A stretch of DNA of 64,000 nt, from assembly GCF_037975445.1 (NCBI RefSeq), contig NZ_CP150254.1, positions 256,001 to 320,000 of the forward strand, written 5' to 3'. Shown here piece after piece: positions 1 to 64,000 of the stretch. This DNA comes from Peribacillus sp. FSL P2-0133 (lineage in GTDB: Bacteria; Bacillota; Bacilli; Bacillales; DSM-1321). A model generated the notes under the pieces. It did not search any database and was not told the DNA's origin. It worked only from the letters and a program-made list of their open reading frames with translations. The position numbers were made by a program, and so were the translations under genes. Numbering within the stretch: position 1 is the stretch's first letter; each line of letters starts with the position of its first letter.

Positions 1-417
<417 letters not shown>

Positions 418-483
418 AACGCTTTTTAAAAAATGAAATACCTTCTTATTATCTAGTTTTGAAGGAACAACGTTCCTTTTATG

Positions 484-599
<116 letters not shown>

Positions 600-609
600 C
601 ATTTAAAAA

Positions 610-638
610 GATCAGCCACCCTGGCTGGTCTTTTTTTG
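610..638 (+). terminator. Intrinsic terminator of the first rRNA operon
   Basis: A 9-bp stem (gatcagcca / tggctggtc) with a 3-nt loop is followed by seven T residues. It lies 11 nt after the 5S gene and closes that rRNA operon. Confidence 0.93.
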
Positions 639-878
639 AGGTTGATATTCCTTCAGTATCTTTTTATTTAAACCGGTTAAAAAAGTAGTGACTCAAAAGG
701 ACCATAAAGAAAGTAATATTCCGTATAAATGGTAGGACATACTATAAATGCATCTGAATTTCTACAGCTATCTGTATTATCCATATCTGTTTCAGACAAA
801 GGGACAGAATTCTTCGTTTCTGTAGGGATATATGTTAAACTTAACGTAGTTCTGAAACTGTCATTGGGGGAATAGCCG

Positions 879-1718
879 ATGGATACCTCTGCTAAAGATG
901 AAATGATTTTTTCGTTTGCTGAATGGTTGAGAGACCAAGGCAAATCAGCTAATACGATCAAAACGTATACTGGTGTCCTTTCACAGTTTTGTGACCAGAC
1001 ACAAAAGATATTGATGGAGATTCATTCTGAAGATGTTCAGGGTTATCTTGATAATTTAGAAAATTGCAAGAAAAGCCCAGGGACAATCGAAAAACACTAT
1101 ATCGCCCTAAACGTCTTCTTTAAATTTTTAGGCAAACCGCAAGTAATGCTTTCTGTGGAACGTAAGGTTAAGGAGCACAAGCTTGAGGTACCTGAAACTT
1201 TAAGCGTCAATGAGCAGCAGATCCTGTTAAGGGATATAGAAGCAGAAGGAAATCTAAGGAACATTGCCATCGTCTACCTTTTGTTACATACTGGAATTCG
1301 TGTTTCTGAATTATGTGACTTAAATGGCCGTGACGTCATTATGGAAACAGAGCGAAATTATATACTTGTCAGGAACGCAAAAGGTGAAATCGATAGATCT
1401 GTTCCCCTTACACTATCGGCTATACAACATGTAAAAAATTATCTTCATTCTTTAAAAGAAAAAGCGGATCCGTTATTCATCTCAAGCTATAATCAAAGGA
1501 TCACTCCGAGGTCAGTTCAATATATATTAAAAAAATACAATGTGCATCCACATAAACTGCGACATACCTTTTGCCAAAGGTTAGTTGATAATGGAATAGA
1601 TATACAAACGATATCAAAGCTTGCCGGTCATAAAGATTTAAACGTAACGAAGCGTTATCTAAAAGACGAATCGCTGGATCTGGCAAATGCGATAGATCAA
1701 ACTTTCACCAAACACTAA
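879..1718 (+). CDS. Tyrosine recombinase / integrase (XerC/D-like)
   Basis: A 279-aa site-specific recombinase that cuts and rejoins DNA through a covalent phosphotyrosine. An N-terminal SAM-like core-binding domain (about residues 8-85) precedes the catalytic domain (about 105-275). The full catalytic set is present: R141 in HTGIR, K168, H225 and R228 in HKLRHTF, H251 in AGHKD and Y260 in KRYLK. The start follows a gggggaa ribosome site. It stands alone between an rRNA operon terminator and its own terminator, with no excisionase, cargo or phage genes beside it. Length fits Xer proteins (about 300 aa), but the context is not that of xerC or xerD in B. subtilis. It is more likely a solitary integrase of a lost or minimal element; its target site is unknown. 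Confidence 0.88.
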   Translation: MDTSAKDEMIFSFAEWLRDQGKSANTIKTYTGVLSQFCDQTQKILMEIHSEDVQGYLDNLENCKKSPGTIEKHYIALNVFFKFLGKPQVMLSVERKVKEHKLEVPETLSVNEQQILLRDIEAEGNLRNIAIVYLLLHTGIRVSELCDLNGRDVIMETERNYILVRNAKGEIDRSVPLTLSAIQHVKNYLHSLKEKADPLFISSYNQRITPRSVQYILKKYNVHPHKLRHTFCQRLVDNGIDIQTISKLAGHKDLNVTKRYLKDESLDLANAIDQTFTKH

Positions 1719-1730
1719 GCTATAGAAATT

Positions 1731-1761
1731 AAAAGGGAAAGCGGGTTCTTTCCCTTTTTTT
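1731..1761 (+). terminator. Terminator after the recombinase gene
   Basis: A 9-bp stem aaagggaaa / tttcccttt with an 8-nt loop (gcgggttc), running into a seven-T tract 13 nt after the recombinase stop codon. Confidence 0.85.
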
Positions 1762-1930
1762 GTTTAAATAAAGTTTTAAAACAAACAAATTTCCTTGGAA
1801 ATGACGAATAGGACGTTTTGTCTTATGAGACGGGGAGTGTTAAAAGAAGAAGGAATATAGTTCGGTCAAAAGGGGCCGGAAGTATGAAGGGCTAATATGT
1901 TAAGGGCATATTGATCAATTGTTGAATCAA

Positions 1931-1975
1931 GAAAGAGGGGATTCCTAATATAAGGAATCCCCTCTTTCTTTTTCT
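1931..1975. terminator. Strong inverted repeat downstream of the RND gene
   Basis: A perfect 16-bp inverted repeat (1931-1946 with 1953-1968; arm gaaagaggggattcct) lies just after the RND stop codon. The T-rich flank is on the plus-strand side, with only a weak U tract for minus-strand transcripts. It probably ends RND transcription and may act in both directions. Confidence 0.75.
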
Positions 1976-1978
1976 TTG

Positions 1979-4900
1979 TTACTTAACTGTTTTTTTCTTC
2001 TTTTTACCTATTTTCATTATAACTTCATATACTACCGGCACTATTACAAGTGTTAGCAATGTAGAACTCACAAGTCCGCCGATAACGGTAATTCCCAAAC
2101 CTTGTGATATTAATCCACTGCCTTCCGCACCGATTGCCAGAGGTATTAAAGCGCCGATTGTGGCAAGGGCAGTCATCAGGATTGGACGCAGGCGGGTGGA
2201 TCCTGCCTCGAGTAAAGCTTCCCTGGTAGATAGCCCGGATTCTTCATTCTTGATAACACGGTCCACTAAGACGATGGCATTGGTTACAACGATACCAATA
2301 AGCATTAGGACACCCATCATTGCTGAAACGCTGATGGTCTCACCTGCAACGAATAGCCCTGCCAATGCCCCGATTACCGTAAATGGTAAGGAGAAGAGAA
2401 TGGCTATAGGTGCTAAACCACCATGGAAAGTAACGACTAGGACAAAGTATACGATAGCAACGGCCGCTAACATAGCGATACCAAGTTGAGTGAATGATTC
2501 TTGGATATCTTCCGTCACTCCGCCATAGTCTATAGAGACGCTTGCGGGAAGGTCTAATTTATCAACTTCCTTTTGTACCTCAGCTGTTACTGCTGCCACA
2601 TCATCCGTTTTGATTGTTGCAGACACGTCGGCATAGATTTTTCCATCTCGGCGGCTGATTGTATCGGAAGCTTTGCCTTCTTCGATTTTCACAAGCTCTT
2701 TCAATGGGATTTCCATCCCCATTGGAGAAGAAATTTTCGTATTCTCAAGATCTTTTTTGTCTTCAAAAGTCGTTTCTTCTGTCTCGACATATACTTTGAC
2801 TTCTTCTCCATCTTTCTTAATCGTAGTTATAGCATCATCTTTATTCGTATTGGCAATGGACATACCAATTTGTGCAGCTGTCAGTCCAAGGTCGCTTAGC
2901 TTTTCCTGGTCTGCAACTAGCGTATATTGCTCATAAGCATCGGAAAGACTTGTATCAACATCTTTTAAATCTTTATTTTTCTTCATGATATTTTGAATAT
3001 CATCAATTACCGGTTCAATGTCTTTTTGTGTATTTCCGTAAACAAATAGAGTGGTTTCGTTGCTTGATGTTGACGTGAATTCTTGTTGTTTCCAAGTTCC
3101 AGGTGAATCAAGTTCAGTTAAATCCTTTATGACGGTTTCTTTTTTGTCCCCGAAATTTTCGGTGTCTTTATCATAGAGTACATAGAAGAGAGCCGAGTTA
3201 CTCGAGCCGCCCATCATGCCGCCCATCATGCTTTCACCAAGTGTGTATTGAACGGTCTCCACATCGTCTTTATCCATGAAGTATTTTTCTACTTTTTCTG
3301 TTTGTTTTACAATATCCTCTTTTAACTCTCCAGGTGCGGGAGTGTAAGTGACGATGATCGTTTTTTCTTCATCTGCAGGCATGAAGCTGACACCGATGCT
3401 TGGGATTAGGAATAAGCTGCCGATCAATAATACAATGGCTGTACCGAAAGTGATCAATTTATGGTTTAACGACCAATCCAATGCTCTTCGGTAGAATGAA
3501 GATAGTTTGCTTGGTTTTTCTTCATGTGATTTTAATTCTTTTTTAGATAGTCCCTTTTTAAATAAAGAGTCTGCCATTGCCGGAACAAGTGTGATGGCAA
3601 TTATTAATGAAGCGACTAATGCAAACACCATTGTTAAGGCGAATGGCATGAATAGTTCCCCAACAGGTCCTGTAACGCTTGCTAAAGGCAGGTATACGGC
3701 TACAGTAACGATTGTCGATGAAAGGATAGGGATGAACATTTCCTTAGTGGCCGACCGTATTAATTCGCCGCCTTTTAATTGTTCGCCTTTTAAAGCCATT
3801 CTTCTATAAATATTTTCAATGACGACAATGGAGTCATCGACGACTCGGCCAATGGCAACGGTCATGGCCCCCAGTGTCATGACATTCAATGAAATATCCA
3901 TTTGTTTAAGCACCAAAAGGGCTGCTAACAGGGATAATGGAATCGAAATGACGGAAATGAGAGTCGTTTTAAAGTTCCTAAGGAACAGCATGATAACAAT
4001 GACGGCAAACAGACAGCCGAAGAGTGCCTTGCTGATCATAGTTTCAACAGAATCTTTAATCGGTTGGGCTTGATCAAGCGTAGTGTGTACACTTACGCCT
4101 TTAAATTCTTCTTTGAAGTTCGAAACTTCTTCTTTTACGTCGTCTACGATTGCAACTGTATCGGCATCAGGCGATCTTGTAACCTGAATCCCAATCGATT
4201 CGCTACCGTTTGTTCTTGAAATCGATTCAGCCTTACCGGTGATTTTAACATCGGCAATGTCTGATAATTTGACGTTTTGCAGTTGGGCAGGACCAGTTGC
4301 CATTTCAGGAGATAATTGATTGGTTTCCGGTCCGGTTTGTGCTGGCGTACCTGTTTGAGAGCCGCCGGTTAAAGGTATCTTTATATTTTTCAGGTCTTTT
4401 AATGTGGAGATGTTTCCATCCACAACGATCGTTTTTTCTTTATCATCAAAGTTATATATCCCAAGAGGCATGTTGACATTTGCGGCCTGGATAACCTTCT
4501 TTACGGTATCTTCATCGAGCCCGTATTGAGCCATTTTTTCCTCGTCGAATACTAGGCTGCCTTCATTTACTTGTTGTCCGGAAATTGATACGGATGTCAC
4601 GCCGTCAATTCCTTCAAGTTTAGGCACTAACACCTCTTCAACGTTTTTTGTAAGAGCTGGTAAATCAGAACCCTTATCTGTTACACTGAGTGCGACGACA
4701 GGAAAAGCGTTTAATTCTAATTTTGATACGCTTGGGTCATCCACTCCCTCAGGAAGTTCTAATTTCTCTAAAGCTTCTTTCACTTGTTTTACAGCGTCGT
4801 CCATATCCGTATCATAATCATATTGTAATTGGACGGAAGAGGCATTAGCCATGGAAGATGAACTGACTAATTCGACTCCTGGCAAATTTGTTACTTTCTG

Positions 4901-5122
4901 CTCAATCTGGTCTGTGAGCTTATCTGCTACTTCTTCAGGTGCAGCTCCAGGATATACAGTGGAGATGCTTATTAAAGGAGTCGAGATGCTAGGAATGGTT
5001 TCTTGTTTCATGTTTAAACCGGAGTATAAACCAGCTGCAACAATGATGATCGTAAGCAACCAGATTGCCAATTTATTCTTTAATGAAAATTTAATTATTG
5101 AATTCAAGCTTGCACCCTCCAT
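1979..5122 (-). CDS. swrC: RND efflux pump, SwrC (YerP)-like
   Basis: A 1047-aa inner-membrane proton-driven efflux transporter of the RND/HAE family. It has the expected two halves, each with one transmembrane helix, a large extracellular pore domain and five further helices. TM1 is visible in the first 40 residues, followed by the family sequence MKQETIPSIS. The TM4 proton-relay motif VVDDSIVVIEN is near residue 429. An MMGGMMGG stretch lies in the second periplasmic-type domain. The closest known relative is B. subtilis SwrC, needed for surfactin self-resistance and swarming; length and the adjacent TetR gene both match the yerO-swrC pair. The start is preceded by a gagggt-type site. A palindromic operator lies 11 bp upstream of the start. 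The substrate here cannot be read from sequence. Confidence 0.9.
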   Translation of the reverse strand: MEGASLNSIIKFSLKNKLAIWLLTIIIVAAGLYSGLNMKQETIPSISTPLISISTVYPGAAPEEVADKLTDQIEQKVTNLPGVELVSSSSMANASSVQLQYDYDTDMDDAVKQVKEALEKLELPEGVDDPSVSKLELNAFPVVALSVTDKGSDLPALTKNVEEVLVPKLEGIDGVTSVSISGQQVNEGSLVFDEEKMAQYGLDEDTVKKVIQAANVNMPLGIYNFDDKEKTIVVDGNISTLKDLKNIKIPLTGGSQTGTPAQTGPETNQLSPEMATGPAQLQNVKLSDIADVKITGKAESISRTNGSESIGIQVTRSPDADTVAIVDDVKEEVSNFKEEFKGVSVHTTLDQAQPIKDSVETMISKALFGCLFAVIVIMLFLRNFKTTLISVISIPLSLLAALLVLKQMDISLNVMTLGAMTVAIGRVVDDSIVVIENIYRRMALKGEQLKGGELIRSATKEMFIPILSSTIVTVAVYLPLASVTGPVGELFMPFALTMVFALVASLIIAITLVPAMADSLFKKGLSKKELKSHEEKPSKLSSFYRRALDWSLNHKLITFGTAIVLLIGSLFLIPSIGVSFMPADEEKTIIVTYTPAPGELKEDIVKQTEKVEKYFMDKDDVETVQYTLGESMMGGMMGGSSNSALFYVLYDKDTENFGDKKETVIKDLTELDSPGTWKQQEFTSTSSNETTLFVYGNTQKDIEPVIDDIQNIMKKNKDLKDVDTSLSDAYEQYTLVADQEKLSDLGLTAAQIGMSIANTNKDDAITTIKKDGEEVKVYVETEETTFEDKKDLENTKISSPMGMEIPLKELVKIEEGKASDTISRRDGKIYADVSATIKTDDVAAVTAEVQKEVDKLDLPASVSIDYGGVTEDIQESFTQLGIAMLAAVAIVYFVLVVTFHGGLAPIAILFSLPFTVIGALAGLFVAGETISVSAMMGVLMLIGIVVTNAIVLVDRVIKNEESGLSTREALLEAGSTRLRPILMTALATIGALIPLAIGAEGSGLISQGLGITVIGGLVSSTLLTLVIVPVVYEVIMKIGKKKKKTVK

Positions 5123-5132
5123 ACATAAAATT

Positions 5133-5148
5133 GTGACTACTCGGTCAC
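5133..5148. promoter_or_regulatory. Probable TetR/YerO operator, RND-proximal
   Basis: A 16-bp inverted repeat gtgact-actc-ggtcac sits 11 bp upstream of the RND start codon. Its architecture (6-4-6, half-site GTGACY/GGTCAC) is the same as a second site at 5248, on the regulator side of the same divergent intergenic region. TetR regulators typically bind such palindromes and repress both genes. Confidence 0.7.
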
Positions 5149-5247
5149 AAATTTAAATATATAGTATATGGATTATGATTGCAACAGATAATATTCAGTA
5201 GTGTTAACGTTGTTATTTCAAGGGTTTTGGGATACAATTTGGAAGAA

Positions 5248-5263
5248 GTGACCCATTGGTCAC
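5248..5263. promoter_or_regulatory. Probable TetR/YerO operator, regulator-proximal
   Basis: A 16-bp palindrome gtgacc-catt-ggtcac, with perfect 6-bp half-sites, lies 25 bp before the TetR gene. It shares its half-sites and spacing with the site at 5133 (centres 115 bp apart), which supports autoregulation and control of the divergent pump. Confidence 0.72.
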
Positions 5264-5287
5264 CAACGGATAATTTTAAGAGATAGG

Positions 5288-6175
5288 ATGAATTTGATGA
5301 AAGAAAAAAATAAGATGATCATAGATAAGTCTGTAGAGCTTTTCGCGGAGAAAGGCTATCATGCCACTTCCGTTCAGGAAATAGCTGAAAAATGTGGGAT
5401 AGCAAAGGGGTCTTTTTATAATCATTTTAAATCGAAGGAAGAATTACTGGTCTCCATTTTTAAATTTTATTATGAAGCGTTGACGGATTCATTGCTTGAT
5501 CTTGAACTGGATGCTTCATTGTCCAGTAAAGACAAATTCATGAGGCAGATCACCGTTCACATTGAGCATATGACGGGAAACACCAACTTGATTCAAATGA
5601 TGATGCAGGAACAAATGGTTCATATCAGCAAAGAACTAGATAGATTTTTACATTATATCCATGAAGAGGGCTTGATTTGGTTCAAGCGTAAAATCATTGA
5701 GTTATACCCGGGACTTTCTGCTGATCTTTTGCCGGATTGCACCATAATTTTGGATTCCCTTTTCAAAGGATATATCGGAATATTGATCAGGAAACAAAAT
5801 GCTTTCGATGTGGAATTGTTACCTAGCTTCATATTGAACCGGATGGATTCAATCATCGCAAGCCTGCAGAACATGGAAGATCCATTATTGAAACAATTTC
5901 CCTTACCAGGATGCTCGATGCGGGATATGAGCCCAAAAGAGGAAATCCATTCGATCATCGTCAGGATGCTGGAAGTGGAAACACGTAAGGAAGAGGGAAT
6001 GGAACCAAATAAGAATACGGAAGCTTTAAAGGCGATCCAGGAAGAGTTTTCAAAAGTTAGGCCAAGCCCCATCATCTTGGAAAGCCTTTTGTTGTTTTTG
6101 GAAAAAAATGAAAAAAGAAGTCCGTTGAGTTCAAAGCTTATCTTAATGATGAAGGATTATTTGTTGAATATATGA
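5288..6175 (+). CDS. yerO: TetR-family regulator, YerO-like
   Basis: A 295-aa dimeric repressor. The N-terminal TetR helix-turn-helix is clear at about residues 10-55 (SVELFAEKGYHATSVQEIAEK, then GIAKGSFYNHFKSKEEL). The long C-terminal ligand-binding region ends in an extra ~60-residue tail, matching the unusual length of B. subtilis YerO (about 289 aa). It is transcribed divergently from the SwrC-like pump with two matching palindromes between them, so it most likely represses the pump until a ligand is sensed. A second Met at 5297 has better spacing from the agg at 5285 and may be the true start. The gene ends at a short terminator. Confidence 0.88.
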   Translation: MNLMKEKNKMIIDKSVELFAEKGYHATSVQEIAEKCGIAKGSFYNHFKSKEELLVSIFKFYYEALTDSLLDLELDASLSSKDKFMRQITVHIEHMTGNTNLIQMMMQEQMVHISKELDRFLHYIHEEGLIWFKRKIIELYPGLSADLLPDCTIILDSLFKGYIGILIRKQNAFDVELLPSFILNRMDSIIASLQNMEDPLLKQFPLPGCSMRDMSPKEEIHSIIVRMLEVETRKEEGMEPNKNTEALKAIQEEFSKVRPSPIILESLLLFLEKNEKRSPLSSKLILMMKDYLLNI

Positions 6176-6185
6176 AGGCATTACT

Positions 6186-6210
6186 GAAAGGGGCGTATAG
6201 CCTCTTTTTT
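6186..6210 (+). terminator. Terminator after the TetR gene
   Basis: A short imperfect stem (gaaaggggc / gcctcttttt) with a gtata loop and a six-T run, 11 nt after the TetR stop codon. Confidence 0.7.
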
Positions 6211-6433
6211 CATTTGTTAATGAGTTTTAAAAGCGGGGGTTTAGGAAAAGTACTAGTGATGGGAAGAAGACATTCTTTCAATTGTCAGCATTAACAACAA
6301 ATTAGTGTGGGGATTAAATTTGAAGGGAAGGGCTTATGTGTTTTTTTTGTATATTCATCCCTTATTTCTGCAATTGTTTCCAAAATAAGATAAAATATAT
6401 GATGAAATATCATTTTTTGCAGGAGGACCACAT

Positions 6434-7096
6434 ATGGTGTACCAGGTCAGATTGTTAAAGGGCATTTTAGAGCCTTATCGGAGTCGTTATCAGCTGCAAA
6501 ATGCAGAGGCAGTCACAAAGCTTGGATTGAAATTACTATTTTTATATTTTCTTAGTCTTATAGTATTCGCCATTGGGGGTTATTTTGGCATTGGTTCAGA
6601 ATCATTTTCCAAAGAAATCACGACGATGAGTGCCAATGAATTCGAAGCAGCAAAGTTGCTGATTTTGAGCGGCAATATAATAACAGGCATACTCGCCCCT
6701 TCCATATACATATTTTTAGCAGCTCTATTCTTTTGGATCGTTACTGATATCCCATATATAAAATTGGTCATCGTTCAAATGATTCTTTTTGGTTTGCAGT
6801 TAGTGGAAAAAATATTACTGATTCCTCTATTCGTTTTAATGGATATAGGCAGCGATGCCAATCCTTTTTCATTGGGGATCATCAGTCAGTATTTTCTCAG
6901 AAGTGATTATTTCATTCACTTTTTCAGCGAAATCACCATTTTTCAATTTCTTATTATTGCTCTGCAATATTTTTATTTAAAGGAATTTTCAGAACGAAAT
7001 AATTATTTGGTCCTTTTAATGATTGTTCTATTCTATCTGGCCACATGGTTTGTTAAAGCCTTTTTAGCATACATCCAAGTAGGCGTATTTGTATAA
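6434..7096 (+). CDS. Multi-pass membrane protein, YknW/Yip1-like
   Basis: A 220-aa protein with five predicted membrane segments (about residues 30-50, 78-105, 108-135, 160-180 and 193-215) and a short charged N-terminus. Length, topology and the next gene (a YknX-like adaptor) resemble YknW of the B. subtilis yknWXYZ operon, whose product helps protect against the SdpC toxin. A strong aggagga ribosome site lies 6 nt before the ATG. It is 14 nt upstream of the adaptor gene, so the two are co-transcribed. The YknY ATPase and YknZ permease expected next are absent. The family assignment rests on topology and neighbourhood more than on motifs. Confidence 0.6.
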   Translation: MVYQVRLLKGILEPYRSRYQLQNAEAVTKLGLKLLFLYFLSLIVFAIGGYFGIGSESFSKEITTMSANEFEAAKLLILSGNIITGILAPSIYIFLAALFFWIVTDIPYIKLVIVQMILFGLQLVEKILLIPLFVLMDIGSDANPFSLGIISQYFLRSDYFIHFFSEITIFQFLIIALQYFYLKEFSERNNYLVLLMIVLFYLATWFVKAFLAYIQVGVFV

Positions 7097-7110
7097 GGCG
7101 GGTGAAAAGA

Positions 7111-8373
7111 ATGAGCGGAAAATGGAAAATAGCAGCGGTCTCGATCGCGTCGATAGTGTTAATAACCGTTAACATATACCTTCTTGAAAAAAAAGAAAGC
7201 AAAGTGGAACGAACTGTTTTCGTTGAAAACTGGACAAAGGTAAAAAAAGATACAATTACGGATACTATTCAAACAAATGGGGTAATTAAACCTGTAGAAG
7301 AGTATGATATCTATTTCGATACCAAGAAAAATGATTTTAAGAAATTCCTTGTAAAAGAAGGCGATGCGATTACGGCTGGCACCTCGTTGTTTGAGTATAC
7401 GACGACCGAACTTGATGCGCTAAAAGCGGATTTAGAAGCGGAGAAAACGGCAGCTGAGGGAGAAATTGCAGGGATTGAAGAATACATAGGCAAGTTGAGG
7501 TCTTATCAAGGGACTCTGACCAGTGATTCTGGAAAAGCGGCCATTGATGAATCGGTGGAAAAAAACTTGAGTATTGATTTAACAACAAGCTCGACGGATC
7601 TTATTAAAAGTAACATTGAGCAAGAAATGTACAAGCAGGAACTGGAAAAAAACAGTTTGAATGAAAAAGTGAAAATGCTTGACGCTAAATTAAGTTCAAT
7701 TGAGGAGCAGTCCAATGCGATCGTGACGACGAGCGAGGGTGATGGTGTAGTTAAAAATATTAATAAAAACCTGAATAATCCCATCATATCCATTGTTTCT
7801 ACAAATATGGCAATTGAAGGGTATTTCACCGAAGAGGAAATGAAAAAGGCTGATGTGGGCATGACTATAAAAGCAAGTTCCTCTGATTCAAAAAAGACAT
7901 TGAAAGGAACGATAGGCCGTATCCATTCCTATCCAGCTGAAGAGCCGTCGTTAAAAAAAGATAACAGATTTCCATTTCAGGCTTTAATAGAACCGGAAGG
8001 CGAAGAAACGGAACCTTTATTGGTGGGATCCAAAGTGTATCTTACAGTAATAACCAATGAGAAAGCCGGTGTACCCTCCGTTCCCATAGAGGCGGTACAT
8101 TACCAAAAACAGCCTTATATTTACAAATTGACTAAAAAAGGATATGTGGATAAACATTACATTACAAAAGGGCTTAAAGCAGAAGGAAAGCAAGAAATCA
8201 TAAAGGGACCGTCGGTAGGTGACGTCATCCTGTTGAAGCCGGATGTGGCAGTGAAGAACCATTCTAATTTTATTACTCCGATTCAATTTGAAAAAGTGAA
8301 AGTTGCAACTTATAAAAAATTCACCTCTAGGGAAAAAGTAAGATATCTGTTACTTGGCATTTTGGAAAAATAA
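7111..8373 (+). CDS. HlyD/YknX-like membrane fusion (adaptor) protein
   Basis: A 420-aa adaptor that is anchored by one N-terminal helix (VSIASIVLITVNIYLLEKK) and projects outside the membrane. It has a split lipoyl/barrel-sandwich domain (about residues 45-95 and again near 210), an alpha-helical hairpin of coiled coil between (about 95-205) and beta-barrel plus membrane-proximal domains after. Such adaptors couple ABC or RND exporters to export outside the membrane. The ATG at 7111 has the aaggcggg site at a normal distance; an in-frame GTG at 7102 overlaps that site and is less likely. No transporter follows. The nearest possible partner is the RND pump on the other side of the regulator. 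Length resembles YknX (about 377 aa). Confidence 0.78.
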   Translation: MSGKWKIAAVSIASIVLITVNIYLLEKKESKVERTVFVENWTKVKKDTITDTIQTNGVIKPVEEYDIYFDTKKNDFKKFLVKEGDAITAGTSLFEYTTTELDALKADLEAEKTAAEGEIAGIEEYIGKLRSYQGTLTSDSGKAAIDESVEKNLSIDLTTSSTDLIKSNIEQEMYKQELEKNSLNEKVKMLDAKLSSIEEQSNAIVTTSEGDGVVKNINKNLNNPIISIVSTNMAIEGYFTEEEMKKADVGMTIKASSSDSKKTLKGTIGRIHSYPAEEPSLKKDNRFPFQALIEPEGEETEPLLVGSKVYLTVITNEKAGVPSVPIEAVHYQKQPYIYKLTKKGYVDKHYITKGLKAEGKQEIIKGPSVGDVILLKPDVAVKNHSNFITPIQFEKVKVATYKKFTSREKVRYLLLGILEK

Positions 8374-8535
8374 CTGTTCCTTCAACAAGAGAGGTGATGT
8401 CAAATTATTTAGTAATTATATCAATATAACTTGTGTGATTGAAAAATGGGAAGAGTAATTATAGATAAAATAGCCATTAATACAGAATATTCAGACATAT
8501 TTAAAGATTTTTTCTAGAACGGATGCGAATAAATA

Positions 8536-8562
8536 TTTACAGATTATCATTTTTAGTATAAT
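8536..8562 (+). promoter_or_regulatory. Sigma-A-type promoter for the riboswitch-gltP transcript
   Basis: TTTACA at 8536-8541 and TATAAT at 8557-8562, separated by 15 bp (shorter than the ideal 17). Transcription would begin just before the riboswitch core at about 8575. Confidence 0.6.
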
Positions 8563-8574
8563 ATTTTATTATAA

Positions 8575-8769
8575 GTTAACTCGCTTAATCTTATTCCAAG
8601 AACGGGGGACCCATTTTTGTGGATTTTATCCGCTAGGGGTGAATTCAGAAATGAAAGGGCTTTGTGTTTCCAATTCCTAACCCGACAGCTAACCTCGTCA
8701 GCGTCTTTAAGGGAACATGTGTGAATATTCACGCCAATAAGAAATCGACACATGAAGTGTCTTTTTTTT
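8575..8769 (+). promoter_or_regulatory. c-di-AMP riboswitch (ydaO/yuaA class) with terminator
   Basis: The hallmarks of the ydaO/yuaA RNA are present in order: TCGCTTAATC, AACGGGGGACCCA with TTTTTGTGG, GGGGTGAATTC, and CCCGACAGCTAACCTCGTCA followed by GCGT. After the aptamer a short hairpin (gacac/gtgtc, 8747-8761) leads into a run of T residues, so ligand binding is expected to cause premature termination, the usual mode of this class. The controlled gene is gltP, 120 nt further on. Class members mostly control potassium, osmolyte and cell-wall genes. The match was made by eye from conserved segments. Confidence 0.92.
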
Positions 8770-8890
8770 CGGCGTAAAGACAGAGTTTTTCAAAAAAAGA
8801 AAAATTACTTTCTTTTATTAGTATCTTGTTTCCCTTACCGAGACAAAAATGTTTTTGCATCAAAGACTTTATGGAAGGTGAGGAAAGTAA

Positions 8891-10150
8891 ATGAAGAAAT
8901 TCAAATTAAGTTTAGCTAGCCAAATTTTCATTGGTTTAATTTTAGGGATTATCGTTGGTGCCATTTTTTATGGTAGTGAGGCGGCCCAAAACTTTTTACA
9001 GCCATTCGGAGACATTTTCCTACGAATGATTAAAATGATTGTAGTACCAATCATTGTGTCAAGTCTTATCGTTGCAGTTGCAGGTGTAGGCGATTTAAAA
9101 TCAGTAGGTAAACTTGGAGCTAAATCAATATCATACTTTGTTGTAGTAACTATGATAGCGATTGCTGTTGGTTTAATTTCAGCGAATATCATCCAGCCTG
9201 GTGTTGGTGTAAATATGGACAAGCTAGAACAAACTGATATTTCTACCTATGTTGATACAGCAGAAACTAAGCAACATGAATCGTTCGTAGATACAATCGT
9301 AAACATTGTGCCATCCAATCCAGTTAAAGCCATGGTAGAAGGCGATATGCTAGCGATCATTTTCTTCTCCGTGTTGTTTGGACTTAGTATTGCGGCCATC
9401 GGTGAAAAGGGTAAACCAGTATTCCGTTTCTTCCAAGGTGTAGCTGAAGGAATGTTCTACCTAACTAACATGGTCATGAAATTCGCTCCTATCGGTGTAT
9501 TTGCACTAATCGGTGTGACGATCTCCAAGTTCGGTTTGGAATCTTTAATTCCGCTAGGAAAGTTAGCGCTTTCTGTATACGGAACAATGATTTTCTTTGT
9601 AATAGTCATTCTTGGTCTTATTGCGAAATTTGTCGGATTCAATATCTTTACTTTGATTAAACTTCTAAAAGAAGAATTGATTCTTGCTTTCTCTACTGCA
9701 AGTTCAGAAGCGGTTCTTCCGAAAATCATGGAAAAAATGGAGAAAGCGGGATGTCCGAAACATATTGCTACATTTGTTATTCCGACTGGATACTCCTTTA
9801 ACCTTGATGGTTCTACATTATACCAAGCATTAGCAGCTATCTTCATCGCTCAAATGTACGGAATCGATTTAAGCGCGTATGAACAAATTACGCTAATGCT
9901 AGTGTTAATGATCACGTCCAAAGGGATTGCCGGTGTACCGGGTGTATCTTTCGTAGTTCTTTTAGCGACATTGGGAACTGTCGGTATTCCTATTGAAGGT
10001 CTAGCATTTATTGCCGGTATCGACCGTATTCTTGATATGGGACGTACAGTAGTAAACGTTATCGGTAATTCACTTGCAGCTATCGTCATCTCTAAATGGG
10101 AAGGTCAATTCAACCCTCCTTCCAAAAAAGAATTAGAGCAAGTTTCTTAA
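8891..10150 (+). CDS. gltP: Glutamate/aspartate:cation symporter GltP
   Basis: A 419-aa sodium/proton-dicarboxylate symporter (DAACS family) with the trimeric glutamate-transporter fold. The serine-rich hairpin STASSEAVLP (near residue 275), the IPTGYSFNLDGSTLYQ segment and the substrate-binding stretch GIDRILDMGRTVVNVIGNSLA are present. Closest recalled relatives are GltP of B. subtilis and E. coli (about 414-437 aa). It is a single-gene transcription unit behind a c-di-AMP riboswitch and ends at a strong terminator. The aggtgagg ribosome site sits 6 nt before the ATG. Control by c-di-AMP fits its role, since intracellular glutamate is the main counter-ion of potassium in bacilli. Confidence 0.93.
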   Translation: MKKFKLSLASQIFIGLILGIIVGAIFYGSEAAQNFLQPFGDIFLRMIKMIVVPIIVSSLIVAVAGVGDLKSVGKLGAKSISYFVVVTMIAIAVGLISANIIQPGVGVNMDKLEQTDISTYVDTAETKQHESFVDTIVNIVPSNPVKAMVEGDMLAIIFFSVLFGLSIAAIGEKGKPVFRFFQGVAEGMFYLTNMVMKFAPIGVFALIGVTISKFGLESLIPLGKLALSVYGTMIFFVIVILGLIAKFVGFNIFTLIKLLKEELILAFSTASSEAVLPKIMEKMEKAGCPKHIATFVIPTGYSFNLDGSTLYQALAAIFIAQMYGIDLSAYEQITLMLVLMITSKGIAGVPGVSFVVLLATLGTVGIPIEGLAFIAGIDRILDMGRTVVNVIGNSLAAIVISKWEGQFNPPSKKELEQVS

Positions 10151-10153
10151 TAT

Positions 10154-10195
10154 AAAAAATCCAGAGTGAAATGTCACTCTGGATTTTTTTTTTTT
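10154..10195 (+). terminator. Terminator after gltP
   Basis: A long stem with arms aatccagagtga and tcactctggatt and a 4-nt loop, followed by a tract of more than ten T residues, directly after the gltP stop codon. Confidence 0.95.
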
Positions 10196-10207
10196 GAATT
10201 AAAAATG

Positions 10208-10258
10208 CGCTTTCTCTTCCGATTGACGATCCAGAAGCTGCAATCGGAAGAGAAAGCG
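10208..10258. repeat. 18-bp perfect inverted repeat
   Basis: Arms cgctttctcttccgattg (10208-10225) and its exact complement (10241-10258) flank a 15-nt loop. It is just after the gltP terminator and at the 3' end of a decayed methyltransferase gene on the other strand. No T tract follows on either side, so it is not a classical terminator. It may have been an end of a small inserted element. Confidence 0.7.
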
Positions 10259-10259
10259 T

Positions 10260-10791
10260 TGACATCATCGTTTTCATGGAATAATTCACTATGGTAGAAG
10301 CTCTCGATGGATGTAAACCCTGTATCCTTCATTCGAGTCGAGTAGGGATATGGAGGTAACTGTTTCTTGAAGCGTCTTTCCGGATAATCAAAATATACCC
10401 AAGCTCATAAAGCCTTGCATTTTGTTTACCTCCACACCGAATCATTTCCTCTTGTTCCCAGAAGTTTAGATGATTTTCGTTTTTATCAAGGTCATGTGTT
10501 GCATCGCCAAGGATAAAGGGTATGTCCCCGTTATATTCATGGCTATTTTTTCGGCTTCACTAAGCATGTCAGGAGATAGATTGATTCCCGTTATATTATG
10601 GAATCCTTTTTTATATAGTGCGAAGGTAGTTCTTCCTGTACCGCATCCATATCAAGGATTGCATTATCCTGATATAAACATTTTTCGAATGCATATTTTT
10701 CTGATTGCCATAGACCTAATCTTTTAGTTGCATCAGGGGAAGCGTTCCTGTGAAAAGAATAAATGATAAAAGCTTTTTTAACTTTATCCAT
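10260..10791 (-). pseudogene. Decayed class I SAM-dependent methyltransferase gene
   Basis: Reading from ATG 10791 (ribosome site gaggaatt) gives MDKVKKAFIIYSFHRNASPD, then the frame breaks near 10650. In the shifted frame the SAM-binding motif appears as GCGTGRTTFALYKKGFHNIT, followed by LSPDMLSEAEKIAMN. Near 10534 the frame shifts again to NGDIPFILGDATHDLDKN, then NFWEQEEMIRCGG and LYELGYILIIRKDASRNSY. A third shift near 10335 gives MKDTGFTSIESFYHSELF. So one ancestral methyltransferase of about 200-220 aa is spread over three or four frames and cannot be made whole. The conserved order of motifs makes the family assignment firm; the original substrate is unknown. Confidence 0.85.
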
Positions 10792-10980
10792 GATCAATTC
10801 CTCAAATTCGATATTTTTTACTGTAATAGGGATGTTTATTTGGGTTAATATGGATTTTGTGTTTCGCATTATTTACACGATGCTGATGATGATTAATATT
10901 GAGGGCTATATAACTTACGTGAAAACCCAAAAGTTTGATAAAATAACATTATTGATTGAAAGCTCGGAGGGGGTCAGGTT

Positions 10981-11763
10981 ATGAAGAATGATAGCAATGA
11001 TATCTTATATATGTATATGCAGGCTTCCGAAAGGTTTGTCCTTTTTAATGGACTCAATTTTCGTGAATTCGTCTATTCGCTGCCATATACCCTGGATTCC
11101 ATCTTATTATTGAAACATCAATTCGATGGTGGGGAATACAATTTGAATGTCCTGCTTGAGAGCGCTTCATCTGAGGATATTGCGAAGCTCGTTAAAGAAA
11201 ATGTTCGGGCATATGGAGATTTCTGTTGGGTCGATTTTGAAGAGGCGGAAGGACTGGATGAATTGGATGGAAGGGAATTAGCGGAACTTTTATATTTAGG
11301 ACACGCTAAAACCCATCTGAGTCCCCCGTTTTTCCGTAAATTGAATAATCAATTTGTGTACCTTGCCCAGGATGATGGCTGGTTCAATAAAATTTATTTT
11401 CGTTCTCTTTCGACATTTTATATGATGTTAGGAAGCCTGATTCCGCAAAAGCTGGAGCCATTAAAAGTAGAGAGGACATGGCTTGGAATCAGAAAGAAAA
11501 AAGAGCTGACGGCGATTCCAGCAGAAATCATTTCTTCCTTGGCTCATATTCTGGCAGAGGGGCTCGCTTTTTCCTTTCGGGATGTTAAGTATACAAGAAC
11601 GAAAATTGAGATACCTGCATGGATCGTAGGGGATTATTTAAATATGGATGAGATGCATGATGACTTTTCGGATAGAGATATTAATGAACCCGATGCCTTT
11701 ATTATCTTCAATCGAAAAGAAAAGGTATGGGAAAGCGTTATTAAAAATACATCATCCTCCTGA
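10981..11763 (+). CDS. Uncharacterised 260-aa protein
   Basis: A soluble protein with no signal peptide or clear membrane helix. It is acidic with scattered aromatic residues (for example FCWVDFEEAEGLDELDGRELAELLYLGHAK and YLAQDDGWFNKIYFRSLSTFY). I do not recognise the family and see no catalytic motif. A strong ggaggggg ribosome site lies just before the ATG, and codon use is like its neighbours, so it is a real gene. It is transcribed alone between a pseudogene and a repeat region upstream of ddl. No function is proposed. Confidence 0.8.
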   Translation: MKNDSNDILYMYMQASERFVLFNGLNFREFVYSLPYTLDSILLLKHQFDGGEYNLNVLLESASSEDIAKLVKENVRAYGDFCWVDFEEAEGLDELDGRELAELLYLGHAKTHLSPPFFRKLNNQFVYLAQDDGWFNKIYFRSLSTFYMMLGSLIPQKLEPLKVERTWLGIRKKKELTAIPAEIISSLAHILAEGLAFSFRDVKYTRTKIEIPAWIVGDYLNMDEMHDDFSDRDINEPDAFIIFNRKEKVWESVIKNTSSS

Positions 11764-11864
11764 TGATCCTAACTTCCGAGGTTCGTGGATTGGATTATTT
11801 GACATCCTCGAATTTTTTAGGGTAAGACTTACCATCTCATGCATAAAAGATAAGAGAGGGCGAC

Positions 11865-12033
11865 CCACAGGAGGTGGCGGTTTTATCCTGTGTTCCGCTT
11901 ATAGTAATCATTGGAAAAGCACCAATGATGGAAGTTTCGCTTTACCCCGCATTAACAGGCTGTAAGGGAAGCGGATGGCAAATGTAATGAAAAAGAAATG
12001 TGGTGGGCCAACAAGCCTGTAAATGCCCGATTG
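11865..12033 (+). repeat. Structured tandem repeat, copy A
   Basis: First of two direct copies exactly 200 bp apart. Each can fold into three hairpins: cacagga/tcctgtg, atcattgg/ccaatgat (perfect, 7-nt loop) and acaggct/agcctgt bridging the second half. Over the first ~105 nt the two copies differ at only about three positions. There is no ORF in common, which suggests selection on RNA or DNA structure or a recent duplication. Confidence 0.85.
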
Positions 12034-12064
12034 CGACGTACAGGATGTGCTAGCACAGGTGTTG

Positions 12065-12232
12065 CCACAGGACGTGGCGGTTTTAACCTGTGTTCCGCTT
12101 ATGGTAATCATTGGAAAAGCACCAATGATGGAAGTTTCGCTTTACCCCGCATTAACAGGCTGTAGGTCAGGCGGATAGATGATGTAACAAAAAAGAAATG
12201 TGGAGGTCTAACAGCCTGTAAATGCCCGATTG
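12065..12232 (+). repeat. Structured tandem repeat, copy B
   Basis: Second full copy of the 200-bp-spaced repeat, with the same hairpins (cacagg/cctgtg, atcattgg/ccaatgat, acaggct/agcctgt). The second half differs more from copy A by substitutions and small indels, yet the paired segments are kept. Confidence 0.85.
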
Positions 12233-12242
12233 GCTCAACTAA

Positions 12243-12286
12243 CCATCATTGGTAAAGCTCGAATGATGGAAGTTTCGCTTTATCCG
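12243..12286 (+). repeat. Partial third copy of the structured repeat
   Basis: Contains the core catcattggtaaagc...gaatgatggaagtttcgctttatccg found in copies A and B, with one further hairpin (catcatt/aatgatg). It is 58 bp upstream of the ddl start, probably within or next to the ddl promoter region (a TGATACAAT extended -10 element is at about 12301-12308). Confidence 0.7.
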
Positions 12287-12344
12287 TTTTAGTGTAAAGT
12301 GATACAATGAACATGGTTAAAAGAATATTGGAGGGTAATAACTC

Positions 12345-13427
12345 ATGAAAACTAAACTTGGTTTGCTTTATGGTGGAAAATCTGCGGAGCATGAGGTTTC
12401 TATGCAGACGGCTTTAGCGGTCATTAAAGCTCTCGATTTAGCAAAGTTTGATATATATCCGATTTACATAACAAAAGAGGGTTCATGGATTAATGGACCA
12501 AAGTTAACAGGACCTGCTGAGAATGTGGAGGCTTTGACATTTTCACCGGATAAATCGAGCTCGCCTCTTGCCTTGCAGGCACATTCAACTGATGAAAATA
12601 GTGAATCAACAGGGTATGACGTAATTTTCCCATTGCTTCACGGACCAAATGGAGAAGATGGGACCGTACAAGGGATGCTGGAACTATTGAACCTTCCTTA
12701 TGTAGGAAATGGCGTTTTAGCTTCATCAGCAGGAATGGATAAGGTCATCATGAAAAACATTTTTGCCCAGGCGGGACTTCCGCAAGTGAAATACACTTGG
12801 TTCATTCGGTCCGAATGGGAGAAGAATACTGAAAGTGCCATTAAAAAGGTAGCGGATGAATTGGGGTACCCTTGTTTTGTCAAACCTGCCAATTTAGGCT
12901 CGAGTGTCGGTATCAGCAAATGTAATGATGCTGATGAACTGGAAAAAGCGGTAGCGGAAGCTTTTCAATTCGATCGGAAGATCATCATTGAAGAAGGGGT
13001 CGTTGCTCGTGAACTAGAGTTTGGTATTCTCGGTAATGATGAACCGTCTTGTTCAGTGGCAGGCGAAATCATCCCTAAGAAGGATTTTACCTTCTATGAT
13101 TATTCAGCAAAATATGTAGACGGTAATTCAGCAATGGTCATTCCAGCGGAGATATCGGAAAGCGAGTATGCAACTTTATCCGAAATGGCCATTACTGCCT
13201 TTAAGTCATTGGATTGCTCTGGATTGGTTCGCGCTGATTTCTTCTTAACTCATGAGGGGCAAATCTATATTAATGAAGTGAATACAATGCCTGGGTTTAC
13301 TCCTTTCAGCATGTTTCCGTTATTGTGGAAGCACACAGGTGTCGACTATCCAGCGCTAATTGAAAAACTCGTGAAACTTGCCTTGGAACGTCATCAGGAA
13401 AAACAACAAATCAAATATACAGTTTGA
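12345..13427 (+). CDS. ddl: D-alanine--D-alanine ligase
   Basis: A 360-aa cytoplasmic ATP-grasp ligase that makes D-Ala-D-Ala for peptidoglycan precursors. The N-terminal [17 protein letters not shown] motif, the ATP-binding [16 protein letters not shown] and the C-terminal metal site [18 protein letters not shown] are all present. Length is typical of Ddl (about 350-365). A ggaggg ribosome site sits 9 nt before the ATG. MurF, which uses the product, follows after 158 nt, as in B. subtilis. Alr, which supplies D-alanine, lies 10 kb further on. Confidence 0.97.
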
Positions 13428-13491
13428 TCATGCAAGTAATGTAGCAGTAAACTTCACAATCTATCAAACGTTGATTTGATGGATTCCAATC

Positions 13492-13526
13492 AGCAGGAAC
13501 CGGTGCAATTTAAACTGGTTTCTGCT
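13492..13526 (+). promoter_or_regulatory. Hairpin between ddl and murF
   Basis: A 13-bp stem with two G-U pairs (agcaggaaccggt / actggtttctgct) and an 8-9 nt loop, but no T tract. It could stabilise or process the ddl mRNA, or be an attenuator, rather than a full terminator. Confidence 0.45.
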
Positions 13527-13585
13527 TCGTTTGGTTATTGGAAGTAGAGAGCGATTAATGGTTCGATGAATGTAGGAGGAACAAA

Positions 13586-14965
13586 ATGATAAAGAGAACG
13601 GTAAAACAAGTACATGAAATGGCAGAGGGATTAAATGATATCAGTCCATTCCAGTCCAAAGGAATTAATGGGGTTACCATCGATTCAAGAACGGTTAAGG
13701 AAGGATGTTTGTTCATTCCGCTTAAGGGTGGGCAGGTTGACGGCCATCAGTATGTCAAGCAAGCTTTAGCGCAAGGAGCTGCTGCTTCTTTTTGGCAAAG
13801 GGATGTTCCGAATCCTCCTAATGATTTACCGATAATCATTGTCGAAAATACCGAGAAAGCGCTTCAGCAATTGGCGCGTTCTTACCGTCAGCAGTTGAAT
13901 ATAAAAGTCATTGGGATAACAGGAAGCAACGGTAAGACGACAACGAAAGATATGACGGCTGCGTTGCTGGCCACTACCTATAAAGTCCATAAGACCATTG
14001 GAAACTTCAATAATCATTTAGGGTTACCACTAACGGTGCTTTCTATGGAAGAGGATACTGAAGCGGCTGTTTTGGAAATGGGAATGAGCAGCCGCGGTGA
14101 AATTGAGTTCTTATCAAAAATGACAAAGCCTGATGTAGCGATCATTACCAATATCGGTGAATCACACTTATTGGATTTAGGATCACGCGAGGAAATCGCG
14201 AATGCAAAGTTGGAAATTGTCGAAGGTTTGGCGAAAGATGGGACGCTGATATATCATGGTGATGAACCATTGCTTCGCAATCGTATAAAGGATTTCCCTG
14301 ATTTAAACGTAATATCTTTTGGACGTACGGAACAAAATGATTTATATCCACAGACCATAAGCCAAGGGGCAGACAGTACCGAGTTTACAATCGCAAGTGG
14401 TGAAAAGGAGATCAATTATGAGATACCCGTATTAGGCAATCATAATGTTCTTAATGCATTGGCTGCCATCTTGGTTGCTAAAGAATTCAATGTGGATGAT
14501 TCATCGATCCGTAAAGGTCTGTCAACCATTCAGTTAACTAATATGAGGATGGAATTGGTCGAAGGCGCAAAAGGGCAGAAAATCATCAATGATGCGTATA
14601 ATGCCAGTCCAACTTCAGTTAAGGCAGCAGTGGAGTTGGTTGAGGGATTATCTGGATTCGAGAAAAAGATCCTTGTATTGGGAGACATGTTGGAGTTAGG
14701 GCCACAGGAAAAAGACTTTCATTTGAAAATTGGTGAATTGATTTCCAATGAGCGGATTGATAAGATCTTCACGTTTGGTCCTTTAGCCGAGTTTATTGCC
14801 AAGGGAGCGAGTAAGTCTTTTTCATCGGAGCAGGTTCGTCCTTTTCAAGATAAGCAGGAGCTTATAGAGGAACTTAAGTCTTCTACACAGGGAAATGACA
14901 TCATTCTCGTTAAAGCATCCAGGGGCATGAAGTTGGAGGAAGTCGTTCAAGCCCTGCAAAAATAA
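13586..14965 (+). CDS. murF: UDP-MurNAc-tripeptide--D-Ala-D-Ala ligase MurF
   Basis: A 459-aa Mur ligase that adds D-Ala-D-Ala to UDP-MurNAc-tripeptide, the last cytoplasmic step of precursor synthesis. The N-terminal UDP-binding domain includes GVTIDSRTVKEGCLFIPLKG. The central ATPase P-loop is GITGSNGKTTTKDM at about residues 110-123. The C-terminal domain has INDAYNASPTSVKAAVE and VLGDMLELG. The taggagga site is well placed. It pairs with ddl upstream and ends at a strong terminator shared with the converging phosphatase gene. Confidence 0.97.
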   Translation: MIKRTVKQVHEMAEGLNDISPFQSKGINGVTIDSRTVKEGCLFIPLKGGQVDGHQYVKQALAQGAAASFWQRDVPNPPNDLPIIIVENTEKALQQLARSYRQQLNIKVIGITGSNGKTTTKDMTAALLATTYKVHKTIGNFNNHLGLPLTVLSMEEDTEAAVLEMGMSSRGEIEFLSKMTKPDVAIITNIGESHLLDLGSREEIANAKLEIVEGLAKDGTLIYHGDEPLLRNRIKDFPDLNVISFGRTEQNDLYPQTISQGADSTEFTIASGEKEINYEIPVLGNHNVLNALAAILVAKEFNVDDSSIRKGLSTIQLTNMRMELVEGAKGQKIINDAYNASPTSVKAAVELVEGLSGFEKKILVLGDMLELGPQEKDFHLKIGELISNERIDKIFTFGPLAEFIAKGASKSFSSEQVRPFQDKQELIEELKSSTQGNDIILVKASRGMKLEEVVQALQK

Positions 14966-14980
14966 AAAGCGTAGAAAGTT

Positions 14981-15010
14981 GGCCGTTTCTTTTTGAAACG
15001 GCCTTTTTTC
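14981..15010. terminator. Terminator after murF
   Basis: A 9-bp stem ggccgtttc / gaaacggcc with a 5-nt loop and a six-T run. It lies between two converging genes and may serve both. Confidence 0.93.
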
Positions 15011-15017
15011 ATCGTAC

Positions 15018-16169
15018 CTAAAAAAGTGTCCCTGCAATAATGCAGATGTCATCGCTAATCACTGAATGCCTCATCCTTGAGACCAAAAGTTCCTGAAGAA
15101 GGTCATTTGTATCGAGATGGACATTTTCCATGAATTCCCTCTCGATATTGTCAGACCGGTCAAAGGCGGAAGAAATGGGCGTTTTAGAGAGTCCATCTGT
15201 ATAGATGATGAAACGGCTTCCCGGTTCATAATGAAAGACTATTTTTTTAATGGGCAATTCGGGAATCAGTCCGCTTGGGGTGGCCCCTTCGTTTAAATTG
15301 AGAATTTGGTTGGTGCATGGGGAATACAAAAAGGCTGAAGGAAGTCCGTAGTTCACATATTCGATGAGTCGATCCTTTGTATTCACATATGCTATGAAAG
15401 CTGTAATGCGAGCATGGTTTTTGTTTTCCCGATTAATTCCTTGAAATAGGCCCCGCATATGTTTGTCCAGTTCCTCTGTTATGAAAATGGGGTCTTTTAC
15501 ACGTTTGATTAGGTCGGGCATCATAGTCCGTATGGACATGTTTATAAGTGCTGTATGGATGCCCTTTCCGAATACATCGATCATTATGAAGCCGTATATC
15601 CTGTCATCAACCTCCGTCCAGTAAAATAAATCCCCTGACAGTTCACTCGAAGGCTGGGAAAGACCTTTGACCTCTATATCTTCATTATTGATCGACAAAG
15701 GTAAATTTGAAAGTTGAATGCCCTTTGCAATTCGCAGGCTCCTTGCTGATTTTTGGTGTATCTTTTCAAGCTCTTGCCCCTTCATTTTTGCCGAAAACAG
15801 TTGCATGCTGATGTTTTTGAGTGATTTTAATTTAATCCTGACTTCTACTGAATCGGCAGGGACCGCCATGGTTTCATAAAATGTCTTTTCTGGTAAAGCC
15901 GAGGGTGTCTCCATTCCTAAAGCGCGTTTGAAAATGAATAAGATAGGGATTTCGTGAGATTCAGCTAAGGCAAACAAAGAAGTTTGCTGCCAAGAATCTT
16001 TTGATATGTGTAAAGGTAAAATAAATAATGATTTCATTAAGTCCGTTGAATCCTTGAATAGATGACTTTGATTGAGTGGATCCTCCAAAAAGGTGACATT
16101 CTTGTTCATTTTCTTTAAGATTCGACCAAAATCCTTACATAAAGGAACATCTATTGTGAATATATTCAT
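15018..16169 (-). CDS. PP2C-type (SpoIIE/RsbU family) serine phosphatase with N-terminal extension
   Basis: A 383-aa protein. The C-terminal ~240 residues form a PPM/SpoIIE phosphatase: SSELSGDLFYWTEVDD, FIMIDVFGKGIHTALINMSI and YTDGLSK carry metal-binding aspartates, and SDDICIIAG is the final motif. The first ~120 residues look like a degenerate receiver fold without a clear phosphoacceptor. A short coiled-coil linker (about 125-150) resembles the signalling helix of RsbU/RsbP. It probably dephosphorylates a STAS-domain anti-sigma antagonist, perhaps RsbV encoded 12 kb away, but no partner is adjacent. B. subtilis has no obvious counterpart at this site between murF and cshA. The start follows a gggggg site. 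Confidence 0.8.
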   Translation of the reverse strand: MNIFTIDVPLCKDFGRILKKMNKNVTFLEDPLNQSHLFKDSTDLMKSLFILPLHISKDSWQQTSLFALAESHEIPILFIFKRALGMETPSALPEKTFYETMAVPADSVEVRIKLKSLKNISMQLFSAKMKGQELEKIHQKSARSLRIAKGIQLSNLPLSINNEDIEVKGLSQPSSELSGDLFYWTEVDDRIYGFIMIDVFGKGIHTALINMSIRTMMPDLIKRVKDPIFITEELDKHMRGLFQGINRENKNHARITAFIAYVNTKDRLIEYVNYGLPSAFLYSPCTNQILNLNEGATPSGLIPELPIKKIVFHYEPGSRFIIYTDGLSKTPISSAFDRSDNIEREFMENVHLDTNDLLQELLVSRMRHSVISDDICIIAGTLF

Positions 16170-17449
16170 ATAACCCCCCGTTGTTTTGTTGATAGGTCAA
16201 TCATACTGCATTTAGACTTATTTACTATATTTTTTGAGTGAAAAGTTGGAATTTTCGAAAATCAAATGATTCCATATACCTGGCAATTCAAAGTGGATTC
16301 TTAATAAGCCCTTTCTTTTTCCAACGGGGGTAACCGTGGATGGTGGCCATTCATTCGAACTAATCCTTCCTGAAAAATGTTTGTTGAAACTATTTGATTT
16401 AAACACATATCATGTATAGATGTTCGTTTTGCAAAGCATATAAATGGATACAGTAAGTGGTTGGAATCGTCTCATCCTAAAACAGGACTAGGTTACTGAA
16501 ATCCTCATAACTGGATTTCTGAAACCGACTGGAACGTTCTTTAAAGGGAAAAACCGTAGGTAAACTCGCTTTCTTCCGAATTTGTCTGCAGTCTTAAATC
16601 CACTTACGCATGAATGGATTTAGTAACTAAGGTAATCCTAGTGATGAATAAATCAGGCTGCACAATTATCAAGTGGGACTATCCAATTTCCTCGTTTTTG
16701 AAACGATCTAAAGTTTTTAGTAACTCTGAATGGGGCGATATCCTTTATTGCATTAACAGTTTGAAAATGGTAATATGAGTATGAGTTTAAATGTCTTATC
16801 ATTGATGATTATTTAAATTAATCAGGTTGAGGCAACAAAATTGTATGTTCTTACATGTTTCATGAGTTCATTCTTGAGATTATTTTAGATTAAATAGGCC
16901 GCGCGTCTGGTCATATATAAAAGCTGCATCTCTTGGCGGCTTTAGTAGCTATTAGGGAATCAAGCCGCATTTAAGCGCTTTTCCACTTCTGCAAATCCTC
17001 AACGCACCGGGCCTGTTTTGTATAAGAATCTTGGCTCTCGTCAAGTTTTGTTCATACAGCCTTTTTAAGTCTGATGAATAATAGGTGCAGCAGCCCTCAC
17101 CTGAATAAAACGGTCAAACACCCGTTTATGCTACTTTTAATTTTCCATATTGAATTTAATTTTGGTTACATGTACTTTTAAAAAGATGAGCGTATGTTAA
17201 TGATAAGTCTACACGTGCGCGAAAATAAAAATGCCGGTGAATGTTCGTACTGGTATATTTCCTTTTTAAAAAATCATATTGAGTTCATTTGAACTAAAAG
17301 GCAGACATACTTTTAGGTGATAATGATAAACTTTTTATAAGAGATAAAGAAGAACATCCGTCATGATGATGAGGATTTGAACTAAAACATCTGTGCATGA
17401 TCCATGAATGCACGTGTAAATTTACGATATAAAAAGGAGTACGAAAACA
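16170..17449. other. 1.28-kb region without a recognisable gene upstream of cshA
   Basis: No ORF with family features is seen on either strand. A 62-codon frame on the minus strand at 16218-16406 has no recognisable content. Base composition is ordinary. Some stretches, such as minus-strand frames around 16900-17100, look like eroded coding sequence but match nothing I know. The 3' part presumably holds the cshA promoter and a long 5' leader, and a good ribosome site (aaaggag) ends it. Confidence 0.6.
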
Positions 17450-18949
17450 TTGACATTGTTTAGCGAATTAGGATTAGATAGAACGTCCATGAAATCAATA
17501 GAAAAAATGGGATTTGAAGAAGCGAGCCCGATTCAATCCCAAACGATACCTCTAGCACTTGAAGGTAAAGATATCATTGGTCAAGCGCAAACAGGAACAG
17601 GTAAAACAGCGGCATTCGGTATTCCATTGATGGAAAACATCGATATTAATAACGAAAACGTGCAAGGGATCGTCATTGCACCTACACGTGAGCTTGCCAT
17701 TCAAGTTTCCGAGGAACTTTTCAAGCTTGGTTACGGAAAACGCGCTCGTGTACTTGCGGTTTATGGTGGACAAGATATCGACCGTCAAATCCGTGCTTTA
17801 AAGAAAAAACCACATATTATCGTTGGTACGCCTGGTCGTCTTTTAGACCATATCAAACGTAAAAATATTAAATTAGGCGGAGTTCACACTGTAGTTCTTG
17901 ATGAAGCGGATGAAATGCTTAACATGGGATTCATTGAGGATATCGAATTGATCCTTTCAACGGTACCTGATGAAAGACAAACATTGCTTTTCTCAGCTAC
18001 AATGCCTGATCCAATCCGTAAAATTGCTGAAAGATTCATGCAGGAACCCGTTCTTGTACGTGTAAAAGCAAAAGAAATGACAGTGGATCGTATCGAACAA
18101 TATTACTTGGAGTTAAAAGAAAGTGAAAAATTCGATACACTTGCACGCCTTTTCGATATTCAAACACCGGATCTAGCCATCGTCTTCGGACGTACGAAAC
18201 GCCGTGTAGATGAATTGGCATCTGCATTGAATATCCGCGGTTATATGGCTGAAGGCATTCATGGTGACCTTAGTCAGGCAAAACGCCTTTCTGTATTGAA
18301 AAAGTTTAAAGACCGCAGCATCGATGTACTCGTTGCTACTGATGTGGCTGCACGTGGACTAGATATTTCCGGCGTTACTCACGTATACAACTTTGATATC
18401 CCTCAAGATCCGGAAAGCTACGTTCACCGTATTGGACGTACAGGACGTGCGGGTAAACATGGTATTGCCATTACGTTTGTAACACCAAGAGAAAGAGGCC
18501 AACTGCATGCAGTTGAACATACAACGAAAAAACGTATGGAGAAACTTAAGACTCCTACGTTAACTGAAGCGTTGGAAGGTCAACAAAAAGCAGTAACGGA
18601 AAAAATCCTTAATACAATCGAGAATGAGGATTTAACATTATACCTTGGTCAAGCGGAAGAATTATTACAAAAACATAGCGCAGCGGACTTAGTTGCAGCC
18701 ATGCTTAAGTCAATGACAAAAGAACCGGATCAAACGCCTATCAAGTTAACGGAAGAATCTCCATCTCCAATGCGTCGCAATCGCGGTGGCAGCAGTTCTT
18801 CTGGTAACAGACAGCGCAATGGCCGCAGTTCTTCAGGCAGAAAAGATTACGGTAGCGGATCAAGTAAACGCCCGAGCACGAACCGTAAATCGAATGGTTA
18901 CGGAAACCGCAGCACAAGCCAAAAAAGAGAAAAAACAAATAAGATTTAA
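17450..18949 (+). CDS. cshA: DEAD-box RNA helicase CshA
   Basis: A 499-aa ATP-dependent RNA helicase that works with the RNA degradosome, ribosome assembly and cold adaptation. The Q motif lies in [14 protein letters not shown], Walker A in AQTGTGKT (residues 46-53), then APTREL, the DEAD box in [16 protein letters not shown], and [11 protein letters not shown] in the second RecA domain. The last ~60 residues form a Ser/Gly/Arg-rich basic RNA-binding tail, as in B. subtilis CshA. The TTG at 17450 is chosen because aaggag lies 10 nt upstream and the N-terminus then aligns with CshA. It is a single-gene unit with a terminator. Confidence 0.96.
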
Positions 18950-18958
18950 TTGAATTGG

Positions 18959-18988
18959 AAATGCCGCTCATTTGAGCGGCATTTTTTT
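18959..18988 (+). terminator. Terminator after cshA
   Basis: An 11-bp stem aatgccgctca / tgagcggcatt with a two-base loop core, followed by seven T residues. Confidence 0.94.
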
Positions 18989-19165
18989 GTGTGCATCTTC
19001 ATAATTCATATGGTTTCCGAATGGCTGACGGTTGGATGGATGGACTGCTCAAAGCATTGTTTGAAAAGGGGTTAATTTCCAGCAATTAATTATAGTATAA
19101 TGGATGAAAGCGAAGGATGGAGGATGAGGTTCATTAAAATTACCTGTCCGGAAGAGGAGAAGCAC

Positions 19166-19639
19166 ATGGAACCTGAAAATCGTATATCGAATAAGGCCTT
19201 GACCGTATGGAAAATCAGTGGTCTTATAAGCTCTTCAATAACTTGGATTATAAGCATCGCCGTACTCGTGCTTACAATCATTTTTGATTGGACATATTGG
19301 GTGTTTGGAGCGTTGATCATGATTTCGATAATCCAATCCTATCTGGCCATTTTTCTGATTCCATCGGTGAAATGGAAGAGATGGCGTTACGAAGTAAGAA
19401 ATACCGAAATTGATATCCAAAGTGGTATTTTCGTCATTAAAAGAACACTCATACCCATGATTAGGGTTCAGCATGTTGAAACGAAGCAAGGGCCATTATT
19501 AAGGAAATACGATTTAGCCTCCGTTGAAATTTCAACTGCAGCGACCCTTCATGTCATCCCTGCCCTGGACCTAGCAGAGGCAGATGAATTGCGGCACTAT
19601 ATTTCCAGGATGGCAAGTGTGGAGGAAGAAGATGTTTGA
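19166..19639 (+). CDS. ydbS: Bacterial PH-domain membrane protein YdbS
   Basis: A 157-aa protein with two membrane helices near the N-terminus (about residues 18-40 and 45-70), then a bPH2 (DUF304) domain in the second half (WRYEVRNTEIDIQSGIFVIKR...). B. subtilis YdbS is about 159 aa; ydbST belongs to the sigma-W regulon and adds resistance to compounds made by competing bacilli. The ATG at 19166 is preferred to the upstream in-frame ATG at 19100 because a gaggag site lies just before it and the N-terminus then matches the family. It overlaps ydbT by 8 nt, so the two are translationally coupled. Confidence 0.92.
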   Translation: MEPENRISNKALTVWKISGLISSSITWIISIAVLVLTIIFDWTYWVFGALIMISIIQSYLAIFLIPSVKWKRWRYEVRNTEIDIQSGIFVIKRTLIPMIRVQHVETKQGPLLRKYDLASVEISTAATLHVIPALDLAEADELRHYISRMASVEEEDV

Positions 19640-21101
19640 ACCTAAAAGGCTGCACCCCATAGCTGTATTGCTTAACATTATAAAATCGATTAAGGAGTTA
19701 GTCATCCCTTTTTTGTTAGTGGTCGTCATTCCTGGGAAGAATGAAGGAATTCCTGGATGGATACAACCGCTGGTCATAGCCATTATTATACTTTTTATTA
19801 TAGGTAATGCATTCCTTCAATGGTTACGCTTTACATATCGCGTGGAAGAGGGAGAATTCAGAATTGAGTCCGGGGTATTCGTAAGGAAGAAACGGTATAT
19901 AAAGTTTGATCGGATTCATAGCATAGATATTTCAGAGGGCATCATCCAGCGGATATTCAGCCTGGTGAAGTTGAATATTGAAACGGCAGGCGGGTCTCAG
20001 GCTGATGCCGTATTATCAGCTATAAGCAAAAGTGATGCAGATCGAATCAATGCTTTTATTAGTGAGGAAAAAAATGCGAATAATCCTTTTGATATAGATA
20101 AAGATGAAGTAGCGGATAATGATTATGCTGCAAAATCGTCTTCTGTTTTTAAGCAGACGCTGCCGCAACTATTCGTTATGGCTGCCACTTCGGGAGCGGT
20201 AGGTGTCTTCCTATCTGGAGCAATCGCATTTATTTCACAGTTCGATGAAATGATACCTTTTGAGAGGATATTTAAGGATTATGAAGATTTTATTGAAATG
20301 GGGACCATCATTCTGACCTTGTTTGCCCTAGTTGCTTTATTGGTGGTTTATGTACTGGCCACATTAAGCATGGTAATTAAATATGCTTCCTTTACCGTGA
20401 TAAAAACGGATGAGGAAATCGTTATTTCCAGAGGGCTTCTCGAGAAAAGACAGCTGACAATCCCTGTCCATAAAATACAAGGTATTCGGATCATGGAGAA
20501 TTTGATTCGAAAGCCATTGGGATTGGCGACGGTTTATATTGAGTATGCGGGAGGCAGTGTGGAAGATAAAGAAAGTCTATCGATCATGCTGTTCCCTTTA
20601 ATCAGGAAGAAGCATTTACATGAAAAAATCCTGGGAATTTTACCGGTTTATGAAACAACCACTGAGATGACACCGATACCTAAGCGTGCACTTTCCCCGT
20701 ATTTGTTTCGTAAGTTTCTATACCACATCCCGATCATAGGTGCCTTGGTATGGTTTTTCAGACCTTGGGGTTATCTTTCCCTTTTGCTTGTACCGTTGGC
20801 GATTTTTTGGGCTTACATGCAATATAGGGATGCAGGATGGAGCATAGAAGGGAATTTGTTGCTATTGAGCAGCCGTTTTTTCTCAAAGCAAACATTAATC
20901 ATGCAGAGAAGCAGAATTCAATCAATCACATATAAAAAAAGTTGGTTTCAGAATCGAAAAGAATTAGCTACGATTTCAGCATCGATTAAATCAGGAATCA
21001 CTTCCAGGGTCGGCGTGGTTGCTGATGTGGAAGAAAAGGATTGCCTAATAATTAAATCATGGTATTTACCTAAAAAAAGCAGTCGACTCCCAATGATTTA
21101 A
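19632..21101 (+). CDS. ydbT: Bacterial PH-domain membrane protein YdbT
   Basis: A 489-aa protein with three repeats of the bPH2 domain, each after paired membrane helices: FTYRVEEGEFRIESGVFVRKKRYIKFDRIHSIDI, then TDEEIVISRGLLEKRQLTIPVHKIQGI, then a third near SIEGNLLLLSSRFFSKQ. B. subtilis YdbT is about 493 aa and acts with YdbS in envelope defence. The start at ATG 19632 has a ggagga site inside the end of ydbS. The terminal hairpin at 21079-21117 includes the stop codon. Confidence 0.93.
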   Translation: MFEPKRLHPIAVLLNIIKSIKELVIPFLLVVVIPGKNEGIPGWIQPLVIAIIILFIIGNAFLQWLRFTYRVEEGEFRIESGVFVRKKRYIKFDRIHSIDISEGIIQRIFSLVKLNIETAGGSQADAVLSAISKSDADRINAFISEEKNANNPFDIDKDEVADNDYAAKSSSVFKQTLPQLFVMAATSGAVGVFLSGAIAFISQFDEMIPFERIFKDYEDFIEMGTIILTLFALVALLVVYVLATLSMVIKYASFTVIKTDEEIVISRGLLEKRQLTIPVHKIQGIRIMENLIRKPLGLATVYIEYAGGSVEDKESLSIMLFPLIRKKHLHEKILGILPVYETTTEMTPIPKRALSPYLFRKFLYHIPIIGALVWFFRPWGYLSLLLVPLAIFWAYMQYRDAGWSIEGNLLLLSSRFFSKQTLIMQRSRIQSITYKKSWFQNRKELATISASIKSGITSRVGVVADVEEKDCLIIKSWYLPKKSSRLPMI

Positions 21102-21121
21102 AGGAAGAGTCGGCTGTTTGT
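21079..21121 (+). terminator. Probable terminator overlapping the ydbT stop codon
   Basis: Stem gcagtcgactc / gagtcggctgt with G-U pairs and a 17-nt loop, followed by a short T-rich stretch. It lies between converging ydbT and the rhomboid gene. Confidence 0.55.
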
Positions 21122-21122
21122 C

Positions 21123-21713
21123 CTACCATTTTTTTCTTAAGTATAATGGAGCTGTTAAAAAGCCGGTTGCCAGTCCAGCCAAATGACCGACAACGTTGAT
21201 CTGCGGTTGAATGAAAGTCATGATAACGGCAATTCCGGTCAGTGTATATACTGTATTTCTTTCGTTGTTCGTAAAATTGGTTTTATTGAACAGGACAAGA
21301 TATAGAAAGAATCCGAGTAAACCAAAAATTGCTCCGCTAGCACCTACGTGGTTATATGTCAGTGGGTTAATTAGGAAGGTTGCGATATTGGCAAGGAGCC
21401 CTGTCGATAAAAAGAAGATTGAAAACTTGACGGTGCCAAGTAATTTCTCTAGGAATGGACCAAAGATGGCAAGGGAGAATCCATTAAACAGTAAATGTGT
21501 AAACGTGCTATGTAGAAAGATGGGGGTGATTAAACGCCACCATTGTCCATCAGCGATGTATAAGTTAACACCTGTGCCATAATAAAAGAGTACATTGCCG
21601 GGAAATGTGGGGAAAAGGACGAGAACGAATACAATCATCATAATGAGTATGAGCACAGTTACAGCTCGATATGAATTTGCGTATTCGCGGAAGCCTTCTG
21701 TTCTTGTAAACAT
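21123..21713 (-). CDS. ydcA: Rhomboid-family intramembrane serine protease
   Basis: A 196-aa polytopic protein that cleaves membrane proteins within the bilayer. It has six membrane helices. The nucleophile motif is GASGAIFG (Ser in the fourth helix) and the paired histidine is in NVVGHLAGLATG; the WWRLITPIFLHSTFTHLLFN stretch is typical of the L1 loop and second helix. The ATG at 21713 is chosen because aaggagg lies 7 nt upstream; a 58-residue upstream extension has no family similarity. It occupies the position of B. subtilis ydcA, divergent from acpS. Confidence 0.92.
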   Translation of the reverse strand: MFTRTEGFREYANSYRAVTVLILIMMIVFVLVLFPTFPGNVLFYYGTGVNLYIADGQWWRLITPIFLHSTFTHLLFNGFSLAIFGPFLEKLLGTVKFSIFFLSTGLLANIATFLINPLTYNHVGASGAIFGLLGFFLYLVLFNKTNFTNNERNTVYTLTGIAVIMTFIQPQINVVGHLAGLATGFLTAPLYLRKKW

Positions 21714-21821
21714 AAATTCCTCCTTATTATCGTTTTTAATTAGATACAATATTATCATTTTCAGGTAAAAGAGTCCTCCTAATGATATGCAACCTATTAA
21801 ATGAATAGAAGAGGTGTAAAA

Positions 21822-22172
21822 GTGATTAAAGGTATAGGCGTGGACATTACTGAGTTGGATAGAATGGAAACATTGATTAATCGGCAACCCCGTTTAAAGG
21901 AGCGTATATTAACAGAAAGTGAAATCTTGATTTTCGAAAAGTTAAATGGAAGAAGGAAGGTCGAGTATTTTGCTGGGCGTTTTGCGGCAAAGGAGGCTTT
22001 TTCAAAAGCGAACGGTACAGGGATCGGTAAGCACTTATCCTTTTTGGATATTGAAATCATCTCGGATGATAAAGGAAAGCCGGTGATTTCGAAGCCGTTT
22101 TCTGAAGGGGTCCATCTTTCGATTAGCCACAGCAGGGATTATGCGGTTGCGCAAGTCGTAATCGAAGGGTGA
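21822..22172 (+). CDS. acpS: Holo-[acyl-carrier-protein] synthase AcpS
   Basis: A 116-aa trimeric phosphopantetheinyl transferase that turns apo-ACP into holo-ACP for fatty acid synthesis. The metal site GIGVDITELDRM and the second motif FAGRFAAKEAFSKANGTGIG are present, then HLSISHSRDYAVAQVVIE. The GTG at 21822 is preferred to the ATG at 21801 because gaggtg lies 6 nt upstream and the protein then begins VIKGIGVDI as in the family. It is next to alr and ydcC, as in B. subtilis. Confidence 0.96.
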   Translation: MIKGIGVDITELDRMETLINRQPRLKERILTESEILIFEKLNGRRKVEYFAGRFAAKEAFSKANGTGIGKHLSFLDIEIISDDKGKPVISKPFSEGVHLSISHSRDYAVAQVVIEG

Positions 22173-22416
22173 ATGGAGTTTTGTCCAATCGGGTCATAAA
22201 CCTTAAGGTTGTCTCATATACATTTAGTGCTATAGGGAGACAAGGCCCGGTAAAAGGTACATGGCAGAGTAGGTGCTCTCGAAAAGTTTTTAGTCGGATC
22301 TTAGAATTAGTCCGTGTCTAAAATACTGAGGAATCTAAGACATCAGTCGAGCCAATGTCCGGATCCTGCCTTTTCCTCTCCCTTTTACGTTCAAATGACA
22401 AAAAGGGGTTGAAAAG

Positions 22417-23421
22417 ATGAAGAAGATGGTAATGCTTTTTGCAGGGATCATGCTCTTGCTTGCTCTTTCTGCTTGCGGCCAAAAATCACAGAGTGACGTA
22501 GTGAGTGAATTGAATGAGAAGCTTGGCGAAATGAAAGGATATAAAGCTAACGCGAAGATGACATTAAAGATGGGGACGGAACCTCAAGTGTATAATGTGG
22601 AGATTTGGCATAAGGACCCCTCTTTTTACCGCGTGAATCTGAAAAATGAAGAGAAGGATCAAAGCCAGATGATATTGAAAAATGATGATGGTGTATATGT
22701 TTTGACGCCAGCTTTGAATAAAAGTTTTAAATTTCAAAGCGAGTGGCCGGAGAACAGCAGTCAGGCCTATTTGTTCGAGTCGTTGGTGAAAGACATTACG
22801 GAAGATAAAAGTGCGACATATAAAGAAACGGATAAACATTATGTCTTTGAAACGAAAACGCGCTACCAAAACAATAAAATGTTGCCATATCAAGAGATTA
22901 CTATAAACAAAAAGGATTTATCTCCAGTCAGTGTGAAAGTTATGGACCCCGATAAGACTGCATTGGTTCTTGTTGAATTCTCAAAAGTTAAATTCGATAC
23001 GACTTTTGATAAAGATTCATTTGATATGAAGAAAAATATGACAAGTGCACAACTTGAAGCTCCTGTTATGGCAGAAGTCCAAAATGAGGGGTTTGCGGTG
23101 AAATACCCTGAAAATATTGGTGATATGAATTTAACGGAAGAAAAAGAAATTACGACGGAAAAGGGAGAACGAGTCGTTTTGACCTATGAGGGTACAAAAA
23201 GTTTTACATTGGTACAGGAAAAAGCTGAGGTGGTTCAAACATCCGTTTCGACGAATGTGAATGGAGAACCGGTTGATTTGGGTTATACTGTCGGAGCCAT
23301 GACAGGAAATACGATTGCATGGACTTTTGAAGGTGTCGATTATATGCTTGCATCAAAGGATCTGAAACAGGAAGAAATGATAGAAGTCGCCCGTTCGGTT
23401 GGGGAAGATCCAGTCAAATAG
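22417..23421 (+). CDS. ydcC: Lipoprotein YdcC (LolA-like fold)
   Basis: A 334-aa exported lipoprotein. The signal peptide ends in a lipobox (LSAC, with C20 as the lipidated residue). The mature part begins with a LolA/LppX-like half-barrel domain (about residues 35-205: NVEIWHKDPSFYRVNLKN, NDDGVYVLTPALNKSFKFQSEWPENS), followed by a second domain. B. subtilis YdcC (about 354 aa) lies in the same place and has been described as a sporulation protein. A lipid-binding envelope role is an inference from the fold. The preceding 244 bp hold no other gene. Confidence 0.9.
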   Translation: MKKMVMLFAGIMLLLALSACGQKSQSDVVSELNEKLGEMKGYKANAKMTLKMGTEPQVYNVEIWHKDPSFYRVNLKNEEKDQSQMILKNDDGVYVLTPALNKSFKFQSEWPENSSQAYLFESLVKDITEDKSATYKETDKHYVFETKTRYQNNKMLPYQEITINKKDLSPVSVKVMDPDKTALVLVEFSKVKFDTTFDKDSFDMKKNMTSAQLEAPVMAEVQNEGFAVKYPENIGDMNLTEEKEITTEKGERVVLTYEGTKSFTLVQEKAEVVQTSVSTNVNGEPVDLGYTVGAMTGNTIAWTFEGVDYMLASKDLKQEEMIEVARSVGEDPVK

Positions 23422-23429
23422 GATTACAT

Positions 23430-23506
23430 AACAAGCTGATGTTTCCCGTCTCCTTATGAAGGTTTCTTCTAGGTAGGATAGGCGGGGAAGCAGCTTGTTG
23501 ACATTT
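23430..23506 (+). terminator. Long imperfect hairpin after ydcC
   Basis: Arms at about 23430-23450 (acaagctgatgtttcccgtc) and 23481-23499 pair over about 18 bp with one bulge across a ~30-nt loop, then a short T run. This is a probable terminator between ydcC and alr. Confidence 0.6.
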
Positions 23507-23670
23507 TTAATCCTTCCATTTGATTTAGGCTGGCAGCTGGGTAAATTAGAATCAAGGTGAAAAAGCACTTTATATTTCTAGCGGTTGGTTATAGAATGGT
23601 CCTATAATGAAACGAAAACTTCGCTACTGGGAAGAATCTTATTGTGAGTGTAGGAAAGAAGGAAAAGGTC

Positions 23671-24828
23671 TTGGAAACGAAAACATTTCATCGAGATACA
23701 TGGGCAGAAGTAAATTTGGATAATATTTTTGAAAATATTTCTTCAATGAAAAAAAGTCTAAGAAAAGGTGTTAGTCTTTTCGCTGTCGTTAAAGCGAATG
23801 CTTATGGACACGGGGACTATGAAGTGGCTAAAACGGCGCTTGAAGCGGGGGCAGATTTTTTAAGTGTCGCTTTTTTGGATGAAGCTCTCGCCTTGCGGAA
23901 AAAGGGAATATTGGCTCCGATTCTTGTACTTGGGGCATCGAGGCCTGAAAGTGCAGCTCTTGCTGCCGAGTATGGGATTTCCTTGACGGTTTTCGATGTA
24001 GCATGGTTGGAGAAGGCAAAGGATTTGTTGAAACCGGGACAAGTTTTGCAAATCCATGTAAAAGTGGATAGCGGCATGGGGAGAATCGGCATTCGAGATA
24101 AAGGCCAACTCATGAAAGTGGAAAGTTTGCTTGAGAGGGAAGCTTGTTTCAATTTCCAAGGGATATTCACTCATTTCGCGACGGCGGATGAAATAAAGAC
24201 TGACTTTTATGAAGCGCAGCTTGCTTTCTTTAAAGGGATGCTTTCCGAATTGACCAGAAAGCCGGAATATGTTCATGCAGCCAATAGTGCAGCTTCTTTA
24301 AGGTTCACCGATCCTGAATGGAATGCAATAAGAATGGGGATTTCCATGTATGGTTTGAGTCCTTCCATGGAGATGAAGCCGATATTGCCATTTCCATTAA
24401 AACAGGCTATATCATTGAGAACGAAGATGGTCGCGGTTAAACAGCTTGCCAAGGGTGAAAGCGTTAGTTATGGGGCGACTTATACGGCTGAAGGTGATGA
24501 ATGGATTGGGACTTTGCCAATCGGTTATGCTGACGGCTGGATCCGTAAGCTGCAAGGTCAGGAAGTTCTTGTGGATGGAAAAAGAGTGCCCATAGTCGGA
24601 AGGATTTGCATGGATCAATGCATGATCAAGCTTCCTGGACCATACCCTGTAGGAACAGAGGTTACATTAATGGGGAATGATGGGGATGAATCAATCACTG
24701 TCGATGAGATAGCGGCAAAACTGGAGACGATCAACTATGAAGTAACATGTATGATAGGAGCAAGAGTGCCCCGCATATATATTAAAGACAATCAGGTGAA
24801 TCATGTACGCAATTTCATCCTGGAATGA
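23671..24828 (+). CDS. alr: Alanine racemase
   Basis: A 385-aa PLP enzyme that interconverts L- and D-alanine and supplies ddl. The PLP lysine is K41 in [12 protein letters not shown], and the second active-site tyrosine is in [11 protein letters not shown]. Other landmarks are [26 protein letters not shown] and the C-terminal [13 protein letters not shown]. The TTG at 23671 is chosen because AAGGA lies 7 nt upstream and [13 protein letters not shown] then aligns with B. subtilis AlrA; an in-frame GTG at 23644 would add nine residues. It is followed by the ndoAI-ndoA operon as in B. subtilis. Confidence 0.95.
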
Positions 24829-24988
24829 CCGGATTGTAAAAAAATCCTAAGATTGTGAATAAGATTTCCTTTATTATGCTGATAATAAGATTTAGAATAG
24901 AATATACTCTTTGCAGATAGGCAATTTAATGGTAATATTGAAAAGGATATATAATAAAGGTGTGTAGTGATGGTGGAGGTGTATGTTT

Positions 24989-25270
24989 GTGTCTGAATCC
25001 AGCGCAACAAGAGAGATATTAATTCGATTACCTCAAAATTTTTTAACAGAGTTAGATGGGTATGCGAGTGAGGAAAATGTGAATCGCAGTGAATTTATTT
25101 ATCGTGCCACAAAAATGTATCTTCGCGAACGTAAAAAGAAAGAGTTTCGTGAATCGATGAAACGCGGTTATATTGAAATGGCGGCCATTAATTTGACGAT
25201 TGCTTCTGAAGCCTTCCAGGCTGAATTTGAGGCTGGTCATTGCGTTGAACGATTAGTTAGCGGAGGCTGA
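24989..25270 (+). CDS. ndoAI: Antitoxin EndoAI (MazE-type)
   Basis: A 93-aa ribbon-helix-helix antitoxin that binds and inhibits EndoA and should repress the operon. The N-terminal RHH segment is [37 protein letters not shown]; the C-terminal part ([15 protein letters not shown]) is the toxin-contact region. The GTG at 24989 is preferred to the ATG at 24983 because ggagg is then 9-10 nt upstream and the product has exactly the 93 residues and SESSA start of B. subtilis YdcD. The toxin gene begins 4 nt after its stop. Confidence 0.93.
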
Positions 25271-25274
25271 GCCA

Positions 25275-25628
25275 TTGATTGTTGTTAAGCGTGGTGACGT
25301 ATACTTCGCAGACCTTTCCCCGGTGGTTGGTTCAGAGCAGGGTGGGACCCGTCCGGTACTAATTTTACAAAACGATATTGGTAATCGCTTTAGTCCGACT
25401 GTGATCGTGGCAGCCATTACAGCTCAAATTCAAAAAGCGAAATTGCCTACACATGTTGAGATTAATGCAAAAAAGTACGGATTCGAGCGGGATTCCGTCA
25501 TTTTATTAGAACAGATCCGGACAATTGATAAGCAGCGTTTAACTGATAAAATTACGCATCTTGACGAACCGATGATGCAAAAAGTCAATGAAGCTTTGCA
25601 AATTAGTTTAGGCCTCATTGAGTTTTAA
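25275..25628 (+). CDS. ndoA: Toxin EndoA (MazF-type mRNA interferase)
   Basis: A 117-aa endoribonuclease toxin that cuts mRNA at a short U-rich sequence (UACAU in B. subtilis). The fold markers [21 protein letters not shown] (residues 4 on) and [24 protein letters not shown] are nearly identical to B. subtilis NdoA (116 aa). The TTG start has a cggagg site 8 nt upstream, inside the antitoxin 3' end, so translation is coupled. It forms an operon with ndoAI and ends at a strong terminator. Confidence 0.96.
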
Positions 25629-25694
25629 AGAAAATTTTTCCCGTTAAACCGGGCGTTATTATAATACAAATCATTCTTGATGCTATTTTAGATG

Positions 25695-25733
25695 ACACGA
25701 TTCCTCCAAATGTGGGAATCGTGTTTTTTTTTG
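25695..25733 (+). terminator. Terminator after ndoA
   Basis: A 10-bp stem acacgattcc / ggaatcgtgt with a 10-nt loop and nine T residues. Confidence 0.94.
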
Positions 25734-26043
25734 TGAAATAACATGAATATATGTCCAAAAAGTATCAGCAGGAAATATGAAAAAATTGACGAATAAAAAC
25801 ATTATACAGTTAGATATTGGATCGAACGTTCATTGTTTTTATAGTATCTCCTTAACTTTTCTTTAATTGATGTTTTTCTTACCTGAATTTTGGGTATGTA
25901 GTTATGTTGTAAATACCTAAAAAAAGCAAAAGTGTAGTAGGGAAACTCGAAGAAAATCCAGATGGGAATAAGATTACAGTTAGTTAACATCCTTGTGACG
26001 AGGACAGGGAAACATAGCGATTGTGTTAGAATGGGAGGATATT

Positions 26044-26871
26044 ATGAATCAATTGGTTTACGATTTTATTAAGCAAAATCAAGATTACATCCTTACTGAG
26101 TGGATGGGCATCATGAAGGAAAGTACGGACGAAAGATTAATTAAAGTCGTCTCAGATCGAATGTTCACGCAAACGAGCAGTGAATTTATAGATATGATCA
26201 TCACGAACGTTGATAGTAAAAACAAGGAATTCACATTGAAGCTTTCTGATTTTGCCGAGAAAGTCGTCCAATTGGGATGGCCTCTTACTTTCGTCAATGA
26301 AGGACTTCATAAATTCACTTTAATTGTCATTAATGGCATGGTGGAAAAGGGTCTGGTTACTCCTGATAATCAAGTCAACCTTGTTAACCATTTGGATAAA
26401 TGGGCCACACCGATAAATAATGAAATAGTCAATATATATACTCAAACTTGGGAAAGAACGGTTTCCATGCAAAAAATAGCGTTGCAAGAACTTTCGGCTC
26501 CGCTCATTCCTGTATTGGAAGGCATTACTGTAATGCCGCTGATTGGTACGATTGATACGGAACGTGCCAAACAGATAATGGAAAACCTGTTGACTGGCGT
26601 GGTTAAGCATAGATCTGAAGTTGTACTTATTGATATAACGGGCGTGCCGGTCGTGGATACCATGGTTGCCCATCATATCATTCAAGCTGCGGAAGCGGTC
26701 CGATTGGTGGGCGCCAAATGTATACTTTGCGGCATCCGCCCTGAAATAGCCCAAACCATCGTTAATCTTGGAATTAATTTAAATGAAGTGATTACAAAAA
26801 ATACGTTGAAAAAAGGAATAGAAGTTGCGTTGGAATTAACGAGCCGTAAGATCGTAAAGGTGGAGGGATAA
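26044..26871 (+). CDS. rsbRA: Stressosome protein RsbRA
   Basis: A 275-aa co-antagonist that forms the stressosome core with RsbS. The N-terminal non-heme-globin-like sensor domain (about 1-135) projects outward, a linker helix follows, and the C-terminal STAS domain (about 155-270: [23 protein letters not shown]..., [14 protein letters not shown]) carries threonines phosphorylated by RsbT. The ATG at 26044 is chosen over the GTG at 26023 because gggagg is 5-6 nt upstream; B. subtilis RsbRA has 274 aa. It is the first gene of an eight-gene operon. Confidence 0.95.
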
Positions 26872-26873
26872 GT

Positions 26874-27230
26874 ATGAGGATTCCGATATTAAAGCTTTAT
26901 GACTGCTTGTTAGTCTCTATACAGTGGGAATTGGATGATGTGACAGCCCTTCAATTTCAAGAGGATTTACTGCATAAGATTCATGAAACAAGCGCAAATG
27001 GCGTTGTTATAGATATTACCTCAATAGATTTTATTGATTCTTTTATCGCAAAGGTATTAGGCGATGTCTTTAGCATGTCTAAGCTTATGGGGGCCAAAGT
27101 TGTAATTACGGGGATCCAGCCAGCTGTTGCAATAACATTAATTGAACTGGGAATTAGTCTAGAAGATGTTCTGACAGCATTAGACTTAGAGAAAGGCCTG
27201 GAGAAATTACAACAGGAATTGGGGGATTAA
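26874..27230 (+). CDS. rsbS: Stressosome protein RsbS
   Basis: A 118-aa single-domain STAS protein that traps RsbT in the stressosome until RsbT phosphorylates it. The phosphorylation site is S56 in [11 protein letters not shown] (Ser59 in B. subtilis). The segment [23 protein letters not shown] is nearly invariant in the family. It begins 2 nt after the rsbRA stop with a ggaggg site in the rsbRA 3' end. Confidence 0.96.
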
Positions 27231-27233
27231 AGA

Positions 27234-27635
27234 ATGGAGTTCCAATCCTGCGTAAAAATCATAAATGAATGGGACATCGTAGCTGCAAGGCAGCTCGGAA
27301 GAAATGTCGCTAAAGAGTTGGGGTTCGGTACTGTAGACCAGGCCAGGATCACGACGGCCATTAGCGAATTGGCCCGAAACATATACCTATATGCTGGACA
27401 AGGCAGTGTTAGCATAGAAAAGCTAAATATAAATGGGAAGTCAGGATTGAAAATCATTGCAGAGGACCAAGGGCCGGGAATTGAGGATATCCGCAGAGTC
27501 ATGGAAGATGGATATACCACCTCGGGGGGACTGGGCGCAGGCCTTCCTGGAGCCAAACGTTTAATGGATGACTTTGATATCGAATCGATACCAGGTGAAG
27601 GGACTAAGATTATCGCTACGAAATGGCTCCGTTAG
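27234..27635 (+). CDS. rsbT: Serine/threonine kinase RsbT
   Basis: A 133-aa GHKL-type kinase. It phosphorylates RsbS and RsbRA on stress, leaves the stressosome and activates the phosphatase RsbU. The ATP lid and boxes are visible: TAISELARNIYLYA (N box), IAEDQGPGIEDI (G1) and GGLGAGLPGAKRLMD (G2). Same length as B. subtilis RsbT. It starts 3 nt after rsbS and ends 9 nt before rsbU. Confidence 0.97.
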   Translation: MEFQSCVKIINEWDIVAARQLGRNVAKELGFGTVDQARITTAISELARNIYLYAGQGSVSIEKLNINGKSGLKIIAEDQGPGIEDIRRVMEDGYTTSGGLGAGLPGAKRLMDDFDIESIPGEGTKIIATKWLR

Positions 27636-27644
27636 GGGGGGACT

Positions 27645-28655
27645 ATGGACATTAGGGAGAACATGGAGAAAAAGTATCATGAGGCGCTTTCTACTTATCT
27701 TAAAGACCAAAATGAGCAGGCACTCTACCAAGGGCAAAAGATTAGCCGCCTACATATCAAATACAATATATCTCCAGAAGAAATCATCAGTATGCATAAA
27801 AATAACTTGATGGAACTTTACCCAGAATTACCGGGAAAAGTATTGGATTCTTTCGATTTTCTGCTAGAAGTCATGATGGGCTACGGCATTGCATACCGTG
27901 AACATCAAAGCCTTAGACATCAGCAGCAGGAACTGAAAACGGAAATCGAGATAGCGGCAAACGTTCAACATACTCTTTTGGAAACGAAAATTCCTGATAT
28001 CAAAGCTCTTGAAATTGGAGCGATCAGTGTTCCGGCTAGGCAGATGAACGGGGATTACTATCACTTCGTCCAAGATGAAAATGAGCGGATAGGGGTAGGG
28101 ATAGCAGATGTCATTGGAAAAGGGATCCCTGCTGCATTGTGCATGTCGATGATCAAATATGCGATGGACAGTCTTCCGGAGCATCGTCATGAACCGAATA
28201 GTGTGCTTGAGAGTTTGAACCGTGTTGTGGAGCATAATGTGGATCCAAGCATGTTCATAACCATGTTCTATGGCTTATATGATCCGCATGACAGGCAATT
28301 TTCCTATGCTTCAGCCGGACATGAACCTGGTTTTTACTATGACGCCGCAACGGGTACTTTTAGCGATTTGGATGCAAAGGGCTTGTTGCTTGGAGTTGAT
28401 AAAAAAACAAGGTATCGCCAATATGAAAAAACGGTGAATCATGGAGACATGATCATTTTATTATCTGACGGAGTAACGGAGTGCCGGACGAATGATGGGT
28501 TCATAGAAAGGGAAACACTTATTGGTTTCATTAAAAAGAATATGCATTTGCAAGCCCAGGAAATGGTGAATAATATATATAAACAATTGGAGAAAATGCA
28601 GAACTTCCAACTGAGGGATGATTTTACATTAATAATTTTAAAATCAAATGTTTAG
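27645..28655 (+). CDS. rsbU: PP2C phosphatase RsbU
   Basis: A 336-aa phosphatase that dephosphorylates RsbV-P and so frees sigma-B. The N-terminal four-helix domain (about 1-85) binds RsbT. A linker helix (HQQQELKTEIEIAANVQHTLL) leads into the PPM/SpoIIE domain with MNGDYYHFVQ, GIADVIGKGIPAALCMSM, LSDGVTECR and RDDFTLIIL. The length matches B. subtilis RsbU (335). The gggggg site 8 nt upstream is strong. Its stop codon overlaps the -35 element of the sigma-B promoter for rsbV. Confidence 0.96.
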   Translation: MDIRENMEKKYHEALSTYLKDQNEQALYQGQKISRLHIKYNISPEEIISMHKNNLMELYPELPGKVLDSFDFLLEVMMGYGIAYREHQSLRHQQQELKTEIEIAANVQHTLLETKIPDIKALEIGAISVPARQMNGDYYHFVQDENERIGVGIADVIGKGIPAALCMSMIKYAMDSLPEHRHEPNSVLESLNRVVEHNVDPSMFITMFYGLYDPHDRQFSYASAGHEPGFYYDAATGTFSDLDAKGLLLGVDKKTRYRQYEKTVNHGDMIILLSDGVTECRTNDGFIERETLIGFIKKNMHLQAQEMVNNIYKQLEKMQNFQLRDDFTLIILKSNV

Positions 28656-28674
28656 TATCTTTTCTGCTGGGTAT
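28650..28674 (+). promoter_or_regulatory. Sigma-B-dependent promoter of rsbVW-sigB-rsbX
   Basis: GTTTAG at 28650-28655 and GGGTAT at 28669-28674 with a 13-bp spacer match the sigma-B consensus (GTTTAA / GGGTAT). The position just upstream of rsbV is the same as in B. subtilis, where it gives positive autoregulation of the second half of the operon. Confidence 0.93.
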
Positions 28675-28714
28675 AGATATAGGAATGAAGAGGATTTGAA
28701 GAGGTGGGTCATTG

Positions 28715-29047
28715 ATGAATATAACTGTAGATGTTAATGAATTAAATTCTGAATTTATTGTAAAACTGAAAGGTGAAATCGATGCATATACTGCACCGAA
28801 ATTAAGAGAATCACTATTTCCGATTTCGGAGCAGGATAATGTTTCGATTACTATTGATTTAACTGAAGTTTCTTATATGGATAGTACGGGACTTGGGGTG
28901 TTTGTCGGTGCTTTTAAAAGCGTAAGGGCACATAATGGCGAATTCACTTTAGTTGGCTTATCAGAAAGGTTACGACGTTTATTTGATATAACAGGTCTTG
29001 CAGATATCATTGATATAAAAAGTGGTACAGAGGGTGGGTTAGAATGA
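28715..29047 (+). CDS. rsbV: Anti-anti-sigma factor RsbV
   Basis: A 110-aa STAS protein. Unphosphorylated RsbV binds RsbW and releases sigma-B. The target serine is S57 in VSYMDSTGLGVFVGAF (Ser56 in B. subtilis). The ATG at 28715 lies 7 nt after gaggtggg; the TTG one codon earlier is less likely. It is the first gene behind the sigma-B promoter. Its stop overlaps the rsbW start (ATGA). Confidence 0.97.
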   Translation: MNITVDVNELNSEFIVKLKGEIDAYTAPKLRESLFPISEQDNVSITIDLTEVSYMDSTGLGVFVGAFKSVRAHNGEFTLVGLSERLRRLFDITGLADIIDIKSGTEGGLE

Positions 29048-29517
29048 GTCAAGTATATGATTACATCGAAATGAAAATACCTGCAAAACCAGAATTCATC
29101 GGTGTCATTCGTTTAACGCTTTCTGGGATAGGAAGCCGGATGGGATTCGCGTATGATGAAATTGAGGATTTGAAAATCGCTACAAGTGAAGCTTGTACAA
29201 ATGCGGTACAGCATGCATATAAGGATTCTGAAAAAGGTGAAGTGAAAGTAAGTTTCGGCCTTTATCCTGACCGCTTGGAGGTCATGGTTTCTGATAGTGG
29301 TAAGAGCTGTAATTTCGAAGAGGTTCGACAAGGAATCGGTCCATATGAAAATGGACAAAAAGTCGAACTTTTGAGAGAAGGAGGCTTGGGTCTTTACCTT
29401 ATTGAAACTCTAATGGATGATGTGAAAATTCATCAGCATGATGGGGTTACAGTATTTATGACTAAGTTTTTAGAAGGAGAGCAGGTGGAGATGGATGCAA
29501 AAACAGTCTCAACCTAA
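29044..29517 (+). CDS. rsbW: Anti-sigma-B factor / kinase RsbW
   Basis: A 157-aa GHKL kinase and anti-sigma factor. It binds sigma-B in unstressed cells and phosphorylates RsbV. The N box is in ATSEACTNAVQHAYKD, the G1 box is MVSDSGKSC and the G2 box is REGGLGLYLIETLMDDV. Start overlaps rsbV by 4 nt and the end overlaps sigB by 23 nt, so the three are translationally coupled and kept in stoichiometry. Confidence 0.97.
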   Translation: MSQVYDYIEMKIPAKPEFIGVIRLTLSGIGSRMGFAYDEIEDLKIATSEACTNAVQHAYKDSEKGEVKVSFGLYPDRLEVMVSDSGKSCNFEEVRQGIGPYENGQKVELLREGGLGLYLIETLMDDVKIHQHDGVTVFMTKFLEGEQVEMDAKTVST

Positions 29518-30283
29518 CCAGGCACAAAGAGAACAGGTAAATGAATGGATTAGAGCTTACCAGCAGAATCAAGATGAGGAAGCACAGAGCAATCTAGTCA
29601 TCCATTATAAAAGTTTGGTTGAAACAATCTCCCGTAAATATGCGAAAGGGAAATCATTTCAGGAGGATATCTCCCAAGTCGGCATGATTGGTTTGTTAGG
29701 TGCAATTCGACGATATGATGAATCTTTCGGTAAGAGCTTTGAGGCATTTGCTGTCCCTACTATAATCGGCGAGATCAAAAGGTTCCTGCGTGACAAAACA
29801 TGGAGTGTCCATGTGCCAAGGAGAATTAAGGAACTTGGTCCGAAAATCAGGGTGACTGTCGAGGAATTAACTACAACTCTGCATCGTTCACCAAGAATAG
29901 ATGAAATAGCCGATAGTATAGGCGTGACTGAAGAAGAAGTTTTAGAGGCGATGGAAATGGGAAAAAGCTATCAAGCTTTATCCGTGGATCATTCTATTGA
30001 GGCGGATTCTGATGGCGGTACTGTCACATTGCTTGATATATTCGGGAATGTCGATGAAGGTTTTGAAAAGGTCAATCAGAGACTTGTACTTGAAAAGGTG
30101 CTGCATGTGCTGAGTGACCGTGAAAAGATGATCATTCAACATACTTATTTAGAGAATTTAAGTCAGAAAGAAGCGGGCGATAAACTTGGGATTTCCCAAA
30201 TGCATGTGTCAAGGCTCCAACGCCGCGCGATCAAGAAACTTCAAGAAGCCATTAATGCTGAAAACTCGGAGTTAATTCAGTGA
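29495..30283 (+). CDS. sigB: General stress sigma factor SigB
   Basis: A 262-aa sigma-70 family factor (same length as in B. subtilis) that directs the general stress regulon. Region 2 includes QVGMIGLLGAIRRYDESFGKSFEAFAVPTIIGEIKRFLRDK. Region 3 includes HVPRRIKELGPKIR. Region 4 has the helix-turn-helix LSQKEAGDKLGISQMHVSRLQRRAIKKL. The ggag site lies within rsbW. It presumably recognises the promoter at 28650. Confidence 0.97.
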   Translation: MQKQSQPNQAQREQVNEWIRAYQQNQDEEAQSNLVIHYKSLVETISRKYAKGKSFQEDISQVGMIGLLGAIRRYDESFGKSFEAFAVPTIIGEIKRFLRDKTWSVHVPRRIKELGPKIRVTVEELTTTLHRSPRIDEIADSIGVTEEEVLEAMEMGKSYQALSVDHSIEADSDGGTVTLLDIFGNVDEGFEKVNQRLVLEKVLHVLSDREKMIIQHTYLENLSQKEAGDKLGISQMHVSRLQRRAIKKLQEAINAENSELIQ

Positions 30284-30891
30284 TCAAAGATATTCTGAGG
30301 GGAGAAAAAATAGAAGTCCTTGTCTCTCAATCGTCTAAAAACGGGATGGTTTATTGTGGTGATGATTACTTTTTTCTTCATACGAAAGAATACTTTGTCT
30401 GTGTACTGGCAGATGGTCTGGGAAGCGGGAAAAATGCTTACGATTCCTCCCATGCCGTCATCGAGGAAGTTAAACGTAATCATGAGTTGGATGTCGAGTC
30501 ACTAATGGCAGTGTGCAATCAAGTTTTAATCGATAAACGTGGAGCAGCCGTTTCCATTTTGAAGATTTTTTATGACAAGAATGAATTTGTATACAGTTCA
30601 GTTGGTAACATCCGCTTTTTCCTGTATAATCCAAGTGACGATAAACTCGTTTACCCTTTACCTGTTACAGGGTATTTATCAGGAAGGAAACAAAAATACA
30701 GGACGCAGAGATACAAATATGAACCAAATGCAAAATTCATTCTTCATTCCGATGGTTTAGAACTTAAGGGAGCTAAAACTTTTTTGAAAAGGCTGGTCCC
30801 TATCGATAAGAACGCCCAAAGCATATTAAAAAGCAGTCCATTAACTGCAGATGATACAACTTTCATTTTAGGAAGCTTACTTTCGCCGTAA
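30280..30891 (+). CDS. rsbX: Phosphoserine phosphatase RsbX
   Basis: A 203-aa PP2C phosphatase that resets the stressosome by dephosphorylating RsbS and RsbR. The PPM motifs are VCVLADGLGSGKNAYDSS, KRGAAVSILKIFYD, LHSDGLELKG and TADDTTFILGS. It starts at a GTG that overlaps the sigB stop (gtga). Length is close to B. subtilis RsbX (199). It is the last gene of the operon and runs into a terminator. Confidence 0.95.
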   Translation: MIKDILRGEKIEVLVSQSSKNGMVYCGDDYFFLHTKEYFVCVLADGLGSGKNAYDSSHAVIEEVKRNHELDVESLMAVCNQVLIDKRGAAVSILKIFYDKNEFVYSSVGNIRFFLYNPSDDKLVYPLPVTGYLSGRKQKYRTQRYKYEPNAKFILHSDGLELKGAKTFLKRLVPIDKNAQSILKSSPLTADDTTFILGSLLSP

Positions 30892-30911
30892 TTCGGAAGT
30901 GAGCTTTTTTG
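30872..30911 (+). terminator. Terminator of the sigB operon
   Basis: A hairpin formed by gaagcttactttc and ggaagtgagctt, which includes the rsbX stop codon in the loop, followed by six T residues. Confidence 0.85.
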
Positions 30912-30983
30912 TATGGAATTCGCAACTTCATCTCTCATTTGCTAGACTATATATATCAGATCAAAACGTTGGAGGTAAACATA

Positions 30984-33167
30984 ATGATCGTTGTAGAAGA
31001 TACATTAAAAGAATTGATTAAACAAATATCAAATGAGCTAACTTTGAAAAATCATCAAGTCCAAAACGTCATACAGATGCTTCAAGAGGGTAATACTGTC
31101 CCCTTTATTGCGCGGTATAGAAAAGAAATGACGGGTTCACTTGATGAAGTGCAGATTCGTTCCATTATGGAAAGATGGAACTATTTAGAAAACCTTGGCC
31201 AGAGGAAAGCGGAAGTTACGCGTTCGATTGGTGAACAGGGGAAATTGACGGAAGAATTAACAAGACAAATCGAAAAAGCGACAAAACTGCAGGAAGTCGA
31301 GGATTTATACAGGCCATTCAAACAAAAAAGGAGAACGAAAGCAACAGTCGCTAAAGAAAAGGGTCTTGAACCATTGGCTAATTGGCTTTTGGAATGTCAA
31401 TTGCATGCTCGGGTTAGCGAAAAGGCTGCAGAATTCATATCGGCAGAAAAAGAAGTTTCATCTATTGAAGAGGCTATTACGGGAGCGCAGGATATCATAG
31501 CTGAACATATTTCCGATGATGCAGAATTAAGGAAGTGGATAAGGGCTGAAATTTTCAAAGCTGGAAAAGTGGTTTCAACTGTGAAAAATGAAGAGAAGGA
31601 CGAGAAAAAAATCTTCGAGATGTACTATGAATATGAGGAGCCGGTTCAAAGAATCGTACCACATCGGGTGTTGGCGTTGAATAGAGGTGAAAAGGAAGAG
31701 GTTTTACGAATCTCCATTCATCCTCGGACTGAAATCATCATTGGTCATCTGGAACGGAAAATCATTAAAAACAACAAATCTGAAGCCCAAGTTGTTCTTA
31801 AATCTGCGATTGAGGATGGACTCAAACGTTTGATAATGCCTTCTGTAGAACGGGAAATCAGAAAAGAGCTGACGGAAAAAGCTGAGGATCAAGCTATCCA
31901 TATTTTCTCTGAAAACCTCCGGAACCTGCTCTTGCAGCCCCCGCTTAAAGGGAAAGTGGTCCTAGCCTTAGATCCGGCATATCGGACTGGGTGTAAGTTG
32001 GCTGTCATCGATGAAACCGGAAAGGTACTCGATATCAGTGTAATCTATCCACATCCTCCTGCTGCGAAGCTTAATGCTGCCCGTGAAAAAACGATCGAAA
32101 TACTTCAGCGGTTCTCGGTTGAGATCGTGGCAATCGGCAATGGTACGGCATCGCGTGAATCAGAGCAATTCATCGCAGATATTATAAAAGAAGTGAAAGG
32201 GAACATTTCATATATAATTGTTAATGAAGCGGGAGCCAGCGTGTATTCAGCCTCGGATATAGCCCGTGAAGAGTTTCCGGATCTTCAAGTAGAACAGAGA
32301 AGCGCAGTTTCGATAGGCAGGAGGCTTCAAGATCCCCTTGCCGAACTTGTTAAAATTGACCCCCAATCAGTGGGGGTAGGTCAGTATCAACATGATGTGT
32401 CCCAGAAAAAGTTAACGGAATCCCTCACCTTTGTAGTGGAAACAGCTGTTAACCAAGTAGGAGTGAATGTCAATACCGCTTCATCGTCTCTATTACAATA
32501 TGTAGCTGGTTTATCAAAATCGGTTGCTCAAAATATTGTGAAGAAAAGGGAAGAGGAAGGGAAGTTTTCAAGCAGGAAGCAATTAAAGAAAATTCCCCGG
32601 CTTGGTGCCAAAACATATGAACAATGTATAGGGTTCTTACGTATCATTAATGGAGATGAACCTTTGGATCAAACCGCGATACACCCTGAGAACTATAGTG
32701 CAGTGAATAAATTATTAAAGAAAATGGGATTTACATCTGAGGATTTAGGCAGTGATGCATTGAATGAAGAGTTAGGTAAACTAAATCCGGCTGATTTGGT
32801 CGATGAATTGGAAATTGGGGAAATTACGATTAAAGATATCATAGATGATTTGATGAAACCGGGAAGAGATCCTCGTGATGAATTATCAAAACCACTGCTT
32901 AAGCAGGATGTACTAAAAATGGAGGATCTGCAAACTGGGATGGAATTACAAGGTACAGTGAGGAATGTTGTGGATTTCGGTGCGTTTGTGGACATCGGTG
33001 TCAAACAGGATGGTCTGGTGCATATTTCCAAACTGAGCAACCGGTTTGTAAAACACCCATTGGATGTAGTTGCCGTTGGGGATGTTGTGACGGTTTGGGT
33101 CGAACTGGTTGACCCCAAAAAGCAAAGGGTATCTTTAACGATGCTCGAGCCAAAGGATCAAAACTAG
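30984..33167 (+). CDS. tex: RNA-binding transcription accessory protein Tex (YdcI)
   Basis: A 727-aa protein with the Tex architecture: an N-terminal helical region (about 1-190), a YqgF/RNase H-like domain (about 325-455: VVLALDPAYRTGCKLAVIDE), helix-hairpin-helix domains (about 490-560) and a C-terminal S1 RNA-binding domain (about 645-720: GMELQGTVRNVVDFGAFVDIG). The family binds nucleic acids and affects transcription and RNA turnover. The ATG at 30984 is chosen over an upstream ATG at 30909 because ggaggt lies 7 nt before it. B. subtilis YdcI has about 719 aa. Confidence 0.95.
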   Translation: MIVVEDTLKELIKQISNELTLKNHQVQNVIQMLQEGNTVPFIARYRKEMTGSLDEVQIRSIMERWNYLENLGQRKAEVTRSIGEQGKLTEELTRQIEKATKLQEVEDLYRPFKQKRRTKATVAKEKGLEPLANWLLECQLHARVSEKAAEFISAEKEVSSIEEAITGAQDIIAEHISDDAELRKWIRAEIFKAGKVVSTVKNEEKDEKKIFEMYYEYEEPVQRIVPHRVLALNRGEKEEVLRISIHPRTEIIIGHLERKIIKNNKSEAQVVLKSAIEDGLKRLIMPSVEREIRKELTEKAEDQAIHIFSENLRNLLLQPPLKGKVVLALDPAYRTGCKLAVIDETGKVLDISVIYPHPPAAKLNAAREKTIEILQRFSVEIVAIGNGTASRESEQFIADIIKEVKGNISYIIVNEAGASVYSASDIAREEFPDLQVEQRSAVSIGRRLQDPLAELVKIDPQSVGVGQYQHDVSQKKLTESLTFVVETAVNQVGVNVNTASSSLLQYVAGLSKSVAQNIVKKREEEGKFSSRKQLKKIPRLGAKTYEQCIGFLRIINGDEPLDQTAIHPENYSAVNKLLKKMGFTSEDLGSDALNEELGKLNPADLVDELEIGEITIKDIIDDLMKPGRDPRDELSKPLLKQDVLKMEDLQTGMELQGTVRNVVDFGAFVDIGVKQDGLVHISKLSNRFVKHPLDVVAVGDVVTVWVELVDPKKQRVSLTMLEPKDQN

Positions 33168-33176
33168 CCTATGGTA

Positions 33177-33207
33177 AACTCCTTCTATATTAGAAGGGGT
33201 TTTTTTG
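33177..33207 (+). terminator. Terminator after tex
   Basis: Stem aactccttct / agaaggggtt with a 5-nt loop and a seven-T run, 10 nt after the tex stop. Confidence 0.9.
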
Positions 33208-33241
33208 AAGTGATGTATTTATATTTTGAGCACAGTTGAAT

Positions 33242-33361
33242 CTATACCCTTAGACTTTCTTTCTTTTGATAAAAAAACCAACATTGATTCAACATCTTCA
33301 CTTGATAATAATCCTTTTCATAAAAGGCTTTGCGGATTTGATTCTGGAACCAATTAGGCAT
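33242..33361 (-). CDS. cmpA: Cortex morphogenetic protein CmpA
   Basis: A 39-codon gene on the minus strand. The product reads MPNWFQNQIRKAFYEKDYYQ and continues VKMLNQCWFFYQKKESLRV. This matches B. subtilis CmpA (37 aa), which begins MPNWLKKQ and contains the same LNQCW(Y/F)FY motif and lies in the same place between tex and ydcK. The gggagga site 7 nt before the ATG is ideal. CmpA is a sporulation checkpoint protein: with ClpXP it removes SpoIVA in cells with faulty coat-cortex assembly. Expression in B. subtilis is mother-cell (sigma-E) dependent; I did not identify such a promoter here. Confidence 0.93.
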   Translation of the reverse strand: MPNWFQNQIRKAFYEKDYYQVKMLNQCWFFYQKKESLRV

Positions 33362-33444
33362 AGCTTTTCCTCCCTTAGTTTCCTATTGTATTATTAGTCT
33401 ATGTTATAATGGGTTGTCATGTTACCAAAGAAAGGGAGGGGGAA

Positions 33445-33909
33445 ATGGATAATCGGCAATTGCAAAAACTAGTAGAAGAAATTTCGATGAAAGACTTTAA
33501 AAAGGCCTTTAGACACGAAGCCAGTTTTAATCCGCGTCTCCGAACAACAGGAGGACGATACTTGCTCCGTTCACACAATATAGAAATCAATAAGAAGTAT
33601 CTTGATGAACGCGGTGTGGAAGAAATGATTGGAATCATTAAGCATGAATTGTGTCATTATCATTTGCACATCGAGAAGAAAGGGTACCAGCATCGTGATG
33701 CGGACTTTAAGCATTTACTCAAAAAAGTGGGGGCACCAAGATTTTGCGAGCCGCTGCCATCTAACCAATTAAAGAAAAAGATGAATACTATTCAATATAA
33801 ATGTGAAGACTGTCAGCAGGTATATATAAGAAAAAAACGAATCGACACTACCCGTTTCGTGTGTGGTAAATGTCGTGGATCATTGATTTACCAAGGGTTT
33901 AAGGAGTGA
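33445..33909 (+). CDS. ydcK: SprT-like zinc metalloprotein YdcK
   Basis: A 154-aa protein of the SprT family. The zinc-binding motif HELCHYH and the downstream HRD ([21 protein letters not shown]) are present. A C-terminal zinc ribbon is formed by CEDC (about residue 116) and CGKC (about residue 137). The ATG at 33445 follows a strong gggaggggg site; the upstream frame to 33409 is not needed and does not align with B. subtilis YdcK (about 150 aa). A protease-like role is inferred from the family; the substrate is unknown. Confidence 0.92.
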
Positions 33910-33942
33910 ATAACAAAAAAATAAAAAAACACAAAAGAACTC

Positions 33943-33971
33943 TTGACTTTAAGTTGTAACCTCTTTATAAT
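33943..33971 (+). promoter_or_regulatory. Sigma-A promoter of the tRNA-rRNA operon (P1)
   Basis: TTGACT at 33943-33948 and TATAAT at 33966-33971 with a 17-bp spacer, near consensus. It is about 85 bp upstream of the first tRNA. A leader hairpin (gacaag/cttgtc) follows. Confidence 0.9.
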
Positions 33972-34055
33972 CATAAGAGTCGACAAGATAACAACTTGTC
34001 TTAACGACAAACACTAAGGTCCTTGAGCGTGAAAAAGGAACCCAATTTTTATTAT

Positions 34056-34130
34056 TCCGCAGTAGCTCAGTGGTAGAGCATTCGGCTGTTAACCGAACGG
34101 TCGTAGGTTCGAGTCCTACCTGCGGAGCCA
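34056..34130 (+). tRNA. tRNA-Asn (anticodon GTT)
   Basis: Cloverleaf with acceptor tccgcag / ctgcgga, anticodon loop ctGTTaa, T loop ttcgagt and encoded CCA. It is the first of eleven tRNA genes in a row. Confidence 0.97.
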
Positions 34131-34137
34131 TTTTTTT

Positions 34138-34228
34138 GGGGAAGTACTCAAGAGGCTGAAGAGGCGCCCCTGCTAAGGGTGTAGGTCGCGTAAGCGGCGC
34201 GAGGGTTCAAATCCCTCCTTCTCCGCCA
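34138..34228 (+). tRNA. tRNA-Ser (anticodon GCT)
   Basis: A long-variable-arm tRNA of 91 nt with acceptor ggggaag / cttctcc (one G-U), anticodon loop ctGCTaa, variable arm gtcgcgtaagcggc and encoded CCA. Confidence 0.96.
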
Positions 34229-34246
34229 GTTGCATATTTTAATCAA

Positions 34247-34318
34247 GGCCCATTGGTCAAGCGGTTAAGACACCGCCCTTTCACGGCGGTAACACGGGTT
34301 CGAATCCCGTATGGGTCA
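34247..34318 (+). tRNA. tRNA-Glu (anticodon TTC)
   Basis: Acceptor ggcccat / atgggtc, anticodon loop ctTTCac, T loop ttcgaat. The discriminator A is followed by ctt, so the CCA end is not encoded and must be added. Confidence 0.96.
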
Positions 34319-34343
34319 CTTTCATATACATGATCATAATGCT

Positions 34344-34419
34344 GGTCCCGTGGTGTAGCGGTTAACATGCCTGCCTGTCACGCAGGAGATCGCGGGTTCG
34401 ATTCCCGTCGGGACCGCCA
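34344..34419 (+). tRNA. tRNA-Asp (anticodon GTC)
   Basis: Acceptor ggtcccg / cgggacc, anticodon loop ctGTCac and encoded CCA. Confidence 0.97.
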
Positions 34420-34435
34420 TTTTTTTAAAAAACAC

Positions 34436-34464
34436 TTGCTAAAATAATATTATCGTGATATAAT
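34436..34464 (+). promoter_or_regulatory. Internal sigma-A promoter in the tRNA cluster
   Basis: TTGCTA at 34436-34441, a 17-bp spacer and a perfect TATAAT at 34459-34464, 33 bp before tRNA-Gln. Confidence 0.8.
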
Positions 34465-34496
34465 ATTATCCTGGCTGTTAATTAGTAATTGTTTAT

Positions 34497-34571
34497 TGGG
34501 CTATAGCCAAGCGGTAAGGCAACGGATTTTGATTCCGTCATGCGAAGGTTCGATCCCTTCTAGCCCAGCCA
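34497..34571 (+). tRNA. tRNA-Gln (anticodon TTG)
   Basis: Acceptor tgggcta / tagccca, anticodon loop ttTTGat and encoded CCA. Confidence 0.96.
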
Positions 34572-34580
34572 TTTTATTTA

Positions 34581-34656
34581 GAGCCATTAGCTCAGTTGGT
34601 AGAGCATCTGACTTTTAATCAGAGGGTCGAAGGTTCGAATCCTTCATGGCTCACCA
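34581..34656 (+). tRNA. tRNA-Lys (anticodon TTT)
   Basis: Acceptor gagccat / atggctc, anticodon loop ctTTTaa and encoded CCA. Confidence 0.97.
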
Positions 34657-34665
34657 TTAATTTTC

Positions 34666-34747
34666 GCGGGTGTGGCGGAATTGGCAGACGCACCAGACTT
34701 AGGATCTGGCGCCGCAAGGCGTGGGGGTTCAAGTCCCTTCACCCGCA
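34666..34747 (+). tRNA. tRNA-Leu (anticodon TAG)
   Basis: A class II tRNA with acceptor gcgggtg / cacccgc, anticodon loop ctTAGga and variable arm cgccgcaaggcg. The CCA end is not encoded (discriminator A followed by ctg). Confidence 0.95.
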
Positions 34748-34761
34748 CTGATATTTTCTTC

Positions 34762-34790
34762 TTGACATCAAGTTGAAAAGGTGTTAAACT
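34762..34790 (+). promoter_or_regulatory. Second internal sigma-A promoter (tRNA-rRNA operon)
   Basis: A perfect TTGACA at 34762-34767, a 17-bp spacer and TAAACT at 34785-34790. It drives tRNA-Leu(GAG) onward and probably the 16S-23S-5S genes. Confidence 0.85.
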
Positions 34791-34805
34791 TACAAAGTCG
34801 CTTTC

Positions 34806-34891
<86 letters not shown>

Positions 34892-34909
34892 ATAACATCA
34901 TAGAAATTA

Positions 34910-34986
34910 GCGCCCGTAGCTCAATTGGATAGAGCATCTGACTACGAATCAGAAGGTTGTAGGTTCGACTCCCGCCGGGCGCACCA
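34910..34986 (+). tRNA. tRNA-Arg (anticodon ACG)
   Basis: Acceptor gcgcccg / cgggcgc, anticodon loop ctACGaa (A34 is expected to be edited to inosine by TadA) and encoded CCA. Confidence 0.97.
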
Positions 34987-34993
34987 TATTTTA

Positions 34994-35070
34994 CGGGAAG
35001 TAGCTCAGCTTGGTAGAGCACTTGGTTTGGGACCAAGGGGTCGCAGGTTCGAATCCTGTCTTCCCGACCA
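34994..35070 (+). tRNA. tRNA-Pro (anticodon TGG)
   Basis: Acceptor cgggaag / cttcccg, anticodon loop ttTGGga and encoded CCA. Confidence 0.96.
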
Positions 35071-35099
35071 TTCTTTCTTAAAATATTTCAAAATTAAAT

Positions 35100-35173
35100 G
35101 CGGGTGTAGTTTAGTGGTAAAACCTCAGCCTTCCAAGCTGATGATGAGAGTTCGATTCTCTTCACCCGCTCCA
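35100..35173 (+). tRNA. tRNA-Gly (anticodon TCC)
   Basis: Acceptor gcgggtg / cacccgc, anticodon loop ctTCCaa and encoded CCA. Last tRNA before the 16S gene, with no terminator between, so it is co-transcribed with the rRNAs. Confidence 0.96.
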
Positions 35174-35186
35174 TTATTGCTCTTTG

Positions 35187-35208
35187 AAAACTGAACAAAA
35201 CAAAGCGC
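35187..35208 (+). other. 5' arm of the 16S RNase III processing stem
   Basis: The segment from aaaactgaacaaaac to aagcgc is complementary, apart from one bulged base, to 36839-36861 just after the 16S gene. The two arms form the long stem that RNase III cuts to release pre-16S rRNA. Confidence 0.85.
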
Positions 35209-35268
35209 CAACGTTAAATTTTAAGTGAGCACACACTATCAAAAAAAGCAAATGAGCAAGTCAAACAT

Positions 35269-36826
<1,558 letters not shown>

Positions 36827-36838
36827 ATAATTACGAGA

Positions 36839-36861
36839 GCGCTTTTGTTTTGTTCAGTTTT
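36839..36861 (+). other. 3' arm of the 16S RNase III processing stem
   Basis: gcgcttttgttttgttcagt and following bases pair with 35187-35208 across the 16S gene. Confidence 0.85.
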
Positions 36862-36926
36862 GAATGAGTAATTCATTCAAATAGGAAAGAGAAGCATCAC
36901 GATGTGATGGATTCTTTCTGCTTTGT

Positions 36927-36955
36927 TCCTTGAAAACTAGATAATAGATAGAAGG
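36927..36955 (+). other. 5' arm of the 23S processing stem
   Basis: tccttgaaaactagataata and following bases pair with 39949-39977 beyond the 23S gene, forming the pre-23S cleavage stem. The rest of the 16S-23S spacer carries no tRNA gene. Confidence 0.82.
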
Positions 36956-36995
36956 CAATTAATTTTTTTCAAAGCATCTGTAAGACTTTTTTAAC

Positions 36996-39926
<2,931 letters not shown>

Positions 39927-39948
39927 AACGCTTTAAAAAAATGAAATA

Positions 39949-39977
39949 CCTTCTTATTATTATCTAGTTTTGAAGGA
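39949..39977 (+). other. 3' arm of the 23S processing stem
   Basis: ccttcttattattatctagt and following bases are complementary to 36927-36955. A shorter version of the same arm follows the partial 23S copy at 441-466. Confidence 0.82.
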
Positions 39978-39991
39978 ATGAAAATTTTTTC

Positions 39992-40020
39992 TTGCATTTT
40001 GGTTTCATACATGGTATGAT
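39992..40020 (+). promoter_or_regulatory. Promoter within the 23S-5S spacer
   Basis: TTGCAT at 39992-39997, a 17-bp spacer and TATGAT at 40015-40020, 26 bp before the 5S gene. The segment is absent from the spacer of the first rRNA operon, which is about 54 bp shorter. It could drive 5S and tRNA-fMet independently. Confidence 0.75.
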
Positions 40021-40046
40021 AGTAAATGTGCAAAAAAGATTAAATG

Positions 40047-40162
<116 letters not shown>

Positions 40163-40228
40163 TATAATCTTTGTATTCTTTTTGAGTGATTGGGAATACT
40201 ATATTTATAAAAGAAACATTTATACCGT

Positions 40229-40302
<74 letters not shown>

Positions 40303-40308
40303 TCATGA

Positions 40309-40338
40309 AAAAAACGAAACTTAGGTTTCGTTTTTTTG
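40309..40338 (+). terminator. Terminator of the rRNA operon
   Basis: Stem aaaacgaaac / gtttcgtttt with a short loop and at least seven T residues after tRNA-fMet. Confidence 0.92.
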
Positions 40339-40500
40339 TTTTATCCGAAATTCGAATAATTATGTCCCTAACTTATTTGTTTCTTCTTTTGAAACAAGGT
40401 AAACTACATATAGAATGGTTTTTGTTCCATAATATTGCGTTTATGGTTCTCGACATGAACTTTAGGACGTTTTCCTAATAATGATAAAGGTGATTGATAT

Positions 40501-40953
40501 ATGCATCAGGTTGAATGGATTTCTCAGAATGAGGAAGAAACAGCGCGATTTGCGCATGAATTGGCACAAAAGCTTTCAAGTGGCGATGTGCTGGCTTTAG
40601 AAGGTGACTTGGGTGCTGGAAAGACGGCATTCACAAAAGGGTTGGCTAAAGGATTAGGTGTTACCAGAATGGTGAATAGCCCTACCTTTACGATAATAAA
40701 GGAATACATGGGTCGATTGCCTTTATATCATATGGATGTATATCGGGTAAGTGAATCGGAAGAAGATTTAGGCTTTGAAGAATATTTTGATGGTGATGGT
40801 GTGACTGTCGTTGAATGGGCCCATTTAATAAAGGATCACCTTCCAGAGGAAATCCTGACCATCTATATTTATCGTCTGAGCGATACAAGCCGGCGTTTTG
40901 TTCTGGAAGCCAAAGGCGAACGATATGTAAAGTTATGTAAGGAGATTATTTGA
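40501..40953 (+). CDS. tsaE: tRNA t6A synthesis ATPase TsaE
   Basis: A 150-aa P-loop ATPase that resets the TsaB-TsaD complex in making t6A at position 37 of ANN-decoding tRNAs. Walker A is GDLGAGKT (residues 35-42), followed by VNSPTFTIIKEY and the YHMDVYR and VEWAH motifs. It heads the tsaE-tsaB-rimI-tsaD operon. The aaaggtgat site is 8 nt before the ATG. In B. subtilis thiL precedes it; here the gene upstream is tRNA-fMet. Confidence 0.95.
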   Translation: MHQVEWISQNEEETARFAHELAQKLSSGDVLALEGDLGAGKTAFTKGLAKGLGVTRMVNSPTFTIIKEYMGRLPLYHMDVYRVSESEEDLGFEEYFDGDGVTVVEWAHLIKDHLPEEILTIYIYRLSDTSRRFVLEAKGERYVKLCKEII

Positions 40954-41645
40954 TGAAGGTTTTAGCTATAGATACATCGAATTTCACATTAGGGGTTGCC
41001 CTGGTAAACGGGAGTCAAGTAATTGGTGAGTATACGACGAACCTAAAGAAAAATCATTCGGTGCGGGTTATGCCAGCAATTGAAACACTGCTGAGGGATT
41101 GTGATACTAAACCGAAGGATTTGACTAAGATAGTGGTCGCTCAAGGCCCGGGATCCTATACAGGCGTCAGGATTGGAGTAACGATTGCAAAAAGCTTGGC
41201 ATGGACACTTCAGATTCCGTTATCGGGTGTTTCCAGCTTAGAGGTTTTAGCAGCTAATGGACGTTATTTTAACGGGTTGATCTCTCCATTGTTCGATGCA
41301 AGAAGAGGGCAGATTTATACTGGATTATATGAAATGGAAAATAACTCTTTAAAGACAGTCATTGAAGATTGTAATATTCTATCCTCTGAGTGGGCGAATC
41401 AATTGAAGGAATTAAATCGTCCTGTTTTATTCGTTGGTCAAGATGTGGACATTCACCGGGATGCAATTACGGAAGCATTAGGTGATTTAGCTGTATTTGC
41501 TCCGGTACAGTCATATAACTCAAGACCAAGCGAACTGGCCTTCATTGGCCTTGATAAGGCTGAAGTCGATGTTCACCAGTTTGTACCGAATTATATCCGC
41601 ATGGCTGAAGCAGAAGCTAAGTGGCTTGAACAGCAGGGGAAATAA
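40953..41645 (+). CDS. tsaB: tRNA t6A synthesis protein TsaB
   Basis: A 230-aa inactive ASKHA-fold paralogue of TsaD that acts as its dimer partner. MKVLAIDTSNFTLGVALV opens the fold, and VVAQGPGSYTGVRIGVTIAKSLAW is the conserved signature. It starts at ATG 40953, overlapping the tsaE stop by one base, with ggag 9 nt upstream. B. subtilis YdiC has 229 aa. Confidence 0.96.
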   Translation: MKVLAIDTSNFTLGVALVNGSQVIGEYTTNLKKNHSVRVMPAIETLLRDCDTKPKDLTKIVVAQGPGSYTGVRIGVTIAKSLAWTLQIPLSGVSSLEVLAANGRYFNGLISPLFDARRGQIYTGLYEMENNSLKTVIEDCNILSSEWANQLKELNRPVLFVGQDVDIHRDAITEALGDLAVFAPVQSYNSRPSELAFIGLDKAEVDVHQFVPNYIRMAEAEAKWLEQQGK

Positions 41646-41667
41646 ACAAGGAAAGCGACCGATTATT

Positions 41668-42120
41668 ATGAGTAAAACATTGACGTTCCGAAAAATGAAT
41701 ACGGAAGATATCGAGCAAGTGCTTAATGTGGAAAAGCAGTCCTTTACTTTGCCTTGGAGCCGGGAAGCTTTTTTTAATGAACTGAATCATAATCAATATG
41801 CTGTATACATGGTGATAGAGGATGAAGGGAAAATTGCCGGTTATTGCGGTGCGTGGATAGTCATTGATGAATCGCACATTACCAATATAGCGATATTGCC
41901 AGAATACCGAGGGCAAAAGCTTGGGGAAGCTTTGCTCAGGAAGATGATTGAAATCTCCATTTCGATGGGTGTGGTGAGGATGACGCTTGAGGTCCGTGTC
42001 AGTAATGCAGTAGCCATTTCGCTTTATGAAAAACTTGGTTTCCAAAAGGGTGGAATCCGAAAAAATTATTATACAGACAATCAAGAAGATGCTTATGTTA
42101 TGTGGGTGAATTTTTCATGA
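41668..42120 (+). CDS. rimI: Ribosomal protein S18-alanine N-acetyltransferase RimI
   Basis: A 150-aa GNAT acetyltransferase. The acetyl-CoA loop is [15 protein letters not shown] and the C-terminal segment [35 protein letters not shown] is diagnostic. The ATG at 41668 is preferred; the aagga upstream is rather far, and the reading frame is open far upstream within tsaB. Like B. subtilis YdiD it lies between tsaB and tsaD. Confidence 0.94.
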
Positions 42121-43130
42121 AAAAAGATCAATTTATATTAGGAATTGAAACGAGCTGCGATGAAACTGCGGCAGCTGTCATAAAAAATGGAACGGAGATA
42201 CTGAGTAATGTCGTGGCTTCACAAATCGAAAGCCATAAACGTTTTGGCGGTGTTGTCCCGGAAATAGCTTCCCGTCATCATGTAGAACAAATTACGATCG
42301 TTCTTGAAGAAGCACTGCTTCAGGCAGGGGTGACATATGAAGACTTGGATGCCATTGCCGTTACAGAAGGTCCCGGACTTGTAGGGGCACTATTAATAGG
42401 CGTGAATGCGGCGAAGGCTGTAGCTTTCGCACATGGAATACCTATTGTCGGTACGCATCATATCGCGGGTCATATTTATGCGAATCGGCTTATTCAGGAG
42501 ATCGAATATCCTGCGCTTTCTTTAGTCGTTTCGGGAGGCCATACGGAATTGGTGCTTTTAGAAGAACCAGGTTCTTTCAAGGTGATAGGGGAGACGCGGG
42601 ATGATGCAGCAGGTGAGGCGTATGATAAAGTGGCCCGAACCTTGGGGCTCCCTTATCCTGGCGGCCCTCATATCGATAGGCTGGCACAAGAAGGCTCACC
42701 AACTTTGAAACTGCCTCGGGCATGGTTGGATGGCAGCTATGACTTTTCTTTCAGCGGGTTGAAATCAGCGGTAATCAACACTTTGCATAATGCTGAACAG
42801 CGCGGGGAAAAAATTGAACCTAAAGATTTAGCGGCAAGTTTCCAAGCTAGCGTGATAGAAGTGCTTGTAATGAAAGCTGTAAAGGCTGCAAAGGAATATA
42901 ATGTGAAGCAGGTATTGCTTGCTGGAGGAGTTGCCGCAAATAAAGGCCTTAGGGAAGCATTAACGGAAGCTTTTAAGGATTTACCTATGGATATATCCAT
43001 TCCGCCCCTATATCTTTGTACGGACAATGCCGCCATGATCGGTGCTGCTGGCAGTGTCATGTTTGAAAAGGGAAAACGATCTGGTTTGGATTTGAACGGA
43101 AATCCTGGATTGGATATCGAAGCATTTTAA
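42117..43130 (+). CDS. tsaD: tRNA t6A threonylcarbamoyltransferase TsaD
   Basis: A 337-aa catalytic subunit that transfers threonylcarbamoyl to tRNA A37. [14 protein letters not shown] opens the fold; the metal-binding histidines are in [31 protein letters not shown] and [11 protein letters not shown] are conserved. The ATG at 42117 overlaps the rimI stop (ATGA); the in-frame TTG upstream is less likely. A terminator and then a DnaA-box cluster follow. Confidence 0.97.
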
Positions 43131-43138
43131 TTGAAGAG

Positions 43139-43175
43139 AAGACAGGATTCCTCACTTTGGCATCCTGTCTTTTTA
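43139..43175 (+). terminator. Terminator after tsaD
   Basis: Stem agacaggat / atcctgtct with a 13-nt loop and a five-T run. Confidence 0.9.
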
Positions 43176-43202
43176 TCGTGTTTATAAAAAAATAGAATAT
43201 TC

Positions 43203-43349
43203 TGTGGATAAAGTTTTTTTGATAATCATACTGCATGTGTATAAAGTGGTGTTTTTGTGGATAAGTGGATATGTTTCTGTGGATAATGTGTATAACTCAA
43301 ATTAATGGCTAGTGAACGGTAAGTGGTTTGTTAACAATTTTGTGGATAA
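43203..43349. promoter_or_regulatory. DnaA-box cluster between tsaD and ydiF
   Basis: Four exact copies of TGTGGATAA (the complement of the consensus DnaA box TTATCCACA) are at 43203-43211, 43256-43264, 43278-43286 and 43341-43349, all in the same orientation. Two one-mismatch copies (TGTGTATAA) are at 43236-43244 and 43287-43295. No gene occupies this stretch. B. subtilis has a DnaA-box cluster at the equivalent gcp (tsaD)-ydiF site, thought to titrate DnaA and restrain initiation at oriC. Confidence 0.9.
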
Positions 43350-43409
43350 CTTTCAAGCGACGTTTTGAATGGAAAAGAAAAAGACCGAGTCAATTGACTC
43401 GGTCTTTTG

Positions 43410-45329
43410 TCATTCTTCCAGTTCAGTCCATTCTTCGAGAAGCTGGTCCAAACTTTCCTGTGCAGTATCAAGCTTTGTTTGGACCTCCATTACTTTTTCA
43501 TGGTCCTGAAAAACATTTGGATCACAAAGGAGGTCATTATATTCGTTTATTTCGATTTCAAGAAGCTCCATGGCTGCCTCGATTTCCTCAATGCGCCGTT
43601 TTCGCTGGCGTTCAGCTTTTTTTGCTTCTTTATCAATTTTGTAATTCGTTTTTTCTACAGCTGCATCTAAAGTATTAGCCTGTTCCTGCTGTTCAAGTGC
43701 TTGGATTTCAGCCTGCTCCTGTTTCTTCTCTAGATAGTAATCATAATCACCGAGGAATTCTTCGTTGCCGTCTTTGGAGAGCTCTATCACTTTCGTTGCT
43801 ATTCGATTTATGAAATAACGGTCATGTGAAACGAAAAGAATAGTTCCCGGATAATCGATCAATGCGTTTTCAAGCACCAATTTACTATCGAGGTCCAAAT
43901 GGTTCGTTGGTTCATCAAGAATTAAAAAATTCCCTTTTTGCATCATCATTTTGGCTAGAGCAAGCCGGGCCTTTTCGCCCCCGCTTAGTGTGGAAACGGT
44001 TTTCAAAACATCGTCCCCGCTAAAAAGGAAATTACCGAGTACGGTGCGAATGTCCTTTTCCGGTTTAAGGGGATAGTCGTCCCATAATTCATTTAGTACG
44101 CGTTTATTGGAAACAAGGTTAGCCTGTTCTTGATCGTAGTAGCTGACTTCTACGTTCGTTCCAAAACGGAAACCCCCAGAAAGTGCAGGCAGCTTAGAAA
44201 TGATCGTTTTCAATAAAGTAGATTTTCCAACTCCATTTGGGCCAACAAGTGCTATGCTCTCACCTTTAGTCATCCGGGAATTTATATTCTTTGATACCGT
44301 TTCCCCTTCGTATCCAATAGCCAAGTCCTGGAGGTGAAGTACTTCATTTCCGCTTTGCCTTTCAATCTGGAAAGAAAAATTCGCAGATTTTTCATCACCT
44401 TGCGGCTTGTCCAATACATCCATCTTTTCGAGCTGTTTGCGTCTGCTTTGTGCTCTTTTCGTGGTGGAAGCCCTGGTGATATTACGTTGGACAAAGTCGC
44501 GAAGCTTTTCAATTTCCCCTTGTTGCTTCTCGAACAGTTTCATGTCCCGCTCATAATCCTCCGCTTTTCCCTCTAGGTAAGAACTATAATTACCATGGTA
44601 TTTTTTCATGTTATTTCGGGAAATCTCATATACGAGGTTTACTACTTTATCTAAAAAATAGCGGTCATGGGAAACAATAAGGACAGCTCCCTGGTAGCCT
44701 TGTAAATATTGTTCAAGCCAAGAGAGGGTTTCGATATCCAAATGGTTCGTCGGCTCATCCAGAATCAATATATCCGGTTTCCTTAAAAGCAGCTTCCCTA
44801 ATGCAAGCCTTGTTTTTTGCCCACCGCTTAAAGTGGAAATTGGGGTAGAATAGTCAAAGTCAGCAAACTGAAGTCCATGCAATACGGAACGGATATCCGC
44901 TTCATATTGATAACCGCCCTTCTCTTTGAATGTCACCATCAAAGTGTCGTATTCATTCAGCACTTTTTGGTAAATTGTTTCGTTTTCAAAGATGTCAGGT
45001 CTGGCCATATCAGCCTCAAGGCGACGCAGTTCCTTTTCTTGCTCTATAAGATCCGTGAATACAGTCAGCATCTCATCCCAAATGGTCAGTTCGGATTCCA
45101 ATCCCGTATCCTGGGCCATATAGCCGATGGTGACGCCTTTTGGTTTGATTATTTCACCGCCATCATGGGAAAGCTGCCCAGCTATGATTTTAAGCAGAGT
45201 GGATTTACCGGCGCCATTTCGGCCGACAAGTGCAATTCGATCTTTATTTTGAACTTCGAGCTTCATATTTGATAAAATAAGTTCAGCTCCATAATATTTC
45301 GATAGTTGATTGATTTGTAATAAAATCAT
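43410..45329 (-). CDS. ydiF: ABC-F family ATPase YdiF
   Basis: A 639-aa ribosome-associated ABC-F protein with two ATPase domains and no membrane part. Walker A motifs are GRNGAGKST (about residue 39) and GPNGVGKST (about residue 345). Both LSGGQ/LSGGE signatures and both DEPTNHLD sequences are present, with the P-site tRNA interaction linker between them and a C-terminal coiled coil (about 545-639). The ATG at 45329 follows gaggtg by 7-8 nt; the GTG three codons upstream overlaps that site. B. subtilis YdiF is about 642 aa. It transcribes toward the DnaA-box region. Confidence 0.94.
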   Translation of the reverse strand: MILLQINQLSKYYGAELILSNMKLEVQNKDRIALVGRNGAGKSTLLKIIAGQLSHDGGEIIKPKGVTIGYMAQDTGLESELTIWDEMLTVFTDLIEQEKELRRLEADMARPDIFENETIYQKVLNEYDTLMVTFKEKGGYQYEADIRSVLHGLQFADFDYSTPISTLSGGQKTRLALGKLLLRKPDILILDEPTNHLDIETLSWLEQYLQGYQGAVLIVSHDRYFLDKVVNLVYEISRNNMKKYHGNYSSYLEGKAEDYERDMKLFEKQQGEIEKLRDFVQRNITRASTTKRAQSRRKQLEKMDVLDKPQGDEKSANFSFQIERQSGNEVLHLQDLAIGYEGETVSKNINSRMTKGESIALVGPNGVGKSTLLKTIISKLPALSGGFRFGTNVEVSYYDQEQANLVSNKRVLNELWDDYPLKPEKDIRTVLGNFLFSGDDVLKTVSTLSGGEKARLALAKMMMQKGNFLILDEPTNHLDLDSKLVLENALIDYPGTILFVSHDRYFINRIATKVIELSKDGNEEFLGDYDYYLEKKQEQAEIQALEQQEQANTLDAAVEKTNYKIDKEAKKAERQRKRRIEEIEAAMELLEIEINEYNDLLCDPNVFQDHEKVMEVQTKLDTAQESLDQLLEEWTELEE

Positions 45330-45462
45330 AGATTTCACCTCAATTGATTATTGTTAGTGTAACGTATTTTAGTTATTATCGGCAACAGCTTGGTTCCAAG
45401 CTGAAACAAAAGCTGTTACATAAAGTGGAATAATAGTGTATGATTTAGGAGGGGTTACTTAA

Positions 45463-45969
45463 ATGGGAGACTTAACGCATTTTAATGAACAGGGCAGGGC
45501 CAAAATGGTTGATGTGAGTGCTAAGCCTGAAACAACCCGGACGGCAGTAGCTCAATCGAGCATTTTATTGAATGATGAAATATATGAATTGGTCACGAAC
45601 CATAAAATGAAAAAAGGTGATGTACTGGCTGTTGCGCAAGTTGCAGGAATAATGGCCAGCAAAAATACATCCAATATAATTCCGATGTGCCATCCCATTG
45701 CTCTGCAAGGGGTCAATATAGCCTTTGATTGGGAAAAAGAAGAACAAGGATATAGGCTTAGGATTGAAACGGAAGCTAAGACAAAAGGGAGTACAGGTGT
45801 GGAAATGGAAGCGTTAACAGCTGCATCCGTGACTGCCTTGACTGTTTATGACATGTGTAAGGCCATTGATAAGGGAATGGTGATCGGGCCTACATTCTTA
45901 GTGGAGAAAACAGGCGGAGTGTCTAGTAGCGATTATAAAAGGCAAGTAAAACAAACAGATAGAGATTAA
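45463..45969 (+). CDS. moaC: Cyclic pyranopterin monophosphate synthase MoaC
   Basis: A 168-aa hexameric enzyme of molybdenum-cofactor synthesis. [22 protein letters not shown] opens the protein; [16 protein letters not shown] carries the active-site histidine; [29 protein letters not shown] is the family signature. A ggagggg site lies 9 nt before the ATG. No other moa gene is nearby. It precedes rex by 33 nt as in B. subtilis. Confidence 0.97.
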
Positions 45970-46002
45970 GTTGAAAAGCATGTGTGAAAGCGGGGAAGAA
46001 CA

Positions 46003-46662
46003 ATGAACCATGACCCAAAGATACCGCAGGCGACAGCCAAAAGGTTGCCATTGTATTATCGATTTTTAAAGAACTTACATTCCTCAGGCAAACAAAGAGT
46101 TTCCTCGGCAGAGCTAAGTGAAGCTGTAAAAGTGGATTCTGCCACAATTCGCCGTGATTTTTCCTACTTTGGCGCGCTTGGGAAAAAAGGCTACGGCTAC
46201 AATGTCAATTATTTATTATCCTTCTTTAGAAAAACACTAGATCAGGATGAATTGACCAAAGTCGCTTTAATCGGGGTAGGAAATTTAGGAACCGCTTTTT
46301 TAAATTACAATTTCATGAAAAATAATAATACTAAAATTGAAATGGCTTTCGAAGTTTCTGAAGAAAAGGTCGGCAAGCGAATAGCTGATGTGCCCATCTA
46401 TCATATGGATCAAATCGATACACTATTGCAGGAAAATAATATTACTGCGGCTATATTGACAGTGCCTGCACAGGTAGCCCAGACGATAACCGATCGTCTA
46501 GTCAAAGCTGATATAAAAGGAATATTGAATTTCACACCTGCACGGCTGACCGTGCCTCCATCCATAAGGGTTCACCACATTGACCTGGCCGTGGAGCTTC
46601 AGTCGCTCATCTACTTCCTGAAACATTATCCAGTAGTGGAAGAAGCCGCATTGGAGGAATGA
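46003..46662 (+). CDS. rex: Redox-sensing transcriptional repressor Rex
   Basis: A 219-aa NADH-responsive repressor of fermentation and respiration genes. The N-terminal winged helix (about 15-75: [35 protein letters not shown]) binds DNA; the Rossmann domain has [18 protein letters not shown]. The C-terminal swapped helix ends in [11 protein letters not shown]. It is slightly longer than B. subtilis YdiH (215). It ends at a terminator facing the converging ydiK. Confidence 0.97.
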
Positions 46663-46693
46663 AAAAACGCTGCATCATTGCAGCGTTTTTTTA
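46662..46693. terminator. Terminator between rex and ydiK
   Basis: Stem aaaacgctgca / tgcagcgtttt with loop tcat, flanked by A and T runs on both sides, so it can work in both directions. Confidence 0.93.
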
Positions 46694-46903
46694 TTTTTTC
46701 TTATTTTTTTGTGCTGCTTTAATCTTAAAGTGCAGCATAATCATGCGTAATCCCGATCCAAAATCAAGAGTTGCAATAAGGACAAGTATGTAGGCAAAGA
46801 GTCCCCATCCGGAAGAATTGACGGTTTGAATCGCGATAGCGGTAAAAAGAGCTCCTAAGCCTGCATAGATGATGCCCATGAATAATGGTGATTGACGTTT
46901 CAT
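46691..46903 (-). CDS. ydiK: Small membrane protein YdiK (DUF4305)
   Basis: A 70-aa protein with two membrane helices (about residues 8-27 and 33-52) and a lysine-rich C-terminal tail (KAAQKNKKK). Size, topology and place beside ydiL match B. subtilis YdiK. Its start overlaps the ydiL stop by 4 nt, so the pair is co-translated. Function unknown. Confidence 0.85.
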   Translation of the reverse strand: MKRQSPLFMGIIYAGLGALFTAIAIQTVNSSGWGLFAYILVLIATLDFGSGLRMIMLHFKIKAAQKNKKK

Positions 46904-47625
46904 AATAAACCTCCAATGAAGGCCTGTGCAGTATCTAGCATCTTCTCAATATCCTCCCGATATACCACTTGAAGGATGATAACAAGCGTATTCATCGCAA
47001 TATGTGCGCTCATGGAAACAAGAATGCGGCCTGTTTTCGCATAAAGGAAAGCAAAGGTGAAGCCCATTGCCGTATATAAAAGAAGATGTTCAAATTCACC
47101 ATGCGCCAAGCCGAAAATAACTGAGCTGATTAAGGCTGAAATAAAGAAGTTAAGGCGTTTATGAAGTGATCCGAAAATGATTTTCCGGAAAATTAATTCT
47201 TCCAATATAGGTCCAATTACTGAAGTGACGAAAATGACCATGGGGACTTTGTAAATGAGTGAAATAAGTTGCTGCGTATTTTCAGATTCAGACTCCACCC
47301 CAAGCATTTGTTCAATGCTGCCGGCAATGCTTTGTGCAAAAAGAGCCATGAACACTCCTGCAATTGCCCATAATACGGACAACGAAACGGAAGTTTGATT
47401 TCTCGTGTCCAACTTTTCCCTCATATCTTTTCTTATTAAAAAAAGAATCAATAATAAAGTAACGAGAAAACTGAAAACTATCCAGTATGCTGCAGACTTC
47501 ACTTCGAGTTCATCTGCCGGCATTCCAGTATAAGACCCGATCAGCATGAAAATGGGTACCCCAACAATACTGGATAATTGCATGGCAATATAAGTGATGA
47601 TGACGAACCAATATTCTTTTTTCAA
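46900..47625 (-). CDS. ydiL: CPBP-family intramembrane metalloprotease YdiL
   Basis: A 241-aa membrane protein with about seven helices. The CPBP/Abi motifs are EELIFRKIIFG (with the EExxxR element, about residue 143) and FGLAHGEFEH (second conserved histidine). Such proteins cleave or bind prenylated or membrane substrates, and some confer bacteriocin immunity; this one's role is unknown. It is divergent from groES. The B. subtilis tatAY-tatCY genes that lie between rex and ydiK are absent here. Confidence 0.9.
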   Translation of the reverse strand: MKKEYWFVIITYIAMQLSSIVGVPIFMLIGSYTGMPADELEVKSAAYWIVFSFLVTLLLILFLIRKDMREKLDTRNQTSVSLSVLWAIAGVFMALFAQSIAGSIEQMLGVESESENTQQLISLIYKVPMVIFVTSVIGPILEELIFRKIIFGSLHKRLNFFISALISSVIFGLAHGEFEHLLLYTAMGFTFAFLYAKTGRILVSMSAHIAMNTLVIILQVVYREDIEKMLDTAQAFIGGLL

Positions 47626-47847
47626 AAATGAAAACTCCTTTTATAGTCACCCATCCCGTTCGGAACGTTCCTGATATGGGGACAATCTATAAACGCATAC
47701 TCCAAAATGGTATCAAATATTGAGGCAGAACACCACTTAAAGGTACCCCTAGCATAACATTTCAATTACATTGTTAAGGAAATCATTATGCTAAAGTAGT
47801 TTACCCATAATTTATCAGAAATTAATAAAAAATTTTCAATAAGATAC

Positions 47848-47876
47848 TTGCAAAAAAGGCTCGGTTTATTTAATAT
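47848..47876 (+). promoter_or_regulatory. Sigma-A promoter of groESL
   Basis: TTGCAA at 47848-47853, a 17-bp spacer and TAATAT at 47871-47876. The CIRCE operator begins 11 bp later, over the transcription start. Confidence 0.85.
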
Positions 47877-47886
47877 TATAAATGTG

Positions 47887-47913
47887 TTAGCACTCGATGA
47901 TGAAGAGTGCTAA
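47887..47913. promoter_or_regulatory. CIRCE element (HrcA operator)
   Basis: A perfect TTAGCACTC-N9-GAGTGCTAA inverted repeat. HrcA, itself kept active by GroEL, represses groESL through this site. Confidence 0.98.
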
Positions 47914-47959
47914 TAATCATGAAACAAATTATCAAGAGAATATGAGGAGGTTGTTTCAC

Positions 47960-48244
47960 TTGTTAAAACCATTAGGTGATCGCGTTATTATTGAACTAGT
48001 TCAAACTGAAGAAAAAACTGCAAGCGGTATTGTTCTTCCTGATACTGCTAAAGAAAAGCCACAAGAAGGTAAGGTAGTAGCAGTTGGTACTGGCCGTGTC
48101 CTTGAAAATGGCGAACGTGTTGCTTTAGAGGTTGCCCAAGGCGATCTAATTATCTTCTCAAAATATGCAGGTACTGAAGTTAAATACGAAGACACTGAAT
48201 ACTTAATTTTACGTGAAAGCGACATTCTAGCTGTTATCGGCTAA
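47960..48244 (+). CDS. groES: Co-chaperonin GroES
   Basis: A 94-aa heptameric lid of the GroEL chamber. The sequence [15 protein letters not shown], the mobile loop near [27 protein letters not shown] and [14 protein letters not shown] are typical. The TTG at 47960 is chosen because gaggagg lies 9 nt upstream and B. subtilis GroES also starts this way with 94 residues. The upstream frame to 47897 overlaps the CIRCE region and is not coding. Confidence 0.96.
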
Positions 48245-48260
48245 TTATACATCATACTTA

Positions 48261-49945
<1,685 letters not shown>

Positions 49946-50022
49946 TGCCTAAATCCCTTATTAAGGGGTTTAACGAGGATTCAGAATGAATGCTCACCTA
50001 ACATGTGAATATCTTTAAAGTT

Positions 50023-50060
50023 GAAGGCCTCTCACAGTTTACTGTGAGGGGCCTTTTCTT
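50023..50060 (+). terminator. Terminator downstream of groEL
   Basis: A 14-bp stem aaggcctctcacag / ctgtgaggggcctt with a 4-nt loop, followed by ttttcttt. It is on the island side of the left att site. Confidence 0.9.
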
Positions 50061-50065
50061 TATAT

Positions 50066-50423
50066 TTGAATTCGGTATGTCCTAGTCATTGTTGGATTTT
50101 TTTAATTCCTGTACCTGCTTGATCTGTAATGATGTATGCGTATGCCTGAATGGATGCAACGTAATTTTCTTGTTGTTATGCGGTAATTTCTTAAGAAGAC
50201 GTTGTAATCGTATTGCAGGCAGTTTTTGCACCAATGTATATCCCTCTGGTGAAGTGAAGACAAAGTTTTCATCCATGTAATGATGCCTGTTTTGAATTTT
50301 CATTTTATTTTGCTGTAGTAGATGCCTTTTTAATAACTTCATGACCTGATCGTCCATCAAAATGGTAAATCGCCTAGGGGATGTAAAGGTAAACTTCATA
50401 CATCCAATTTCAACGAAAGACAT
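50066..50423 (-). pseudogene. Tyrosine integrase remnant A (C-terminal half)
   Basis: The frame contains FTFTSPRRFTILMDDQVMKL, NRHHYMDENFVFTSPEGYTL, LVQKLPAIRLQRLLKKLP and the catalytic HPFRHTHTS (HxxR). After this the frame slips and continues in another phase as GTGIKKIQQ, stop, LGHTEFK. The N-terminal domain and catalytic tyrosine are missing. It lies about 120 bp inside the left att site with its 3' end toward it, where an island integrase normally sits. It is non-functional. Confidence 0.88.
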
Positions 50424-50585
50424 ACATATAGTTCCGGGCGATGGGGGGACAACAACTACTAGAGTTTTTTCAAGTAAAAGGAACTGTTGAAAGTTGGATT
50501 AAAAATGTTTTTAACTTAGTGAAGGATCATCCAAAGGCGGTTTTCCCTTATTTCGTTGGATGTTTGATTTGTAGATCGATAAAAT

Positions 50586-50599
50586 TGTTAACGCTTACA
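50586..50599 (+). promoter_or_regulatory. Probable cre site (CcpA operator)
   Basis: TGTTAACGCTTACA fits the consensus TGWNANCGNTNWCA at every position. It is 86 bp upstream of the regulator gene of the PTS operon, so carbon catabolite control by CcpA/HPr-Ser-P is likely. Confidence 0.8.
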
Positions 50600-50684
50600 T
50601 TTTTGCAGATTGAAGTTGCAAAAAGATGTACTAAACTATTTGAATATGTCCATTTATAATCAAATTATGAAAGGGGTTACTATC

Positions 50685-52793
50685 ATGAAAGAACGGTCTC
50701 AACGAGTACTTACCAGATTTTTGAAAGTAAATACCTTTTTAACTTGTGAGGATTTAAGTAAAGAGTTCAATATTAGTGAGCGTACTTTTCGAAACGAATT
50801 GGTTCTGATTAATAAATATCTGTCTGAAAATAATTATCCATCCATTACGACGATAAGAGGAAAGGGGTTGAAGTTAGACCTGTCTGATGTGGACCGCGGA
50901 AAGCTCCAATTGAAAATTGGTGATGATAGGGAAACGGATTATTATAGGCCCAATGAACGTTTTCTTGCCTTACTTTTAGATATTGCCGATACCACAAAAA
51001 GGACAATGCTTTTTGAAATGGAAGAAAAACTGCAGGTATCGAAAAGTACATTGGATGAGGATATGAGAAGACTTCGCCAGTTTTTAAAGGAATATGGTAT
51101 TTCTGTAGTGAGTTTAACGAAGCAAGGGATTGTATTAAAAGGAGATGAACGATCAATACGCACTATGTTGTACGACGTAATTAATAGTGTTACAGATATT
51201 TCCAATCTATTGGGGTACCGAGATAGAGATACTGTGAATACCTTTGCAGATCAATTTGTCCTTGATTATTTGGATACAAGTGCATTGAGGGTCATTGGAG
51301 AACATTATGACGAAGTCTTTGAAAAGTCTAGAGTAGAGATTAATCATGTATATCGAAATCAAAGCATTCTATTTTTAGGTATATGGGTAAGGCGGTTGCA
51401 AGAGGGAAATAACCTTAGGGAATTAGCCAAAGTTAGAGCCGAGATAAAAGAAGATCCTGTCAGAAATTTTGTGGATTTCATCTGTATGGAGTTTGGTTTA
51501 TATCCATCATTAAATGAAATAAAATATACTACCTTTACAATCGAATCTTTTAATCCAAAAGATATGAATAATTCATTCGATTGGGTTACCGCACAATTAT
51601 TAGCTATTCAATTAATTGAGCATGTAGAAAAAGTAACCAGAATCCCCTTTTCTCAGAGAGAAGAAGATTTGTATGAAGGTTTATATAAGCATATCACAGG
51701 GTTATTAAGCAGGGCGAAGAACGATTTACAGGTATTTAATCCGTTGAAAGAAACTATTAAGGAGTCCTTTGCCGAGATTTATCAGGCAGTCACATGCTTT
51801 AGTAAGCAAATAGAGGACTATATAAAAAAACCATTATCAGAAGATGAAATCGGGTTTTTGACCGTTTATTTTTCAACTTCTGCCAGCCAAATAAAACAGA
51901 AAGAACAATATGTTTATCAGGCTGTTGTGCTTTGTAATCATGGGATTTCAACTGGAAAGCTATTGGCTGCGAATTTGAAAGAGCAATTCAATATCGAGAT
52001 TGTAGCAGTATTGAGTTCGTTTGAATTAGCCTTTATTGACAAGCTTGATGTTGATTTAGTTTTTACGACCATTTCAATTGATTATCCAAGAAAACCCGTA
52101 TTATTGCTTAATCCAATATTAAGAGAAAGTGATAAGAAGGAAATTAAAGATTTTTTACTCAAAAATAAGAATAAGAGAAGGATCGTTTCCAATAAGTTAG
52201 ATGCCACAATGCTAATGCAGGATATTCTTATGTTAATTGTAGAAAGCGGCGGTACGGTAACACAGGAAAGCTATCAGAAAGTAGAAGAGACTTTTAAAGA
52301 ACATCATTTAAAAATTAATACAAGGGAGATACAGCCAATGTTGCAGGATATTTTGAGGGATTCCAACATTCTACTAAAGCAAGAATGTAAAGACTGGAAA
52401 GAAGCGATTACGAAATCTGCCCAGATATTGTTAACAGAAGAGGTCATTGAAGAGCGATATATAAACGCCATGATTAAATCTGTTGAAGAGTATGGGCCTT
52501 ATATAGTAGTAGGGAAGCATTTAGCGTTAGCACACGCAAGGCCAGAAGATGGAGTAAATAAATTAGGTATTAGTGTCATGACGTTAAAGGAACCGGTGAA
52601 TTTCGGAAATCCGGATAATGATCCGGTGAAAATTGTTTTTTGTCTAGCTGCAGTGGATTCTTATTCGCATCTAAATGTGATGAAAAATCTGATTGAGTTA
52701 ATTAATGATGAAGAGAAATTAGACCAGTTAATTACAGCACAAGATGTAACCATGTTTAATCAGGTGTTATATGGAAGTGAAGTAATGGAATGA
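50685..52793 (+). CDS. PRD-containing PTS transcriptional activator (BglG/MtlR/LicR type) with EIIA domain
   Basis: A 702-aa regulator. In order: N-terminal helix-turn-helix domains (about 1-90, with LTCEDLSKEFNISERTFRNEL), two PRD domains (about 180-390), an EIIB-like domain (about 400-490; AVVLCNHGISTGKLLAANLK, with a cysteine where PTS EIIB is phosphorylated) and a C-terminal EIIA-2-like domain (about 555-700) whose phospho-histidine is probably in HLALAHARPEDG. Such proteins are switched by HPr and the cognate EII. The ATG at 50685 follows aaagggg; the frame upstream to 50610 is not supported. The next genes encode EIIB and EIIC but no EIIA, so the C-terminal domain may also serve transport. 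Confidence 0.9.
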   Translation: MKERSQRVLTRFLKVNTFLTCEDLSKEFNISERTFRNELVLINKYLSENNYPSITTIRGKGLKLDLSDVDRGKLQLKIGDDRETDYYRPNERFLALLLDIADTTKRTMLFEMEEKLQVSKSTLDEDMRRLRQFLKEYGISVVSLTKQGIVLKGDERSIRTMLYDVINSVTDISNLLGYRDRDTVNTFADQFVLDYLDTSALRVIGEHYDEVFEKSRVEINHVYRNQSILFLGIWVRRLQEGNNLRELAKVRAEIKEDPVRNFVDFICMEFGLYPSLNEIKYTTFTIESFNPKDMNNSFDWVTAQLLAIQLIEHVEKVTRIPFSQREEDLYEGLYKHITGLLSRAKNDLQVFNPLKETIKESFAEIYQAVTCFSKQIEDYIKKPLSEDEIGFLTVYFSTSASQIKQKEQYVYQAVVLCNHGISTGKLLAANLKEQFNIEIVAVLSSFELAFIDKLDVDLVFTTISIDYPRKPVLLLNPILRESDKKEIKDFLLKNKNKRRIVSNKLDATMLMQDILMLIVESGGTVTQESYQKVEETFKEHHLKINTREIQPMLQDILRDSNILLKQECKDWKEAITKSAQILLTEEVIEERYINAMIKSVEEYGPYIVVGKHLALAHARPEDGVNKLGISVMTLKEPVNFGNPDNDPVKIVFCLAAVDSYSHLNVMKNLIELINDEEKLDQLITAQDVTMFNQVLYGSEVME

Positions 52794-52880
52794 GGAAAGC
52801 TGTGGTTATTACAATTGGTGTAGATGCAAGTAGGAGAAGATGAATTATATAAAACAAAAAACGAAAGAGGAGAGAGTGAC

Positions 52881-53189
52881 ATGAAAAAAGTAAATATCTT
52901 ATTTGTATGTGGAGCAGGTTTAGGAAGCAGTTTTGCTTGTCAAATGGCGGCAGAGGATGTATTAAGCAAGTTGGGTATTAATGCCAAGCTAGATCATAGT
53001 GATATCTCGTCTGCTGTTTCAGTAAAACCCGATATTATTATTACGGCACAGAATTTCAAATCCCAATTTGAGAAATTTTCAGTTGATCCAAAACAAACGA
53101 CAATTGTTTATTTGAGAAATATTGTATCTAAACTAGAGATTGAAGAAAAAATCACCCCGGTATTAAGGGAAAAAGGCGTTTTAGCTTAA
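52881..53189 (+). CDS. PTS EIIB subunit, ascorbate/SgaB-like
   Basis: A 102-aa cytosolic phosphocarrier. The phospho-cysteine is C10 in ILFVCGAGLGSSFACQMAAEDVL, the pattern of the ascorbate (UlaB/SgaB)-galactitol EIIB group. The ATG at 52881 follows gaggagag by about 8 nt; the frame upstream to 52824 lacks a site. It is followed after 35 nt by the EIIC gene. Confidence 0.92.
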   Translation: MKKVNILFVCGAGLGSSFACQMAAEDVLSKLGINAKLDHSDISSAVSVKPDIIITAQNFKSQFEKFSVDPKQTTIVYLRNIVSKLEIEEKITPVLREKGVLA

Positions 53190-53224
53190 AAATAAATAGA
53201 GATAGCTAGAGATGGGGGGAGAAA

Positions 53225-54514
53225 ATGGGTGTAGTCAACTTTATTATAGAGAATATTTTGACACAGGCATCAGTCACAATCGCGTTGATTGCTATGTTGG
53301 GGTTAATTTTGCAAAAGAAATCAACAGGGCAAGTTATTTCTGGTTCGTTAAAGACGATGTTAGGATTTATGGTATTGTCAGCCGGATCCAGCATTATAGT
53401 TGGTAGTTTAATGTATTTCGGTAAAATTTTTACAGAAGGTTTCCATATGCAAGGGATTATTCCTTCAATTGAAGCCATTAATGGCCAAGCAATGAATGAG
53501 TTAGGCTTGGGTCGTGATATCGCACTAACTTTCTTAGCTATCTTTGTTTTTAATATTTTAATTGCCCGGTTTACTAAATGGAAATACATCTTTTTAACTG
53601 GTCAGGCAATTCTTTGGATGGCTACTATGACAACAGTATTTGGTTACTTTGCAGGTTTACGTGGTGTTGCATTGATTTTAGTAGGCGGTTTCATTGGGGG
53701 CGTCTTTGCGGTAGCAATGCCTGCGATTGCACAACCATTTGTTCGGAAGATTACTGGTATGGATGATATTGCATTAGGACACTTTTGTACGGTTGGGTAT
53801 GTGTTTGAAGCAGGTGTAGCAAAACTAGTTGGGGGAAAAGGCGAAAAGAAAAAATCTGTTGAAGATTTGAAATTACCAGCTCAATTTGAATTCTTACAAG
53901 ATACCTATCTATCTTTGATGGTGGTAATGACTCCTCTTTATATTATTACAGCAGCGTTCGCAGGTGATGAGTTCGCTTCTAAAATATCAGAAAATACAAA
54001 CTACTTAATGTTTGCTTTCTTACAATCTATCCAATTCGTAGTTGGAGTGTATGTATTACTAGCAGGGGTTCGCTTATTACTAGGTGAAATTGTTCCGGCA
54101 TTTAGAGGGATTGCCATGCGGTTGGTTCCAAATGCAAAGCCTGCATTAGATTGTCCAGTCCTATTTCCATTTAGCCCTAATGCAGTCATTGTAGGGTTTA
54201 TCACAACTACTATAGGTTCAATTATTGCAATGTTTGTATTACCAGTCTTTGGGTTGGCAATGATCTTACCAGGTATTCTGACAGCCTTCTTCGCGGGTGG
54301 GACTGCCGGTATCTTCGGTAACTTAACAGGTGGTATTCGCGGTGCAATTATTGGTGGTATTGTACATGGTTTCTTCATTACATTATTACCAGCACTGTTA
54401 GTAACGACTTTCAATTCTATGGGATTTGTCAATGCAACAGCTACAGATGTTGATACAGTAACAGCTGCTTTACTATATGCATGGCTCATTGGTCCACTTT
54501 TAAAAGCTTTCTAG
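53225..54514 (+). CDS. PTS EIIC permease, UlaA/SgaT (ascorbate) family
   Basis: A 429-aa permease with about 11 membrane segments. It shares with UlaA the N-terminal IxGxLKTMLGFMVLxAGSxI pattern, the central SVEDLKLP stretch and the APxAxDCPVLFPFSPNAVIVGF region. The sugar passes through and is phosphorylated by EIIB. Members of this family are named for ascorbate, but specificity varies and cannot be told here. The gatgggggga site is 5-6 nt before the ATG. Confidence 0.92.
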   Translation: MGVVNFIIENILTQASVTIALIAMLGLILQKKSTGQVISGSLKTMLGFMVLSAGSSIIVGSLMYFGKIFTEGFHMQGIIPSIEAINGQAMNELGLGRDIALTFLAIFVFNILIARFTKWKYIFLTGQAILWMATMTTVFGYFAGLRGVALILVGGFIGGVFAVAMPAIAQPFVRKITGMDDIALGHFCTVGYVFEAGVAKLVGGKGEKKKSVEDLKLPAQFEFLQDTYLSLMVVMTPLYIITAAFAGDEFASKISENTNYLMFAFLQSIQFVVGVYVLLAGVRLLLGEIVPAFRGIAMRLVPNAKPALDCPVLFPFSPNAVIVGFITTTIGSIIAMFVLPVFGLAMILPGILTAFFAGGTAGIFGNLTGGIRGAIIGGIVHGFFITLLPALLVTTFNSMGFVNATATDVDTVTAALLYAWLIGPLLKAF

Positions 54515-54544
54515 GACGTTGAAAGAGAAAAGGAGGTTCAAGTA

Positions 54545-54943
54545 ATGTTTGGATTTGGTAAGAAAAAACCTAAAGAACCGAAAAAAGAAACAACCGAAAA
54601 GGTAGTGTTAACAGTAGAACGAAAAGAAGAGTTAGTACGTATTATCTCCACTAAAAAAGAAGAAGTAAATCAAACAGTTGGAGAAGAACAAGCAAAAATT
54701 CATGAGGAGATTGGCCTGGCATTTAATGAACTTGGTGAAGAAAATAATGCTATTGATTCGTTAGAAAAAAGTATTCAGGCTAAAAAGTCATTAGGCGAAG
54801 GTTACAAAACTTTATTAAAACTTTATAACAAGAAGCGTGCAGAAGCAGCAAAAGTGAATGATGAAGAATTATTACAGATATATCTAAAGAAAATGGATCA
54901 AATGATGCAAGTTTCTAAAGAGGTTACGCGTGGTGTTCGATAA
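54545..54943 (+). CDS. Small TPR-like protein of unknown function in the PTS operon
   Basis: A 132-aa soluble, highly charged protein. A lysine-rich N-terminus (MFGFGKKKPKEPKKETTEK) is followed by a helical region resembling tetratricopeptide repeats (IHEEIGLAFNELGEENNAI, then a repeat beginning DSLEKSIQAK). It lies 30 nt after EIIC and 40 nt before the aldolase, with its own aaggagg site, so it is part of the operon. No enzyme motif is visible. An adaptor or scaffold role is only a guess. Confidence 0.8.
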   Translation: MFGFGKKKPKEPKKETTEKVVLTVERKEELVRIISTKKEEVNQTVGEEQAKIHEEIGLAFNELGEENNAIDSLEKSIQAKKSLGEGYKTLLKLYNKKRAEAAKVNDEELLQIYLKKMDQMMQVSKEVTRGVR

Positions 54944-54983
54944 GGAAGAAAATAAAAGAAGTATAAAGGGAGAGTAATTGATT

Positions 54984-55850
54984 ATGTATATAACACTAAA
55001 AGAAGTAACACTTAGGGCTGAAGAATTGAATTATACAGTTGGGTCATTTAATGCACATAATTTAGAGATGTTACCTGATATGATACGTGCAGCAAAAGAG
55101 CAAGGAGCACCAATTATTATTCAAACAAGTATAGATACTGCGAAATACATTGGTCATGAAAATTTTGTTGCTGTATGTAAAACTATGGCCACAAATGAAA
55201 TGGTAGATGTGGTATTGCATTTAGACCATGCAAGGGATTTTGATGATATTAAAGAGGCAATCAATAAAGGATATACATCAGTGATGTTTGATGGTTCTCA
55301 TTTACCATTCAAAGAGAACATTATGAAAACAAGAGCAGTAGTAGAATATGCACACAAATATGGTGTTTCGGTAGAGGGCGAACTAGGGACAATTGGTGGT
55401 ACTGAAGAAGGGATTCATGTAGATGAGGATGATAAGGTTTATACTGACCCAAAAGATGCAGAAGAGTTTGTTAAAGCAACAGGGGTTGATGCTTTGGCCA
55501 TTGCAATCGGTACTAATCATGGTCAATATAAATCTAAAACAGAAGTAAATCTACCGCTATTAAAAGAAATCAATGCTGTAGTAGATGTACCTTTAGTTAT
55601 TCATGGAGGTACAGGTGTTAATGAAATGGATATTCATGAATTAATAAATAATGGGATTCGTAAATTTAATGTTGGTACTGAGTTGTTAGTAGCATGGACG
55701 AAAGCAGCGAAAGAAACATTCGGAGAAACAAAAGTAACTAAATCATTACGACATAATATTATTCCATGTAATAAGGCAGTAAAAGAAATTGTCAAACATA
55801 AAATTGGAATCTTCATGAATAAAGAAGACAGTACGCTTCAAGTAAAATAG
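54984..55850 (+). CDS. Class II fructose-bisphosphate/tagatose-bisphosphate-type aldolase
   Basis: A 288-aa zinc-dependent aldolase of the FbaA/GatY/KbaY family. Zinc and substrate residues are in VVLHLDHARDF, SVMFDGSHLPF, EGELGTIGG, AIAIGTNHGQYK, VIHGGTGV and GIRKFNVGTEL. It should cleave a phosphorylated keto-sugar into DHAP and an aldehyde. The ATG at 54984 is chosen over a TTG at 54978 because of spacing from aaagggagag. Being in the PTS operon suggests a dedicated catabolic role rather than glycolysis. Confidence 0.92.
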   Translation: MYITLKEVTLRAEELNYTVGSFNAHNLEMLPDMIRAAKEQGAPIIIQTSIDTAKYIGHENFVAVCKTMATNEMVDVVLHLDHARDFDDIKEAINKGYTSVMFDGSHLPFKENIMKTRAVVEYAHKYGVSVEGELGTIGGTEEGIHVDEDDKVYTDPKDAEEFVKATGVDALAIAIGTNHGQYKSKTEVNLPLLKEINAVVDVPLVIHGGTGVNEMDIHELINNGIRKFNVGTELLVAWTKAAKETFGETKVTKSLRHNIIPCNKAVKEIVKHKIGIFMNKEDSTLQVK

Positions 55851-55900
55851 TCAAAAAAAAGTTCATTTGGCATTTTTGTAAGAGTTGGAGAAGATGGATA

Positions 55901-55942
55901 ATAAAGAGAGTACGGGGTATTCCTAGTACTCTTTCTTTATTC
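55901..55942 (+). terminator. Probable terminator between aldolase and kinase genes
   Basis: Stem agagtac / gtactct (extendable with A-T pairs) with a 12-nt loop, followed by ttctttatt. It would separate or attenuate expression of the downstream kinase. Confidence 0.65.
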
Positions 55943-55963
55943 GTTAGATTATGAGGTGGTAAG

Positions 55964-56569
55964 ATGGATAAAGCCTTAATCTTATTAGCAGGTTTACCAG
56001 GAACAGGGAAAACCTACTTGAGTAATATCATCAATAGTAAATTAGGGTCATTTTATAATCTTTCTCAGGATGACTTGAAAGAATATTATTGTGATATATA
56101 TGGTTATCGTAATTTAGAAGAAAAGCAGAAGATAGAAAAGATAGCATGGGCGAAGTACTATGAAATAATGGAAAAGCAAATGCAAGTAGGCGACAATATT
56201 ATGTCTGATTATCCTTTTAGTCAGAAACAAAAGCCTCATATTCAGCAATTAGTAGATAGATATGGTTATGAGATCGTTACTATTCGGTTAATTGCAGATT
56301 TAGATATTTTGTTTGAACGGCAAAAAAAGCGAGATTTGGATCCGACAAGGCATTTGAGTCATATCGTGACTTCCTATAAAAAAGGGGATCATTTAGCTAA
56401 TAGAAGTAATGCAGATAATTTATTGATCTATGAGGAATTTATAAATAGATGTACAACAAGAGGATATGACACATTTGAATTAGGGAAATTATATGAAGTC
56501 GATGTATCAGATTATACAAAAGTGAATTATTCTAGGTTGTTGGAAGATATAGAACGGGGGATACATTAA
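55964..56569 (+). CDS. P-loop kinase-like ATPase (AAA_33 type)
   Basis: A 201-aa protein with Walker A GLPGTGKT at residues 10-17 and a following LSQDDLKEYYCDIYG segment, a layout seen in small-molecule and sugar kinases and in zeta-like or polynucleotide kinase folds. A lid-like RQKKRDLDPTRH lies near residue 125. It probably phosphorylates a small molecule. Its place after a PTS and an aldolase suggests the second phosphorylation needed for aldol cleavage, but no PfkB or GHMP features are present. A toxin-type kinase is an alternative. A gaggtgg site lies 6-7 nt before the ATG. Confidence 0.8.
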   Translation: MDKALILLAGLPGTGKTYLSNIINSKLGSFYNLSQDDLKEYYCDIYGYRNLEEKQKIEKIAWAKYYEIMEKQMQVGDNIMSDYPFSQKQKPHIQQLVDRYGYEIVTIRLIADLDILFERQKKRDLDPTRHLSHIVTSYKKGDHLANRSNADNLLIYEEFINRCTTRGYDTFELGKLYEVDVSDYTKVNYSRLLEDIERGIH

Positions 56570-57065
56570 AAGGTACATTTCTGAAACTAGCAAAGAATTG
56601 TGAAATCCAAAACTTAGAGGCTGTTCTTCAAAAAGCTGAATTCCCTCCACACATTTTTGTTCAATGTGTTAAAAAAATCATTGTAACTATTAAAGAGATA
56701 GTCATCAAAATGTTTTTTAAAACGGAATTCTTCAGGAAGAGCTGTATATGCCCTACAATTAATTTGAAGTACGCCTGGCCTTGAAAATTTTATGGGAAAT
56801 GTGATGGGTACTGATGAAAATGGAATATATGAGTTTAACAAAAAATACCTAAAATGATCAAGTGATTAAATCTAGATTTGCTTTCGAAATGAATAAGAAG
56901 AAACAGCATAACTAGAGCCCATCTCAAACGAGAAGGGCTTTTTTTGTCCTCGGGTTTGTCCTCTTCTTAATAATATCGCATTTAAATTAATTTAGTTGAA
57001 TTCTTGCGAAATATTGATATATAGTCCTTTTTTGTATCCTATTACTTTCTATTTTATTTAAAGAT
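56570..57065. other. Distal island spacer without a clear gene
   Basis: About 500 bp with no recognisable gene. A 75-codon minus-strand frame (56614-56841) has plausible protein composition but no start context or family I know; it could be a gene fragment. A terminator lies at 56916. The A+T-rich stretch before the right att site has no feature I can name. Confidence 0.5.
56916..56946 (+). terminator. Terminator-like hairpin in the island tail
   Basis: Stem agcccatctc / gagaagggct (one mismatch) with loop aaac and a run of eight T residues. It has the form of a strong rho-independent terminator, although the nearest recognisable gene ends about 350 bp upstream. Confidence 0.85.
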
Positions 57066-57089
57066 GAATGGGCGGCATGATGTAATCAT
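57066..57089 (+). other. Right attachment site (duplicate of the groEL 3' end)
   Basis: An exact 24-bp copy of 49922-49945, preceded by unrelated sequence. It is not part of a chaperonin gene here. The flanking gccta...ccctt and the following ggggttt also resemble the sequence after groEL. Confidence 0.85.
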
Positions 57090-57189
57090 CGCCTAGAACC
57101 CTTGGTATATAGGGGTTTGTAAGGTGGAGATTAGTGAAATGCTAACTTTTTGCTAACTTTCAGTTTTTGAAACAACTTAATTTCACCAA

Positions 57190-57360
57190 TTAGAGGAGAC
57201 CTTTCGTAAGTTCACTGAACTTATGAGAGGTCTTTTTTAAAATATTTTTTGTCATATGAGCGTAAATGTTCATCGTCGTGTTTATATCTGAATGCCTTAA
57301 TCATTCTTGAATCTTTTTTACACCTGCCTCAGCTTCAATGTGTATGAGATAGAGAGTCTA
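57190..57360 (-). pseudogene. Tyrosine integrase remnant B (C-terminal end)
   Basis: Minus-strand reading gives EAEAGVKKIQE, a TGA stop, LRHSDINTTMNIYAHMTKNI and then KKTSHKFSELTKGLL before a TAA at 57190-57192. The catalytic tyrosine (NIYAH) is kept but the rest of the protein is lost. Its TGA is at the same codon as the one in remnant A. It lies about 100 bp to the right of the right att site, in the same orientation as remnant A relative to the left att. A hairpin (gacct...aggtc plus T run) overlaps its 3' end. Confidence 0.85.
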
Positions 57361-57383
57361 TGAAAAGCAGTATTTAACCTCGA

Positions 57384-57716
57384 GTTAAAGGAAACTACAT
57401 CTCTTTTGATGTAAACGTTGAATCAGAGGGAAGGCTATCTGAAAATTGGGCGGGAAATTCTTATAAAAATGAATTTCTAAAATAAACAGAAAAAACTTCT
57501 GAAAAAGAAGTGAAACGCTTGGTGAGGAATGCAGTGGAAAAAAAGCGAAAGAATACTAAGGCGACGTTGCTGGCTTCGGAAATCGATTGAATTAAACCCC
57601 CTATATTATGGAAGAAGGTCAAAAAGGATTGGGCCCAAACATTTAGTGAAATGCCGATCAACTACCATGTAAAATTAACTATTAAAGATTATGGAACATC
57701 AGGATTAAAGAAGTGA
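57384..57716 (+). pseudogene. Ger(x)C spore-germination lipoprotein remnant
   Basis: The plus-strand frame reads VKGNYISFDVNVESEGRLSE, then NWAGNSYKNEFLK, a stop, TEKTSEKEVKRLVRNAVEKK, a second stop after ASEID, then ILWKKVKKDWAQTFSEMPIN and YHVKLTIKDYGTSGLKK. This is the C-terminal domain of Ger(x)C proteins (third subunit of nutrient germinant receptors). Two internal stops and loss of the N-terminal two thirds make it a dead fragment. The gerA- and gerB-type partners are absent. Confidence 0.88.
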
Positions 57717-57780
57717 GACTTTAAGTTCAATACGATTAGATCCTCTTATCCTCTATAGACGTGAAAATTGAAAAGATTAA

Positions 57781-57819
57781 AAGAAGATGTTTAGACTAAA
57801 AATGTCTAAACATCTTCTT
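57781..57819. terminator. Perfect inverted repeat / terminator after the permease gene
   Basis: A 16-bp perfect stem (arm aagaagatgtttagac, 57781-57796 with 57804-57819) and a 7-nt loop. It lies 110 bp beyond the 3' end of the minus-strand permease gene and is A/T-flanked on both sides. Confidence 0.75.
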
Positions 57820-57929
57820 CACATAGAACCTAATGATCTATTCAAAATGGTAGTAGTAATATATTTAAAGTCTGTTTCGATACTATAGATAAAATGGTTC
57901 TAAGGCATACCGGGTACTCCTCAATGAAC

Positions 57930-59354
57930 TCATTGTGCTTTTCCAAGTTCATTGTCTTCACCGCTTTTGTGCTTTTTTCTCTTCTTTATTATTACGTGGT
58001 AATAAATATAACAGGCCACCATAAATGGTATACCACAGTATAGCCCTAGTCTTTGATTAGGAATGAAAATAAGGCTAATTAACACAATTCCGTATGACAC
58101 GAATCCCAAGATCGGAACAAGTGGATAAAGAGGTGTTCTGAATTTTAAATCTTTTACATTGCCACCTTCTGCTATAAACCGTTTTCGAAAAAAGAACTGT
58201 GATGCACAAATAGACATCCATACGACAATTGTAATCACACCTGAAATAGAAATAAGCCAGACATAGACTGTTTCTGCAGCCACGACACTAGTAAGAAGTG
58301 AGAGTGCCGATATGGATATTGTGATAATCAGTGCATTCAACGGAATACCTTTTGAAGATAATTTACCGACCGCAGATGGGGCCATTTCAGTTTTAGAAAG
58401 TGACCAGAGCATTCTTGATGCTGCATACAGTCCTGAATTGGCTACAGATAGAACAGCGGTAAGGATAACAAAATTCATAATATCTGAAGCATATGGAATT
58501 CCAATCATGTCAAATACGGAAACAAACGGACTTTCAACTAATCCGGCAGTTTTCCACGGTATTAGTGCAACAAGTACAAACATCGCCAAAACAAAGAAAA
58601 ACATGGTACGCCAAATGATATTTCGAATGGAACGCGGTAGCGTCTTGTCTGGATTTTCACTTTCTCCAGCAGCTATACCAATGAGTTCAGTTCCCTGGAA
58701 AGAATAGTTCACCGTAACCATTGTTAAAAATATGGCGAGAATACCATTTGGGAAGAGGCCACCGTCACCTGTGAAATTCGAAAAAAACGGGGCAGATTCA
58801 TTACCTTTTAAGTCAAGGAAACCAAGCATAGCTGCCCCCCCAAGGATAATAAAGAGAACAATAGCTGTCACCTTAATGCTAGAAAACCAAAATTCTGTTT
58901 CTGCAAAGCTACGAGTGGACAATGCGTTTATTGAGAATATGATAATTCCGAATACCATACACCAAATCCAAACAGGAACTTCCGGAAACCAACGCTGCAT
59001 AAGAATACCTGCAGATGTAAATTCTAATCCAATCGTATTCGCCCAACTTAACCAGTAAAGCCAGCCAATCGTAAATCCAGTTGAAGGACTAATATATTTC
59101 GTAGCATATGCTTGAAAAGAGCCCGAATTTGGCATAGCTACTGTTAATTCACCGAGACAAAGCATAACAAGATACATAAGAAACCCACCAAGTACATAAG
59201 CAAGAACGGCTCCTCCGGGTCCCGCCTGACTAATTGTAAATCCTGAACCGAGAAATAATCCAGTTCCAATGACACCACCAAGTGCAATCATGAACAAATG
59301 TCTGCTTTTCATCGTGCGCCTTAATTCATCGTTTTCCTTAGGTATCATTCCCAT
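57930..59354 (-). CDS. Amino acid permease (APC family, RocC/RocE-like)
   Basis: A 474-aa transporter with 12 membrane helices. The start-proximal [32 protein letters not shown] is the hallmark of the AAT/APC group that includes RocE, RocC, LysP and Gab[26 protein letters not shown] is the conserved loop. A RocB-like gene next upstream on the same strand favours arginine, ornithine or a related amino acid as substrate. It ends with a charged cytoplasmic tail. The 240 bp to the next gene are A/T-rich with no clear sigma-54 promoter, unlike the B. subtilis roc operons. Confidence 0.88.
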
Positions 59355-59595
59355 TCTTTATCACTCTTTCTTATATCATTAATGAAACAAAAAATATGAA
59401 TATTATGATAATTATTTCGTGCATATTTCTAGGATAATAGGTAAACTACACAATCTATTTAGCATCACCTATTAAAATAATTCGATAGCTGTTTAAAAAA
59501 CACACAGGCTTAATAACATCAAATTTATAGGGAAGATTGGAAAGAATAAAAGCTTCTTTCTCCCTCCAATCTCTGAAGCTATTACATTACCGGGT

Positions 59596-61272
59596 CTACT
59601 TGCTTAAAATCGCTTCATTTTTTTTTAATAACTTAAGCGTTACATTTCTTAAAAGTCCGGGTAAAACGCCAAAAGTATAAGGCTTATAAACCCGTTCTGT
59701 CCATTTATGAGCGTCTTTTCCATATACACCGATATTGATAGATGGGATATTAAGATTACGAATGTCCTTTATAGGCAAAGGATAAATGGACTCCCATTCC
59801 GGGAAATTATTTAATAACGCCAGGATGTCCTCGTCGGTTTCGTGCAAGGATAAAAAGCTGCCATCTGCTAGATAAGGGAAGAACTTTTTCAGTGCAAACT
59901 TTTCGTCGGTTTCTTTTGCTACTTCATCTAATACTTCTTTTAGTGCATTTTCCAGATTAGCGTCCCTCTCATTATCTTGATTTAAATAGTTGTGTGGAAG
60001 ATAAGGTGGCGCGAAAAAGATGATAACCCGCGGCTTTTTATTAGGATCAAGTTCTTGTAAGGCTTCGACAATTTTGAAGCAAAGCATTCTTGGCTCTAAA
60101 TTTTCATTCTCATTAAACGCTTTCTTCATTCTTTCCGCTGTATTAATACCCATCTTTTCCAACTCATCCACATAATCGGCCAAACTCGTTACTTCAATAT
60201 TCCAGGATAGTGTTTTCGGTGGCAACCCTGTGCGCATGAGAAAATCGTTGTAATGCTTGAATAGAACATGTTCTGTTTCCCTGCAGGCCTCAAGTGCAAC
60301 AGCAGTTAACTTATCCATGACTTCTTTCGTTGTCGCTTTATAAACAAAGTAGTTAAAATAGAGGTAGCTACTAGTAGCGGTTTGTACATTGTAAAATTCT
60401 TTTGTATCGCGTTGATACAAACAAGAAGGGGGGAGAACCAATTCACCGTCAATATTTTCGGCTAGATCCAGGTTATTATGGACACGGCGCGTTATCTCAG
60501 CCGCAATAAAGTTTGGATCAATACCGGATAACGTTTCACCTACGTGGGCCTCGCGACCATAAATATAGAAACTCGGTAGAAGCTTACCTGCTGCTCCCGT
60601 ATAAATATAGCGGTGAGGGTCATTATCATATAAAGGAGTAATAAAGTCATCATTAATGGCTACCGTATAAGACAACCCTTGCTCCTCTTTCAATCGATTC
60701 AACTCAGCAATGGCAGATATCACTCCCTTATGCTGGCTTTCTTCATCTGGGTTTACCATTAACAGAATATTACCTGTTAATTCTTCGGGATGTTCGGAAA
60801 AGTGGAGAACATTTGCAATGTGTATTGCGATCCCGCTTTGCATATCAACGGCCCCTCTTCCAAACAGCCACTCTCCTGATTGAGCATCTTTTTGTACATC
60901 TTTGTCAAATGCATACATTTTGAAAAAATCCTCTAACGCATCGGGATTCATCGCATCTTTTTTCATGCTGCTATAATCTTCAATACCAACAGTATCCAAA
61001 TGCGAATGGTAAATAATTGTATCTTTAGTCTCTGTTTTCCCTTTGACTAAAGCAAAAATATTTTTCCGGCCTAGTATATCGTTTGGAACCGGCTGTTCCC
61101 ATACTTGAGATGGGTTTTGTTGAAAATACGGAAAGCCTAGAAGAGTTTCTTTTACAAAGTTAGCCACTTCCACCTCGCCACTTGTTCCGTTAATGCTGTT
61201 AATACCTACAAGAGCACGTGTAAGCGTTTCTACTTTTTCAGGCGTTGTCATGTTGTATATTTTGTTGTACAT
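59596..61272 (-). CDS. rocB: M20-family protein RocB-like
   Basis: A 558-aa protein of the zinc M20 peptidase/deacylase fold. Metal-site motifs are YHSHLDTVG, GRGAVDMQSG (with the metal-bridging Asp) and NPDEESQHKG; a later GREAHVGE gives another active-site His and HKWTERV follows near the C-terminus. B. subtilis RocB (about 566 aa) is encoded with arginine-catabolism genes, but its reaction is not established. A shorter start at MTTPEKVE (nine codons in) is possible. It is in a minus-strand series with a permease and an aminotransferase. Confidence 0.85.
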   Translation of the reverse strand: MYNKIYNMTTPEKVETLTRALVGINSINGTSGEVEVANFVKETLLGFPYFQQNPSQVWEQPVPNDILGRKNIFALVKGKTETKDTIIYHSHLDTVGIEDYSSMKKDAMNPDALEDFFKMYAFDKDVQKDAQSGEWLFGRGAVDMQSGIAIHIANVLHFSEHPEELTGNILLMVNPDEESQHKGVISAIAELNRLKEEQGLSYTVAINDDFITPLYDNDPHRYIYTGAAGKLLPSFYIYGREAHVGETLSGIDPNFIAAEITRRVHNNLDLAENIDGELVLPPSCLYQRDTKEFYNVQTATSSYLYFNYFVYKATTKEVMDKLTAVALEACRETEHVLFKHYNDFLMRTGLPPKTLSWNIEVTSLADYVDELEKMGINTAERMKKAFNENENLEPRMLCFKIVEALQELDPNKKPRVIIFFAPPYLPHNYLNQDNERDANLENALKEVLDEVAKETDEKFALKKFFPYLADGSFLSLHETDEDILALLNNFPEWESIYPLPIKDIRNLNIPSINIGVYGKDAHKWTERVYKPYTFGVLPGLLRNVTLKLLKKNEAILSK

Positions 61273-61299
61273 GATTGTTATCTCCTTAAAAAAATGTAT

Positions 61300-62481
61300 T
61301 TATTTATTAGTTGCTAGCGACTTACGCCTTATTGAATGGACAAATTGCTCCATTCGGTTTAATCCTTCTTCAAGTGTTTCAATAGATGCCGCATAAGAAA
61401 TCCTAACGTACCCTTCTCCAAACTCTGAAAACGCGTCGCCAGGAACAACTGCAACACTTGTCTCTTGGAGTAGCTTCAACGCAAAATCAAACGATTTCAT
61501 CTTTGTACTTTTTATAGAAGGGAAAACGTAAAAGGCACCATCTGGTTTGACAACATCTAATCCCATGTCGGTAAGCCGTTTGCAGATGTACTCTCTTCGT
61601 TTTCGATACGCTTCAACCATCTGGCTCGGATCATCCTTCCCTTGGGTTAATGCTTCGATTGCGGCATATTGGCTAATTGTGCTGGCACATACTGAATTAT
61701 AAAGATGGACTTTTAACATTTGGCTAGATAAATAGGAAGGCGAAAAAGTAAAACCAATTCTCCAACCTGTCATAGAATGGGATTTTGCAAGTCCGTTAAC
61801 GACGATAGTTTTCTCTCTCATACCTGGAACAGAGGCAATTGAAAAATGTTTTTTATCATAAGACAGTTCACTGTAGATTTCATCTGATACAACAAAGATG
61901 TTTTTATTTCTAAGTACATTAGCAATTTCAACGATATCTTCTTCACTTAACATACTTCCGGTAGGATTTGAAGGTGAACAAAGAACAATGCAGCGTGTTC
62001 GTTTCGTTAGTTTATTCTTAATCATTTCAGCATTCATTTTGAAAGAATTTTTTGACGTATCAACGTAAACCGGAACTGCTCCGCATAATGTAATTAACGG
62101 TTCGTATCCAGGATAAATTGGAGAGGGAAGAATGACTTCATCCCCTGCTTGTAAAATGGTTCGGAACGCACTGTCAATGGCTTCAGTTGCACCGTTTGTA
62201 ACAATGATTTCATCCTCAGGATTGTAGGTAAGATTGTACTTTTGGAATACATAATCTGCAGCAGCCTTCCGGAGGCCCAATAGACCCGCATTATGTGTAT
62301 AGGCTGTATGATCTTGTCTAATCGCTGTTATTGCAGCTTCTTTTATATGTTCAGGTGTTGTGAAATCTGGCTGACCTAGGGTAAGATTGATCGCATCGGT
62401 ATAATGGATCACCATATTGGAAAATGTCCGTATGCCGGGAATCTTGATGGTTGAGACGCTTTTATTTATCGAATTTTCCAT
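61300..62481 (-). CDS. PLP-dependent aminotransferase, PatA-like
   Basis: A 393-aa fold-type I aminotransferase. The PLP lysine is in VVNGLAKSHSMTGWRIG, preceded by YPG, SNPTGS and VSDEIYSEL. The C-terminal arginine is in EGYVRISYA. It is similar along its whole length to B. subtilis PatA (393 aa, linked to N-acetyl-diaminopimelate). The ATG at 62481 follows aaaggtg by 9 nt; the GTG four codons upstream overlaps that site. In this neighbourhood it may use a degradative substrate rather than a lysine precursor. Confidence 0.9.
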   Translation of the reverse strand: MENSINKSVSTIKIPGIRTFSNMVIHYTDAINLTLGQPDFTTPEHIKEAAITAIRQDHTAYTHNAGLLGLRKAAADYVFQKYNLTYNPEDEIIVTNGATEAIDSAFRTILQAGDEVILPSPIYPGYEPLITLCGAVPVYVDTSKNSFKMNAEMIKNKLTKRTRCIVLCSPSNPTGSMLSEEDIVEIANVLRNKNIFVVSDEIYSELSYDKKHFSIASVPGMREKTIVVNGLAKSHSMTGWRIGFTFSPSYLSSQMLKVHLYNSVCASTISQYAAIEALTQGKDDPSQMVEAYRKRREYICKRLTDMGLDVVKPDGAFYVFPSIKSTKMKSFDFALKLLQETSVAVVPGDAFSEFGEGYVRISYAASIETLEEGLNRMEQFVHSIRRKSLATNK

Positions 62482-62526
62482 TTGTCCTATCACCTTTTTT
62501 GAAATTTTTGACCTTACATAATGTTT

Positions 62527-63843
62527 CTAGTTTTCAGACGAAATTAATGGACGATCAGGTTTGATGATAAACCACAAGAAAATAGCAAGTCCTATAGGGA
62601 TGATGTTGATTAAAAGGGTTGTATTCCAACCCATTTCCTGCGCAAACCATCCGCAGATAATTGGAGACGTTATTCCTCCAATGCTTCCCCAAAGGTTCAT
62701 CCAACCACTGACAGATCCTGCGTATTCTTGACCTAAATCGTTTGCGATTGCCCAAGAAGTAACGATTGGCAGCCCAAGAGCGCCAAGTGCTAGTGTCAAC
62801 CAGACAACGTTCATCCAAGGGCTTGTGGAGTAGGCAGCGAAATACAAACCGATAATGAAAAAAATGAATCCGATCAAGGCTAGACTACCTCGAGCCTTCA
62901 TTCGTGAGTTTGTTCTTTGTAAGATGATATCTGATAGGGCGCCTCCAGCTAGAACAGTGAAACAAATAGCCAGCCAAGGGAAACTTGCCGCTATCCCCAT
63001 TTCTTTTAAGGAGAAATTTCGTGCTTCCATTAAATAAGTAGGTAACCATGTTAAAAAGAAGGTGTTCATATAGATAACGACAAAGTATTGAATTCCAACA
63101 GCCCAAAATTGGATGTTTCTTAGATATAGCTTCCATGGGGCGGCCTTTTTTACAGTTCCGGTGATGCTTCGATTTTCACAAATAAGCACTTTTTCTTTTT
63201 CAGAAATCCAAGGATGAAGTTCTGGTTTATCACGCCCCACAATAAACCAAACTAAGCCAATCCCAATACCGAGAATAGCGAAACTGTAGAAAACGCCTTG
63301 CCATCCAAAAAGCAGCAAGATAGCCACTGAAACTCCTGGTGCTATAACAGGTCCGAAGAAAGAACCAGCTAATAATGCACTTGCTGCTCGTCCCTTTTCA
63401 TGTTTTTGGAACCAGTATGAATTGAAGACAGCGTTGGCTGGATACATTGGACCCTCTCCAACACCAAATAAAAACCTTACAATGCATAATACAACGTAAG
63501 ACGTAGAGGCCGCTGTAAGTGCTGTAAATGCAGACCACCAGGTAATCGCAATTATAATGATTTTCCTTGACCCGAACCTTTCTGCAAGCATCCCCCCTGG
63601 AATTTGAGCAATACAATATCCTGCGTAAAAGAGGGAAGACAAAAGTCCAAATTCAACTTTGTTCATATTTAGAGCATCCATCATCGGTTTTGCGACCACA
63701 GATAGATTGGCTCGGTCCATGTACGCTATCAAACCTATAATAAAAAAGATCAAACCCATTCCCCAACGTAATCCAATTTTTCTTTCCTTCCCCTGAGATT
63801 CGGCGATTAATTCTACCTGCTTTTCGATCTTCACTTGTTTCAT
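62527..63843 (-). CDS. MFS transporter, anion:cation symporter (ACS) family
   Basis: A 438-aa carrier with 12 helices. The loop motif GGMLAERFGSRKI and the helix sequence VRFLFGVGEGPMYPANA are those of the ACS subfamily (glucarate/galactonate/hexuronate and phthalate transporters such as GudP and ExuT). It likely imports an organic anion with a cation. The ATG at 63843 is chosen because aggaag is 11 nt upstream; the GTG at 63855 overlaps it. It is the first gene of the minus-strand series here. Confidence 0.87.
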   Translation of the reverse strand: MKQVKIEKQVELIAESQGKERKIGLRWGMGLIFFIIGLIAYMDRANLSVVAKPMMDALNMNKVEFGLLSSLFYAGYCIAQIPGGMLAERFGSRKIIIIAITWWSAFTALTAASTSYVVLCIVRFLFGVGEGPMYPANAVFNSYWFQKHEKGRAASALLAGSFFGPVIAPGVSVAILLLFGWQGVFYSFAILGIGIGLVWFIVGRDKPELHPWISEKEKVLICENRSITGTVKKAAPWKLYLRNIQFWAVGIQYFVVIYMNTFFLTWLPTYLMEARNFSLKEMGIAASFPWLAICFTVLAGGALSDIILQRTNSRMKARGSLALIGFIFFIIGLYFAAYSTSPWMNVVWLTLALGALGLPIVTSWAIANDLGQEYAGSVSGWMNLWGSIGGITSPIICGWFAQEMGWNTTLLINIIPIGLAIFLWFIIKPDRPLISSEN

Positions 63844-63943
63844 CTTTTTATCCACTTCCTTTATAAGAATTGATAACTGAAAAAGTATAAAACAGGATTA
63901 TGCTGGGAGCCTAGGTGAGAAATAAGTATTTTTAGCAAATCGA

Positions 63944-64000
63944 TTAATTCTGATTATTAACTAACATCTTTTCCCAAAGAGGATCGAACCGACGAAGGTA
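63944..64000 (-). CDS. Possible C-terminal end of a gene cut by the window edge
   Basis: A minus-strand frame open to the window end gives YLRRFDPLWEKMLVNNQN and a stop at 63944-63946. Only 18 codons are visible, so no family can be named. It is about 100 bp upstream of the MFS gene and in the same direction. Confidence 0.35.
   Translation of the reverse strand, partial: YLRRFDPLWEKMLVNNQN

What the first reader, a model, noticed from the sequence alone, without database searches (positions are those of the whole stretch)
50685..56569. Self-contained catabolic operon for an unknown carbohydrate with no separate EIIA
The operon encodes a regulator with EIIB-like and EIIA-like domains, an ascorbate-type EIIB and EIIC, a TPR-like unknown, a class II aldolase and a P-loop kinase. 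No EIIA gene is present, so the regulator's C-terminal EIIA-like domain may both regulate and feed phosphate to EIIB. Uptake-phosphorylation, second phosphorylation by a non-PfkB kinase and aldol cleavage would make a compact pathway. The sugar is unknown, and the L-ascorbate enzymes UlaD/E/F/G are absent.
Basis: partly seen in the sequence, partly recalled or inferred. Interest (0 to 1): 0.75.

Follow-up and report, generated by a model that had tools for sequence, protein, structure and literature searches.

The report
Sugar operon powered by its regulator
A compact gene set for taking up and splitting an unknown sugar seems to use its own gene-control protein as a working part of the sugar pump, and related bacteria that use a different control protein carry that part as a separate gene instead.

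Summary
The operon is real, intact and at the stated coordinates: regulator, ascorbate-family EIIB and EIIC, small helical protein, class II aldolase, P-loop kinase. I found it, order kept, in 36 distinct operons (Bacillales, Lactobacillales, Enterococcus plasmids). In all 36 the regulator carries the EIIA domain, 42% identical to E. coli UlaC in the window. This genome has five EIIA_2 domains, none in a stand-alone gene. Ten related operons ('type B') have a different regulator, a stand-alone EIIA of the same UlaC-type clade, and a PfkA-like kinase instead of the P-loop kinase. This swap is the best evidence that the regulator's EIIA energises EIIB and that the kinase makes the aldolase's substrate. 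Most likely pathway (inferred): ketose, ketose terminal phosphate, ketose bisphosphate, then DHAP plus an aldehyde phosphate. The sugar is unknown. Ascorbate is unlikely: UlaG is missing from 14 of 18 operon-bearing genomes, and 1 of 45 fetched operons adjoins ula genes. The dual-role idea was already suggested in 2012 for pneumococcal SP2129-31 (PMC3302838) and was not tested there. In this genome the operon lies in a decayed integrative element behind groEL.

The parts
50685..52793 (+). Regulator, 702 aa: HTH/Mga - region without a recognised first PRD - PRD (H336) - EIIB-like (Cys417) - UlaC-type EIIA (phospho-His candidate H617, second His H662)
   Evidence: Pfam/NCBIfam; conservation; EIIA domain 42% identical to E. 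coli UlaC
52881..53189 (+). EIIB, 102 aa, ascorbate type; Cys in VCGAGLGSS conserved. A longer frame opens at 52824; most relatives' frames start at the 52881 equivalent
53225..54514 (+). EIIC, 429 aa, EIIC-GAT / NF009551 (PTS-Asc family permease)
   Evidence: NF009551 724.5 bits, cut-off 657; 70-99% identical in the 22 first relatives
54545..54943 (+). Small helical, weakly TPR-like protein, 132 aa; function unknown
   Evidence: Most operons were found with this protein as the query, so its constant presence is partly by construction; the Enterococcus plasmid copies were found with the aldolase and have it too
54984..55850 (+). Class II ketose-bisphosphate aldolase, 288 aa (GatY/FbaA family)
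   Evidence: PF01116 315 bits; TIGR00167 271.7 bits, cut-off 215.6; PDB relatives 4to8, 1gvf
55964..56569 (+). P-loop kinase, 201 aa (AAA_33/AAA_18), predicted sugar-phosphate kinase
50586..50599 (+). cre-like (CcpA) site TGTTAACGCTTACA (consensus recalled)
   Evidence: in 11 of 36 upstream regions (10 of 33 distinct), 0.025 expected in all from mononucleotide shuffles; all 11 share similar upstream DNA; position
50603..50637 (+). Conserved candidate operator / weak -35 (TTGCA...AAGTTGCAA...ACTAAACT)
   Evidence: alignment of 16 upstream regions; position
50655..50660 (+). -10 hexamer TATAAT, mostly conserved
55893..55945 (+). RNA hairpin between aldolase and kinase genes
   Evidence: stable fold in 6 of 6 spacers tried, z -1.8 to -3.9; spacer only about 1-31 bases in Paenibacillus/Saccharibacillus loci, L017 and L028
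49922..49959 (+). Left copy of a 38-bp direct repeat (groEL 3' end): likely att site
57066..57103 (+). Right copy of the 38-bp direct repeat, 92% identical
   Evidence: follows groEL directly in relatives without the operon
50082..50423 (-). Tyrosine-integrase remnant (113 aa open frame, no Pfam match)
   Evidence: 41-44% identical to integrases beside groEL in three relatives, E about 2e-17 in a 4-sequence comparison; Pfam none

Best explanation
A self-contained PTS pathway for a ketose. [quoted passage not shown] The sugar arrives as a ketose with a terminal phosphate (6-P or 5-P). The P-loop kinase adds the second phosphate. The class II aldolase splits the bisphosphate into DHAP and an aldehyde phosphate. 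Because the same EIIA domain feeds the transporter, uptake drains phosphate from the regulator itself, which would switch it to its activating state at the conserved promoter; CcpA would repress through the cre site where that is present. In type B operons a different regulator is used, so EIIA is a separate gene, and a PfkA-like enzyme takes the kinase step. Shown here: gene content, conservation, domain kinship, the EIIA and kinase swaps. Inferred: phosphate flow, substrate class, regulatory direction.
For: 36 distinct type A operons carry the regulator EIIA domain (35 plus the window), and no separate EIIA appears inside the operon in their ORF maps. All 10 type B operons have another regulator, a stand-alone EIIA and a PfkA-like kinase, and no P-loop kinase in the stretch; in the two type B regulators scanned, the regulator's own EIIA is present, and in the tree it is far from the stand-alone ones. 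Type A EIIA domains, stand-alone EIIAs, the second ula-type regulator's EIIA and E. coli UlaC form one clade (100/97) apart from FruA, MtlA and the type B regulators' EIIA. No stand-alone EIIA_2 gene in the own genome. In the eight most distant regulators the EIIA domain (49-63% identical) is more conserved than HTH and PRD (25-45%). PfkA-like proteins keep R72, D127, R162, R243 and R252 in 11 of 11, so a terminal-phosphate ketose is the likely PTS product (roles of these residues recalled). The kinase gene is 1 to 13 bases from, or overlaps, the aldolase gene in several genomes.
Against: No biochemistry. The regulator's EIIB-like domain is also more conserved than its HTH and PRD (47-62%), so a purely regulatory constraint could explain part of that pattern. 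B. subtilis EIIA-less PTSs are energised by EIIAs of other transporters (PMC6148471, passages), and this genome has MtlA-, FruA- and second-regulator EIIAs as candidate donors. In the comparable pneumococcal ula2 operon one strain (G54) is said to have an extra PTS subunit IIA (PMC4324149). One operon (L017/L062, Aneurinibacillus) has both kinases, so they may not be simple substitutes. E. coli UlaC groups, weakly (87/73), with the stand-alone EIIAs, so direct fusion or fission of one gene is not shown. Stand-alone EIIA_2 genes occur in some other type A genomes (capped list).
Confidence: 0.62

Rival explanations
1. EIIB is energised by EIIA domains of other transporters (MtlA, FruA, or the EIIA of the second ula-type regulator); the regulator's EIIA only senses.
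For: Non-cognate EIIA use is shown in B. subtilis for EIIA-less PTSs (passages of PMC6148471). The genome has such domains.
Against: In B. subtilis the glucose-family EIIAs play the pivotal role (same paper). MtlA and FruA EIIA are only 26-27% identical to this EIIA. Type B operons keep a dedicated UlaC-type EIIA although their genomes hold 5 to 20 EIIA_2 domains, the operon's two included.
Confidence: 0.17
2. The operon is for L-ascorbate or an ascorbate breakdown product; aldolase and kinase are accessory.
For: EIIB/EIIC/EIIA belong to the ascorbate family. In L061 the operon lies between ulaDEF and ulaG-transketolase. The pneumococcal ula2 operon responds to ascorbate (PMC4324149).
Against: UlaG over its cut-off occurs in 4 of 18 operon-bearing genomes, none of the 12 outside family f41; in 3 of the 4 it lies far from the operon. 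44 of 45 fetched operon stretches (7-25 kb) show no ulaD/E/F/G. L061's ula cluster has an EIIA frame next to it.
Confidence: 0.08
3. The P-loop protein is not the pathway kinase (it might act on an RNA end, a nucleotide or the aldehyde product), and the aldolase cleaves the PTS product directly.
For: Nearest folds include O-phosphoseryl-tRNA kinase and polynucleotide kinases. L017/L062 keeps it beside a PfkA-like kinase. PF01116 includes enzymes on mono-phosphates (IolJ, recalled).
Against: Absent from the stretch in 10 of 10 type B operons, where the PfkA-like gene is present. The aldolase aligns with bisphosphate aldolases over nearly its full length, and the Arg of SLR aligns with theirs of DPR (role recalled).
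Confidence: 0.2
4. EIIB/EIIC act mainly as a sensor for the regulator and carry little sugar.
For: SacX of B. subtilis is described as mainly a sensor (PMC6148471 passages).
Against: Downstream enzymes are conserved with the transporter in both operon types.
Confidence: 0.03

Closest known systems
S. pneumoniae SP2129-31 / ula2 operon (ulaR2-ulaB2-ulaA2-tktN-tktC)
   Same: Ascorbate-family EIIB+EIIC, no EIIA gene, led by a PRD regulator with EIIB- and EIIA-like domains. [quoted passage not shown] PMC4324149, passages).
   Different: Transketolase halves instead of aldolase, kinase and the 132-aa gene; proposed substrate ketopentose or ascorbate. I saw no test of the EIIA suggestion in the passages read.
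D-tagatose PTS pathway (TagTH + TagK + GatY; B. licheniformis, Klebsiella)
   Same: PTS uptake, second phosphorylation, class II aldolase cleavage of a ketose bisphosphate (PMC10101011, abstract and passages).
   Different: There the PTS makes the 1-phosphate and the kinase is TagK (a tagatose-1-phosphate kinase); here the transporter is ascorbate-family and the kinase is a P-loop AAA_33-like protein.
E. coli ulaABCDEF-ulaG
   Same: EIIA, EIIB and EIIC families; regulator EIIA 42% identical to UlaC.
   Different: UlaC is a separate gene and UlaD/E/F/G stand in place of aldolase and kinase; UlaR is not a PRD protein (recalled).
MtlR/LicR-type PRD activators
   Same: HTH-PRD-EIIB-EIIA architecture.
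   Different: Their operons have dedicated EIIA (recalled); this genome's MtlR-like EIIA scores 43.9 bits against 124 here.

Membership tests
L-ascorbate (PTS-Asc, AG superfamily) transporter | EIIC of EIIC-GAT / Asc type | tested here: met
   PF03611 411 bits; NF006919 'ascorbate IIC' 460.9 bits, cut-off 380
L-ascorbate (PTS-Asc, AG superfamily) transporter | UlaC-type EIIA supplied by the system | tested here: met
   as a regulator domain, not a gene; clade with UlaC 100/97
L-ascorbate utilisation (Ula) pathway | UlaG lactonase in the genome | tested here: not met
   G000 best hit 30 bits, cut-off 306
L-ascorbate utilisation (Ula) pathway | UlaD/E/F in the operon | tested here: not met
   the rest of the genome was not searched for them
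PRD-containing transcriptional activator with EIIB/EIIA domains | HTH, PRD, EIIB-like, EIIA with conserved His and Cys | tested here: met
   Pfam; EIIA His and EIIB-like Cys identical in 22 of 22 aligned, window included. Only one PRD stretch passes in Pfam; EIIB-like is below cut-off
PRD-containing transcriptional activator with EIIB/EIIA domains | Activates its own operon depending on phosphorylation | not testable with these tools
   conserved promoter with weak -35 only
Class II ketose-bisphosphate aldolase (PF01116) | family profile | tested here: met
   PF01116 and TIGR00167 over cut-off
Class II ketose-bisphosphate aldolase (PF01116) | fructose- or tagatose-specific subfamily | tested here: not met
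   below those models' cut-offs, e.g. GatY NF009374 296 vs 383 bits, TIGR01859 290.9 vs 343
Known P-loop sugar kinase family (gluconokinase, PFK-2) | family profile over cut-off | tested here: not met
   no NCBIfam over cut-off; only general AAA_18/AAA_33/Zeta_toxin
Known P-loop sugar kinase family (gluconokinase, PFK-2) | shared fold | tested here: inconclusive

The most novel reading that the evidence does not exclude
A DNA-binding transcription factor is the obligatory EIIA of its own sugar transporter, so that sugar flux and gene control share one phosphorylated histidine; and the operon's P-loop protein is a new family of ketose-phosphate kinases that stands in for a PfkA-type enzyme.
Probability: 0.55. 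Interest if true: 0.72.

Novelty: new variant of a known kind. Interest (0 to 1): 0.56.

Why it matters
The suggestion that a PRD regulator's EIIA domain can power a transporter has been in print since at least 2012 (PMC3302838); I found no test of it in the papers listed by my searches. The two operon types found here give a natural swap (EIIA inside the regulator, or EIIA as a separate gene; P-loop kinase or PfkA-like kinase) that makes it directly testable with a handful of purified proteins. It also points to an uncharacterised ketose pathway and a likely new kinase family in Bacillales, Lactobacillales and Enterococcus plasmids.

Tried and rejected
EIIA-man in the own genome: none. The operon's DNA on plasmids: no near match, but the aldolase protein search found 10 Enterococcus plasmid records, of which I looked at 3. 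Rfam around the operon: none over threshold. Simple promoter and terminator scans were at or below shuffle level, so the promoter claim rests on aligned upstream regions. NF009551 across 398 genomes of the phylum: 13 had a match at E <= 1e-130, only this genome over the family's cut-off, so that family was not used to find more operons. Neighbours in three or more of the first loci that might name the sugar: only permeases and an HPr paralogue (families named by eye except HPr). Ribulose-phosphate epimerase, transketolase or phosphoketolase genes flank L028, L029 and L061 (phosphoketolase named by eye) but not most others. Structure search for the 132-aa protein gave nothing significant.

Mistakes mended on the way. 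My note calls the type B regulator 'split': it is a different protein with its own EIIA. The first PfkA residue table was off by one and was redone.

Limits and dropped rows. Most operons were found with the 132-aa protein as query, so operons without it would be missed. L029 was left out. One search took only regulators of 680-760 aa with the literal string AHARP (32; L020 and the broken L029, L079, L109 fall out), so its 32 of 32 for H617 is biased by selection; the 22 of 22 is the fairer count. MtlR and one L028 EIIA (long branches) were left out of the second tree; L121 is in neither tree. In one search only the best hit per query was kept. 'Distinct' means different contigs; some may be close strains.

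Literature: listings seen (no paper); passages read in PMC6148471, PMC4324149, PMC3302838; outline, abstract and passages in PMC10101011. No title or abstract start in those listings described this gene set; the full texts were not read.
Full report
What is there. Window 50685-56569 holds six intact co-directional genes: a 702-aa regulator, EIIB (52881-53189), EIIC, a 132-aa helical protein, a class II aldolase and a 201-aa P-loop protein. Two details change: the EIIB-like domain of the regulator is below Pfam's cut-off but keeps its cysteine in the aligned regulators, and the 'TPR' protein is only weakly TPR-like.

How widespread. A scan of species genomes with the 132-aa protein gave 22 loci. 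All 22 carry the regulator, EIIB, EIIC and aldolase in the same order, and 21 the P-loop kinase; L025's contig ends after the aldolase. Counting repeats once, I have 36 'type A' operons: the window, L008-L029, L061, L077-L079, L106-L110, L113-L115, L124. The regulator's EIIA domain is detected in 36 of 36 and the kinase in 35 of 36. Three copies (L029, L079, L109) have broken frames, and EIIB was not detected in L109. The system is patchy: the 132-aa protein matched at E <= 0.001 in 20 of 398 genomes of the class, five of them strongly (E below 1e-20), and in 6 of 43 genomes of the family, all in this genus. Because this protein was the usual query, its own constancy is partly by construction.

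The natural swap. Ten operons (L059, L060, L116-L123) keep EIIB, EIIC, the 132-aa protein and the aldolase but have another regulator, then a 147-aa stand-alone EIIA, then a PfkA-like protein, and no P-loop kinase in the stretch: 10 of 10. In the two scanned, the other regulator has its own EIIA domain, so having an EIIA on the regulator did not remove the separate gene there. In a tree of 39 EIIA domains the stand-alone EIIAs, the type A regulator EIIAs, the EIIA of this genome's second ula-type regulator and E. coli UlaC form one group (100/97), apart from FruA, MtlA and the type B regulators' EIIA (an earlier tree without UlaC, agrees). UlaC itself joins the stand-alone EIIAs only weakly (87/73). 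The window's EIIA domain is 42% identical to UlaC and 26-27% to MtlA and FruA of its own genome. I read this as one EIIA function that sits either inside the regulator or in a separate gene.

No other EIIA gene. The genome has five PTS_EIIA_2 domains: a FruA-like and an MtlA-like transporter, this regulator, the second ula-type regulator and an MtlR-like regulator; all lie in long ORFs (FruA named by eye). For 27 further genomes one search lists many EIIA_2 hits, some in short frames, but its list was cut, so I claim no absence there. Cross-talk from MtlA or FruA, as in B. subtilis (PMC6148471, passages), remains the main rival.

Substrate. Not identified. Ascorbate is unlikely. UlaG passes its cut-off in 4 of 18 operon-bearing genomes tested, all in family f41, and lies next to the operon in one. 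In that one (L061) ulaD/E/F and a PRD regulator lie upstream and ulaG and transketolase downstream; ulaD/E/F, ulaG and transketolase run in the order described for S. pneumoniae (PMC3302838), so the operon looks inserted into a standard ula cluster. A 187-aa-frame EIIA lies just beyond the stretch.

Regulation. The 16 aligned upstream regions share a TTGCA...AAGTTGCAA...ACTAAACT block, a TATAAT-like -10 and a ribosome site. A perfect match to the recalled cre consensus lies at 50586-50599. It occurs in 11 of 36 regions (Peribacillus, Metabacillus, Mesobacillus, Niallia and this genus), the other 25 lacking the strict form. A strong -10 with a poor -35 fits an activator-dependent promoter (inference).

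How it came here. A 38-bp repeat of the groEL 3' end brackets 7.1 kb (49922-49959 and 57066-57103). In G1175, which lacks the 132-aa gene, groEL runs straight into the window's right flank. A 113-aa frame at 50082-50423 (-) is 41-44% identical to tyrosine integrases that sit beside groEL in three relatives, though Pfam does not recognise it. So the operon most likely arrived in an integrative element that has lost its integrase. In the other operon-bearing loci checked (L008, L009, L124, L125) groEL is not beside the operon.

Prior art and verdict. The idea that such a regulator energises its transporter was printed for pneumococcal SP2129-31 (PMC3302838); PMC4324149 describes that operon as ascorbate-induced and notes an extra IIA in one strain. 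The PTS-kinase-aldolase logic is known from the tagatose pathway (PMC10101011). No title or abstract start in my eight listings described this gene set. I therefore call it a new variant of a known kind, with good comparative evidence for an untested mechanism.

Noticed in passing
window 49922-57103: The operon sits between 38-bp direct repeats of the groEL 3' end with a decayed tyrosine integrase; relatives have intact integrases at the same place, so groEL looks like an integration hot spot in this genus.
   Followed up: partly
L030:8648-13533 (own genome, about 4.774-4.779 Mb): A second EIIA-less ascorbate-family PTS: regulator with UlaC-type EIIA, two nearly identical 88-aa EIIB genes, EIIC, then a HAD-like protein (named by eye).
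   Followed up: partly
L009:10251-10517, L011, L014:6425-6691, L015:10293-10538: An HPr paralogue follows the kinase gene in these four loci (a fragment in L012, none in the window), as if the system had its own phosphate donor.
   Followed up: partly
window 55893-55945 and the same spacer in L010, L013, L015, L019, L020: A stable hairpin between aldolase and kinase genes; the spacer is short or missing in several other loci.
   Followed up: partly
   Followed up: partly
L077, L078 (Enterococcus raffinosus and E. gilvus megaplasmids), L079 (E. faecalis plasmid, broken frames): The operon is carried on plasmids; in L077 and L078 the regulator is annotated 'PTS sugar transporter subunit IIA'.
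   Followed up: no
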